DNA from: Protonemura montana
Lineage: Eukaryota; Arthropoda; Insecta; Plecoptera; Nemouridae
Direction: 5' to 3'
DNA: 64,000 nucleotides
Assembly (NCBI GenBank): GCA_947568835.1
Contig: OX387602.1
Span: forward strand, 1,086,570 to 1,150,569
This document shows, in pieces, positions 1 to 64,000 of the stretch. Made by a program: the position numbers and the translations under genes. Numbering within the stretch: the first letter of the stretch is position 1; each line of letters begins with the position of its first letter. The notes under the pieces were generated by a model. It ran no database searches, was not told the origin of the DNA, and worked only from the letters and a program-made list of their open reading frames with translations.

Positions 1-3000
1 AAACATTCTCGTCTTTATTACCCAATGACTACCCAAACCAATGCATTTTCGAAAGTCGTAAAGTCTGAAAATTTCAACGACTTTTTTAAATGCCAAGCGT
101 CAGCTCTTTCTTTCGAGATGACTCCATGAAAAATTGCAGTTCGATAATGCCTGGACATTTATGCCAAATGAATCGTTCTTAATGCAGCAGTTGGTGTGAG
201 ATGTTTGAAATTCCTGGGTTGACTTGATCATCTGATTCAGTTTATTTCGAAGAGGTTCTTGAAATGTTAGGTTTCTAATTCACCATGGTCTTGTCTTGTC
301 ACATCTTAATAAATAGCATTCCAATCGTCGTCGAGAGGTCCAGAAATCTTAGCAGAACTCATCTTGACCACCAAGCTGACAATAGCGAAAACATAGTTAT
401 TGTTTGCCCAAACATCTAGTTAAGCCCCATACTGTGTAAGCATGCCACTCAACTCCCGAGCGCTCCACATTTGTTGACAGACATGAGCTACCCTTTGTTG
501 TCGTCTTCGATTCGGATTCATATTCGAGAAATGCTATTTTGGTTATTTATGGAGGGCGAGAGCGACAAGTCAATCAACTCTTCTCCTTCAGGAATGCGAA
601 TCGATTCTTCTTGTGTGTATACGTACACGTGCCTGAGACCCCCGACTCCAACCAACGCAGTGACAATCGGAAAATATATCTACGGAACGATGTATGTCCC
701 AGAAAATGAAAAAAACAACGGAATAGCGAACGGAAAGAAACGACGTTTATTGAGGCGAAATGCCAACAGAAGGCGACGCGACGGTCGAGTGAGAGAAGCG
801 AGGAATTCGAAGCAATATTCGTATCGGAGTGATCAATGTTCGGTTTCCGAACGCGATTTTGGTGCACGTATGCCGCTCCCACGAGAACGAGAGTGCACGG
901 GACTGCACGGGGTCGGACCCGCGACATACTTGATGGAACGTTCCCAAGCGTTCACCCATCTAGCGGGCCGCAAAGTGCAACTGAATGGCAATCAAGCAAA
1001 CATGCAGCCGGACATGCAGCGGGGCTCTTGCCCAGTGAAAGTAGCCAACAGATTTTAGACAGCAACCACCACGGAGGAAGATTGGTAGCTTTGGCATTGA
1101 TCCTCTGGGAAGGTTTAACCCTTTTCAGGTGGGAGAATCGAGCGAATTTTACCACCAATGTATGTTAATCGTCCCTGAGGGACTCGTCTTCCATCATTCG
1201 CACCTTACAACAGAATGGTGTCCTCTCAAAGATTCCTAATTTTGCCAGCTCGTCTCCAACTTGTTTCCATTCTCAGTCTATTTGAGCACGTTTCAGTTTA
1301 TTTGTTGGGGATATTTTCACATTCAATAAAGTGGTTTTGTTTGCCAAATTAAACTGCGCGGTTTCTGTTGCACACCGGAAAGAGGCATCAAGTCGTTCGA
1401 TGGAGACTGATCTCGCCCAAACATCAATCCTGTCCTCGATGCCAAGCCAAGACTCTGCCTAGTCAGCGCCCGAGGAAAATAAGCGCTTGCATTCGCCGAC
1501 AACAACTAAGTATCGTCACTAATCCTCGCCTGTTAAATGCAATTAATTCTCTCCCCTGTTTTACGAGCAATAACTTCCTGGCGGAGCCACGTCGGCGAAT
1601 ATGACGGCTAAAGGTAACCGGAGCTCATGGACTTCTATATTAAAAGAAGCTTTTGTCTCGCAAATAAAGTGTTTTGTTTATCATCGAAGAGTTGGTATGC
1701 GTCAGGGACGTGTCTTCCCGACTTCACGCCGTGTTCACGGCGGCGGTGGCGGCGATGGAGTTGGTCCCTTGCTCCGAGAGCCGAGTTGCATCTCGCTAAT
1801 CGCCCTCGTCCAACCACAGACAACCTTAGACGTACAACGAACAGAAGACAGTCGGTGAATCCAACACTCCATAATCCACACTAAACATAGGAAACTATTC
1901 ATCAAAAACAAACTTTTCACTTCTAGACCGAATTGACGGCACAATATGAGAATAATGAAAGCGGTTTGATTTGTTCTTGGATCCCGTCCGGACGTTCCTC
2001 GAGAGACACAAAGCTTGCTGGGACGGGCCCATAAATCTGTGTACCGGCCTCGCCCTGCGAAGCGACCCGACCGTCGGCCAGACAGGACGTCGACATCGAC
2101 GTCGACGTTGACACATTGCTTCGCCGCGAAGACGCTAATTACGAACCTGGTGCACAACGGCGACTTCGATGGAACCTCGCGACGACCTGCTCGGGGGCAC
2201 CACGTATCGGCAGCAAGCTTGAGCTGCTCCGACTCGCCTAGGGGTGGTCGCCGTCAACGCCTGAACGGCAGGCTGTGTTTTAGCTGTCACTTTGGACGGC
2301 CGGGCCGCCCCTGGCTCGTGAAACAAAACCACGGTCATTACGGGCATAAAACAAAAGGTGTAAATAGGTGTAATGGGTTGCAGTGGAGAGGGCATTACGA
2401 GGTTCGTGGCGAGACTAATTGGGATCATGAATGATATATCATTGTGTCAACAAGGTGTTTAGTTGCCTAGGAGATCAGCGCCTCCTGGAGGAGGCACGGA
2501 CTGCGTCTTCAAGTTGGCACCATCAACACCACATCACTGCAGAGATTATTTATGACACCCGGCGTTCGTTGTTTTTATTTACTGGCAAACGGACTAACAC
2601 TCGCTAACTCACGTTGCTCCCATTTAACAGACAGAATGGTTTCAATTGTTCACCAAATGAATTATGATTTGAGTCATAATTTTATAGTCGATCGCCCTCG
2701 CGGGGCTGCATCGAACCAAGTTTGCGATCCTCAACACCGTGGTCCTCATGACCAGAGGCAATAGCAACAAAGAGGAGATCATGTGGTCCATGGCAGCATT
2801 TTGCGTTGAAAGAATTTCCTCGGCATCAGGGCGATAAGTTTACCGTGGATACTCCGTTGATATGAACATCATGTTAATACCAGAGTAATTTCTTAAAGAG
2901 GGCGTCGATAAACATGAGTAATCGCTGTCCGTGAAAAAGTGGTCCCTAACAATATTGCATACCTCTGCACCTAGGCCCGAGCCAGCCAAGACACGGCCAT

Positions 3001-3675
3001 GTGCTATACGGTATCTAATAAAATAATGCGCTGTATTTTGGAGCGCGGCTGTACGATGACCGCCCCCGCATCGCTCACGAGGCGGCGGGCCGAGCACCTT
3101 GTAATTTCCTCGGCTAAATACCTGTAATTAGATTAGCCAGAGTGAGAGGCTGAAAAAAGGAGGCCGATAAATCATGTGACCCGTCGTTCCCCCGCCTGCC
3201 CCCTAAACATCTGGAGATGGACTGGGAGGCTCTCTTCGTGACGAGCTCGCTGATAAAAACTCTACACGATCGCCACGGCGTTCACCGACGGCGTCCTCTG
3301 CACGTCGAAGCTCTCATCGTGGTCCTATCTGCTTACACGAGCTAATGAAATACCTAAAGCCTATCGTGATTGGCGTTTACGAGGAGAGCAGCGAGGTGTT
3401 TATCGCGTCGCCTGCATCGCTCGGCGGCCGCGAGGTGGCGTCGGCCGGGGGCCCTCGCCGACACCACCGTCACGCGCGCCGGCCCACGGCGCTCCGACGA
3501 CCAAATTGCTAGGATCGCGTCGCGGCTTTCAGATAAGAGAGCTGATGACCGCTTTGCGTGTCCCGCTCGGCGATCTGGATCTCCGGACCGACGGACTGGC
3601 GATTACACGGCGCAGTGCGGCACGTCGTCGCCGAAGAGGCTGTGACTAAATCAGTGCGACCCCAAATCTCTGTCC
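1..3675. other. Intergenic DNA, no gene recognised
   Basis: Several open frames of 60-195 codons exist here (for example 471-1058 on +), but none shows a recognisable domain, a convincing start or exon-like splice pairing. The stretch from about 3200 to 4000 is more GC- and CpG-rich than its surroundings and could be regulatory, but I see no specific element. Confidence 0.5.
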
Positions 3676-3730
3676 TCGCGTCGCGTCGCGTCGCGTCGCG
3701 TCGCGTCGCGTCGCGTCGCGTCGCGTCGCG
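3676..3730. repeat. (TCGCG)11 microsatellite
   Basis: A perfect pentanucleotide repeat. It is CpG-dense and lies just upstream of a 20-base G run. Confidence 0.95.
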
Positions 3731-3787
3731 TGCTAATTGCCCAGCAAGACACGGGTCCGAGCTCGAGTCCGAGACAAGGCGACGGTC

Positions 3788-3807
3788 GGGGGGGGGGGGG
3801 GGGGGGG
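3788..3807. repeat. Poly-G run (20 bases)
   Basis: Homopolymer of G. Comparable G or C runs occur at 26170-26188, 26492-26515, 47780-47802 and 63544-63567, so long G/C homopolymers are a feature of this genome. Confidence 0.95.
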
Positions 3808-4720
3808 TGTCCGACATCATCGCGCGCGCTGTAATCAGCCGGTCGGTCCGCCAAAGTCGCGGACCGCCCTCGCATCATGTGCACCCTGGGCGCTCCCCCC
3901 TCCCCTAGACGCCCCCTCCACGCGGAAGTGGGCTATTACCGCCACATATATCCACTCTAATCGGCTCGGATCGCCGCGCTGCCCGCGGTCAATAGACCCA
4001 TAGTCAACACTTAGACGCTGTGACAGCGCCGCCGGCCAGGACGATAGGAATCAGATAAATGTTATTATGGAAATTTCAGGGCGGTGCACCATTCAAAGAT
4101 ACCTGGCTATGATATTATATATGCTTATTATTATACCTAAGAAGTATGCCTAGAAGAATATTATAAGCTTGTACACATTTATGTTTAGCAACTATTTTTA
4201 ATAAAACTTGAGAAATATTGTTGCTGCCCGGGGATATTCGCACCTTCCTATACTGAGCTCAAACATGTCTTATCTTTAAATACTCTCGGTTTTTATTTTA
4301 ATAGCTCTTTTATCCCCAATCATGAGCAGCGAGAAACCTGTCCTCCTGATAGCAGCTCATGTTCATGTCTTGATTTCAGTCCACTCTAATGAGACACTTT
4401 CTTCCCCTTGGACCGGTCTGGATTCAGGTGATCCACCCACTGGGACTGCAAGGGAGGTCCTTGCAATGCGGCTGCCTTGTAACCTGGACAGATAATGCCA
4501 TTAAGAAACTTTGAAGCCAAGGCAGCCATCTTGAGAGACCCTGATTTCAAGTTTCATCACCGGCCCGGGCTATTTTAAGTGCTTTCATCAGTACTTTTCG
4601 TGGTTTTCGAAGTTTTGGTTGGAAACGAGTTTCAAAAAGAATTACAAAGCGACACCTCGAATTTAGGGACTTACACTTGTAGCCAACAATGGATTGTCTG
4701 ACTTCAACTTTCGTCAGCAT

Positions 4721-5591
4721 GCGCGATCCAGGTTATTTGAGATCAGCTGACTGGATCCTATGCTCAATCCAGATTAGTTAAGATCAGCTGACTGGATCAT
4801 ATGCTCAATCCAGATTAGTTGAGATCAGCTGACTGGATCCTATGCGCAATCCAGATTAGTTGAGATCAGATGACTGGATCCTATGCTCAATCCAGATTAG
4901 TTGAGATCAGCTGGCTGGATCCTATGCTCTATCCAGGTTATTTGAGATCAGCTGGCTGGATCCTATGCTCGATCCAGATTAGTTGAGATCAGCTGACTGG
5001 ATCCTATGCTCAATCCTGATTATTTGAGATCAGCTGGCTGGATCCTATGCTCTATCCAGGTTATTTAAGATCAGCTGGCTGGATCCTATGCTCAATCCAG
5101 ATTATTTGAGATCAGGTGGCTGGATCCTATGCTCTATCCAAGTTATTAGAGATCAGCGAGCTGGATCCTTTGCTCTATCCAGGTTATTTGAGATCAACTG
5201 ACTGGATCCTATGCTCTATCCAGGTTATTTGAGATCAGCTGGCTGGATCCTATGCTCTATCCAGGTTATTTGAGATCAGCTGGCTGGTTCCTATGCTCTA
5301 TCCAGGTTATTTGAGATCAGCTGGCTTGATCCTATGCTCTATCTAGGTTATTTGAGATTAGCTGGCTGGATCCTATGCTCTATCCAGGTTATTTGAGATC
5401 AGCTGGCTGGATCCTATGCTCTATCCAGGTTATTTGAGATCAGCTGGCTGGATCCGATGTTCTATCCAGGTTATTTGAGATCAGCTGGCTGGATCCGATG
5501 CTCTATCCAGGTTATTTGAGACCAGCTGGCTGGATTCTATGCTCTATCCAGGTTATTTGAGACCAGCTGGCTGGATTCTATGCTCTATCCA
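4721..5591. repeat. 41-bp tandem satellite, about 21 copies
   Basis: The unit reads roughly GGTTATTTGAGATCAGCTGG followed by CTGGATCCTATGCTCTATCCA. Early units carry CAATCCAGATTAGTTGA variants; later units are more uniform, so the array seems younger toward its right end. Each unit has an E-box-like CAGCTG and a GGATCC. The flanks are single-copy within this window. Confidence 0.93.
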
Positions 5592-6431
5592 CACGATAGG
5601 AACTCGGTGTGCATTGCTCCAGACGAATTAGCATGAAAATAAACCAATCCTAATTGTGTTACTCTTCCAATCCCGAGGCCGCCAACAGCTGACAGAGAGG
5701 AAATTCCCCGATGACTTATGTGAATGCATGTTTATAAGTAACTAATACGTGTGAGCTACCTCTGAAAAAACAGATAAAGTGAATCCGATCAAAAGAATAA
5801 CATCTTCTTGCATAAACTTATAATAAATAACTCTCACTGTGTCACGGCTCCACTGAGCGTGGTCGGGATTCAGGACGAAACGTCGCATCCTGACGGATTT
5901 ATGGGCCACGCTCCTCGGTGCCATCCGGTCTCACCTCCACAGGTAGTCGATGCAACAGGTTGCTAGGAGGACAATAATGATTATCAGTGCACTTCATGTA
6001 CGCATTGTGCTGGATCCAAGATCGGAAGATTTATGTGTCTCACCCTTTAGTGTCAATTACTTTTTACCATCGAAATAGAACGCCTCTCTCTTGGAAGTCT
6101 GTGACGAATGGTGGAGGTGCCGGGTAAGGTTTAGAACCCTGTCGTTGACCGGCTCACTCAGAGGTTGCGACCTGTTATCATCTTTCAAATGTCTTTACCT
6201 TACCATCTTGTAAGCTAAGATGCCAGAGCAATCTGGCTGGCGAGATTTATTGCCGCTGTCTTCTATGGAAGAGTGACGACCCTGATTTGAGCTGGCCGAG
6301 CGCTTTCTGCAACTGGAGCAGCCTGGTGTTAGGTTTTGTAACCATCGCGCGGGAAGATCCTCGTGTCACTTGGCTGGGAAGACAATTCGAATCACATCAA
6401 GAAATCGTCGTGAAATACACAAACAAGATAA
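5592..6431. other. Intergenic DNA, no gene recognised
   Basis: Only short open frames with no recognisable product (for example 60 codons on the minus strand at 5742-5924 and 73 codons on + at 6287-6508). Confidence 0.4.
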
Positions 6432-6742
6432 ATGGCTTAAACAAAAACTATTTCAACTGGGTTTTGAATGCTAAGGAAAGAACAACTGAATTTCCCAACG
6501 TTTCGTAACGTGTACTAGTTACTTCTTGAAGGGTAAGAGCAGTCCTGACAATTTTCCAAAAACAAAAGAACTACACAAAATTATAACAATTCAAAGCATC
6601 CTAAATGCATCTAAATAAAATAATCAGGGTCAATAACTCAAAAACTAATGTATTTTGTATTTTCTGAAATAAAGTTTCCGAACAAATTGGCCTTTTTTTA
6701 CTAACTTGTTCAAAACCCATTTCAAATAGTTTTTGTTAAAAC
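6432..6742. mobile_element. Candidate short inverted-repeat (MITE-like) element
   Basis: The left end (about 6436-6470, AAACAAAAACTATTTCAACT then GGGTTTTGAATGC) is the imperfect reverse complement of the right end (about 6709-6738, TTCAAAACCCATTTCAAATA then GTTTTTGTT). The interior is AT-rich and has no coding potential. Related sequence appears near 42075-42110 and 51650-51690, so it is a dispersed family. No target-site duplication could be assigned. Confidence 0.5.
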
Positions 6743-6744
6743 TA

Positions 6745-6785
6745 GTGCTAAGGATAAATCAAGTAGACATGAGTCTAAAAACAAT
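6745..6785. repeat. Dispersed repeat, copy 1 (inverted partner near 42010)
   Basis: The segment from TAGTGCTAAGGATAAATCAA to GAGTCTAAAAAC is the near-perfect reverse complement of 42010-42053. It adjoins the inverted-repeat element just upstream, and the same two blocks also lie side by side at 42 kb. Confidence 0.55.
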
Positions 6786-7198
6786 CACAAGATGGATGGG
6801 CTGACAGTTGATTGGATTGAATATTATTTGCCCGGCGATAGATTGTTTTTCTAGATGACAGATCTAGATGCTTTTAAAGTTCAACTGTCAGTCAATCGGT
6901 AAAGCAAGTGAAATGGGGAACACTTGAGTATAGATTGTGTTGACCAGGATAATGATTCTAGAAATCGCATCCACGATTAATTAATTACAACCGTGGATAT
7001 GAGAAACAGCGTTGCACGATTTATGTGTTCGCGGCTTGTACCTATGTCAATGTGTGACCAATCAGCTGGTAGCATGCAAGTGCAGAGAGAAATCTGGCCG
7101 GAGATAATACCACGGCTCGCACACCACAGCGGCGGCCAATCAATGCAAATAACGCATTGGAGACTGTTATTAAATGCCGCCTCATCAACAGCTGGGTC

Positions 7199-7256
7199 TG
7201 GCCGGGCCGGGTCTGGCCGGGCCGGGCCTGGCCCAGTCGGGTCGGGTCGGGTCGGG
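7199..7256. repeat. GGCCGGG / GGGTC simple repeat
   Basis: Short GC-rich runs of GGCCGGGTCT followed by four or five GGGTC units. Confidence 0.8.
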
Positions 7257-7413
7257 GAGTCCTCTGATTGAAAACGTGAACCCGCTGGTCAGTGTGGACT
7301 GCGCGTGTAATCAGCCTCCAGGTGGTCGCCCCAAACATAAACTACTGCCGCAAAGCAAGTAAAATATTAGTCTTATTTCACGAGTTTGCCTCCTAGGAAC
7401 GACTCATCAACAC

Positions 7414-10400
7414 AGCACCCTCCACAGCACCCTCCACAGCACCCTCCACAGCACCCTCCACAGCACCCTCCACAGCACCCTCCACAGCACCCTCCACAGC
7501 ACCCTCCACAGCAGCCTCCACAGCAGCCTCCACAGCAGCCTCCACAGCACCCTCCACAGCACCCTCAACAGCACCCTCCACAGCACCCTCCACAGCACCC
7601 TCCACAGCACCCTCCACAGCACCCTCCACAGCACCCTCCACAGCAGCCTCCACAGCACCCTCCACAGCAGCCTCCACAGCAGCCTCCACAGCAGCCTCCA
7701 CAGCACCCTCCACAGCACCCTCCACAGCAGCCTCCACAGCACCCTCCACAGCACCCTCCACAGCACCCTCCACAGCACCCTCCACAGCAGCCTCCACAGC
7801 AGCCTCCACAGCAGCCTCCACAGCAGCCTCCACAGCACCCTCCACAGCAGCCTCCACAGCACCCTCCACAGCAGCCTCCACAGCAGCCTCCACAGCACCC
7901 TCCACAGCAGCCTCCACAGCACCCTCCACAGCAGCCTCCACAGCAGCCTCCACAGCACCCTCCACAGCAGCCTCCACAGCACCCTCCACAGCACCCTCCA
8001 CAGCAGCCTCCACAGCAGCCTCCACAGCAGCCTCCACAGCAGCCTCCACAGCACCCTCCACAGCAGCCTCCACAGCAGCCTCCACAGCACCCTCCACAGC
8101 AGCCTCCACAGCAGCCTCCACAGCAGCCTCCACAGCACCCTCCACAGCACCCTCCACAGCACCCTCCACAGCACCCTCCACAGCAGCCTCCACAGCAGCC
8201 TCCACAGCACCCTCCACAGCACCCTCCACAGCAGCCTCCACAGCACCCTCCACAGCAGCCTCCACAGCAGCCTCCACAGCAGCCTCCACAGCACCCTCCA
8301 CAGCACCCTCCACAGCACCCTCCACAGCACCCTCCACAGCAGCCTCCACAGCAGCCTCCACAGCACCCTCCACAGCACCCTCCACAGCAGCCTCCACAGC
8401 ACCCTCCACAGCAGCCTCCACAGCACCCTCCACAGCACCCTCCACAGCACCCTCCACAGCACCCTCCACAGCACCCTCCACAGCACCCTCCACAGCACCC
8501 TCCACAGCACCCTCCACAGCAGCCTCCACAGCACCCTCCACAGCACCCTCCACAGCACCCTCCACAGCAGCCTCCACAGCACCCTCCACAGCAGCCTCCA
8601 CAGCACCCTCCACAGCAGCCTCCACAGCAGCCTCCACAGCACCCTCCACAGCACCCTCCACAGCACCCTCCACAGCAGCCTCCACAGCACCCTCCACAGC
8701 ACCCTCCACAGCACCCTCCACAGCACCCTCCACAGCAGCCTCCACAGCAGCCTCCACAGCAGCCTCCACAGCACCCTCCACAGCACCCTCCACAGCAGCC
8801 TCCACAGCACCCTCCACAGCACCCTCCACAGCAGCCTCCACAGCACCCTCCACAGCACCCTCCACAGCAGCCTCCACAGCAGCCTCCACAGCAGCCTCCA
8901 CAGCAGCCTCCACAGCACCCTCCACAGCAGCCTCCACAGCAGCCTCCACAGCAGCCTCCACAGCAGCCTCCACAGCAGCCTCCACAGCAGCCTCCACAGC
9001 AGCCTCCACAGCACCCTCCACAGCAGCCTCCACAGCACCCTCCACAGCACCCTCCACAGCAGCCTCCACAGCAGCCTCCACAGCACCCTCCACAGCACCC
9101 TCCACAGCAGCCTTCACAGCACCCTCCACAGCACCCTCCACAGCACCCTCCACAGCACCCTCCACAGCACCCTCCACAGCACCCTCCACAGCACCCTCCA
9201 CAGCACCCTCCACAGCAGCCTCCACAGCACCCTCCACAGCACCCTCCACAGCAGCCTCCACAGCACCCTCCACAGCACCCTCCACAGCAGCCTCCACAGC
9301 AGCCTCCACAGCAGCCTCCACAGCAGCCTCCACAGCAGCCTCCACAGCACCCTCCACAGCACCCTCCACAGCACCCTCCACAGCACCCTCCACAGCACCC
9401 TCCACAGCAGCCTCCACAGCAGCCTCCACAGCAGCCTCCACAGCAGCCTCCACAGCACCCTCCACAGCAGCCTCCACAGCACCCTCCACAGCACCCTCAA
9501 CAGCACCCTCCACAGCACCCTCCACAGCACCCTCCACAGCACCCTCCACAGCACCCTCCACAGCACCCTCCACAGCAGCCTCCACAGCACCCTCCACAGC
9601 AGCCTCCACAGCAGCCTCCACAGCAGCCTCCACAGCACCCTCCACAGCACCCTCCACAGCAGCCTCCACAGCAGCCTCCACAGCAGCCTCCACAGCAGCC
9701 TCCACAGCACCCTCCACAGCAGCCTCCACAGCACCCTCCACAGCAGCCTCCACAGCAGCCTCCACAGCACCCTCCACAGCAGCCTCCACAGCACCCTCCA
9801 CAGCAGCCTCCACAGCAGCCTCCACAGCACCCTCCACAGCAGCCTCCACAGCACCCTCCACAGCACCCTCCACAGCAGCCTCCACAGCAGCCTCCACAGC
9901 AGCCTCCACAGCAGCCTCCACAGCAGCCTCCACAGCACCCTCCACAGCAGCCTCCACAGCACCCTCCACAGCACCCTCCACAGCAGCCTCCACAGCACCC
10001 TCCACAGCAGCCTCCACAGCAGCCTCCACAGCACCCTCCACAGCAGCCTCCACAGCACCCTCCACAGCAGCCTCCACAGCAGCCTCCACAGCACCCTCCA
10101 CAGCAGCCTCCACAGCACCCTCCACAGCAGCCTCCACAGCACCCTCCACAGCAGCCTCCACAGCAGCCTCCACAGCAGCCTCCACAGCACCCTCCACAGC
10201 ATCCTCCACAGCACCCTCCACAGCACCCTCCACAGCACCCTCCACAGCAGCCTCCACAGCACCCTCCACAGCACCCTCCACAGCAGCCTCCACAGCACCC
10301 TCCACAGCAGCCTCCACAGCACCCTCCACAGCACCCTCCACAGCACCCTCCACAGCACCCTCCACAGCACCCTCCACAGCACCCTCCACAGCAGCCTCCA

Positions 10401-13400
10401 CAGCACCCTCCACAGCACCCTCCACAGCAGCCTCCACAGCACCCTCCACAGCAGCCTCCACAGCACCCTCCACAGCAGCCTCCACAGCAGCCTCCACAGC
10501 ACCCTCCACAGCACCCTCCACAGCACCCTCCACAGCACCCTCCACAGCAGCCTCCACAGCAGCCTCCACAGCACCCTCCACAGCACCCTCCACAGCACCC
10601 TCCACAGCACCCTCCACAGCAGCCTCCACAGCACCCTCCACAGCACCCTCCACAGCAGCCTCCACAGCAGCCTCCACAGCACCCTCCACAGCAGCCTCCA
10701 CAGCAGCCTCCACAGCACCCTCCACAGCAGCCTCCACAGCAGCCTCCACAGCAGCCTCCACAGCAGCCTCCACAGCAGCCTCCACAGCAGCCTCCACAGC
10801 AGCCTCCACAGCACCCTCCACAGCAGCCTCCACAGCACCCTCCACAGCACCCTCCACAGCAGCCTCCACAGCAGCCTCCACAGCACCCTCCACAGCACCC
10901 TCCACAGCAGCCTCCACAGCACCCTCCACAGCAGCCTCCACAGCACCCTCCACAGCACCCTCCACAGCAGCCTCCACAGCACCCTCCACAGCAGCCTCCA
11001 CAGCACCCTCCACAGCACCCTCCACAGCACCCTCCACAGCACCCTCCACAGCACCCTCCACAGCACCCTCCACAGCAGCCTCCACAGCACCCTCCACAGC
11101 AGCCTCCACAGCAGCCTCCACAGCACCCTCCACAGCACCCTCCACAGCACCCTCCACAGCAGCCTCCACAGCAGCCTCCACAGCACCCTCCACAGCACCC
11201 TCCACAGCACCCTCCACAGCAGCCTCCACAGCAGCCTCCACAGCAGCCTCCACAGCACCCTCCACAGCACCCTCCACAGCACCCTCCACAGCACCCTCCA
11301 CAGCACCCTCCACAGCACCCTCCACAGCACCCTCCACAGCACCCTCCACAGCAGCCTCCACAGCAGCCTCCACAGCACCCTCCACAGCACCCTCCACAGC
11401 AGCCTCCACAGCAGCCTCCACAGCAGCCTCCACAGCAGCCTCCACAGCACCCTCCACAGCAGCCTCCACAGCAGCCTCCACAGCACCCTCCACAGCAGCC
11501 TCCACAGCAGCCTCCACAGCAGCCTCCACAGCACCCTCCACAGCACCCTCCACAGCAGCCTCCACAGCAGCCTCCACAGCAGCCTCCACAGCAGCCTCCA
11601 CAGCACCCTCCACAGCAGCCTCCACAGCAGCCTCCACAGCACCCTCCACAGCAGCCTCCACAGCAGCCTCCACAGCAGCCTCCACAGCACCCTCCACAGC
11701 ACCCTCCACAGCACCCTCCACAGCACCCTCCACAGCAGCCTCCACAGCAGCCTCCACAGCACCCTCCACAGCACCCTCCACAGCAGCCTCCACAGCACCC
11801 TCCACAGCAGCCTCCACAGCAGCCTCCACAGCAGCCTCCACAGCACCCTCCACAGCACCCTCCACAGCACCCTCCACAGCACCCTCCACAGCAGCCTCCA
11901 CAGCAGCCTCCACAGCACCCTCCACAGCACCCTCCACAGCAGCCTCCACAGCACCCTCCACAGCAGCCTCCACAGCACCCTCCACAGCACCCTCCACAGC
12001 ACCCTCCACAGCACCCTCCACATCACCCTCCAGAGCACCCTCCACAGCACCCTCCACAGCACCCTCCACAGCACCCTCCACAGCACCCTCCACAGCAGCC
12101 TCCACAGCAGCCTCCACAGCACCCTCCACAGCACCCTCCACAGCAGCCTCCACAGCAGCCTCCACAGCACCCTCCACAGCACCCTCCACAGCACCCTCCA
12201 CAGCAGCCTCCACAGCAGCCTCCACAGCACCCTCCACAGCACCCTCCACAGCAGCCTCCACAGCACCCTCCACAGCACCCTCCACAGCACCCTCCACAGC
12301 ACCCTCCACAGCAGCCTCCACAGCAGCCTCCACAGCACCCTCCACAGCACCCTCCACAGCACCCTCCACAGCAGCCTCCACAGCACCCTCCACAGCACCC
12401 TCCACAGCAGCCTCCACAGCACCCTCCACAGCACCCTCCACAGCACCCTCCACAGCACCCTCCACAGCAGCCTCCAAAGCACCCTCCACAGCACCCTCCA
12501 CAGCAGCCTCCACAGCAGCCTCCACAGCACCCTCCACAGCACCCTCCACAGCAGCCTCCACAGCAGCCTCCACAGCACCCTCCACAGCAGCCTCCACAGC
12601 ACCCTCCACAGCACCCTCCACAGCAGCCTCCACAGCACCCTCCACAGCAGCCTCCACAGCACCCTCCACAGCAGCCTCCACAGCAGCCTCCACAGCACCC
12701 TCCACAGCACCCTCCACAGCAGCCTCCACAGCAGCCTCCACAGCAGCCTCCACAGCAGCCTCCACAGCACCCTCCACAGCAGCCTCCACAGCAGCCTCCA
12801 CAGCAGCCTCCACAGCAGCCTCCACAGCAGCCTCCACAGCAGCCTCCACAGCAGCCTCCACAGCACCCTCCACAGCAGCCTCCACAGCACCCTCCACAGC
12901 ACCCTCCACAGCAGCCTCCACAGCAGCCTCCACAGCACCCTCCACAGCACCCTCCACAGCAGCCTCCACAGCACCCTCCACAGCAGCCTCCACAGCACCC
13001 TCCACAGCACCCTCCACAGCAGCCTCCACAGCACCCTCCACAGCAGCCTCCACAGCACCCTCCACAGCACCCTCCACAGCACCCTCCACAGCACCCTCCA
13101 CAGCACCCTCCACAGCACCCTCCACAGCAGCCTCCACAGCACCCTCCACAGCAGCCTCCACAGCAGCCTCCACAGCACCCTCCACAGCACCCTCCACAGC
13201 ACCCTCCACAGCAGCCTCCACAGCAGCCTCCACAGCACCCTCCACAGCACCCTCCACAGCACCCTCCACAGCACCCTCCACAGCAGCCTCCACAGCAGCC
13301 TCCACAGCACCCTCCACAGCACCCTCCACAGCACCCTCCACAGCAGCCTCCACAGCAGCCTCCACAGCAGCCTCCACAGCACCCTCCACAGCAGCCTCCA

Positions 13401-14296
13401 CAGCACCCTCCACAGCACCCTCCACAGCACCCTCCACAGCACCCTCCACAGCACCCTCCACAGCACCCTCCACAGCACCCTCCACAGCAGCCTCCACAGC
13501 AGCCTCCACAGCACCCTCCACAGCACCCTCCACAGCACCCTCCACAGCACCCTCCACAGCACCCTCCACAGCAGCCTCCACAGCAGCCTCCACAGCAGCC
13601 TCCACAGCACCCTCCACAGCACCCTCCACAGCACCCTCCACAGCACCCTCCACAGCACCCTCCACAGCACCCTCCACAGCAGCCTCCACAGCACCCTCCA
13701 CAGCAGCCTCCACAGCAGCCTCCACAGCACCCTCCACAGCAGCCTCCACAGCAGCCTCCACAGCAGCCTCCACAGCAGCCTCCACAGCAGCCTCCACAGC
13801 AGCCTCCACAGCAGCCTCCACAGCAGCCTCCACAGCACCCTCCACAGCAGCCTCCACAGCAGCCTCCACAGCACCCTCCACAGCAGCCTCCACAGCAGCC
13901 TCCACAGCAGCCTCCACAGCAGCCTCCACAGCAGCCTCCACAGCAGCCTCCACAGCAGCCTCCACAGCAGCCTCCACAGCAGCCTCCACAGCAGCCTCCA
14001 CAGCAGCCTCCACAGCAGCCTCCACAGCAGCCTCCACAGCAGCCTCCACAGCAGCCTCCACAGCAGCCTCCACAGCAGCCTCCACAGCAGCCTCCACAGC
14101 ACCCTCCACAGCACCCTCCACAGCAGCCTCCACAGCAGCCTCCACAGCAGCCTCCACAGCAGCCTCCACAGCAGCCTCCACAGCACCCTCCACAGCACCC
14201 TCCACAGCAGCCTCCACAGCAGCCTCCACAGCAGCCTCCACAGCAGCCTCCACAGCACCCTCCACAGCAGCCTCCACAGCAGCCTCCACAGCAGCA
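7414..14296. repeat. Giant 12-bp minisatellite (CCTCCACAGCAS)n, about 574 copies
   Basis: An unbroken array of about 6.9 kb of CCTCCACAGCAC and CCTCCACAGCAG units. Departures are very few: CCTCAACAGCAC near 7567 and 9499, CCTTCACAGCAC near 9112, a terminal T near 10202, two changes near 12023-12033, and CCTCCAAAGCAC near 12475. The unit has no stop in any of its six frames, so the long frames (Pro-Pro-Gln-His/Gln on +; Ala-Val-Glu-Gly/Ala and Leu-Trp-Arg types on -) follow from composition and are not evidence for a protein. The + frame has no ATG at its start. The order of C and G variants shows repeated segmental duplications (see findings). It ends about 2.5 kb upstream of the first Pax3/7 exon. 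Confidence 0.97.
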
Positions 14297-14952
14297 CCTC
14301 GGCGCAGGGGAAACGCGCGCGATTTTTCAAACTCGTTTCTCTGCGTCGCACTAAAAAGAGCATTAAACTTGGAGGCGTTTGATTTAATATCCACTCTCTT
14401 GGCATTTATAAATATGCTCGTCTTTAGCATTTGTTGCAAATCATGGCCAGCATCTGGTCAGATAAGTTGTACCGCGTGAGCTAAACTATTAAAACAGTCG
14501 CCGCTAAAATGAGTCACCTTCAATTCGAACCTGACCTGATGTTTAATAATGTATGAAGGTTTATTGTGTGAAAATATCTGAACTGGACATGTGTTATTGT
14601 CGAGGAATGTTTGTCTGGCTTGGTTAGGTACAAGCAACATCACGGTGCAAGTTATCATCTTGTTCATTGCCTCGTGAATCAATGGCGAACCATCATGCCA
14701 CCGATCCTCCGTTGAAAGGAGACTTCTATTACCTACTCGTAAAATATCGACATTTGATTTAAAGTTGCAAAAATAGAGTGCGCAGGTGTTCTAATATTAA
14801 AGTGCCTGCCTTTATATTGTTAGCTTAATCTCATACTACAGAGGAATCTGAGGAAACTGCATCAATGAAAGAGTGGAAAAAAACATTTACTGTCACCTCT
14901 TAGTGGGATCTCCTATTTGCTTATGCCAGAAAGCTTATGCCAGAAATGTTTT
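14297..14952. other. Unique spacer, no gene recognised
   Basis: AT-rich sequence between the 12-bp array and the telomeric repeat. Only a 74-codon minus-strand frame (14458-14682) is present, with no recognisable features. Confidence 0.4.
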
Positions 14953-15078
14953 CCTAACCTAACCTAACCTAACCTAACCTAACCTAACCTAACCTAACCT
15001 AACCTAACCTAACCTAACCTAACCTAACCTAACCTAACCTAACCTAACCTAACCTAACCTAACCTAACCTAACCTAAC
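14953..15078 (-). repeat. Interstitial arthropod telomeric repeat, (TTAGG)25
   Basis: About 25 essentially perfect CCTAA units on +, which is TTAGG on the minus strand, the canonical telomere repeat of most arthropods. Unique sequence on both sides shows it is internal. A degenerate relic of the motif is seen at 28965-28980. Confidence 0.95.
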
Positions 15079-16730
15079 ATATTCAATACCGTGTGGTGTT
15101 TTCTCCCTCATCGGGCACTTTGCAGTTTCAACATCGCGGCAATTCTCATGCGTTCGTTGGTCATGGCCTCCTCCTTCCCCAGTTGCAGTCTCGAGTCAAC
15201 AGAAAATACCCGCCTTGCTTGCTTCACGATCATAAAATGAAAAATATATGATTCAGGAGCAAGAAGTTGAAAAGCATCTAGAGAAACCATTAGTATATCT
15301 TCTTGTAATCCATAACGAAAGTTAAATAGTCTTTCTTGGGCTTTTCTTCCCACCTGCAGAAGAAGTTATTTGACTCATTGTGTGTAGTTATTAGCTGGGA
15401 GTTTCACACGCCGTGCTCGTTCGCAGGTTGTAATTCTCCGAGTGCCTCTCTCTCTCTTCCCTCTCTCTTCCCTCTCTTGCGCTGTCCGCGACAGCCGCGA
15501 CTCGCGGCAGGACAACGCGTTTTGTTGGCACAGACTTGGGACGCGAACAACGGGAAGACGGCGATCATAAAATAGCATGTGGCCCATTTATCCAGCCAAA
15601 GTGTCTGCAATTCACACACAGCATCGGACAATTGACAGCTCCTCGCATTGACTGATTGCTTCTGCCTGTCAAAGCGCTGGCTCTAGTTTGTTCACTAGCT
15701 ACTCACTAGTTTATGAGTTTATGCGTCGCAAAGTAATTTCCAATTCTTTTAATTCGAGTCGTCAGCTCCTGCGTTTAAAAGCTTGTCTACTGGAGTTGAA
15801 GTAAGTTTTTGTGCGGAAAAGGTCGCCGTTGTAAACGCTTTTATGAGGGTGGACGGACACATTTCTTGTCAACTGCAAGCAGCGGGTGCTGTAAATAAAA
15901 TCATCGCTTGTCAGTCGTGACTGTTTTACACCCTGAGACGCTGGTGACAATCACTTTTATTGCACTAACTGCTTCTGTCATATCAGAGACGCTAGAGCAT
16001 TTCACGTGGACATTATTGCCTCCAAGGGAAAGAAGGAATTGGGCCCAACCATAAAACCTTGTTTGACGCAAACTTCGGGCAATGAACCCCAAACAATTGC
16101 CTCGAAACAAAATAAACAATCAGATTGTTGTTTAGAATGTGTGCAAAGTGCCACTGGTTTCAAAATGCTGATTGAAAGGCTAATCGACGGATGAAGACTG
16201 GGAACCAAGTTAGTTCCCAGTTAACATCGACACAGTTTCGACGTTCTCTGTGAAAACTCTGTTTGCAAATAAGACGCATGATTTCGTTGCTTCATCTTTT
16301 CCAATCAGGTCTCCTGTCCGTCCAGAGAAACAAGACTGCCAACACAAGCAAGCAGAATCGCTGACGGCCTGTTATATACCTTCTCCATTCTTGCCAACAA
16401 TTGTAATGTACTAATTGATTAGTCTGGTCCATAAGGCACGGTCCAGTCATGGCCTCACATTAACACAATCAAGAGACAAATTTCCCAGATGAAAATGATC
16501 TCGACTGGTCATGGAGAGATAGCGAGGGGAGGGTCCATCGCCTGCCACGACCAACACCTCCCATTGGGCCGAGCAGCCAATGGTGCTACACTCCTTTCAA
16601 TGTGAATGTATTATTCAAACACGGTGACAATACACACCCCACCCTACCCTACCCTGTTTAACAGAGGCACTTCTTTCGGACCTGGCCTGCACCCTCGGCT
16701 AGCACCCTCGAGCTGGGAGAAGGGCGCAAG
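15079..16730. other. Upstream region of Pax3/7, no gene recognised
   Basis: Contains an 81-codon minus-strand frame (15108-15353) without recognisable domains. The rest is presumably the 5' regulatory region of the Pax gene, but I can point to no specific enhancer. Confidence 0.35.
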
Positions 16731-16735
16731 TCAGT
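16731..16735 (+). promoter_or_regulatory. Candidate initiator (TCAGT) for Pax3/7
   Basis: A perfect arthropod-type Inr pentamer about 70 bases before the proposed start codon. No TATA box is visible about 30 bases upstream. A pentamer is common by chance, so this rests on position only. Confidence 0.3.
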
Positions 16736-16801
16736 AGTTCTAGTGCCTTAGTGCCGTGTGAGTGTCACCGTCGCGTCGCCAAGTTCGAGGATTGATAAAC
16801 A

Positions 16802-16856
16802 ATGGCAGGATCGGGGATAGGCGTTCATCCCATGTTCGGCGGCTATTCGTTCCAAG
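16802..16856 (+). CDS. Pax3/7: Pax3/7 (gooseberry-like) exon 1: N-terminal leader
   Basis: Encodes the first 18 residues (MAGSGIGVHPMFGGYSFQ) plus the first base of a Gly codon, then a good donor (CAAG/gtatgt). The ATG context (aaacaATGG) is favourable. Joined to exon 2 it gives ...[16 protein letters not shown]. The short leader ending in GY[13 protein letters not shown] resembles the N-terminus of insect Gooseberry as I recall it, which supports this small exon being real and in phase. Intron 1 is about 2.3 kb. A second in-frame Met at codon 11 is an alternative start. Confidence 0.8.
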
Positions 16857-19183
16857 GTATGTACAAAATCAGGCAGGGCTTGGCTGGTTGACAATCTCCT
16901 CTACAGGCCGTTTCATATCCACACAAACTGCAGTGAAGATGCTGTTGAGAGCGGGTAGGAAACAAAATGATCACCCGAGTCGATCGAGTCACATGTAAGC
17001 CACCACAATTGAAGAGTTCGTCCGTGTTAACTCAGGGCAGAAGACGAGCGCAGATGGGAGCTCTCCCTGGAAGCTTGTCATCGGGAAAGGAAAAATTCAA
17101 ATTGCTTTACATTTTTAAACTCATCCAATCATTTCTTAAATAAAATATCGATAAAGGAGAGTTCGCAGCCGATCCGAAACCAAGAGATTCATGTAAGTTG
17201 TTAGCACAGTGTTTATTCGGTATTTCGAAGAATTAACAATCGCCTAAAGTTGACGGTTGTTTTTGTGTAAGTTGCTGTCAAGCTCGATGTGAGTTGAACG
17301 CTGACAAAATGCCACAGCCCGTCGGATAGTTGCAGCAAAACTAATTCTTAGTTTGAACGAAATAACCGAAATCAAAAATTGTGAAATTGTATACCGAGCC
17401 CAGGGGATAAATGCGCCCCTAACTTGTCATTGCTGTCAACCACGGCGAGAAGATCTCAGTCATAGAGAGGTTGAACCAAGAGTCCGAGCTCGGGCAAATC
17501 GGGGAGAGGTGAATGTTGCAACTTAACAGACTGTTGCCTGCAGACTTTGCCATGTGCATGGATCGTTGCTGGCTGGATCGTTGTCACTTTGCAATCGGTC
17601 ATATACCAGAGCTAAACGGTTCGCAACGCTGACGCCTCCACTTCGTCGGCATCATGCTTGGCACGCAAGGATCGTTTCTCTCTCTCCGCGCACAATCACA
17701 CGACCGACAACGCCTTCGTCTCCGTAGGTGTTATAACATCTCTCAACATCACTTGAAGCCGCACTGACCCGAAGTTATTTAAAAACTCGAGCGATATTAA
17801 CACCTCTGTCTTGTAGAACTGCGAGACAAAATCAATTTGTTGTCTGGTTCGAAATTACAACAGCGTTTCTTTCTTTCCATAAATCATCGCGGAAATTGGG
17901 CGTGACGCGACGCGCTGCGAAATCGCCGTGCTTCTGTTCCGATTTTAATTACCTTCGGATTAGAGTTCGATTGTCGTACAAAGCGTCGACATTGATTGAC
18001 TTGTTCCGATAGATTGCACAACGTTACGCACTTTTTCCTCGCCTTATTAAAAGCCAAGCTGGTCACGGTGCTCGCGACCGACCGACCGACCGACCGGCCA
18101 CCGCGTTACGATACGCAGACCGAGGCTAGCACCGAATCATGTTACGCATCTTAAGAAAATTAAAGTGAGTAATCAGGTAGGGTGAGCGATGTACCTAGCA
18201 GAGGAAGCGAGAAGGGAGTCATTTGTCAGGCTGGAAAAAGAGGAGGACAACGACGAACAAGCAGAGTCAATGCGGGACTCGACTATACATAGGATTGCAA
18301 AGATGCTCAGAATGTGTGATGAATGCATCTTTGCCTTATAGGTATGGCTGGGTAGTGGTGCGCATATGTGCTCGACTAGCGTAGGTGTGGACAGATAATT
18401 AATAATGCCAGATGCTGGGTATAATACACTGCGCGCGGCCAGATTGATTAGCGGCAACCTCGAGAAAAATTGTACCGGTCGAGAGGAGCCGGAGCGAGAT
18501 TGATCTGGCCGCGTACGGGGGGCCGCAATTACAGCCCAGAATTCGGGGCTTCGGGCGTGCTGATGCTAATGACTGACCGTCTCGAGATGGACTTCCTTTG
18601 CTGCTTATTAATCAACGGCTTCAACCATCAAGAACGTGAGAGCGATATGTTTAAGTTCATATGCCTGTTTTTTAAGAGGTACATTATGGGCCATCGCACG
18701 AAGCGACCGCATGCCACCCTTTGTGCGTAATGATGCAATAATATGATGCAAGGATTGCAGTCTTGTTGCATTACAAATGCTTATTCATTATGATAATAAG
18801 GTATTTATTTCCACAATTAATCATTGCAATGATATTAGGAAAGTAAAAATAACAATAATTGATAAAAATTCATATGTTGCATATTGACATATCTAACAAT
18901 TGGTTCGCCGAGTGCCGACTGTCGGACTGGATCAGTATTCCTCGGGTAATCTGCTGTCACGAGTTCATCCTTATGGCACAACCGTCAACAAATCGGCGCA
19001 ATGTGCACCGACTCCCACTGAGCCCCAAGAGCGACCAGAGGATCTTCCGACAACGCGACAAAGTCTGCTCGAAGGGAACTCTGTCCAGAGAGAAGAATCG
19101 GGAGAAAGTGACGTCGCAACGTCGATCTCTTCGATCCCTACTAATGATGATTAATCGTGTGAATCTGTTTGTCTTCTCCGCAG
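16857..19183 (+). other. Pax3/7 intron 1
   Basis: About 2.3 kb bounded by gtatgt and cag. It holds a short (GACC) repeat at 18075-18096 and no recognisable exon on either strand. Confidence 0.7.
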
Positions 19184-19497
19184 GCCAGGGCCGCGTGAAT
19201 CAACTGGGCGGTGTGTTTATCAACGGACGTCCACTGCCCAATCACATCCGCCTGAAGATCGTTGAGATGGCGGCGGCCGGTGTCCGACCCTGCGTCATAT
19301 CGCGTCAAATGCGAGTCAGTCACGGGTGTGTGTCTAAGATCCTGAACCGCTACCAGGAGACCGGCTCGATCCGACCAGGAGTCATCGGAGGCTCTAAGAC
19401 CAAGGTGCTTGGAAACGATCTCGAGTCCAGGATCGACGAGCTGAAGAAATTAAATCCAGGCATCTTCAGCTGGGAAATCCGCGAGAAGCTAGTCAAG
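19184..19497 (+). CDS. Pax3/7: Pax3/7 exon 2: paired domain, N-terminal (PAI) part
   Basis: Begins after the acceptor tcttctccgcag and ends at the donor GTCAAG/gtaaag. It encodes residues 19-123 of the model: the start of the paired domain ([20 protein letters not shown]), the helix-turn-helix core ([20 protein letters not shown]), [18 protein letters not shown], and the first part of the second subdomain ([20 protein letters not shown]). These are the near-invariant DNA-contacting segments of Pax3/7 paired domains. The exon enters in phase 1 and leaves in phase 0. Upstream in-frame sequence (18859-19183) is intron and should not be counted as N-terminal protein. Confidence 0.97.
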
Positions 19498-21028
19498 GTA
19501 AAGCTACCCTCGGCGGCTATGTGGCGCTCGCGGAGGTTTCCGCTCAGCAAGCTTTTAGTGGGGTTTCGTTTAGCGTGACGACATTCCACCTCCGCGGGCT
19601 GCGAATTAGTCCGGCCGTGTGATCGTTCTATGGCAGCCGACTGCGACACCTCGGCGAGCAGACGAAAAGAAGTAAGACGATTGAGTCGTAAATAGAACGA
19701 CTCAATCGGTCATAAAGACTCAACCCACCCACAAAATGGCCGGACGGTGGACGAGAAACAGAATTAAGCGACGGTATTCCTCGCGCTCTAGTAATTGCAC
19801 TGATGGAAAGACAGAAACCTAGCATTATGTAATGCTCTTCGGAAGATAAGCATGATATCCAAATTACATCATTTAGCCGGCCGGCCAGTCGGTCGGTGTA
19901 TGTTGGTTGGGGCGCTGGCCGGGCGCTGGTCGGGCGCTGGTCGGCTCTCCGCGGCGTGACTGCCAACGCCCCCCTCCCAAGGCGGTGCAGCGCCACTAAA
20001 TACCACCATTAAACGCATCGCCATCTCAGGAGGACCAGGGGTGCACAATGGCTTCAATCGGTACGTCAATCAAAGATGCGGGGTCTTCGTTGTAGACTGC
20101 TGGACGCCGACAAACGCCTCTCGGCCTCGTGCTCACTCTGCTGCGACGTGACGATGTTATCCTCTAAAGACTGAAGCTACGCTCTCGGGTCGCTGCCTTT
20201 CCCCGTGCCAGGGGGAGAAATTCGGTGGGAGGGTTGATAAAACACTTGGGTCAGGCCGGTGCCAAGCAAGGTGTGGTCAGCAAATACACCCCCGGGTTCT
20301 TCAGCCGCCGAATGCCCCTTGCGGCCGGACGAGCGACGCCGGCGTCGCGACGTCGTTGATGGGCACCCGCGGCCAGAAAGGGCCTCGGCTTTTCAGGACT
20401 CCTGAACATGCATAAAAGTTCCGAACGGAAATGTTGCAAGAAAATATGTCACGTCTACTTCGGTCTAGATCCTAGAATAATCCATAATATTATGTAAATG
20501 TGCTCTTTTGAATTTTGATCCATATTTTCCGAGGCATGGTGGACAGAATGAAAGTTCATGGAATTATTGAAAAGGTCTGGAGTCGACCGATGAGATCATG
20601 AGACAGTTCAGTTAACATCCGTTCAACTAATACTTTAACTAACATATAATTAGCTTCGTCTTGCAATCGATCCTCGAGTCGAACACTTTGCTTGCCGCCT
20701 CCTCATGAAATATGCATGAGTCTCGCCGGTCGCAGTCGAGACTTTTCTTGCGGACACAATGCCGACCTCTCAAAATGGCGCTCTGTCCTTGCGTTTCAGA
20801 TTAATAGGTTTGACGTAAAAGGTCGGTGAAATAATGCCACTCATAACGTAACGCGAAAAGAGAGACCGGACCCGACTTCCTAATACATATACGAGTGTGT
20901 ATATAGGTATAGAGAGTCGTCCATGCCCAACCCATGCCACATTCAATATGTGCATATTTGCGCCCTATGATGCGGTCTTTCCACGCGAGGACTTTCCGTC
21001 TCAAAATGCACTTTATAAATCTTTTCAG
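19498..21028 (+). other. Pax3/7 intron 2
   Basis: About 1.5 kb bounded by gtaaag and cag. GC-rich patches of GGTCGGGCGCT type occur near 19910-19950. No exon or RNA gene is seen. Confidence 0.7.
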
Positions 21029-21149
21029 GAAGGCATGTGCGACGACTCTGCTGCACCAAGCGTCTCCTCCATCAGCCGCATCCTTCGAGGCGGCCGCCGC
21101 GACGACGGCGACCTAAAGAAGGACTACAGCATCGACGGAATCCTGGGAG
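21029..21149 (+). CDS. Pax3/7: Pax3/7 exon 3: end of paired domain and octapeptide
   Basis: Starts after the acceptor tcttttcag and ends at GGGAG/gtaagc. It encodes residues 124-163: EGMCDDSAAPSVSSISRILR closes the paired domain (family form is EGVCD...APSVSSISRxLRG), then a short Arg/Asp linker, then YSIDGILG at 156-163. That is the Pax octapeptide, the Groucho-binding repression motif found in gooseberry-type but not paired-type fly genes. The exon enters in phase 0 and leaves in phase 1, matching both neighbours. Confidence 0.95.
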
Positions 21150-23092
21150 GTAAGCTTCTGGTGCGCTATCATCTCTTCATCATTCACGGTGCCCCGTATC
21201 GTGTAGCGGCTGCCTTTATTGGGTATTTAATAGGGCGGGCAAAATGAATGGAAGGGATGTATCTGGGAGAATCAGTGTCAGGTCCTTTCTGTTTGATATT
21301 AGTTTAGGAGCAACCTTTTCGCCGATAATCAGTTTTTTATAAAGATACTAATGTCGGCCGATCTCCGTAGCCAATACGATCGCCCTTCTAAGCGGAGAGA
21401 AAAAAAAGCGACAAAAATGTCACAAAAGCGAAAAAACACAAAGCGGATCTTAATCGGGGTCCGACTTAAGCTCAAAATCGCGCGCAATTTCTTTATTTTT
21501 GTGTCCCGTTCGTTGTCGGTGTCCGCTTTGACTTGAAAGGCCAGCCCTTGCTTGCCCTTGCCTCGGTTCCATCGTGTCTTCCCAACGCGGTCAACTGGTA
21601 CCATCCACGTGTGCACCGTAACACGTCCTCCTCCTTGGATTGGCGGCACTATCCGACAGCGGGGCCCCAAATAGCAATCTAGATCCGAACGAATTACTAT
21701 TGTAACTTTGTCGCGTACTAGATATTATCTTTCGTTCAAGAATGCCCATTATGTCACTTAAATTGTTCGAGTGGATCTTCTCGGCCGGCGCTGCGCATGG
21801 TCTGCGCATGGACTGCCCGACCAGTAGGGACAGGGCACATGTACGTGACTGCGCCGGACAACGGTCAAGTGTCGGTCGGACTCGTTGGTCGCCGCGCCTG
21901 TCGTGGGTGTGAGGCAGTCCTGCACAGGTGTGCCGGGGCGAGGGGGAGGGGGGCGTCGACCAGAGCGGACTTCAAAAGGTCCCGACCGAAGAATTAGCAT
22001 CATCAAGCTTTGCTTGCCTATTACCGCGGCTTGGCTCGACTCGGCCGGGCTCAACATGTTGTAATACACCTTCAAAGAACTCGCTGCCCAGCCTGCCTTC
22101 CAATGCCGAGACCAGCAACAACTCAGACTTGACTCATCCCCCAACAAAAGAGCTCTTTGAAATGTGTTTTTTACTCCCCATTCATCGGTGACATTACGAA
22201 AGCGTTTGTCGAAGCCACAAAGCTCGCCGCGTCGTCCAGCTCTCTGGCCCCGTGCATCTGATGAGGATGCAGCCTCCTCCTTCAGATACGATCGAGTCCA
22301 GTTTGACGCACGCAAGACGTGTGGATTAAATCGGACGAAGGCTGCAGAGAATGGTTGACTTTTCGAGGCGTTTCTCTGGCCGCGCCGGATGTGATCAGTC
22401 GGGATCTGTCGATGGAAGGATTTTCAAACTCACATTCTCATCATTCTGAGCTCTGACGTTTGTCGCTGCCGAGCATTACTTTGAAGTGTTTTAAATCAAG
22501 TCGTCTTCTTAATCCGCACTTTAGTTGAGCGATCTCTCCGATTAGAGGTTGTCATTATTACCTAGAAACCAGTCCTCCGAGTTGGCACGACGCGGACTGG
22601 GATCGCCCCGTGGAGGCGGATAATTACTGGCGGTTGTCTGCGTCGACGCTTTCAACATAGAAGCGAATCGCAGCGTCACATAGGGAGCAAAATGCTGCAT
22701 AAATTGCAAACCCAGTGAACATGTAGCTTCCCAGCTCTCCAACGAAGTCCCTATCCCCATCGGAACCGGAACAAGGGACGGTCACTAGGCGCACGGGATT
22801 ACCGGAAGGCAAATAAATTCAGACCACCGGCCGAAAAAAAGAAGGGGAAATTGGTAGAAAAATGAACATTTCGTGGAAAATTTTAGTAGCAATCTGCTGT
22901 GAAATAAATTATAAAAGAAGGCAAAAAGTAACAAAGAATTTCTATGAGCCTCGTGGCAGACAGCAGGTCGCTAGGATAACATCGTGCACGCCTTGACCGC
23001 TAAGTAGACGCTCAGAAGAAACGACGCCAAATTGCGCGCCGTCGCAGCCTTTTCACGTCGCCCCGGTGATGGGCATCGACGCCCCAAACAAA

Positions 23093-23221
23093 GCTGCGAA
23101 GACTCGACGTCTAGTCGAGCTTCAAGCGTCACGACGCTGCGAAGACTCGACGTCTAGTCGAGCTTCAAGCGTCGCGACGCTGCGAAGACTCGACGTCTAG
23201 TCGAGCTTGAAGCGTCGCGAG
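23093..23221. repeat. 43-bp tandem repeat with hairpin, 3 copies
   Basis: Each unit contains CTCGACGTCTAGTCGAG, a 6-bp perfect stem with a 5-base loop. The units begin at 23093, 23136 and 23179 and differ by one or two bases. Confidence 0.9.
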
Positions 23222-25044
23222 TTGCGGAAGTGTTCGGGACTTTCGGCCCCTCGAGAGGACATACGTCACAAGCAGGTTGAAGACACCGCCCTCTTCACCT
23301 GTCGTCACGTTGGTGGCCCGCGTTGATAAATGTGCAGGACGCCTCTCTACAGGGCGAGATCCCACACACCTCATGGTTCCCAGGCCGCCGAGGTACCTGT
23401 CGAACAATACCCTGGTTTACAAGACTGCGACACAAGAAATGGAGCGCAAGAATTCACTCTTTCTTTTGGTCAAATGTTTAGCGGTAAAAAAAAACACGAG
23501 TCGCTTCATAGGTCAGTGGTTCAAGGCGGAAAGTGTCAACGTTTGACGCAGTTCATCGGAGATTGCTCATTATCTAAATTCACTTTGCACAAAAAATAAA
23601 TTATTGCTTCGTTTCGATTCCCAATGACGTCGTTTATACGATGGCATGCGTTTTGATGTCAAATTTATAGCATAGATTTGAGTTTCACAATTTCTTACTG
23701 GCGAGCCTCTGCAAAGGCGCCGAAATGATCCAGTTTCTTTGAGCGCGTCTGCCCCCCTGGAGAGATGACATAGACACCCTCCTTGCCTCTTCACATTCAC
23801 ACAAGTTATTTCGAATCTCAAGGCTCCAGTCGGGCTGGCACGATCTCGCCTGACTGATGTTGACCAGTCTAAAAAAACACAACTAAAAACTTTGTCCGAC
23901 ACGCGGCAAGATTAACTTGCGTGTCCCGGGGACGGCGGTCCTGTTCATCGTTTATGGATGAAAGTTGATTTTCGCGTTGGATGTCAGGCAGGTCGTCTAG
24001 CTAGAGGTTGTTTAAAAGCAAGTACAATGCTAATTCAGTCCAAACGAACTTGACAGTGACAGTGAACGAATGCTGGGACAGAGAATGCAACGGGTGATCT
24101 CGGGTGTCTACAACGAAGGGCCATGCCGTGCGATGCGTACCAGCGTGTAAACCTAGAGGACCTCTAAAGGTATACATAGGTATAGATACCCACACAAGCA
24201 ATGATACCAGTTTAAGAGACCATGTTACCCTTACAGGTGTAGTTCACAGATCACACGTTGTAAGCAAGCACTAAACATCGCCGCGGTCGTCCCGTCAGCC
24301 GGAAGAAGTTAGTCATTGAGCTCAGTTATAGAGTCTATTGAACACAATGATGCGTCCAATGAACGTTCCCTCGGCCTCCTCTGTTGCTGCGAGGACCACC
24401 GCCGGAGATACAATATGGCGGTGTCCTTTGATCTCAGCGCCAAATGCATACAACTGCATGCATAATATGACTTACCTATACATGTTTGTCTCAATGCGAG
24501 GGATGTTGTTCAGTTGAAAGAATGGTCGTGGGTTCGATCTGTATCGGTGAAATTGTCGCTAAAATATGAAGGCGCTTTGCAACGGTAAACCGTTGTCTCC
24601 CGTTTCGATCGCGGTGATTTCGGATTGTGATGTTTGCCGCGTGTTTTTCGCGACGCATTGCTTGTAATTAGTGAGTAGTTAACAGAAAGGTTTGGGCTGC
24701 ATTCCACCGCGTGCGCCGAGCTCCGTGTCGGTCCATCTGGCAGGCTCGGCCTTGTCCCGACGGGCCCCGAAGGAGCCCGAGGAACCAGCGAGGCACGCAG
24801 GGGTCCCGATTAGACATCGCAATAACCTTTGTAGGACGCCGCTTGTCGCGACAGAACAAAGGCTGCGAGGTGAAATATTTCTTAAGACGATCCTCGCGGG
24901 ATGATTTGAAATCAATTAGCTGCGAGATTAATTGTATTACGAGTCGTGTAATTGTTAGAGGCAGGGGTGTTCAAATCGGACAGATCAGTTTTGACGGCCG
25001 TCGATTGATGAGTGTTGTACTAGAGTCGACATCACGTTGGACTC

Positions 25045-25905
25045 AAGCCCCAATGCCCCAAGCCCCAATGTCCAATGCTCCAATGCCCCAATGCCCCAAG
25101 CCCCAAGCCCCAAGCCCCAATGCCCCAATGCCCCAAGCCGCAAGCCCCCAATGCCCCAAGCCCCAAGCCCCAAGCCCCCAATTCCCAAAGCCCAATGCCC
25201 AATGCCCCAATGCCCCAAGCACCAAGTCCCCAATGCCCCAAGCCCCAAACCCCCAAGCCCCAATGCCCCAAGTCCCCAAGTCCCCAATGCCCCAAGTCCC
25301 CAAATGCCCCAAGTCCCCAAGTCCCCAATGCCCCAAGCCCCAAACCCCCAAGCCCCAAACCCCCAAGCCCCAATGCCCCAAGTCCCCAATGCCCCAATGC
25401 CCCAAGCCCCAATGCCTAAGTCCCCAATGCCCCAATGCCCCAAGCCGCAAGCCCCCAATGCCCCAAGCCGCAAGCCCCCAATTCCCAAAGCCCAATGCCC
25501 AATGCCTCAATGCCCCAAGCCCCAATGCCCCAAGCACCAAGTCCCCAAGTCCCCAATGCCCCAAGCCCCAAACCCCAATGCCCCAAGTCCCCAAGTCCCC
25601 AATGCCCCAAGCCCCAAACCCCCAAGCCCCAAACCCCCAAGCCCCAATGCCCCAAGTCCCCAATGCCCCAATGCCCCAAGCCCCAATGCCTAAGTCCCCA
25701 ATGCCCCAATGCCCCAAGCCGCAAGCCCCCAATGCCCCAAGCCCCAAGCCGCAAGCCCCCAATTCCCAAAGCCCAATGCCCAATGCCTCAATGCCCCAAG
25801 CCCCAATGCCCCAAGCACCAAGTCCCCAAGTCCCCAATGCCCCAAGCCCCAAACCCCAATGCCCCAAGCCCCAAGCCCCAATCCCCCAAGTCCCCAAATC
25901 CCCAA
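25045..25905. repeat. C-rich (CCCCAATG / CCCCAAGC / CCCCAAGT) minisatellite
   Basis: About 860 bp of irregularly mixed 8-10 bp units. A roughly 250-bp block recurs within it (compare 25420-25560 with 25690-25830), so it has grown by block duplication. Open frames of Pro-Gln-Ala type on + and Gly-Leu-Gly-Ala-Trp type on - follow from the unit and are not genes. Confidence 0.93.
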
Positions 25906-26169
25906 TGCTTCATCGCCCCTCACTCAGCGCCCTGATTTTAAACGAGCAAAACATATCGACCTGGACCAAATGGCGACGTGCACTCGGCCGAGATTGAAAA
26001 GCAAGAAAGTAATAAACCGTTATTAGCGTCCAGTCTTCAGAACACTCTGACCCCAACCAGTTGCCAAAAACAGGGCAAAAAGTAATATGTCATCGCTATT
26101 TCAAACAGAGTCGTCGACACCCCTTCGCGTCCCGATCCACGTCGGGTTCCGAACAGAGAACGACGCGAC

Positions 26170-26188
26170 TCACCCCCCCCCCCCCCCC
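26170..26188. repeat. Poly-C run
   Basis: C homopolymer in Pax3/7 intron 3. Confidence 0.9.
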
Positions 26189-26491
26189 CTGCTCAGCGCC
26201 CCGCCCCTTCTCGCGAGCTCACTTGTCAAAAGGTATTACATATAAGACACCCTGCGGCTTGACAGAAGTTCCCATTTATCACCTTGTGCCGAGGCCCACA
26301 CACATTGCAAATCATTGGGTCTCTCTCGCACAACCGACCACCACCACTGCGTCGGTCTCGCTCTAGCGGCGGCATCTCTTGCTCTGGTGACGTAGTCCTT
26401 GGTGCTTACATGCAGCAAATCAAAGACTTTGAGTAGGTATTATTTATCAGTCACTAATACATAATCGGACAAGCAGCTCAACAAATTAGTA

Positions 26492-26515
26492 CCCCCCTCC
26501 CCCCCCCCCCCCCCC
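26492..26515. repeat. C-rich run with single T interruption
   Basis: CCCCCCTCC followed by a C homopolymer, in Pax3/7 intron 3. Confidence 0.85.
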
Positions 26516-26584
26516 TCACCCAGGTATGTAAGCCCTGTCAATCTGTCAGACCCAGGCGAGAACGCGTCGTCGCGCTTGCGCACG

Positions 26585-26659
26585 TGGGACGGGACGGGAC
26601 GGGACGGGACGGGACGGGACGGGACGGGACGGGACGGGACGGGACGGGACGGGACGGGA
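26585..26659. repeat. (GGGAC)15 microsatellite
   Basis: Perfect pentanucleotide repeat in Pax3/7 intron 3. Confidence 0.95.
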
Positions 26660-26905
26660 TTAATATCTTTACTATGTTTTGTGAGGAATCCATTTCGCAC
26701 CGCGAGTAGTCAAAGATTAGCTCGGCGTATGACAAGCAGCGGCTGAAACTCACACTGAACTAAACATGCACAAAAAACTAATAAAATTGAAATAATTTGG
26801 CCTTAATTTTAAACCTTGATTTGCAATTGCCTGGCAAATGTTTCTAGCTTACTTTATGCAGAGTCATACCGAGCAGACCACTTCTCAAGGCGGTTAGTGC
26901 CAAGG

Positions 26906-27456
26906 TAGGCTACTAGATAGGCTACTAGATAGGCTACTAGATAGGCTACTAGATAGGCTACTAGATAGGCTACTAGATAGGCTACTAGATAGGCTACTAG
27001 ATAGGCTACTAGATAGGCTACTAGATAGGCTACTAGATAGGCTACTAGATAGGCTACTAGATAGGCTACTAGATAGGCTACTAGATAGGCTACTAGATAG
27101 GCTACTAGATAGGCTACTAGATAGGCTACTAGATAGGCTACTAGATAGGCTACTAGATAGGCTACTAGATAGGCTACTAGATAGGCTACTAGATAGGCTA
27201 CTAGATAGGCTACTAGATAGGCTACTAGATAGGCTACTAGATAGGCTACTAGATAGGCTACTAGATAGGCTACTAGATAGGCCACTAGATAGGCTACTAG
27301 ATAGGCTACTAGATAGGCTACTAGATAGGCTACTAGATAGGCTACTAGATAGGCTACTAGATAGGCTACTAGATAGGCTACTAGATAGGCTACTAGATAG
27401 GCTACTAGATAGGCTACTAGATAGGCTACTAGGTAGGCTACTAGATAGGCTACTAG
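26906..27456. repeat. 12-bp minisatellite (TAGGCTACTAGA)46 beside the homeobox exon
   Basis: About 46 units, nearly identical; the only changes I see are GGCCACTAGA near 27279 and an AGGTAGGC near 27430. It ends 45 bp before the exon. The remaining intron end (ACTGATCTTAAAT...CCTTATTTCAG) has no AG before the acceptor and contains a CTGAT branch-like site, so splicing signals seem intact. Confidence 0.96.
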
Positions 27457-27501
27457 GATCATGACTGATCTTAAATATTCGATTCGTGGTCCTTATTTCA
27501 G

Positions 27502-28277
27502 GCCGTTGCGCAGACGAGTCGGATACAGAGTCCGAGCCGGGGATCGCGCTCAAGAGGAAGCAGCGTCGCAGTCGCACCACCTTCTCCGGTGACCAGCTGG
27601 AGGAACTCGAGGTGGCCTTCCAGCGTACACAGTACCCGGACGTGTACGTACGCGAGGAGCTCGCCCAAAGAACGGAACTGACCGAGGCACGCATACAAGT
27701 GTGGTTCAGCAACCGTAGAGCCCGTTGTCGCAAACACGCCGGCAGCATCCCGCTGCCTCTGCCTTCAATGGGCTACCAGTACGCGCCCGCCGCCATTGAC
27801 GTCGCGACGCCGGCGTCGACGCCGGCCGCCTGCTGGAGCCGCAGTGCCGCGCAGTTCGGGAACTATCAGACGCTCATGCAGCATCAACAGCATCAGCAAC
27901 ACAACGCGCAGCTGCAAGCTTCGCTGGAGCAATCGTGTCTTGGATCGCCGGTGACGACATCATCGGTACCGTGCCTGATGGCGACGTCCAGCGCCGAGTA
28001 CCACCCTGCGGCGTCAGGGGCGTCGATGCCCGAGGGAATGTGGGGCTCGCGGCTCCCCCATGAGTCTTGGTCCCACGGGCTTCCGATCACCGATGCTGGA
28101 TACGGTTTGCTTGGCGCTTCCGACGCGTTCGGTGGCGGCGGGGGCGGCGGTGGCGGCGGCGGGCAGCACTACGGCTCACACTTTGGTGGCCATCAGACCA
28201 CGCACCACCAGCACCCAAGCCAATTCAACCCGTTCAACACCAAGTCAAGTGTGACCAGCACCCTAGGGATTTACTGA
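27502..28277 (+). CDS. Pax3/7: Pax3/7 exon 4: homeodomain and C-terminal tail
   Basis: Starts after the acceptor ccttatttcag and runs to TGA at 28275-28277. It completes a 421-aa sequence-specific transcription factor, expected in the nucleus and in segmentation and neurogenesis. Residues 165-183 are acidic then basic ([14 protein letters not shown]), followed by a paired-class homeodomain (about 184-243) with the Pax-typical Ser at position 50 ([10 protein letters not shown]) plus Trp48, Phe49 and Asn51. Position 56 is Cys where Leu or Trp is more usual. The 178-residue tail is rich in Gln, His, Ser and Ala, has an 11-residue Gly run near 372-382, and ends TSTLGIY. The tail has no recognised domain. 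Among fly homologues it is closest in layout to gsb/gsb-n because of the octapeptide. Confidence 0.96.
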
Positions 28278-30163
28278 CGCATGTGAGCGACATAGCATGT
28301 TCGTCTTCCCGCCACCGTCCTCAACATCTTTGTGCCTCTACTTCGTTCTATCAATCTGCAGAGTGTGCTAGTTTCAGTTTTACTCTGCAGGTGTCGCAGA
28401 CCCAACGTGACATGCGAAATGCTGTCGAATCTCTTTGTGCATCTCCTTTTGATGCTCTTTACATCTTGAAATCAAATCCCTTTCGCTGGGCATTTAAACC
28501 GCTTCGAGTGCCGATCTCGGGATGTAACGCGCTTGTGATTCTTGTCCACCGAAGAATGCACCTTTGAGAGGCAATCAAATGTTACACAGGATTTGGTACA
28601 AATAATGAACTCCACGATTCACGACACTATTTCTTGCATTTTATGTGCAACGTCACGAAATGTTGTCAATATTGTTGAAAGCAGTGAAATGACCGAAGTG
28701 CATGTTATGTTATGTTAAAGACGCGACTCGGCTGGCGTTCTTGAGATGACATCACTCATCATCCATCAACTTGGCGACTTCATGAGACTCTTTTCAGCTC
28801 ACAATGTCTTTCACGATACCAACTTACTTTTTTTTCAAGTGGATAAGATATCTTTGAAGCCTTTGTAAAACGTGTCGAGAGTGCCATAACTCAAGCTATG
28901 AGATACCTGGCACCTCCACAGCATAGCACCGACGATATAGGAAATATAATTTTAGAACGAATCTAATCTAACCTAACCTGTCCTGTGCAGTTAGATGTGT
29001 AAAATAACTGATGTACTGTAAATAATTAAACGTAAGACTGATGATTTATAAACTTTGTGTTTTAGCTTTTAATACCTAAACCTCAAAACAATTGAATTCT
29101 CTGGGTGAAAATGGCGCCCAGTTTCCTGTTAGCTAGTTGAAAGTTAATGATATACAATCATTGGTAATGCATTGAACGGTCGCACGCCCCACGAGTTTAG
29201 AATTGTGCCAGATATTAGCCGCTCTTGACAACTTATCTCAATTCCTTGCCACGGCTACAAACTTAGCGGTACTTTATTCAGAATAATTGCTTCTCTCAGC
29301 AAAATAGGGGCTTCACCGCATTAAAAAAGAAGACATCGAGATTTCATGGCAAAGCACCGAGCTATTTTCCCCTGCCAATTAGCGTACAATTGTCCTTTAA
29401 TACTTGTAGGCGGCGGCGGCGGCGGCTTACACCCAACCCCAGGACAGCCAGCATTGCGTACCAATACCCTCGGATTTCTTGCTCGGCATGCAGGTCGCTC
29501 TCTTACCTCTCACCAAGCATAGCAAGGCTCGCTGACTTTTCATCATAAATCACAACAACTCAATACAAAAATCAATAAAACCCCGCAATTCAATTGACCT
29601 GCGCAACCGGTGTCAAAATCAGCGCTTGAAAAATATAATCCAGACGCGATCTTGGGAAGCCCCTTTCTATCAGGCAACCAGCAATCCTAATGCCTATACT
29701 ACACTTTATTGTAAAATTATTGGAGTCACCTTCCACTAGATTTTGCTTGAGTATATTTTATCCTGAATGCAGCAGAATATTCCTCCTAGACATGAAAGCT
29801 GAAAGTCGATCGCAGAGTTGAGACGTGGTGTTGCACAACCCGGCCGACGGAAGTCGATAGCGAGGTGAGTAGAGTGATCTCAAGAGCCCTCGATGTGACA
29901 TAGAGAGGCGCTAGACATCTTATGTGGGGGGCGTTTCACCAGCTTTCAGCAAACAATGCATCACGGCAATGCCAGACGGTAATGTTTACGAAGAAGATAC
30001 TGCCTGGGATCACTTGCATTTATTTGTTTTGCAAAATAAAATTGCATAAAAGCTTTACAAGTCCCCAGTTTTCGGATGTAACGCTTGAAATAGAGGAACT
30101 CTGCGGCATACGGTCGACAACCTTTCTCTGTCGCGCACAAAGAAGTGATTTTGTATTAGGATG
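28278..30163. other. 3' flank of Pax3/7, no further gene recognised
   Basis: Presumably starts with the Pax 3' UTR; a weak ATTAAA at about 29024 and an AATAAA near 29574 are candidate poly(A) signals. No other coding exon is recognised. Confidence 0.4.
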
Positions 30164-30475
30164 AAATCTTATTTAAATTGCAAACGCTTGCAATGCGCGG
30201 GGTATTTTATTATTAACAACACTATATAACCGTCTCAAAAATTGATGCCCATTAGAATCAGAGTGACTGTGAGTATTCACAGCCTCTTGGTTCTACTCCT
30301 TGGAGATCCGTCATTCTCATCAAATACACTAAAATCGTCTCTAAAAGCCAGTGTCCAAGTAGCTCAACTCAATGGTTCAGAGCAACACCCGTGAGAGGTG
30401 GAGATCGGGGTTCGAGTCCGCGTTCGGGGATCAATTTTTGAGACGGTTATAGTGTTCATAATAAAAAAAAATAGA
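30164..30475 (+). mobile_element. Inverted-repeat element with tRNA-like core, short copy
   Basis: Left part: TTGCAAACGCTTGCAATGCG then TTATTATTAACAACAC...CCGTCTCAAAAATTGATG. Right part (about 30430-30466): ATCAATTTTTGAGACGGTTA and TAGTGTTCATAATAA, the reverse complement of the left part. Between them at about 30352-30428 lies a tRNA-like segment with an A-box-like TAGCTCAACTCAATGG and a perfect B-box GGTTCGAGTCC, separated by about tRNA spacing. I read it as a non-autonomous element with terminal inverted repeats and a tRNA-derived (SINE-like) core. No transposase frame is present. Confidence 0.75.
30352..30428 (+). pseudogene. tRNA-like sequence within the element
   Basis: Box A-like and box B motifs are spaced as in a tRNA gene, but the anticodon arm (CACCCGTGAGAGGTG) lacks the usual U33 arrangement and the acceptor stem does not pair. 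It is a tRNA-derived promoter module, not a functional tRNA. Confidence 0.6.
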
Positions 30476-31076
30476 TTTTGTCTTAGAAAACTGATATATT
30501 AATTATAATTCTTATTATTTGTATTTGTTTATTTCTCGATTGACCAAAAACTTTGGTATGAGACATGTCATTACAATAATTACATGTTTACACAGTCTTT
30601 ACATATTTTAGTCTTAAAGGCTAAAATACTATTTACAGAATAAAATGCGTTATCTGCTAAGAATTTTTTCACATTCATTTTAAATACCTCGAATCTCTTT
30701 TGGTTTTTTTGGTGTTGAAAATGGGCAATATTTTGTTATAAATTAATAACCCAAGCGTAAGTCGTGGTTGAATTACATGCACTGAGTGATGTTAGCTAAT
30801 TTCAAATATTTTGATTCTAGTAAAGATTTAGTTTGCAATCAGCTGCACAATGACAACTTGACCCGACTTTATGTTGTGGCTTAAACTTATCACTGGTGTA
30901 AAAAAAGAGGCCAAAATACATCACTGAAATGGTCAAAATAGTCTCTCCATGATGAAATATTTGATGTAAGTGAGGGATGAAAGTGATGCGATTGGTAATT
31001 AGTCGAGTTGCTATGATAACCGGGCAGAGAAAAAAACTGATGCTTAGTTCCGGTGGAATAAGAATGTCATTTTTAG

Positions 31077-31988
31077 AAGCTCTGTCAGGCGATCTCAGCA
31101 TCTTCATGGCTACCAAACGTTGAATCTACCATTGAACCTCATATGCTAGGCCATGATATACCCGTGGTAACATAAGATAGCAGAATTGAGAAGCTCTGTC
31201 AGGCGATCTCAGCATCTCCATGGCTACCAAACGTTGAATCTACCATTGAACCTCCTATGCTAGGCCATGATATACACGTGGTAACATAAGATAGCAGAAT
31301 TGAGAAGCTCTGTCAGGCAATCTCAGCATCTTCATGGCTACCAAACGTTGAATCTACCATTGAACCTCATATGCTAGGCCATGATATACCCGTGGTAACA
31401 TAAGATAGCAGAATTGAGAAGCTCTGTCAGGCGATCTCAGCATCTCCATGGCTACCAAACGTTGAATCTACCATTGAACCTCATATGCTAGGCCATGATA
31501 TACCCGTGGTAACATAAGATAGCAGAATTGAGAAGCTCTGTCAGGCAATCTCAGCATCTTCATGGCTACCAAACGTTGAATCTACCATTGAACCTCATAT
31601 GCTAGGCCATGATATACCCGTGGTAACATAAGATAGCAGAATTGAGAAGCTCTGTCAGGCGATCTCAGCATCTCCATGGCTACCAAACGTTAAATCTACC
31701 ATTAAACCTCCTATGCTAGGCCATGATATACCCGTGGTAACATAAGATAGCAGAATTGAGAAGCTCTGTCAGGCGATTTCAGCATCTCCATGGCTACCAA
31801 ACGTTAAATCTACCATTAAACCTCCTATGCTAGGCCATGATATACCCGTGGTAACATAAGATAGCAGAATTGAGAAGCTCTGTCAGGCGATCTCAGCATC
31901 TCCATGGCTACCAAACGTTGAATCTACCATTGAACCTCCTATGCTAGGCCATGATATACCCGTGGTAACATAAGATAGCAGAATTGAG
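31077..31988. repeat. 114-bp tandem satellite, 8 copies
   Basis: Units start with AGCTCTGTCAGGCGATCTCA, at 31081 and then every 114 bases. Variants alternate (CTCCATGG versus CTTCATGG; CCTCATATG versus CCTCCTATG) in a pattern that suggests two-unit blocks were duplicated. It lies between the two inverted copies of the tRNA-like element. Confidence 0.95.
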
Positions 31989-32340
31989 CAGCTCCCCTAA
32001 GCCCCCCCCCCCCCCCTTCCACTCTCTCGGACGGTCGTTGGCGCATTCGAAATTGAAATACGCTTCAAAAGAACGGGACATGCGTTCATCTTATTCAAGA
32101 TTAATTTCATGGAAGTTGGAAAAATATGCCAGCTCTGCTCGCATATTATTACTGAAGCATGCGCTTGCTATATCTGTTTGTGTGCAAATGGTAAACAATT
32201 TTCTCATACGGGAATGCAACTTACATGCTAAATCTTGTACATCAACTTTGTTTAACAAATATTCCAAACATTTTGATGAACGGCATCAAAGAAAGGCACT
32301 AGAAGCTAAACATTAGAAGCATGTTCTTCCATACATAACT

Positions 32341-35300
32341 TACATCCTTTATTTATTATTATCAACACTAAAAACGTCTCAAAAATTGATGCCCAAACGG
32401 GGACTCGAAACCCGATCTCCACCTGTCACGGGTGTTGCTCTAACCAATTGAGCTACTTGAACCCCGATCTCCACCTGTCACGGGTGTTGCTCTAACCAAT
32501 TGAGCTACTTAGACCCCGATCTCCACCTGTCGCGGGTGTTGCTCTAACCAATTGAGCTACTTGGACCACGATCTCCACCTGTCGCGAGTGTTGCTCTAAC
32601 CAATTGAGCTACTTGAACCCCGATCTCCACCTGTCACGGGTGTTGATCTAACCCATTGAGCTACTTGAACCCCGATCTCCACCTGTCACGGGTGTTGCTC
32701 TAACCAATTGAGCTACTTGAACCCCGATCTCCACCTGTCGCGGGTGTTGGTCTAACCAATTGAGCTACTTGGACCCCGATCTCCACCTGTCACGGGTGTT
32801 GCTCTAACCAATTGAGCTACTTGAACCCCGATCTCCACCTGTCGCGGGTGTTGGTCTAACCAATTTAGCTACTTGGACCCCGATCTCCACCTGTCACGGG
32901 TGTTGATCTAACCAATTGAGCTACTTGGACCCCGATCTCCACCTGTCACGGGTGTTGATCTAACCCATTGAGCTACTTGGACCCCGATCTCCACCTGTCA
33001 CGGGTGTTGCTCTAACCAATTGAGCTACTTGAACCCCGATCTCCACCTGTCGCGGGTGTTGGTCTAACCAATTTAGCTACTTGGACCCCGATCTCCACCT
33101 GTCGCGGGTGTTGCTCTAACCAATTGAGCTACTTGGACCCCGATCTCCACCTGTCACGGGTGTTGATCTAACCCATTGAGCTACTTGGACCCCGATCTCC
33201 ACCTGTCACGGGTGTTGCTCTAACCAATTGAGCTACTTGAACCCCGATCTCCACCTGTCGCGGGTGTTGGTCTAACCAATTTAGCTACTTGGACCCCGAT
33301 CTCCACCTGTCACGGGTGTTGATCTAACCCATTGAGCTACTTGGACCCCGATCTCCACCTGTCGCGGGTGTTGGTCTAACCAATTGAGCTACTTGGACCC
33401 CGATCTCCACCTGTCACGGGTGTTGACCTAACCAATTGAGCTACTTGAACCCCGATCTCCACCTGTCGCGGGTGTTGGTCTAACCAATTTAGCTACTTGG
33501 ACCCCGATCTCCACCTGTCACGGGTGTTGATCTAACCCATTGAGCTATTTGGACCCCGATCTCCACCTGTCGCGGGTGTTGGTCTAACCAATTGAGCTAC
33601 TTGGACCCCGATCTCCACCTGTCACGGGTGTTGATCTAACCAATTGAGCTACTTGGACCCCGATCTCCACCTGTCACGGGTGTTGATCTAACCCATTGAG
33701 CTACTTGGACCCCGATCTCCACCTGTCACGGGTGTTGCTCTAACCAATTGAGCTACTTGAACCCCGATCTCCACCTGTCGCGGGTGTTGGTCTAACCAAT
33801 TTAGCTACTTGGACCCCGATCTCCACCTGTCACGGGTGTTGATCTAACCAATTGAGCTACTTGGACCCCGATCTCCACCTGTCACGGGTGTTGATCTAAC
33901 CCATTGAGCTACTTGGACCCCGATCTCCACCTGTCACGGGTGTTGCTCTAACCAATTGAGCTACTTGAACCCCGATCTCCACCTGTCGCGGGTGTTGGTC
34001 TAACCAATTTAGCTACTTGGACCCCGATCTCCACCTGTCGCGGGTGTTGCTCTAACCAATTGAGCTACTTGGACCCCGATCTCCACCTGTCACGGGTGTT
34101 GATCTAACCCATTGAGCTACTTGGACCCCGATCTCCACCTGTCACGGGTGTTGCTCTAACCAATTGAGCTACTTGAACCCCGATCTCCACCTGTCACGGG
34201 TGTTGATCTAACCCATTGAGCTACTTGGACCCCGATCTCCACCTGTCGCGGGTGTTGCTCTAACCAATTGAGCTACTTGGACCCCGATCTCCACCTGTCG
34301 CGGGTGTTGCTCTAACCAATTGAGCTACTTGGACCCCGATCTCCACCTGTCACGGGTGTTGATCTAACCAATTGAGCTACTTGGACCCCGATCTCCACCT
34401 GTCACGGGTGTTGATCTAACCCATTGAGCTACTTGGACCCCGATCTCCACCTGTCACGGGTGTTGCTCTAACCAATTGAGCTACTTGAACCACGATTTCC
34501 ACCTGTCGCGGGTGTTGGTCTAACCAATTTAGCTACTTGGACCCCGATCTTCACCTGTCACGGGTGTTGATCTAACCCATTGAGCTACTTGGACCCCGAT
34601 CTCTACCTGTCGCGGGTGTTGGTCTAACCAATTGAGCTTCTTGGACCCCGATCTCCACCTGTCACGGGTGTTGATCTAACCAATTGAGCTACTTGGACCC
34701 CGATCTCCACCTGTCACGGGTGTTGATCTAACCAATTGAGCTACTTGAACCCCGATCTCCACCTGTCGCGGGTGTTGGTCTAACCAATTTAGCTACTTGG
34801 ACCCCGATCTCCACCTGTCGCAGGTGTTGTTCTAACCAATTGAGCTACTTGAACCCCGATCTCCACCTGTCACGGGTGTTGATCTAACCCATTGAGCTAC
34901 TTGGACCCCGATCTCCACCTGTCACGGGTGTTGATCTAACCCATTGAGCTACTTGGACCCCGATCTCCACCTGTCGCGGGTGTTGCTCTAACCAATTGAG
35001 CTACTTGGACCCCGATCTCCACCTGTCGCGGGTGTTGCTCTAACCAATCGAGCTACTTGGACCCCGATCTCCACCTGTCACGGGTGTTGATCTAACCCAT
35101 TGAGCTACTTGGACCCCGATCTCTACCTGTCGCGGGTGTTGCTCTAACCAATTGAGCTACTTGGACCCCGATCTCCACCTGTCGCGGGTGTTGCTCTAAC
35201 CAATCGAGCTACTTGGACCCCGATCTCCACCTGTCACGGGTGTTGATCTAACCCATTGAGCTACTTGGACCCCGATCTCTACCTGTCGCGGGTGTTGCTC

Positions 35301-35966
35301 TAACCAATTGAGCTACTTGGACCCCGATCTCCACCTGTCGCGGGTGTTGCTCTAACCAATCGAGCTACTTGGACCCCGATCTCCACCTGTCACGGGTGTT
35401 GATCTAACCCATTGAGCTACTTGGACCCCGATCTCTACCTGTCGCGGGTGTTGCTCTAACCAATTGAGCTACTTGGACCCCGATCTCCACCTGTCGCGGG
35501 TGTTGCTCTAACCAATCGAGCTACTTGGACCCCGATCTCCACCTGTCACGGGTGTTGATCTAACCCATTGAGCTACTTGGACCCCGATCTCTACCTGTCG
35601 CGGGTGTTGCTCTAACCAATTGAGCTACTTGGACCCCGATCTCCACCTGTCGCGGGTGTTGCTCTAACCAATCGAGCTACTTGGACCCCGATCTCCACCT
35701 GTCACGGGTGTTGATCTAACCCATTGAGCTACTTGGACCCCGATCTCTACCTGTCGCGGGTGTTGCTCTAACCAATTGAGCTACTTGGACCCCGATCTCC
35801 ACCTGTCGCGGGTGTTGCTCTAACCAATTGAGCTACTTGGACACTGACTTTTTAAGATGATTTAAGTGCATTTTAGTGCATCAATATTTGAGACGTTCAT
35901 AATGTTGATAATAATAAACTACCCGGCGCATTGCATTGCAAGCGTTTGCAATTTCAATACGATTTC
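32341..35966 (-). mobile_element. Inverted-repeat element with tRNA-like core, satellite-expanded copy
   Basis: The same family as 30164-30475 in the opposite orientation. The left end has TTATTATTATCAACAC...ACGTCTCAAAAATTGATGCC. The right end has GCATCAATATTTGAGACGTT...GTTGATAATAATAAA followed by GCATTGCAAGCGTTTGCAAT, the reverse complement of the left flank of the short copy. The interior is the 52-bp satellite listed separately. The shared flank shows the family extends beyond the inverted repeats. Confidence 0.78.
32409..35848 (-). repeat. 52-bp satellite made of tRNA-like units, about 66 copies
   Basis: Minus-strand unit: TTCAAGTAGCTCAATTGGTT then AGAGCAACACCCGTGACAGG then TGGAGATCGGGG. 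Each unit carries a perfect box A (TAGCTCAATTGG) and, across the junction, a partial B-box (GGTTCAAG). One nearly full B-box (GTTTCGAGTCC) survives at the array's promoter-distal end, near 32400-32412. Three main variants (CACGGGTGTTGCTC, CGCGGGTGTTGGTC, CACGGGTGTTGATCTAACCC) are interleaved. From about 35070 to 35840 they form a 156-bp three-unit higher-order repeat, about five times. Confidence 0.93.
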
Positions 35967-36196
35967 AACAAACCGACATCGTTATTTCCCATCTCTGATT
36001 TCAGCTAAGCAGGTCCGGGTTAAAATTTACATTTGAATGTTTTCCCCGCAAATTAAAAATGTATTCTCTCCTTATTTTTTCGTTTTCTCAAAATTTTGCT
36101 TCAAATCTTGCCCAACTCGGTCAACCCTTCAATACTACTTATAAACTTCATCTGCGCTGCTCGCATTCAAAATCCACGATCCAAACCAAGACATCA

Positions 36197-37430
36197 GACG
36201 TCACCGAGCAGTGCTGACTGTCACGTGCTACAACGAGCACATCGTGTGATGCATGTGACGTCACCGAGCAGTGCTGACTGTCACGTGCTGCAACGAGCAC
36301 ATCGTGTGATGCATGTGACGTCACCGAGCAGTGCTGACTGTCACGTGCTAAAACGAGCACATCGTGTGATGCATGTGACGTCACCGAGCAGTGCTGACTG
36401 TCACGTGCTACAACGAGCACATCGTGTGATGCATGTGACGTCACCGAGCAGTGCTGACTGTCACGTGCTACAACGAGCACATCGTGTGATGCATGTGACG
36501 TCACCGAGCAGTGCTGACTGTCACGTGCTTCAACGAGCACATCGTGTGATGCATGTGACGTCACCGAGCAGTGCTGACTGTCACGTGCTACAACGAGCAC
36601 ATCGTGTGATGCATGTGACGTCACCGAGCAGTGCTGACTGTCACGTGCTACAACGAGCACATCGTGTGATGCATGTGACGTCACCAAGCAGTGCTGACTG
36701 TCACGTGCTACAACGAGCACATCGTGTGATGCATGTGACGTCACCGAGCAGTGCTGACTGTCACGTGCTACAACGAGCACATCGTGTGATGCATGTGACG
36801 TCACCAAGCAGTGCTGACTGTCACGTGCTACAACGAGCACATCGTGTGATGCATGTGACGTCACCGAGCAGTGCTGACTGTCACGTGCTACAACGAGCAC
36901 ATCGTGTGATGCATGTGACGTCACCGAGCAGTGCTGACTGTCACGTGCTACACACGAGCACATCGTGTGATGCATGTGACGTCACCGAGCAGTGCTGACT
37001 GTCACGTGCTGCAACGAGCACATCGTGTGATGCATGTGACGTCACCAAGCAGAGCTGACTGTCACGTGCTTCAACGAGCACATCGTGTGATGCATGTGAC
37101 GTCACCAAGCAGTGCTGACTGTCACGTGCTACAACGAGCACATCGTGTGATGCATGTGACGTCACCGAGCAGTGCTGACTGTCACGTGCTACAACGAGCA
37201 CATCGTGTGATGCATGTGACGTCACCGAGCAGTGCTGACTGTCACGTGCTACAACGAGCACATCGTGTGATGCATGTGACGTCACCAAGCAGTGCTGACT
37301 GTCACGTGCTACAACGAGCACATCGTGTGATGCATGTGACGTCACCGAGCAGTGCTGACTGTCACGTGCTGCAACGAGCACATCGTGTGATGCATGTGAC
37401 GTCACCAAGCAGTGCTGACTGTCACGTGCT
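36197..37430. repeat. 60-bp satellite carrying CRE and E-box motifs, about 21 copies
   Basis: Unit: TGACGTCACCGAGCAGTGCT then GACTGTCACGTGCTACAACG then AGCACATCGTGTGATGCATG. Twenty units contain the full palindromic CRE TGACGTCA (the first has AGACGTCA), and all carry CACGTG. One unit has a single-base insertion near 36951, which shifts the open frame. Because 60 is divisible by 3 the frames stay open on both strands (300 and 275 codons); this is no evidence of coding. Differences are confined to a few positions. Confidence 0.95.
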
Positions 37431-38270
37431 TGAATGTCACGATGAATGTCAGTTATGAATCAACATTTTAATACCTTCCATAATTTTTTTTTTTTTCTTT
37501 AGTCCATCTTATCTACAGCCGACGCAATTTGAGAAAGAAAAAAGACGCGTGTGCCCCAAATTTCAGTGCCGTCCCGCCGTTTCGGGGCCGTACCGGGCGA
37601 ATCATTTGACTCAGAGGCAAACGAAAAAATAGGTCAACAAGAGAAATGATGTGGTCATCATCCTACCAAGTTTGGTTGATTTCTGAGAGGTGACGGTTTT
37701 TTGGTTGGTTGATTTGACATGGAATGACCACTGCTTCTACAAGGACATGAGACGTCGCCAAACGTTGCTTTCAGTCACCACTCGTTTACTCATAAACATC
37801 TCTTGAATTTCTGGTTTAGATTCCTGATTCGGGATTTGCATGAAAAGGTCGGAATGCTTCGGAGTGCCGCATTTCGCGAGGATGTTTGTAGTGGTGGCTT
37901 TTTGATTGGCTGGACGCGGAGAGTCTTGGGAATTCCAGGGATATGCGAAGCGTCTGTAATGGAAGTCTAAGTCGTCATGGGAACTAATCATCTGTTGGCT
38001 TACTGCAGTGAAAAGTCGTCGAAACTGAACTTAACTTTCACCTCGTGAAATTTACAGACTAAGATTGAAACGTTTGGAGGCGAACTTACGTTCGGAACTT
38101 AATTTTAGCAGCACATTTTAATTTTAGATAAAAGGCAGTCATTGAGAAGAGTAGAATATCATGCATCTTTGAAATCCCTTTTGTATAGTTCTATCAAATA
38201 GTTAATTTATAATCTAATAAATATTCGTTTTTTTTCTCAAAAATTGCAAAGACTTGTAAATTGTTGTATG
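37431..38270. other. Spacer, no gene recognised
   Basis: An 84-codon minus-strand frame (37737-37991) has no recognisable features. The rest is AT-rich. Confidence 0.4.
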
Positions 38271-39470
38271 TACAGTTGTGTTAGCCTTACCTTGCCACAA
38301 CCTGGTGGAGTCTGACTACAGTTGTGTTAGCCTTACCTTGCCACAACCTGGTGGAGTCTGACTACAGTTGTGTTAGCCTTACCTTGCCACAACCTGGTGG
38401 ATTCTGACTACAGTTGTGTTAGCCTTACCTTGCCACAACCTGGTGGAGTCTGACTACAGTTGTGTTAGCCTTACCTTGCCACAACCTGGTGGATTCTGAC
38501 TACAGTTGTGTTAGCCTTACCTTGCCACAACCTGGTGGACTCTGACTACAGTTGTGTTAGCCTAACCTTGCCACAACCTGGTGGACTCTGACTACAGTTG
38601 GGTTAGCCTTGCCTTGCCACAACCTGGTGGATTCTGACTACAGTTGTGTTATCCTTACCTTGCCACAACCTGGTGGACTCTGACTACAGTTGTGTTAGCC
38701 TAACCTTGCCACAGCCTGGTGGACTCTGACTACAGTTGTGTTAGCCTTACCTTGCCACAACCTGGTGGACTCTGACTACAGTTGGGTTAGCCTTGCCTTG
38801 CCACAACCTGGTGGACTCTGACTACAGTTGTGTTAGCCTAACCTTGCCACAGCCTGGTGGACTCTGACTACAGTTGTGTTAGCCTTACCTTGCCACAACC
38901 TGGTGGACTCTGACTACAGTTGTGTTAGCCTTACCTTGCCACAACCTGGTGGACTCTGACTACAGTTGTGTTAACCTTACCTTGCCACAACCTGGTGGAC
39001 TCTGACTACAGTTGTGTTAGCCTAACCTTGCCACAACCTGGTGGACTCTGACTACAGTTGTGTTAGCCTTACCTTGCCACAACCTGGTGGACTCTGACTA
39101 CAGTTGTGTTAGCCTTACCTTGCCACAACCTGGTGGACTCTGATTACAGTTGTGTTAGCCTAACCTTGCCACAACCTGGTGGACTCTGACTACAGTTTGT
39201 TAGCCTAACTTTGCCACAACCTGGTGGACTCTGACTACAGTTGTGTTAGCCTAACCTTGCCACATCCTGGTGGACTCTGACTACAGTTGTGTTAGCCTTA
39301 CCTTGCCACAAGCTGGTGGACTCTGACTACAGTTGTGTTAGCCTTACCTTGCCACAAGCTGGTGGACTCTGACTACAGTTGTGTTAGCCTTACCTTGCCA
39401 CAAGCTGGTGGACTCTGACTACAGTTGTGTTAGCCTTACCTTGCCACAAGCTGGTGGACTCTGATTACAC
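38271..39470. repeat. 46-bp tandem satellite, about 26 copies
   Basis: Unit: CAGTTGTGTTAGCCTTACCT then TGCCACAACCTGGTGGACTC then TGACTA. Variants (GGATTC, GCCTAACC, AAGCTGG) are grouped; the AAGCTGG form occupies the last four units. Confidence 0.95.
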
Positions 39471-40221
39471 ATTGCCAACTTTAGAATGCAAAATAAAGCC
39501 AGTCTTCACCGGGGAGTTTGAAATTAACCAGAAAATTATAACCAAACAATGCATCATGCACTTAAATTCTTTGTGAATTTATCAGTTTATTTACGTGAAA
39601 TTAATTATATTGAAAAATAAGAACTTAAATGCAAAACTAAAAGTCCTAATGACTTCTGCTAAATACCTACCGTACACTAGCGGATTCTAGCAATGGCTGC
39701 CAAAAAGCAGTTTGCGAGCTTGGTTTCCTGCCTAAACCTGATAAAAGTTAAAAGTAATCCAAAATATATTAATTTGAACTTTGGTTGATAAAAATTTATT
39801 GTTTTTCATTAAATATTTTGTTTTCCTGGAATTATTAAATGTTTCAACCAAAGAAAAACATTATTTTGTTGCTTTTAAATCGGATAGTTAACAGTAGCAT
39901 CATGGTGTCATGTTTTCTAGGTTGGTACAAGCAGCCCAGAAAGTGGCAAACTCAAATTAATCCTAGTGTAGCAGTGCTTCTACGTAATGTAAGCGGTATT
40001 TACATGTACGTGTTTTCTATGTTCATGTTTGCTTTTCAAATAACAAGTGCTGAGTTTAGAAACAAAGGTAAAGTGGATGTTCTCATCTCAGAAGCAAGGA
40101 TTCAGGACGACTGCATCTTAATTATCAGACGGAAGAGATGATGGTGAACAAATCATAACAGAGTTATGATTCACAACTGAATTAAATCTACAAAGCAACA
40201 GTAGAAAGTCTTGACAGACGT

Positions 40222-40283
<62 letters not shown>

Positions 40284-41655
40284 CAGTTCGAGTGCTCGTC
40301 AACAACAATGCAACAAGTCAACTCGACGGCGCCAAGCCGTCTCCTGCAGACGATGAAATGCTTGCCCGCTTAACACGCAAGTAGTGTGAGTTGCCGCGCT
40401 GGGCAACGCCAGGCGGGTTCAGATAAATGATGCTGGCACGGGTAACTTTTTAATTAAAAGTGTTATGATAAAAACATCGTCGACCTAAATTGATCGCGCT
40501 CAAGCGTTATTCCACTCCAGTTGTTACGCCAGCAAATTTTATGCAAGAAAACTGGATTTATCTTGTGTTTATTGCAAAATGTTTAATAATCTCAGTCAAT
40601 CTTTCGAACTTTTACAAAAAAATGTAAGAAATGCTTCATGCAAATGACAAATTATCGACAAATATTTGCTAAATCTTGACTGTGGGTGCAAGTATTTTTT
40701 CCAAGGCATGTTCTCACTTTTTCACTGGAACCATTGTTTCATTATCGGTATCAACTTGCAGAAAAGTTGTGAATGGAGAATTAAAAAGTTGTTTCGATTC
40801 GTTTATTGAGAAGATATAATGAAAGAACCGTTCATGCAAGCGTCACTTTCCAGGCTGCTTGAACGCGTCCAAGATTATCCAAAAACTCAAAGAAATCTAA
40901 TTGAATTTTCTTTTCGTCTCTGAGCGAGCTGCCGACTTATTTTCCAAACTATATGCGCTTAGAGGCTTTTGTTACGGAGAACGCTTGAAAACTCACGCAA
41001 ATTAATCTAACTCGCCCTCGACAGCAAGTGTTCGCCTCGCATCTCGTAAAGAAGAGTCCTCAAGAACACAAATTACCTTCTTATGCTCGCAGCTCCTCCA
41101 GAATTTCTCAGGAAAATTATTTGCATAGCGGAGATTGCAAAACGAGCGCAACGGTTCGTAAACAGCACTCCGTATTCCCCAGCTTAGAGCCAAGTGCTTG
41201 ACAAGGACCAGCTCGGACCTCCTAGCAACATCCCAGCAACATCCCCCACGTCGTCCTCCAGGAAACTCGATACATCCTTTGCATCCTTTGCAAGCGTCAA
41301 GCGTTCCCCACGCGACCACATATCGCCGTAGCCCTTCTCGGCTCCTGCCGCAAAACAGCATCAAATCGAACCCACGTCGTCGTGCGAAATATAGCCGAGA
41401 TTGAATCTCTCTGCTCGTTTAGAGGGCCCCTGCCGACACCCACCAGCACCCACCGGCACCCGCTACCCCGGAAATAATATGCGTGTGCGCAGTTGCTGGT
41501 AGGGAGAGGCGTGCGCCCTTGCAGCGACGTCGGTGATAAAGTCGCGACGCCCGGCGTCGGTCCTTACACGACGGGCGTCCTCCGCGGAAGCAACAAGTAT
41601 TGACAAGCCAGTGTTCGCCGGGAAGTGCATTGCAGTTTAGTGCAGGGACATCAGG
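39471..41655. other. Region before NPLP1 exon 1, no other gene recognised
   Basis: Contains frames of 100 codons on + (39839-40141) and 120 codons on - (41002-41364) without recognisable domains. The last few hundred bases are presumably the NPLP1 promoter and 5' UTR; no TATA box is evident. Confidence 0.35.
40221..40283. repeat. (GACGCC)n hexanucleotide repeat
   Basis: About ten perfect units. Confidence 0.93.
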
Positions 41656-41736
41656 ATGATTGGACGCCTTCCTCTCTTCGAGTCGCTCAAGCTTGCCGTC
41701 GGTCTCTCGCTCGTACTGCTAGTTTGTCTGCCACAG
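41656..41736 (+). CDS. Nplp1: Signal-peptide exon, probably NPLP1 exon 1
   Basis: An ATG opens a 27-codon segment, MIGRLPLFESLKLAVGLSLV followed by LLVCLPQ, ending at a strong donor CAG/gtaaag. It is a textbook signal peptide: a basic N-region, then a hydrophobic core from about residue 13. It leaves in phase 0, exactly what the large NPLP1 exon 10.6 kb downstream needs, and that exon lacks its own signal sequence. The join gives ...VCLPQ-VLSAVDDD, with a plausible signal peptidase site after VLSA. I infer, but cannot prove, that the two are spliced together; the exon could instead start another secreted protein. Confidence 0.6.
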
Positions 41737-41878
41737 GTAAAGTTGGACACGTTTGTTTAGCTCCACGAGTTGCTTTGCTAGCGTTTGAAAGTCTTCTTGT
41801 TCTGGTGAAAGCTGCTAAACTACATCTTTGTGTTTTTGTCAAATTGCTTCCACCAAAAGTCAGTGTTGAAGAATTCAA

Positions 41879-42120
41879 CGGATTTCAAAACATCATATAA
41901 ATCTATTTGAATTTTCATTACTTTTTGTGGAACTTTGATACCAAGTGATTTTTCCTTTTTTCAATTTATATGAGAGTTTAATGAAAATCACTGAAGATAA
42001 AATATCAATGGTTTTTAGACTCATATCTACTTGATTTATCCTTAGCACTAAATTTAGTAGCCCTTTACTTAGCATTCAAAACCCAGTTCAAATAGTTTTT
42101 CTTAATAAAATATCAAGTTA
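41879..42120. repeat. Dispersed repeat, copy 2
   Basis: 42010-42053 (GTTTTTAGACTCATATCTAC...CCTTAGCACTA) and 42075-42112 (TTAGCATTCAAAACCCAGTT...AATAGTTTTT) are reverse-complement matches to 6745-6785 and 6440-6472. It lies in the proposed first intron of NPLP1. Confidence 0.55.
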
Positions 42121-42902
42121 TTATTTGCAGAAAGCAAGTATTATTCTTGATCGAAACTCTTCTGTTGGAACTGCCGCATTGTTTTCACTGCACGTACAGG
42201 TGCATTACCACAACAGACACAAAACAATTATCCAAGTAAAAGATTATATGATTTTTCAATTTGTTAAAACCTTCAATGCAGGTATTACGACTCTCGGCAG
42301 CAATTTGGGTTAAACATTCATTTTGTAATAATATCCGTTCCCTGGTTTAAAGTTTAATGTAAGTTTGCTTGATTTATCATTTCCAGTAGATGGTCGATTC
42401 ACATGCAAGTTGTGTCGGATTTTCAGCTGGTTTTCTAAACAGTCTCTGCCTGTGGAACTGGACGGTGTGGAACGTGGGCTCAAAGTAATATAAAATAAAA
42501 TAAAATTGAATGTAATTGAAAAGACTGATCAGATAAAGGGGGCTACCCCCAAAGAATGCGGAAAATATTTTCTATGTTTTCAAAATAACTTCATGTAATA
42601 TGATTTTAAGTACACGTACGTACTGGGTAGCTACTGACAAATGTAGATGAATTAATCTCAAAATGTCCACGCAGGTTTTTAGTGGGAATTCTTGTCCTGT
42701 TTTTCTCACAGAAACCAATCAACAGTTCCGGCTTCAAAACAACTGGCGGTCAGTTTCAACTTCCGACTCACACAATATTTCAGATTCACAACTTGCAGTC
42801 ATCGATATTTGGAAACTAGTTTTCCCCAAATATTTCAACTTTCGTTACATTTCTAGTAATAATGGATTGTCAAATTTGCGTAGCGCTGCGTTGAACAGCC
42901 GA
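42121..42902. other. NPLP1 intron 1 sequence, nothing recognised
   Basis: AT-rich. Contains open frames of 62 and 89 codons on + with no domain or repeat identity. Confidence 0.35.
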
Positions 42903-43300
42903 GCGGGCCGCTCAGCTAGCGCTGGAGCGTAGTAGCGGGCCGCTCAGCTAGCGATGGAGCAGAGTAGCGGGTCGCTCAGCTAGCGCTGGAGCGGAGTAGC
43001 GAGTCGCTCAGCTAGCGCTGGAGCGGAGTAGCGAGTCGCTCAGCTAGCGCTGGAGCGGAGTAGCGGGTCGCTCAGCTAGCGCTGGAGCGGAGTAGCGGGC
43101 CGCTCAGCTAGCGATGGAGCGGAGTAGCGGGCCGCTCAGCTAGCGCTGGAGCGGAGTAGTGGGCCGCTCAGCTAGCGCTGGAGCGGAGTAGTGGGCCGCT
43201 CAGCTAGCGCTGGAGCGGAGTAGCGGGCCGCTCAGCTAGCGCTGGAGCGGAGTAGCGGGCTGCTCAGCTAGCGCTGGAGCGGAGTAGCGGGCCGCTCAGC
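42903..43300. repeat. 32-bp tandem repeat, about 12 copies
   Basis: Unit: GCGGGCCGCTCAGCTAGCGC then TGGAGCGGAGTA, with occasional GCGAGTCG or GCGATGG variants. Confidence 0.95.
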
Positions 43301-43377
43301 TGATTTATCGCCAGCTCGACGAGCATGTAGCTGTTTCAACCAGACGTCCATAACGCTCCCCGACCCCGACCTCCAAC

Positions 43378-43431
43378 CCCCGGCCCCCGACCCCGGCCCC
43401 CGACCCCGGCCCCCGACCCCGGCCCCCGGCG
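43378..43431. repeat. CCCCGGCCCCCGAC 14-bp repeat
   Basis: About four GC-rich units. Confidence 0.9.
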
Positions 43432-43537
43432 CTACGGCATTTGACACTAATTGCTGCATCCTTGCCCTTGTTCCCTTCCGTACCTGCCACGTCATAGTTT
43501 GTGCAACCGAATACGCACCGGTGCGACAGTTCGTGCG

Positions 43538-44158
43538 ATACGCAATATACGCACTATACGCACTATACGCACTATACGCACTATACGCACTATACGCACT
43601 ATACGCACTATACGCACTATACGCACTATACGCACTATACGCAATATACGCACTATACGCACTATACGCACTATACGCACTATACGCACTATACGCACTA
43701 TACGCACTATACGCACTATACGCACTATACGCACTATACGCAATATACGCACTATACGCACTATACGCACTATACGCACTATACGCACTATACGCACTAT
43801 ACGCACTATACGCACTATACGCACTATACACACTATACGCACTATACGCACTATACACACTATACGCACTGTATGCACTATACGCACTATACGCACTATA
43901 CACACTATACGCACTATACGCACTATACGCACTATACGCACTATACGCACTATACGCACTATACGCACTATACACACTATACGCACTATACGCACTATAC
44001 GCACTATACGCACTATACGCACTATACGCACTATACGCACTGTATGCACTATACGCACTATACGCACTATACACACTATACGCACTATACGCACTATACG
44101 CACTATACGCACTATACGCACTATACGCACTATACGCACTATACGCACTATACGCACG
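43538..44158. repeat. 9-bp minisatellite (CACTATACG)n, about 69 copies
   Basis: Variants CAATATACG, CACTATACA and CACTGTATG occur. The CACTGTATG unit and its neighbours recur with a spacing of 171 bases (43868 and 44039), which marks a 19-unit duplication. All frames are open because 9 is divisible by 3; none is coding. Confidence 0.95.
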
Positions 44159-45446
44159 ATGTCACACATATTATCTTTAGTACCGCGCCAAGTCAAGCCA
44201 AGTAAAAACCTCCTTCTTATGCCGTGTGCAGAAAAGTATGTATTTGTTCAGCTTCGAGATAAGCCGGGTTAATGAAACGGAACAGAATGTGTTCGGTAAA
44301 CGAAATGTTGGTAATAAATAACCGTGGAAATCCCATTCGTCCCTGGGGAATGAGTTTTCTCGCGTCTTTGCTCTCCCTTCTCCTGGAGCAGGAAGCTTTG
44401 GAGTCGGGACTGATTCGGGAAGAGACTTAAACATAAGAGAGAGCTGCCTTTTCCCTCTCTCCCCGGAAACCTAGCAGCTGCCCGTAATGGGCATTAAGTT
44501 CCACTGAAGGGTGTTTTGATAAAGTTACTTCTTGGACGTGAAACCCTCAAAAAGTTTCTAAATCTTGCCCAATCAATTTTGCGACACGAAAAATGCATTC
44601 TCCGAACCCCCCCTTTCGAGCGGAGAGAATTTTGCCAGGTTGAGATTGTCATATTTTCTACCGCTTTTTGTGGCGCTTTCGGCTTTAATTAAAATTTAAA
44701 CACTTTTTAACGAAATGAAAAACAAACTGAAAACACTGACGGCCCGAGGAGATGGTTCAATGTTTCTCGAAGCATGTTTATCTAATAATGCCTCAACTTC
44801 GACCAGATGGTCGTCTTCTGCAGCGCACGGGACATGCGCGGCTTGCAAATTGTAAAGAGAGAAGATTTATCTCTGTCAAACTGCGAAGAGTTCAGATTCG
44901 AGACGATTCATAACGACGCACGCGCTCGAGGGCACACTTTTAATCATTTGCTCGTCACCCGCGTCCCAACAATTGGTATGTCAAACCTGCCATCAAAACG
45001 TCTAGCGCGGGATGAAATGAGGAAAAACACATTTTATGACATTAAATTTGGATTTCTATTCTTATTTGAAGCTCACGGCGTTATTGGCGGATGGATTGTT
45101 TTGTGGATTTTAGCTAGGCTAGGTTCGTGTGATGGGGAACGCCTGGGGACTAGGCAATGTGTTATACACGATGTGGAACGCCTGGTGGCTAGGCAACTCT
45201 TCGTACACAAATGTAGCGAGGCTGGCGCTACAATGGATGGTAGGCGTCGAAAGTGCCAGCAGGAATTTAATTTAGCCGAAGAATATTTCACATATCTTGT
45301 CAACGCAAAGAGTTGGAAGAGATTGGGAAGCAGACGCACAAAGCTGTCAGAAGTGACCATTCAAGCTCGGCATCATCGAGCTCCCATTTCATTGCAATTA
45401 CGTCAATATATTTATTTCGTTGGCGCCCACGCAAAGCCTGTGCTAG
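44159..45446. other. NPLP1 intron 1 sequence with a doubtful 220-codon frame
   Basis: A + frame at 44807-45469 is long for this AT-level, but it has no recognisable domain, ends inside the inverted-repeat element at 45447 and contains a short internal repeat (GGAACGCCTGG...CTAGGCAA at about 45138 and 45177). I do not call it a gene. Confidence 0.35.
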
Positions 45447-45869
45447 CGTTGAGTGTAGGTTCTAGGTAGAGAAACAACGTCTATGTTACAGTCTCTGCGT
45501 GAAAGATGGCCGCCAAATGACTACCTTACCGACAAAAATGCAGAGTACCGGAACACCCCGTTAAGTGGAGCCACTGACGTATGAAATTTAATTTCGATAT
45601 TTCTCGTAGGTTACTCGCTTTTTAATATCGTTACCTGTATGTCGATCGTTGAAGTAAACATTGATGGAGATTTTTTGAGCATGAAAAGTCTCAAAAGCGA
45701 GTTAACCTACGAGAAATATCGAAATTAAAATTCATACGACAGTGGCTCCACTTAACGTGATGTTCCGGTACTCTGCATTTTTGTCGGTAGGGCAGTAATT
45801 TGGCGGCCATCTTTCACGCAGAGACTGTAACATTGACGTTGAAACTCTACCTAGAACCTACACTCAACG
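45447..45869. mobile_element. Long-arm inverted-repeat (MITE-like) element
   Basis: The ends read CGTTGAGTGTAGGTTCTAGG and CCTAGAACCTACACTCAACG, exact reverse complements. The arms stay alignable over about 180 bp, including CAGTCTCTGCGTGAAAGATG, TGCAGAGTACCGGAACA, CCACTTAACG/CGTTAAGTGG and ATTTCTCGTAGGTTA/TAACCTACGAGAAAT. Only a short spacer (about 45640-45690) separates them. No transposase. The transcript would fold into a long hairpin. Confidence 0.85.
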
Positions 45870-46590
45870 GTTACATGTATGTAAGCTTTCAGTTACAGGA
45901 GGTTATCTCCCAAATATCCGGGACCAAACGTTTCATGCCCTGCCGAGTAGCTCTGGGGGTAAAGCCCGGGGCTGGTTGCCCTCCGGCACAGAGTTATGAC
46001 TGAAAGGAGAGAAAATTGCAGTGAATAAGTAACTCATCTCATATTATTAGACACTTGAAAGATATTGGCTTGCTTCAAGATCAGATTCTATTCTGCAGCC
46101 GCAAGAAAATGTCCCTCGCTTTGCGGTTTCTCTGATTTATCGGCCATTATCGAATAAAGGAGTTTTCTTTCCTCGCGGTTTTTGCCGCAAGTTGAACGAA
46201 ACGTACGATACATTTCCCGATCAGTGCTGAACTAATGACGTATTTATCGAGATGCCAACCATATTGAATTTCCCCAAATTGGCTATGAAATATTTATGGA
46301 ATAGCGCTGCGCAATCAATTCAATGTGTTTTTACACAGCTTTGTGTGAAGTTCACACTTTGAAAGCCCACTCTTTAGAACCGGCACGAGATATTTCACGA
46401 GATAATTTTTGATGAGATTTATTGATCTTGCGGCGATTGTCCCTTGAAATGAATTTTTCTTTCTCTATCGATAGAAAAGTCAAGTATGGATTCTCACAGC
46501 AAAATCTTGTGGCGGAAATTATTTTCTCCTCGCAACTGAGTTTCTTTTTAGATTTAATTTGAAGATTGTGCGGAAAATGAGTCGAGTTCG
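45870..46590. other. Spacer in NPLP1 intron 1, nothing recognised
   Basis: No supported gene or repeat. Confidence 0.35.
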
Positions 46591-47386
46591 ATGCGTGTGC
46601 GTGTGATTGAGTGGTCGCCTCGGTGCGTGTGCGTGTGATTGAGTGGTCGCCTCGGTGCGTGTGCGTGTGATTGAGTGGTCGCCTCGGTGCGTGTGCGTGT
46701 GATTGAGTGGTCGCCTCGGTGCGTGTGCGTGTGATTGAGTGGTCGCCTCGGTGCGTGTGCGTGTGATTGAGTGGTCGCCTCGGTGCGTGTGCGTGTAATT
46801 GAGTGGTCGCCTCGGTGCGTGTGCATGTGATTGAGTGGTCGCTTCGGTGCGTGTGCGTGTAATTGAGTGGTCGCCTCGGTGCGTGTGCGTGTAATTGAGT
46901 GGTCGCCTCGGTGCGTGTTCGTGTAATTGAGTGGTCGACTCGGTGCGTGTGCATGTGATTGAGTGGTCGCCTCGGTGCGTGTGCGTGTGATTGAGTGGTC
47001 GCCTCGGTGCGTGTGCGTGTGATTGAGTGGTCGCCTCGGTGCGTGTGCATGTGATTGAGTGGTCGCCTCGGTGCGTGTGCGTGGGATTGAGTGGTCGCCT
47101 CGGTGCGTGTGCGTGTAATTGAGTGGTTGCTTCGGTGCGTGTGCGTGGGATTGAGTGGTCGCCTCGATGCGTGTGCGTGTAATTGAGTGGTCGCCTCGGT
47201 GCGTGTGCATGTAATTGAGTGGTCGCCTCGGTGAGTGTGCATGTAATTGAGTGGTCGCCTCGGTGCGTGTGCATGTGATTGAGTGGTCGCCTCGGTGAGT
47301 GTGCGTGTAATTGAGTGGTCGTCTCGATGCGTGTGCGTGTAATTGAGTGGTCGCCTCGGTGCGTGTGCGTGGGATTGAGTGGGGCA
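46591..47386. repeat. 32-bp GT-rich tandem repeat, about 25 copies
   Basis: Unit: GATTGAGTGGTCGCCTCGGT then GCGTGTGCGTGT, with GCATGT, GTAATT and CGATGCG variants. Long minus-strand frames (His-Thr-His, Arg-Arg-Pro-Leu-Asn types) follow from the repeat. Confidence 0.95.
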
Positions 47387-47779
47387 TGCCGAGTCGAGCA
47401 CGTCGCACACCAGGACACTGAACAAGTTTCCTGCCGCGTACATGGACTTCACATTCACCTGACAGCTGATATCGATCGAGTGAAACTACATTCTAGGAAC
47501 TACCTCGCCATTCCATGACGTCCATTCAAACATTTTCATGTTTCAAACTTTGCTGTCTTTTCAAAAAATAGTCTAATGCTTATTCCTTAGTTCGAGGACA
47601 AATAAATGCCGCACTAGTCGATCTATCCTCTACTATCGCGCTCATTTTGCCAGTTTTAAGTTTTCTAACGACGCGACGCACCATATGATTTGACAACAGA
47701 ACCTACGCCACTGGTCTAATGGCGTCTGTGAATGAGTGCTTGAGAATGGTACTGAACCTAGCCTAGCCAAGAAAGGGGC

Positions 47780-47802
47780 GGGGGGGGGGGGGGGGGGGGG
47801 GG
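47780..47802. repeat. Poly-G run
   Basis: G homopolymer of about 22 bases with one C near its left end. Confidence 0.93.
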
Positions 47803-47913
47803 CGGTGCCTGCACGTAGCCTACTGTAGGACGGTACAACGCGAACAACAGGATTCCTCCACAAATCCATGCTGTCGAGAGGTTGATAAGCAAGGCGAGTG
47901 AAGTTACTGTACT

Positions 47914-48415
47914 AACTTTCATCCCTCCAACCTCTCTCCCGAACAGAACTAGTAATGTGTATGATGGTCACCCATCCAATACCTGACCTAGCACTGTGTT
48001 GCTTAACTTTCATCCCTCCAACCTCTCTTTCGAACAGAACTGGGCATGTGTATGATGGTCACCCATCCAATACCTGACCCAGCGCAGTGTCGCTTAACTT
48101 TCATCCCTCCAACCTCTCTCCCGAACAGAACTGGTCATGTGTATGATGGTCACCCATCCAATACCTGATTCAGCGCAGTGTCGCTTAACTTTTATCCCTC
48201 CAACCTCTCTCCCGAACAGAACTGGTCATGTGTATGATGGTCACCCATCCAATACCTGACCTAGCACTGTGTTGCTTATTTTTCATCCCTCCTACCTCTC
48301 TCCCGAACAGAACTGGGCATGTGTATGATGGTCACCCATCCAATACCTGACCCAGCGCAGTGTCGCTTAACTTTCATCCCTCCAACCTGTCTCCCGAACA
48401 GAACTGTGAGATGAT
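47914..48415 (-). repeat. 91-bp satellite derived from 5S rRNA, 5-6 copies
   Basis: Units begin at 47914, 48005, 48096, 48187, 48278 and 48369. On the minus strand each contains GAAAGTTAAGCAACACAGTG then CTAGGTCAGGTATTGGATGG then GTGACC. This matches the central part of arthropod 5S rRNA (GAAGTTAAGCAAC...GGTCAGTACTTGGATGGGTGACC), the region holding the internal pol III control elements. The 5' third and 3' end of 5S are replaced by unrelated sequence (GTTCGGGAGAGAGGTTGGAG), so these are not functional 5S genes. Confidence 0.8.
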
Positions 48416-49507
48416 TGGTGTCGAATCAAAGTTTTCGGACGTAAGACAGCCATTCCATCAGACTTCAAAGTCCTTGCTCAAACCCTGAGTATTTTCTTTT
48501 CGAAATTGGAAAGTCCGCATTCCACGTAAATCTGTTGCTGCTTAGCCCCGATCATCTTTGGCCCCGATGCAAGCAATAACGTTCATATTGACATTTAGCA
48601 GCCCGGCTTCTACCAAACATTGGGGTTGCAAACCTCTCTGAGAAAAAACCTTCTTCAAATCTCTGGTTATTTTAGCGATGGCTCTGTAATATGTTTTCAT
48701 GAAGATATTTTGCAATGTGTCAGTATTTGCTTTACCTTTTAAGTCTGTGACGCCATCTTAGACCCTGCGACAGGGAAGAACGCCGTTAAGCCGACAACTT
48801 TATGAAAACTCATGCAGCGCACACAAAAACGTTGTGATTTAAATGTTCTCTTAGCTGGAAAGTCAAAAGGTTACATACCAGTCACGTTAAGACATTAATT
48901 GCAAGTCACACATTCTCAGTAAACCATTATCCTCTAAAGACAAAGTGTTTGCTCCATTATGTTGTAATTACAGCTCGCTCCTTGGGGGTGTAAATCACCG
49001 ATGTAGGACGAGGGCGGGGGCGGGACGGGATGTTGGTGTGGTTTGGTAGCCGCATCGTCTTGGTGCTTTGAAATGTGTCGAGTCGTCTATGTATGTAGTA
49101 CAACCAACCCCGCAATGTTCCTTTTGGCTTCGTGAGAGCACTTCACCCTGCGCCGCTTACACGTATAAGCCACTTCAAAACCTACTTACCTGTTTACCTA
49201 CACTTACTACCGCAGCCATAGGAAAATATATTTGTAATCTCAGGCTATGGAGGCGTTGGTGTTACAAAGTTACAACGATGTTTTATAAGTATGTTTTAAG
49301 TTCTCAAAATATATCAACCTCGATGATTACTGGCATTCATATGTGCTCTACTCGACAGGAAATTGGAACCAACTGATTATGTATTGCGTTGGAATTGATA
49401 TGCATAAATAATTATAAGCTATGATGTATATTAATGTTGAATGAGCTGTTATTTATATCAATATGTATAACATGGCATTCAACGAGTAAAATTCGCATAT
49501 AATACCA
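48416..49507. other. Spacer, no gene recognised
   Basis: A 102-codon + frame (49068-49376) has no recognisable features. Confidence 0.35.
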
Positions 49508-50301
49508 CTATGTGATGGTTCGAATCGGTGGGTCCATGTCGCTGTCATATTCGACCTGACGTGGACCTCGCTGCCTCTTAGCAAGATTATCATTTCCCGT
49601 CCCAGTGAAGCTGAGATCAACGCGTTCCTGCTCAAACGGCGACTTGTCTCTGGCAGACCACATCCTGTCTCTCACCCCTAGTCGATTTCTCTTTCTCTTA
49701 TTCCTACCATGGGTGCCCATGCCACTGCGGGGTGGCTGCAGCACCTCCTGGCCTTGCTCCAAATTTTCCGGGCCTATCACTGAGCTGATGTTCACTGGTA
49801 TTATGTACTCGATCTCAGTCTGAGATGACTTGTCTGCGAAGGTCTTCTTCTTCCTCTTGCTATCATGGCCCTTCTTCCCATTCTCTTTCTTGTCCCGTTC
49901 TGAGTGTGACCCTTTGCCACTCGACTTTTCTCCCAATTTCTCTTTTGACTTCTCTACTGATTTTACCTGGGACTTCTCCGTTGGTATTTCATGCGACTTA
50001 TCCTTGGGATGTTCCGCGTATCTTTCTTTCGACTTTTCTTTTGGTTTTTCCTTCGGTGCGTTCTTGTGTCCTGTGCTAAAGGTGTGAGCACTCGCTGGCA
50101 GTGCCTGCCCTGGAACTACTGAGTCGTCCTTTACAACTACCTTATGAATGGGAGTGGTGAAGCAATTGACAGAAACCCTGCGTTGGTAATTGGCAGGTGG
50201 ATCTAGGTCTATGTAAAGTTTGTCATCATCAGAATCTGACTCATACGGACTGTCAGGATCAGGATAATCGTCCAACAGCAGAAAACCGATGCCCGTTGAA
50301 C
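49508..50301 (-). CDS. Uncharacterised charged protein, exon 2 (C-terminal)
   Basis: Starts after the minus-strand acceptor ttgttattctaccag and ends with TAG. With exon 1 it makes a 332-aa protein. It begins with an acidic segment (DDYPDPDSPYESDSDDDKLY), then a Lys/Glu/Ser-rich low-complexity region of imperfect short repeats (KEKPKEKSKER, EKSQVKSVEKSKEKLGEK), a basic KRKKKTFADKSSQTE, a possible folded patch (EIEYIIPVNISSVIGPENLE), and an Arg-rich end (GRNKRKRNRLGVRDRMWSAR). Basic clusters suggest a nuclear protein, which is inference. I do not recognise the family. Confidence 0.72.
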
Positions 50302-50446
50302 CTGGTAGAATAACAAAATGCATTTTTCAATAGGTTACACCCACCTTAGTCACCTTCCAAACGCAAATTCCATCTCTCGCTTTAAAATCTAGCTATCAGT
50401 CATAATAACATAAATTAAGATCAGGTAATAGAAGAGTATTTCTTAC

Positions 50447-50651
50447 TTATTATTGATTCGGGCATTATCGTTGCTATTGTATCTATATTTTCTTTTGTGG
50501 ACTGCACTGGCTTCGTTTCGCTAGGACATCTTTGGCTAGAACAGCTGTTGGAAAGCATCCTAGACTTCTTGGCAAAGAACGGTTGGTAAGTACTAGCTGT
50601 GAATGTCTCGAGAGAAGCCTCTGCAAATGAACCGTTCTTAACACTAAACAT
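50447..50651 (-). CDS. Uncharacterised charged protein, exon 1 (N-terminal)
   Basis: An ATG at 50651 opens 68 codons (MFSVKNGSFAEASLETFTAS...), rich in Ser and Thr, ending at a strong donor ATAATAA/gtaaga. The exon leaves in phase 1, and exon 2 at 50301 accepts phase 1 across a 145-bp intron (joined reading PESII-S-STGIGFLLLDD). The agreement of donor, acceptor and phase is the main evidence that this is a gene. It lies antisense within the proposed first intron of NPLP1. Confidence 0.68.
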
Positions 50652-50742
50652 CGATAAAATCTGTCCACTTGCTATAAATTACAACAAGAGACGAATTTTA
50701 AAATCGAAAACACAGAAACACACAACACGCAGCAGGAACAAA

Positions 50743-50747
50743 ACTGA
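50743..50747 (-). promoter_or_regulatory. Candidate initiator (TCAGT) for the 49.5-50.7 kb gene
   Basis: A TCAGT pentamer on the minus strand about 95 bases upstream of the proposed ATG. Position is its only support. Confidence 0.22.
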
Positions 50748-51244
50748 CAGATTGAAACTTGAAACTCGAAACAAATTCCCAGCAACAGAAAGTAGGTACC
50801 ATTGTTGCGAAATCGATTTCGATTTCGATTAGAGTGCAATGATTGGTATCTAGATGGCACCGCAAGTTCGGTCCGCCTCGGTCACGATCGGATTCTGCTC
50901 GGCAAGGGTGAAGTGGCGGGCTGCGCAAATATTATTTACTGTCAAAGAAAAGATCTTAGAACGGAAATAGATTCAGTGTAACTTTAGTGAAACTTACACA
51001 ATCTAAATCTGTTGTGAGCAAAGTGAGCTGAAGTACGCTAATGGTAGATAGTGCAGTCAATTGATGCAGATTTAGTTGCGACATTGTGAACAAACACAAA
51101 CATTTGTACATTTTCTAATTCAAAAGTGTATGCCAGTTTGTGGTAGTTCCTAACAATCTAAATGGATTGCAATGACATTTATTTCATAACATGTTTTCTA
51201 AAATATGGTTAAGAATGGCAGTAAAAATCAGTATGACAATTTTG
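50748..51244. other. Spacer between minus-strand genes
   Basis: Nothing recognised apart from possible 5' sequence of the charged-protein gene. Confidence 0.35.
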
Positions 51245-51502
51245 TTATCGGTTGGGAGTGATCACTATTGCAGGCGTGCGCTGACTCTCATGGCCCTCAC
51301 TACGCGCTTGTCTTCCAAAGTGGTAAGCACACATACATAAGTTAATGAGCACCCCAATGATCCAGAGGACGATGCAGATGATTGCAAGCGTCTTCCAGAC
51401 AGGATCCACGCAGGAGGCAGATGAGCGAAACCATGGACTTGTGCCGATCACAGGACGCGCCAGCGAGAGCGCCACGAGGTAGAAGCCGGGATTGACGGCC
51501 AT
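51245..51502 (-). CDS. Small single-pass membrane protein (85 aa), exon
   Basis: MAVNPGFYLVALSLARPVIG, then ...SSASCVDPVWKT, a 20-residue hydrophobic helix (LAIICIVLWIIGVLINLCMC), and a polar tail ending TPAIVITPNR and TAA. An acceptor (attattgcag) sits five bases upstream of the ATG, so the exon begins at 51507 and an upstream exon, coding or not, is likely. One predicted transmembrane segment and conserved-looking Cys residues; family not recognised. The presence of a diverged copy at 51.8-52.0 kb with the same CVDP-x-W...AIxLW and ITPN motifs supports it as real coding sequence. Confidence 0.6.
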   Translation of the reverse strand: MAVNPGFYLVALSLARPVIGTSPWFRSSASCVDPVWKTLAIICIVLWIIGVLINLCMCAYHFGRQARSEGHESQRTPAIVITPNR

Positions 51503-51789
51503 CTCGTCTGCAATAATATTGGAAAGCATATTGACAACTAACAGTTCAATTGTAGCCGGAAATGCTGAGCTTGGTGCTAAAAACTCGTGATGGTTGTCAG
51601 ACGCATGACTTCTTTATTCTAGTTTTGAACAAAAATATATATATATGTATTTACAACTGGGTTTTGAAAGCTAATTAAAATACAACTAATATTCCCGAAG
51701 TTTGATCACTTATCCCTGTTAAGTCCTGCGACTTGAAAAATGTGTCAGCCACTTTAATTGTCAAATTAATTAAAAAAAGAAGCAACTAT

Positions 51790-52040
51790 TTGGCGTTATT
51801 CTGGCTACCGGCATCAGGTCGGCTCTCAAGAGATGTTTGGTATCAGTCTGTTTTACCCTGAATGCGATGAAGTGTCGGTCACCAGCCCCCGCGGCCTGGT
51901 CGTCGCACAATGCAACAGTGAAACATGACACCGACACACCAGAGGGTCCAGAGGACGATGGCGGTGGTCTGCCACGCGGGGTCGACACACTCGACGTCCG
52001 TCGTGGTGGGCGTTGTCGCAGCAGGGAGCAATGCAAGAAG
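51790..52040 (-). pseudogene. Decayed tandem duplicate of the small membrane protein
   Basis: On the minus strand, one frame reads TTTDVECVDPAWQTTAIVLW then TLWCVGVMFHCC, matching SCVDPVWKTLAII...IVLWIIGVLINLC of the neighbour. A TGA follows, and the tail motif (MPVARITPN versus TPAIVITPN) continues in another frame near 51800-51830. There is no start codon, no acceptor upstream, and a TAA shortly before the similar part. I read it as a relic of a tandem duplication; a fast-evolving spliced paralogue is the alternative. Confidence 0.5.
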
Positions 52041-52330
52041 AGGCGTCGAGCGTTACTCGAGTCTGAGGTTTCCTTGCAGGGTTGCCACTCTTTGGTTCAC
52101 GCTTGCGGCAAAAGACCTCAGGTTCAACTGTTTACTCTTTCAGCAAATCTGCTCGGCGCTTGAGACGCGTTGAGAAATGTCGAATGTGATGGTTGCTAGG
52201 CGATCGAGTGTCAAATAAATAGCGCCAAGCAAATTGTTGGTACAAACCATTGGTTACTGAGTCTGGCATTTGTTTGACCAATAACTTCTATGCCGTTGAC
52301 TCTGTTTCACCGTTGTGCCCTTTGTTCCAG

Positions 52331-53741
52331 GTGTTGTCGGCGGTGGACGACGATGCCCTTCGAGGCCACGCGCTCGAGAAACGCAACGTGGGCGTCCTGG
52401 CTCGCACCGGCGCCCTACCCTATCGCCAGGGCAAGCGCTACGTGGCGTCGTTGGCTCGCGCCGGCGCGTTGCCCCTGTACAGCGTACACAAGAAGCTACA
52501 CCCTGGGATGACCAGCCGCAATCAGCTGCCCGATCTGGACGCTCTAGAGCCAGGGGAGAAGCGTTACATGGGGGCGTTGGCTCGCTCAGGCGCGTTGCCG
52601 TTCCAGTTCCAGGAAAAGCGCGACGCCGTCGACGTCGGAGTACTCGACGCTATGGACGCCCGCGACGAACAGGACCTAGAGAAGCTCAAGGCGCTGGAGG
52701 CGGTGCTCTACCTGGAGTCACAGCTGAACCTCGAGCTGCTGAAGGAGAAGCTACTGGACGACGCCTGGCAGACGGATGCTGAAGAGGAGCAGAAGAGGTC
52801 GATGTCGTCGCTGGCACGCGGTGGTAACCTTCCGCTGCAGGGCGGCTTCGACAAACGTAGTGTGGAGGCGTTGGCGCGAGCAGGCTACTTGCCGGCCACG
52901 CCGCGCACGATGGCCGCGCGTAACGACGCCTCCGAAGAGCCGGAGAGCGTCGGCAAGCGCAGCGTCGCGACGCTCGCTAAGAACGGCCAGCTGAGGGAGG
53001 GAAAGCGCGGAGGGATTGGCTCACTGGCCCGGAACAACCTGTTACCCCAGAAGAAGAGCGACGAGCTGGACGAGCTGGAGGCGCTGATCCGCGAGCTGGC
53101 ACGCGACGCCGACGCCGACGCCGAGGACGTTGACAAGCGCAACCTCGGCGCGTTGGCCAAGGGCGGTGGGTACGCGCGCTACGCTCAGGAAGGCAAGCGC
53201 AACCTGGCAGCGCTCGCGCGCAGCCGAGTCTCGCCGCTGCGCGAGGGCAAGCGCTATCTAGGAGCGTTGGCGCGCAGCCAGAACCTGCCACTGCACAAGC
53301 GCGACCGTTGGATCGGCGGCGAGGCAAAGCGCGTCTCACCGATGGCCATCGCCAAGACATGGAACTACAACAGCGAGGCTGGCAACAGCGTGGACGGTAT
53401 CGCCAAGCGGTACGTCGCGGCATTGCTGAGGCAGGGACGACTTCCGGTGGGACCGGAGGAGGTCGCGGCCGACGAGGCCGACGCCGCCGAAGCGGCCGGC
53501 GCTGAAGACAAGGAGATGGAGGGCGGTGTGGAGACCAAGCGCCACATCAGCTCGCTGAAGGGCAAGAGATCTGTCGTACAGCAGACTCCCGGGGGTGGAC
53601 GGCCCAAGCGGGAGGCGGCGTACATGATGCCGTCTAGCGACGAGTATCCCATGCCGAACGTGCAGAACTCCGAGCTGTTTGACTACGACGACCTGATGGA
53701 AGTTATGACCGGAGCAGCCGCTCCGGAGAAACGCTTCCTTG
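52331..53741 (+). CDS. Nplp1: NPLP1 neuropeptide precursor, main peptide-bearing exon
   Basis: Starts after the acceptor ttgttccag and ends at CTTG/gtaagt (phase 0 in, phase 1 out). It encodes 470 residues of a prohormone for the secretory pathway, to be cut at Lys-Arg sites into related peptides of the pattern x-x-x-LAR/LAK-x-x-x-LP. Examples: NVGVLARTGALPYRQ, YVASLARAGALPLYSVH, YMGALARSGALPFQFQ, SMSSLARGGNLPLQ, SVEALARAGYLP, SVATLAKNGQLREG, GGIGSLARNNLLPQ, NLAALARSRVSPLREG, YLGALARSQNLPLH, YVAALLRQGRLP. Several end in Gly before KR and would be amidated. Near the end, HISSLKGKRSVVQQ and a Tyr/Asp/Met-rich spacer precede EKRFLG, the same order as in fly Nplp1 as I remember it. Acidic spacers (e.g. 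DELDELEALIRELARDADAD) separate peptides. Very high GC and third-position C/G bias set this exon apart from its surroundings. An in-frame ATG at 52250 lies in the intron and is not the start. Confidence 0.93.
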
Positions 53742-56420
53742 GTAAGTGGCCCCGTGAATCGCTTAAAAAAAAAACCCCCGGCAAACAAAACAATCGAGTT
53801 GATCCACCACACCATGCAAACACTTTTGTGAAACCTTTTATTTTAATTTTTTCCTTCAAAAACTTTTGATTGCCTATTTTGGGATCGCAGCTCTGTCACG
53901 TAGAGGTACATTCTTCTCCCACGTTCTGTCCTTTTTAAAACATTTGCTCTTGATGTGAAATTGATGTGCAATAATGCGTACTGTTCTCTGTGTTATTAAA
54001 ACCGAGCTGGTGGGCCTAATTCTGACTGCATGATCTAGACATGTAGATACTTTAGAGGCTGTAGAGGCTGTAGAGCCTGTAGAGGCTGTAGAGGCTGTAG
54101 AACCTGTAGAGGCTGTAGAGGCTGTAGAGGCTGTAGAGGCTGTAGAGGCTGTAGAGGCTGTAGAGGCTGTAGAGGCTTTAGATACTTTAGAGGCTGTAGA
54201 GCCTGTAGAGGCTGTAGAGGCTGTAGAACCTGTAGAGGCTGTAGAGACTGTAGAGACTGTAGAGGCTGTAGAGGCTGTAGAGGCTGTAGAGGCTGTAGAG
54301 GCTGTAGAGGCTGTAGAGGCTTTAGATACTTTAGAGGCTGTAGAGGCTGTAGAGGCTGTAGAGCCTGTAGAGCCTGTAGAGGCTGTAGAGCCTGTAGAGG
54401 CTGTAGAGACTGTAGAGGCTGTAGAGGCTGTAGAGGCTTTAGAGGCTGTAGAGGCTGTAGAACCTGTAGAGGCTGTAGAGGCTGTAGAGGCTGTAGAGGC
54501 TGTAGACCCTGTAGAGGCTGTAGTGGCTGTAGAGCCTGTGGAGCCTGTAGAGACTGTAGAGGCTTTAGAGACTGTAGAGGCTGTAGAGGCTGTAGAGGCT
54601 GTAGAGGGAAGGTGTCTATGAAAGTGGTTTGCTTTCTAGTAAGATGTTTTGCATGAGTATAGAGAACCCATTTGTTGACTTGTCAGTAGATATGTTAATT
54701 AAAGCCGTAGATCGGTGACGACGTCCCTATAAACTCTACGTACATCCAAGCGACCAACCGACGCGTTGTAAGTGTTTTCCTTCAATTGTAATCCTGACTT
54801 ACATTAAACTTCTGTTTACGAGGAAAGCTCTTGGTTTTGTGGCCAGTAAAGCTCTTGAGACTAGAGTTTCAAACTCGCGTAAAGCCACTCTTCAAAACTG
54901 TTGCTGGTTTGTGCCATGTGATATCCCAGGACTGGTTCAGAGGTTAATTCCAATGTGGAATTTCATGTGGAGTTTTCAACAATCGGTCTAAAAATCATTC
55001 CCAGCGCGTAGAAACTCACCGCATCTCGCAGCACGATGTCTTATCTTTAACGGGTCGTTAGCTCTAAGCCCTAACGATGTGGAAGCCTTACCATTTTAAA
55101 GCTAAAAAGTGCTAACGTTTGGACGACTACTGCGCATTAACTGTTCATGAAAAATTACAAAAAAAAAATCACTTTTTTTTCTGTCTGTCTATTTTCTGAG
55201 TTTCCAAGATTTTTATTTGATCAGATAATTCTTTTTTGTGTTGATTTGACATTGAATGACCAATTCAGTAAGTTTGTTTTTGACGAGGGTTACTCGGTTT
55301 AGTGCAAATGACAGAAGTGGTGCTCAGAAGTTGACTGATTGTGAAATGACTTCCTACGTGGAAAGCGCATGGCGCAGCGCGGTTGCCTGTGCTTGTAGTT
55401 CCTGTAACTCCCTGTGAAGCGACTGTAGTGTTTTGTAGTGTACAGTGTGCTTGTTCGTGAGAATCGAATCACTCGACGCTGACAAACGATTGGATTTAAT
55501 TAGAGCGGAATTCTCCGACGCAAACAAAGTTGACGATGCCTCTGGACTCGGGAAACTAATATCAGTTACAAGTGGAATTATTAATTATGCGAGAGAATCT
55601 CTACTTTTAATAACGAAGTAATAACCAAACTCGGCAGTCTTATTTCAGGAGGGAAGGGGGGGGGGCTGGATTCAAGGAGAAGAGACAATGATTGATCGAA
55701 ATATTTCCAGAAGCCTCGGGGTCTGATGAGGGTTTTATCGACTGGTCGGATTGGATATTGGCACGAGACTTAATGAAAGAAGGCTCAGTAAAGTCGCATC
55801 CCAGAAGCGATTCTTTCCCCCATCGGGATGAGGGAGAACTTGACTCGTGAAATGTTTTCACGTTTTATTTAGTTTGAAAGTAACGCCAGCTCCCTGGACC
55901 ATACAGGGCCATAGCGTCGCGTTTTATCACTGCAACCGATATTGTCATCATTTTTTCGTTTGTCTTTGTCATTTGTGTGCATCTGTTTTTTAGTATTTGA
56001 TGGTTTAAATCGTAGAGTAGATACCAACATAGTACACATGTCACCTACACGTGTTTAGCTTCGCTGTTCTATTCTGCTTGCAAAACTGAGTGAGCTGTTG
56101 GAAACGACTTGGTTGATGCATGATATGTTCCCTGTTTGTACTGCATTTCAGATCGTTACAGCCGTCTTTGAGTTTGGTGGACTCATCACAAAATAGTTGT
56201 GTAGAACTGCGTTGTTCTGGTAGTGTTGGTGTTTGTAATGTTATGCAACGTTCATCGTGCCTGGAGGCTGATAGATCATGTAGATCATGTAGATCATGTC
56301 AGCAGATTGGTTGTAGTGGTTGCTTATGTAGTGGTTGCTTATGTAGTTTTGTCGTAATGTCGGTAGAGAGTAGCGCACTAGCTAGGAGGTAGTCAGCCTG
56401 GTGTGGACGGTAACTTGCAG
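53742..56420 (+). other. NPLP1 intron before exon A
   Basis: About 2.7 kb bounded by gtaagt and ttgcag. It holds the GTAGAGGCT minisatellite; the remainder (54609-56420) shows no supported gene. Confidence 0.65.
54043..54608. repeat. 9-bp minisatellite (GTAGAGGCT)n, about 63 copies
   Basis: Variants GTAGAGCCT, GTAGAACCT, GTAGAGACT, TTAGATACT and TTAGAGGCT are arranged in blocks. A block of about 125 bases starting TTAGATACTTTAGAGGCTG occurs at 54043 and again at 54177, with a shorter third version at 54321. It lies inside the NPLP1 intron. Confidence 0.95.
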
Positions 56421-56665
56421 GCTCTGTCGCCAGAGGTGGGTGGTTTCGGGACTCTAGCCGAGACCGCGGATACAGAAGCCTAGACACGATGGGCAAGCGG
56501 CACATTGGGGCACTGGCTCGGCTGGGGTGGCTGCCTCAGCTGCGCAGTTCGCGGTACCGCCGCTTCGGCCGCGCCATGCCCTCGAGAGTGTGCAAGAGGG
56601 CGACTGCAGCATCATACTCCAGGTTGGCAAGTGGCAACGAATCTTCTCCACCGACCGATAGTTAG
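56421..56665 (+). CDS. Nplp1: NPLP1 alternative terminal exon A (two further peptides)
   Basis: Follows the acceptor taacttgcag. Joined in phase 1 to the main exon it reads KR-FLGSVARGGWFRDSS, which restores the NPLP1 peptide pattern exactly across the splice, then ...MGKR-HIGALARLGWLPQL, a second canonical peptide, then a basic stretch, another KR, and TAG at 56663-56665. The isoform would be 578 aa with exon 1. No good donor precedes the stop, so I take it as a terminal exon. Evidence is strong that this is NPLP1 coding sequence; whether it is used instead of exon B needs transcripts. Confidence 0.82.
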
Positions 56666-58011
56666 GGAACAACTCGGCGGTCGCCTCGTTGTGTCGTTGC
56701 TCATTTTACACAGATCTTTACAGTTGGAGTTCTGATCGCACTGATATACTTTATTTCCTATTTCCTAAGCGAAGTTTTACGTGGCGATCTCGTCGAGCTA
56801 TTTTGATATCTGAGTTGAAGCCAGGAACTTCATCTTCTTAAGAAGATCTCTAATGAACCACTTTGCAGCGCGTGCGTCGACTCTCAGTCGTCTTCCATCC
56901 CAATTGGTCGTGTTTCCTGTGTAGGTTTCGTGCCACGTGAAAGTTGATTTCATCCCCCCTCCCCCCCCCCCCTTCCTCGCCCACAACGCACGAACCTCCA
57001 GCTCGCTGCCTCGCAATTGCAGTATTTATTTATTTTATTTATTATTTAAGTCTAGGAATTCCTACTCTGTTGTAAAAATAGGACACTCCGAGAAGGGGTA
57101 TTAACTTTGATATGGTCTGCTCATTACGGGAGGCGCCGGCTGGAGCACGTACGAAGCGGGCTCGAGTCGATCGCGCTTTATGCCGGAAAACTCGCCGGGA
57201 AACTCGCCGGGAAAATGATCCCGCACCTTCCCACTTAGTTGAGTCTTTGATAGAAGCTCGCCGGAGCGCACGGTCGCTCTTGATAAGCTGCAGAAGGTGA
57301 ATAGAGCTCATCAGTACAATCTTGTACTCAGCACAGGAGATCACTTTCGTCTCTCAACGGCGTCCCAAGAGGCCGAGACGTCGGGTCGGGGTCTGCGACG
57401 TTCAATGCATTTCATTTGAATTAAATCACCCTTCAATGGTGGGCTTCATTCCACGGCAACGCGACTCACAGCTTACAAATTTAATTACAAACGCTAATCG
57501 ATCTGCCAATTAATTGCCTCGAGCGAGTGAAGAAAGAGTCGAAATTTAACGAAAAAAAAAATCCAGTGATTTAGCAAGTGGATTATTGTTCTCTTTTGGA
57601 AAACACTCCAATGGACGTGGCGGTCCGGATGTTTCAACCTTCGTGCCTCATAAGCGTCCTGGACTGACACACCCAAGGGTGCGACTTAAAAGAGCATTCC
57701 AACGTTAGGTTAAAGCTGGGTGCTTAAAGCCCCCACCCACTTTCGACATCACATCATTTTTAGCATCGCTTTTCAGAGCTGATTTCTGATGTGTGTTAGA
57801 AACTCTTCCAGCTGTGGATAAACTGCAGATAAACTGTTGTAAAAATGACAGTTGATTCACATGTCACCCCAAAGCGACAACTAACGCCTCAAGGTACACT
57901 AGACACCTAATTTCGAGCTCATTGCAGCGTACTTTCGCTAGGACATTGTGTAGCTACTGTCATTTACCGGAAGTTACGAGGATTGCAGATCGAGTTTGCC
58001 GCTGCTTTCAG
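56666..58011. other. Between NPLP1 terminal exons A and B
   Basis: Presumed 3' UTR of isoform A and intron of isoform B. Open frames at 57042-57344 (-) and 57112-57300 (+) overlap each other and are unconvincing. A short C run is at 56957-56971. Confidence 0.35.
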
Positions 58012-58106
58012 GGAGGATTCCGCAGATGGGACGTCGCCCGAAGACCCAGACGCCACCCTCTGGAGGACGCCGACGCCCCTCGCTCAGGGACGACGATCTC
58101 TTCTAG
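58012..58106 (+). CDS. Nplp1: NPLP1 alternative terminal exon B
   Basis: Follows a pyrimidine-rich acceptor (tttgccgctgctttcag). Joined in phase 1 to the main exon it gives KR-FLGRIPQMGRRPKTQTPP, then a short Arg/Ser/Asp tail and TAG at 58104-58106. The fly Nplp1 precursor, as I recall it, ends shortly after KRFLGRV, so this short ending may be the ancestral C-terminus. The isoform would be 528 aa with exon 1. Another frame through the same exon stays open to 58219, so the reading rests on phase and on the FLGRI match. Confidence 0.55.
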
Positions 58107-58995
58107 AGGCAGCGCAGAGACCGCTCACGGTTTCCTCTCGGAGTCGCTACTTTTTTGTGCCATCCGGCGATAATGGGAACCTCCTTCAGAATATCTTCTC
58201 CTCACAACTCGCGCTCTAGGCGCCAACTCTCATATAATCGTACACCAAACCACAATAAGAAGCTGGAATATTTATTCTTGGGAAAAAAAAATATATATAT
58301 ATATCTAATATGCAAATGCAAAATATCTTTAAATTTCGAAATTATGGCGAGTCTACAGTGATGTAACTCTGTCGATGCTGTGGTCGACATTAAAATTCTC
58401 ATTGTAATTAATCTCATTATGAAAGATTATCGAAACTATTCTATACATGTTAATGTTGGTAATATGTCTCCGTGTATGTTACATTTAAAGTGCGGTCCTG
58501 CACTGGGCTGCAAATGGACATCCAACTGCATTCTATTTCACAAAAGTCTTCTGACATTTTCAATGACAATAATTGTATCGGAATCACAGCGAACTAACCG
58601 CACCGGAAATGAAACTTACCAACTTCCGGTGTGCCTCGTGGCCAGGTTCGATCCCGACATTTTCAGAACTGAGAGAGTTGATGACAATAAAACGACGTAG
58701 GTAATGTAATTATAGTTTACCATTTTTTTAGAATCAAATTGTAAATCGAATTGAATCCGAATACGAGTTGAAATTGACAAGAAGGAAGAATTTAATTCCC
58801 TTTGCATGACGTGCGATTTCACAAAAGTGTTCAAATCTGATCACGAAATTTCCAATTTCTGGTAATTTATAAAATATTTTGAGAGAGACTAGTGTTACGT
58901 AGTGAGTCGCTAAGAAGATGTAAGCGTTAGTTTTAAACGAAAACATTTACAAATAAAATCAACAATGAGTACCGTGGAAAAATGTACGACTTATG
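58107..58995. other. Downstream of NPLP1, no gene recognised
   Basis: AT-rich, with a (TA) run near 58292-58303. Confidence 0.4.
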
Positions 58996-59745
58996 TCCCA
59001 CGCACTTCTGTCCCACGCACTTCTGTCCCACGCACTTCTGTCCCACGCACTTCTGTCCCACGCACTTCTGTCCCACGCACTTCTGTCCCACGCACTTCTG
59101 TCCCACGCACTTCTGTCCCACGCACTTCTGTCCCAGGCACTTCTGTCCCACGCACTTCTGTCCCACGCACTTCTGTCCCACGCACTTCTGTCCCACGCAC
59201 TTCTGTCCCACGCACTTCTGTCCCACGCACTTCTGTCCCACGCACTTCTGTCCCACGCACTTCTGTCCTAGGCACTTCTGTCCCACGCACTTCTGTCCCA
59301 CGCACTTCTGTCCCACGCACTTCTGTACCACGCACTTCTGTCCCACGCACTTCTGTCCCACGCACTTCTGTCCCACGCACTTCTGTCCCACGCACTTCTG
59401 TCCCATGCAGTTCTGTCCCATGTGTCCCATGCAGTTCTGTCCCACGTGTCCCAGGCAGTTCTGTCCCACGTGTCCCATGCAGTTCTGTCCCATGCAGTTC
59501 TGTCCCATGCAGTTCTGTCCCACGTGTCCCATGCAGTTCTGTCCCATGCAGTTCTGTCCCACGTGTCCCATGCAGTTCTGTCCCACGCACTTCTGTCCCA
59601 TGTGTCCTATGCACTTCTGTCCCATGCAGTTCTGTCTCATGCAGTTCTGTCCCATGCAGTTATGTCCCAGGCACTTCTGTCCCATGCAGTTCTGTCCCAT
59701 GCAGTTCTGTCCCATGTGTCCCATGCAGTTCTGTCCCATGCAACA
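58996..59745. repeat. 15-bp minisatellite (TCCCACGCACTTCTG)n, about 50 copies
   Basis: The first 400 bp is nearly uniform. The second half mixes TCCCATGCAGTTCTG units with 9-bp TCCCATGTG/TCCCACGTG inserts, making 24-bp composite units. All unit lengths are divisible by 3, so frames on both strands stay open (up to 320 codons) with no sign of a real protein. Confidence 0.95.
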
Positions 59746-62732
59746 ACACGTCCTGTTGACCAAGGCAGATACAATTTCAAATTATCAGTGGAAAATTCAA
59801 GAAACAGATCGAGCTGGTCGGACATGTTATGTACCAACCTCTGAGGTAAGAATAATCGAGTATGTTAAACAGGAAACAGGATCTAGTTCCGGTCTGCCAA
59901 GAATTTACTTTGCTTCTTGCGTTATCCTGAACAAAGTTCATTAATTTACTGATCTAATTAGTATTAGACTGAAGAAATTATTAGAGTACTCTATTAGATT
60001 ATTAAATTGTGGCAAATAAAGAAAATAATTCGAAAACCTAGGTCTACGACATGTTCGATTTTGTTCTGAAAAAACTAGGACTGCTTAAATCGTATTACGA
60101 TCCTTGCACTGCGCTGCCACGTAGCGGCAGTTTGTCAAACTAAAAAAGTGTAGCTTGATTTACCTAGAATGCGCTGTAGTCACGGATTGCATATCAGAGA
60201 ATGTTTGAAGGTGGCAGCGTTGCTTGTTGATCTAATTTTTCAATTTCACATCGATTTTCTTGCCTATCCATATTTTTAAGTATTAAAACGCTCTCGATAC
60301 ATACTCTGACTATTTGGATTGTAATTATTAAGTGATGCAGAAGAAATTGAACAAGTTTAGTTAAATTGTGGGCTTCTACCGAGACATTTATCTAAAACCA
60401 CAATCGAGAGAATGACCAAACACACAATTCCGTAACGCAATCACGCACGGAGACAAACGCCGAGCGGTGAATTGCAACCATCACAGCGAAGGAGAGAAAT
60501 CCTGTCACCAAAAACAAAATCTGGACGCTGTTCTTAGTTGCTCATGAAACCGCTGTGATATCTCCAGCAAACCATTCAGTTCAGACGAGTTATTTTGAAG
60601 ATATTCATCTCACAGGTGCACGCACGTGTGCCTAGCAGTGATTCTCTGCTTGTGATTTTGCCCATGTCTGGTCCCGCCTCGCCTAGTTGGCCATTGGGCT
60701 AATGGGTTACACGTCGTGGCCGGCCATAGCGCGGACACTTATCATGGGAGGCGATCTCTGCCGCAGAACAGTTCTGGTTTTTTGGCCAGCTTTTTGCCAT
60801 CGCGCGCGGATCCGATGGCATCATGGTCCCGTCACACACCCAGTGTATCTCTCAACTAATGCGGCTCCCCCATGGACACGGCGCTCGATCAGCTTATCTC
60901 AAGCACCTGCCTGCCGAGCTTTGTTCAACAGCGATAGCACTTGCGGAGAAGACGTCCAAGTAACATGCCATTTTGTTCGTCCTTAGGTAGACAGGTTGGG
61001 TAATTGGTGTGCTAAAATCCTAATGTAGCAAAGCGATCAAATTTAATTGCACTGGCGCCTTCAGCAGAAATAATCTGTGCGAAGGCAGATCTATTTTAGA
61101 TCTTTTATGTCCCTCCCGACTTCAGGGTATGCTAATTTCAACCATCAAGCAGTGGTGTTATATAAAAGGTGTTGTTGTGGTCAAACCAAGCCGAACACAT
61201 AGTATAAGAGTCCATAAGACCACTCATGATTGTCCACGATCCACACTGTCTTGCCGTGAAAACAGAAGACTGTAGAGAAGGTCGAATAAGAGGATACAAG
61301 TTTTATTGGTTCTTAGAATTCTAATCTAGGACCAAGAATTTAATTATGTTTTTTTCCGTTCTTTTTTTTCAATCAAACCAATTGATAGATGGCAAACCAT
61401 CTTTAGGCTAAGAAACTAATGACACTGGCGAGATTTCAGAGAAGGGAGGTTATTTTCACGGTTTTCCTTTCGTAGCGGAAATAATATCTATGCACAAGTA
61501 AACTCTGTCATTCCTTGAGTTGTCTGTGGAGTCTGAACGAGTTGTTGGTTGTTTGGCATAGCATGATAGATGATCTCTTCTAACCAATGTCAACAAGTAG
61601 TGCTAACTGAGCATCGAACTCAAAGACCAATCTTAACATTTCACATTTGCCGAGGTATCAAATCATCTTCTATCTCGATCATAGACAAAAAAAGGGCAGA
61701 GGGTGACGGAAATACTTCCAGGGCCCAGGGGACAGCGCTTGACTCAAAATGAGTTGATTTTGACAACACAACATAGAGGAGGGTGTCGACTATGTATTGT
61801 ATAGATAATTGATTATCCTATCTCTTGAGTAATTACTTAAAATCAAACTTTCGAAACTATGATAAACTTCGTAAGTCTCAGTGCAATTTTGCTGAACATT
61901 ATTTTTGGATTTGACTCAAATTCGATCTACTTATATTAACTTTATCGTTCGTACCGAACTCGATTGAAGTGTGTGAATAAGTGAACAAAATGCAGGTAAA
62001 TATAAAATGTTTATTTGTTTTTACATGTAATGTTGCAACGCATCCTGCAAGTTCGACACGTGCAATATTATGCCCCGAACGCGACTCGATCGGCTGGGGG
62101 CATGAAGGCACTTTTAACCAAAGATACTAAAGATTGTAACAATCGCTTTGACATGGACATTCCTGGTGCTGGTGCAACAATCATTAATTTAACCAAAGTG
62201 TGTGAGATTTTGACAGTTCATTATAGAAGACACTTTTACTTTCATTGCTAATTCAACAAACTACCGAGGAATTTTCAGCGAGAAAAGTGAAAAACATCCT
62301 TAGCCAGGTACAGTCGATGACAAGCGTCATTCAAAATTATATAATAATAATAATAATAATAATATACTTCTATATATCACAATACTTTCCCATTAAAACC
62401 AATTTTCATAGCAAATACTCATCTTTAATGTGACAGCTAAAGCGTAGGTACACATAAAAGATGACTAAAATAACAATAATAATAGCAATAACTAGTTTGT
62501 CTTTCAAACATACAAGAAAGTCATTCACGCGGGCGTACGGGGCGATAAAATAACAGCAGATCAAGAAGAATTTTAAACTTCTTTCCAGTGGCGCAGCTGT
62601 ACACCTCACAAGCCGCGAGGACTTCAAACAAACTGTTTTGCTCGTTCTTATCAGTTTACTGATTTCAACTTTTTCATTTGAAAACTGCTACCTGAGAGTA
62701 AGCGTTAATGCTATTGATGTGCGATGTTGGTC
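59746..62732. other. Intergenic, no gene recognised
   Basis: Contains frames of up to 99 codons (60687-60986 on +) with no recognisable domain, and an (AAT)-rich run at 62340-62364. Confidence 0.4.
61161..61168 (+). promoter_or_regulatory. Possible TATA box (TATAAAAG)
   Basis: Sits in TTATATAAAAGG with C/A-rich sequence about 30 bases downstream. No coding sequence follows within 500 bases, so it may be fortuitous or belong to an untranslated first exon. Confidence 0.18.
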
Positions 62733-63367
62733 TTGCAGTGCACGACGCCTGGTATCAGGCTGGAATGACGGGGTGGGGGAGGGTAACGCTGCTTATGGCA
62801 GCACCGCGCCGTGATAAAGTATAGCATGGAGTATGCACTGCTAGCCCCAGCATGACATTGCAGTGCACGACGCCTGGTATCAGGCTGGAATGACGGGGTG
62901 GGGGAGGGTAACGCTGCTTATGACAGCACCGCGCCGTGCTAAAGTATAGCATGGAGTATGCACTGCTAGCCCCAGCATGACATTGCAGTGCACGACGCCT
63001 GGTATCAGGCTGGAATGACGGGGTGGGGGAGGGTAACGCTGCTTATGGCAGCATCACGCCGTGCTAAAGTATAGCAAGGAGTATGCACTGCTAGCCCCAG
63101 CATGACATTGCAGTGCACGACGCCTGGTATCAGGCTGGAATGACGGGGTGGGGGAGGGTAACGCTGCATCTGACAGCACCGCGCCGTGCTAAAGTATAGC
63201 AGGGAGTATGCACTGCCAGCCCCAGCATGACATTGCAGTGCTCGACGCCTGGTATCAGGCTGGAATGACGGGGTGGGGGAGGGTAACGCTGCTTCTGACA
63301 GCACCGCGCCGTGCTAAAGTATAGCAAGGAGTATGCACTGCTAGCCCCAGCATGACATTGCAGTGCT
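62733..63367. repeat. 125-bp tandem satellite, 5 copies
   Basis: Units begin TTGCAGTGCACGACGCCTGG at 62733, 62858, 62983, 63108 and 63233 and are over 95% alike by eye. Minus-strand open frames through it come from the repeat. Confidence 0.95.
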
Positions 63368-63543
63368 AACGGGCTCAGGATCAATATTTTCTACTAATTG
63401 AACTTATTTGCAGAGTGTCCAAATTCTGTGTCGGGCAAGTAGTGAGTACAATAACTTGTCAAGCAAAAAGTTTGAACATTCTGTGTACCTACGACAGCAC
63501 CCGTGAACGCTACTTGTTTGTTTGATCCAAAAAATATCTTTGA

Positions 63544-63567
63544 CCCCCCTTCCCCCCCCCCCCCCCC
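63544..63567. repeat. C-rich homopolymer run
   Basis: CCCCCCTT followed by about 17 C. Confidence 0.9.
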
Positions 63568-64000
63568 TTATTTTGGTTACATCTCGGACACATATACTTC
63601 ACTGTCAAAAGGTCCGCTCACCGCCTCCCATCAGCAAAACTCACCGCACGCCACTGCACGCCCGCGATCATGCTTTTACTACAACAGCTTTTGGATGCTA
63701 CCAACTTCGAATAATGATAACTGAAGACTGGCACGGCCATCAAGTTGCACGCTAGCATATACACTGAGATCACATCGTTATGTACTGGACCGCACAATCG
63801 CGTCTTATTTAAAATTAACCTCTTCAATAAAGTAACCGTTAGAAAACAAAGAATCGTAAAAAGTGTCGTAGCTCGTAGCTCGGGTCTAGCCGTCACCACG
63901 GCCGCCACATTGAGAGATCTTCAGGTTCGTCTTCCTCGTCCTGCCGACGAACTTCGGTCCTCGGAGCTCGGGACGCAAGGTGCGCCTCCCGAGGGGGTGC
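63568..64000. other. Window end, possible exon start not resolved
   Basis: From about 63900 the sequence becomes GC-rich and open in more than one + frame up to the edge, after a possible acceptor (gatcttcag at 63917-63925). It may be the beginning of an exon cut by the window, but no protein family is recognisable from the 75 bases available. Confidence 0.2.

What the first reader, a model, noticed from the sequence alone, without database searches (positions are those of the whole stretch)
32341..35966. A satellite grown from a tRNA-like promoter inside an inverted-repeat element
The minus strand of a 3.4-kb array is about 66 copies of a 52-bp unit, each carrying a perfect pol III box A (TAGCTCAATTGG). 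The array sits between inverted repeats of an element whose unexpanded relative (30164-30475) has a single tRNA-like core with box A-like and perfect B-box motifs. The unit runs from TTCAAG in the tRNA-like 5' half to GGGG just before the B-box, so it could have arisen by recombination between the short similarities GGTTCGAG and GGTTCAAG. Every junction then forms a partial B-box. The observation is in the sequence; the origin model is inference.
Basis: partly seen in the sequence, partly recalled or inferred. Interest (0 to 1): 0.78.

Follow-up and report, generated by a model that had tools for sequence, protein, structure and literature searches.

The report
tRNA-bearing mini-Penelope element turned satellite
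A small, very common jumping element that carries a copy of a tRNA gene looks as if it was inserted by Penelope-type (telomerase-related) enzymes, and mostly near chromosome ends the first 52 bases of its tRNA part have been repeated in place into a small satellite; both halves of this story are known elsewhere, and I did not find the combination described.

Summary
The array is real: 66 head-to-tail 52-bp units on the minus strand, all 65 spacings exactly 52. Only 34 of 66 carry the exact box A 12-mer; 60 of 66 fit a consensus. The last unit runs into a T arm and scores as a tRNA (38.8 bits). The genome (258 Mb) holds 14,043 unit junctions and 4,890 T-arm ends.

The host element is neither a DNA transposon nor a Helitron. 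Flanks share direct repeats in 22 of 35 copies (1.8% when shuffled); two inverted arms carry a ~48-bp tail on exactly one side in 35 of 38. That is the published signature of Penelope-like elements (PLEs), and a resident GIY-YIG-bearing family shows it too (15 of 16 inverted pairs). I read it as a non-autonomous PLE with a tRNA-like gene in its pLTR; no autonomous partner with these ends was found.

Arrays grew in place from the tRNA 5' half. Three duplicates of one insertion hold 12, 7 and 6 units; 76 of 85 exact array ends lie within 3 Mb of contig ends, 27.5% expected. Precedents: SINE-derived satellites, tRNA-bearing TRIMs. Pol III activity is untested.

The parts
32350..35970 (.). Element B: inverted pLTR arms around the expanded tRNA-like core; ends approximate
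   Evidence: modules B< R<66 B> O>; no clear target duplication (best ACATCCTT at 32342 / ACATCGTT at 35976, score 6)
32411..35842 (-). 66 x 52-bp array, each unit the 5' 52 nt of the tRNA-like gene
   Evidence: TRF; unit list; lags
32390..32462 (-). complete tRNA-like gene formed by the last unit plus T arm
   Evidence: Rfam RF00005 38.8 bits; ARAGORN tRNA-Ser(TGA)
32350..32392 (-). left arm end without tail (A-rich end outward), conserved ATCAATTTTTGAGACG motif
   Evidence: motif at 32375
35843..35877 (-). remnant of module M that precedes the tRNA-like gene
   Evidence: sequence; first unit preceded by AAAAAGTCAGT
35878..35918 (+). right arm end: arm motif and A-rich stretch
35919..35970 (+). 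tail O with near-palindrome, on this arm only
30160..30473 (.). Element A: unexpanded relative, O< B< M> R> B>
   Evidence: layout; 120 BLAST rows from 2565 candidates genome-wide
30147..30159 (+). target duplication of element A, left copy GATTTTGTATTAG
30474..30486 (+). target duplication of element A, right copy GATTTTGTCTTAG
30353..30431 (+). single tRNA-like core of element A with B box at 30409-30419
   Evidence: not called by Rfam at E<=1

Best explanation
A non-autonomous Penelope-like retroposon whose pLTR carries a tRNA-derived gene. Shown: copies are flanked by short direct repeats, have two head-to-head inverted arms, and carry a ~48-bp tail on one arm. Inferred: the GIY-YIG/RT protein of a Penelope element cuts both DNA strands and starts reverse transcription once at each of two adjacent RNA sites, one per strand, giving one arm with and one without the tail. 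The tRNA-like part is probably a captured pol III promoter that drives, or once drove, the template RNA. Shown: inside the pLTR the first 52 nt of the tRNA-like gene became tandem, nearly always at the same joint, and the last unit keeps the T arm; array length changes after insertion; arrays sit in distal contig zones. Inferred: the first duplication used the short similarity GTTCGAGT / GTCCAAGT; unequal exchange or conversion in distal, repeat-rich zones then enlarged some copies, here to 66.
For: Target duplications: 22 of 35 score >=9 against 1.8% shuffled (one of the 22, L059, does not abut the element). Exactly one tail: 35 of 38. The resident family PLE-1, found downstream of GIY-YIG-like frames (L099-L101, L103, L104), has the same anatomy: 15 of 16 inverted pairs one-tailed, target duplications in 8 of 15 pairs tested against 1.9%. 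Published PLE anatomy and the two start sites: PMC3846280 passages, PMC11167929 abstract and passages. Arrays: 166 of 169 spacings = 52, 17 of 20 end in the T arm; duplicates with 12, 7 and 6 units; 76 of 85 ends within 3 Mb of contig ends, all 85 within 5 Mb.
Against: No autonomous PLE with these pLTRs was found: none of the modules occurs behind the GIY-YIG frames read, apart from one nested insertion. 13 of 35 copies, element B among them, show no clear target duplication; 3 of 38 show no tail and one of the 35 has a truncated second tail. No hammerhead ribozyme, common in PLEs, was found in four loci. The T5 run behind the tRNA-like gene (T4+ in 65 of 69 copies) should end pol III transcripts before the tail.
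Confidence: 0.72

Rival explanations
1. A SINE with tRNA head moved by a LINE; the inverted structure comes from twin priming or fold-back of the cDNA.
For: tRNA-like part, A-rich end, target duplications of 9-17 bp.
Against: The tRNA-like part is not at the 5' end; it lies at either arm or both. One-tailed inverted arms in 35 of 38 match the resident PLE family and are not expected of LINE products. LINE genes were not searched here.
Confidence: 0.17
2. A non-autonomous Helentron (HINE) with central tandem repeats, moved by rolling-circle replication.
For: Inverted subterminal repeats, palindrome near one end, CTAA-like end, central repeats; many Helitron genes in the genome. HINEs are defined by such modules (PMC7492417 passages).
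Against: Target duplications, which HINEs lack; core in both orientations, whereas Cg_HINE repeats keep one orientation.
Confidence: 0.04
3. The array is a functional pol III / TFIIIC domain kept at chromosome ends by selection.
For: 60 of 66 window units fit box A; distal location.
Against: Boxes are not better conserved than neighbouring sequence; units lack box B; reading direction is random towards the contig end (46 of 85 outward); the window holds 14 other tandem arrays of at least 400 bp, so tandem growth is general here.
Confidence: 0.06
4. The repeats are made during reverse transcription: the nascent strand ending in the acceptor sequence re-anneals to the T arm and the enzyme copies the same 52 nt again, in the manner of telomerase.
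For: Joint at the right similarity in 20 of 20 loci with few exceptions in spacing; PLE RT is related to telomerase RT (stated in the abstract of PMC3846280); arrays of two core subtypes have the same joint.
Against: DNA-level exchange predicts the same joint; array length differs between duplicates of one insertion; strong distal bias points to chromosomal context.
Confidence: 0.12

Closest known systems
Penelope-like elements with inverted pLTRs and tail (Adineta vaga, PMC3846280; Poseidon of Anolis, PMC11167929)
   Same: Inverted pLTRs, tail on one arm, direct partial dimers, short target duplications; pLTR-only units can be moved in trans.
   Different: No ORF; a tRNA-like gene and 52-bp arrays inside the pLTR; no hammerhead found.
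TRIMp3 (Helenus, Ajax, Cassandra), non-autonomous LTR elements with tRNA or 5S sequence in the LTR (PMC10886601, abstract and outline)
   Same: Non-autonomous retroelement with a pol III-type gene in its terminal repeat.
   Different: Those are LTR elements with 4-5-bp target duplications, PBS and PPT; here the anatomy is that of a PLE with longer duplications.
SINE-derived satellites of squamates (PMC10702118, passages)
   Same: Part of a tRNA-related retroposon tandemly expanded in place, leading and trailing monomers keep the parent sequence, alternating sub-variants, subtelomeric preference stronger for longer loci.
   Different: Parent there is a LINE-dependent SINE; unit 67-143 nt with box B or body; here the unit is the box A half without box B.
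HINE / Cg_HINE and DINE elements with central satellite-like repeats (PMC7492417, PMC9659126, passages)
   Same: Mobile element with inverted subterminal repeats spreading satellite-like arrays.
   Different: Rolling-circle type, no target duplications, repeats in one fixed orientation.
Hy/polIII, Rana/polIII, OAX satellites of amphibians (as summarised in PMC10702118)
   Same: Tandem repeats said to be tRNA-related.
   Different: Units of about 200 nt or more and disputed origin; here the 52-bp unit maps exactly onto a tRNA-like gene in a known parent element.

Membership tests
Penelope-like element | Inverted and/or direct pLTRs around or without an ORF | tested here: met
   module layouts
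Penelope-like element | Tail extension on one of the inverted pLTRs | tested here: met
   35 of 38; same in PLE-1, 15 of 16
Penelope-like element | Target duplications of roughly 8-15 bp | tested here: met
   22 of 35 against 1.8% shuffled; matched stretches up to 17 bp
Penelope-like element | Mobilised by a PLE RT with GIY-YIG endonuclease sharing its ends | tested here: inconclusive
   94 GIY-YIG-like matches; 3' flanks of six frames read, none is a pLTR of this family; no RT read
Penelope-like element | Hammerhead ribozyme in pLTR (many but not all PLEs) | tested here: not met
   no hit at E<=5 in four loci; optional feature
Helitron / Helentron (HINE) | No target duplication | tested here: not met
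tRNA SINE | tRNA-related head at the 5' end and LINE-derived 3' end | tested here: not met
   core at either arm or both; LINE partner not searched
TRIMp3 | LTRs with PBS/PPT and 4-5-bp target duplications | tested here: not met
   longer duplications; PBS/PPT not searched
TE-derived satellite | Tandem units of an internal TE segment flanked by the rest of the TE | tested here: met
Pol III gene | Pol III transcription | not testable with these tools
   no expression data held

The most novel reading that the evidence does not exclude
A pol III-promoted miniature Penelope element, the PLE counterpart of SINEs and TRIMp3, which uses the two PLE reverse-transcription start sites in a coupled way, one per DNA strand at each insertion; and a telomerase-related enzyme may itself have made the first 52-nt repeats by template re-use at the tRNA T arm.
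Probability: 0.22. Interest if true: 0.72.

Novelty: new variant of a known kind. Interest (0 to 1): 0.5.

Why it matters
It joins three separate stories in one dense family: Penelope insertion, capture of a pol III gene by a retroelement terminal repeat, and the birth of a satellite. The near-constant one-tailed, one-untailed arm pattern (35 of 38 here; 15 of 16 in PLE-1) constrains how PLEs use their two reverse-transcription start sites. The family shows a satellite at many stages from 1 to 66 units at one joint, with arrays in distal zones while young single units are more widely spread, so birth and expansion can be told apart.

Tried and rejected
Helitron/Helentron: my own first reading of the one-sided palindrome and CTAA end; dropped when target duplications appeared. 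Orientation towards telomeres: exact T-arm matches at the right end of C1 (>=30 Mb) are 25 of 26 on '+' (my count, which lists 100 of 4,890), but over all 85 exact array ends only 46 read outward, so it is local. Preferential conservation of promoter boxes: not seen; the most conserved stretch is the arm motif with T5, but many loci had been picked by that motif; in the two subsets not picked by it the motif is best conserved in one (36 copies) and not in the other (11 copies). Hammerhead ribozyme: no hit in four loci. PLE-1 as direct parent: its 3' ends carry none of the modules; only the last bases of the tail are alike (CATCATAA / CATCCTAA), which I do not count as evidence. A second GIY-YIG family (L102) has none either. 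tRNA-Ser origin: not followed; short variable arm and G33 make the anticodon call unreliable (my own reading of the fold). Host species: not identified. In print: ten searches of one open-access library gave no tRNA-bearing Penelope element in the listings seen; subscription journals are mostly missing and PMC8557442 on PLEs was not held.

Full report
What is there. The minus strand of 32411-35842 holds 66 units of 52 bp, all 65 spacings exactly 52. The exact 12-mer TAGCTCAATTGG occurs in 34 of 66 units; 60 of 66 fit the recalled box A consensus. The unit is positions 1 to about 52 of a tRNA-like gene. The unit next to the left end runs on into the T arm, so 32390-32462 scores as a complete tRNA (38.8 bits; ARAGORN too). 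Cores in other loci reach 44.5 bits. RNAfold gives a cloverleaf-like fold for the consensus (-26.3 kcal/mol, z -2.0, 7 of 200 shuffles as good). By my own drawing position 33 is G and the variable arm is short, so the Ser(TGA) label means little.

Genome-wide. The window lies in an unnamed 258-Mb, 34-contig genome. Unit junctions number 14,043 (<=3 mismatches), T-arm ends 4,890 (<=3), arm motifs 3,797 (<=1); the same patterns read backwards gave 0 each. That is about three extra units per T arm on average.

What the element is. I aligned 108 arm ends (the output was cut, so not every row was seen). There are two kinds: a short end finishing ..GTTATAGTGTTGATAATAATAAAAT, and a long end that goes on for about 48 bp with a near-palindrome (tail O). 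Of 38 elements with both arms in reach, 35 have exactly one long end, none both, 3 none detected; by eye one of the 35 (L021, 381-502) has a truncated second tail. Flanks match as direct repeats: 22 of 35 pairs score 9 or more against 1.8% when partners are shuffled; the matched stretches run to 17 bp. One of the 22 (L059) does not abut the element, and 13 of 35 show nothing clear. Element A in the window has GATTTTGTATTAG at 30147 and GATTTTGTCTTAG at 30474; element B has no clear pair. This speaks against Helitrons and for insertion with a staggered cut. BLAST of modules shows the unit O-N-M-R-B in direct dimers, inverted pairs and mixtures, with the tRNA-like part R at one arm or both. I read M-R-B(-O) as the pLTR and N as the internal stretch; that reading is inference.

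Why Penelope. Passages of PMC3846280 describe PLEs with an inverted pLTR beside direct ones, target duplications, and an optional 31-bp tail on one inverted pLTR. PMC11167929 (abstract and passages) reports that a PLE protein cuts and extends both strands and starts reverse transcription at two adjacent sites whose spacing is the tail. The 3' flanks of six such frames were read; five (L099, L100, L101, L103, L104) belong to one family, PLE-1, and L102 to another. A query from its 3' end finds 16 inverted pairs in the stretches held, 15 with a ~50-bp tail on one arm only, and target duplications in 8 of the 15 pairs that I gave, against 1.9% shuffled. Two of these pairs lie in the window (6437-6790, 42008-42105). 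The tRNA-bearing element thus has the anatomy of a resident PLE, though not its sequence; its own autonomous partner was not found, and neither RT nor LINE genes were searched.

How the array arose. The stretches held contain 20 array loci and 78 single cores; about half of the arrays were fetched because they are arrays. Of the 20, 18 begin right after module M where the tRNA-like gene begins, and 17 end in the T arm; the other three are duplicates of one insertion. 166 of 169 spacings are 52 (65 of them in the window). Arrays of the other core subtype (L020, L059) have the same joint, so the joint either recurred or was carried over by conversion; mixed subtypes inside arrays (L095, L081) fit conversion. 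Three loci on C1 (23.33, 22.42, 20.98 Mb) share both flanks but hold 12, 7 and 6 units: array length changes in DNA after insertion. In the window array exact identity peaks at lags 3, 4 and 6, not 1, a sign of block duplication.

Where arrays sit. One exact 64-nt array-end pattern has 85 places: all lie within 5 Mb of a contig end and 76 within 3 Mb, against 27.5% expected (p 6e-33). It samples only arrays with that exact end. Young unexpanded units are less distal: 20 of 39 within 3 Mb (40 best rows of 2,175 candidates; one on a contig of unknown length dropped); Fisher p 1e-5. Contig ends are assumed to be chromosome ends. A like distal preference was reported for SINE-derived satellites in snakes (PMC10702118, passages).

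Pol III. Boxes A and B are present in the tRNA-like gene, but the T run right behind it (T4 or longer in 65 of 69 copies) would be expected to end transcripts before the tail, and the boxes are not better conserved than module M. The promoter reading is plausible for origin and unproven for present use. Nothing here shows that box A drives the expansion: the window alone holds 14 other tandem arrays of 400 bp or more; with this one they cover 20,220 of 64,000 bp.

Verdict. A known process, satellite birth inside a retroposon, in an unusual host: a tRNA-bearing, Penelope-type miniature element. Closest precedents are TRIMp3 for the promoter capture (PMC10886601, abstract and outline) and sSats for the satellite. 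Odds were lowered a little on rechecking, because no RT domain was read and LINEs were not searched.

Noticed in passing
G000 contigs C7, C8, C33 and distal parts of C4, C5, C11, C12, C15: At least 150 scored Helitron_like_N matches of 207 candidates, nearly all listed with equal scores and long open frames, clustered on small contigs and near contig ends: a young Helitron family in distal blocks.
   Followed up: no
window 6437-6790 and 42008-42105: Two copies of the resident Penelope-like family PLE-1, as inverted pairs with a tail on one arm.
   Followed up: partly
window 14953-15078: 25 copies of CCTAA (TTAGG), an insect-type telomere-like repeat about 1.1 Mb from the contig end.
   Followed up: no
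window, 15 arrays of 400 bp or more: Very high tandem-repeat load: 15 arrays cover 20,220 of 64,000 bp, among them a 6.9-kb array of a 12-bp unit at 7411-14293.
   Followed up: partly
G000 C16: None of 85 exact array ends lies on C16, although matches show this contig to be at least 27.8 Mb long.
   Followed up: no
G000 C1, 30-33 Mb: 25 of 26 listed exact T-arm matches are on the + strand, a strong local orientation bias that is not seen over all array ends.
   Followed up: partly
L090, about 30-85: A different tRNA-like stretch beside a 5-unit array, perhaps another SINE (sequence).
   Followed up: no
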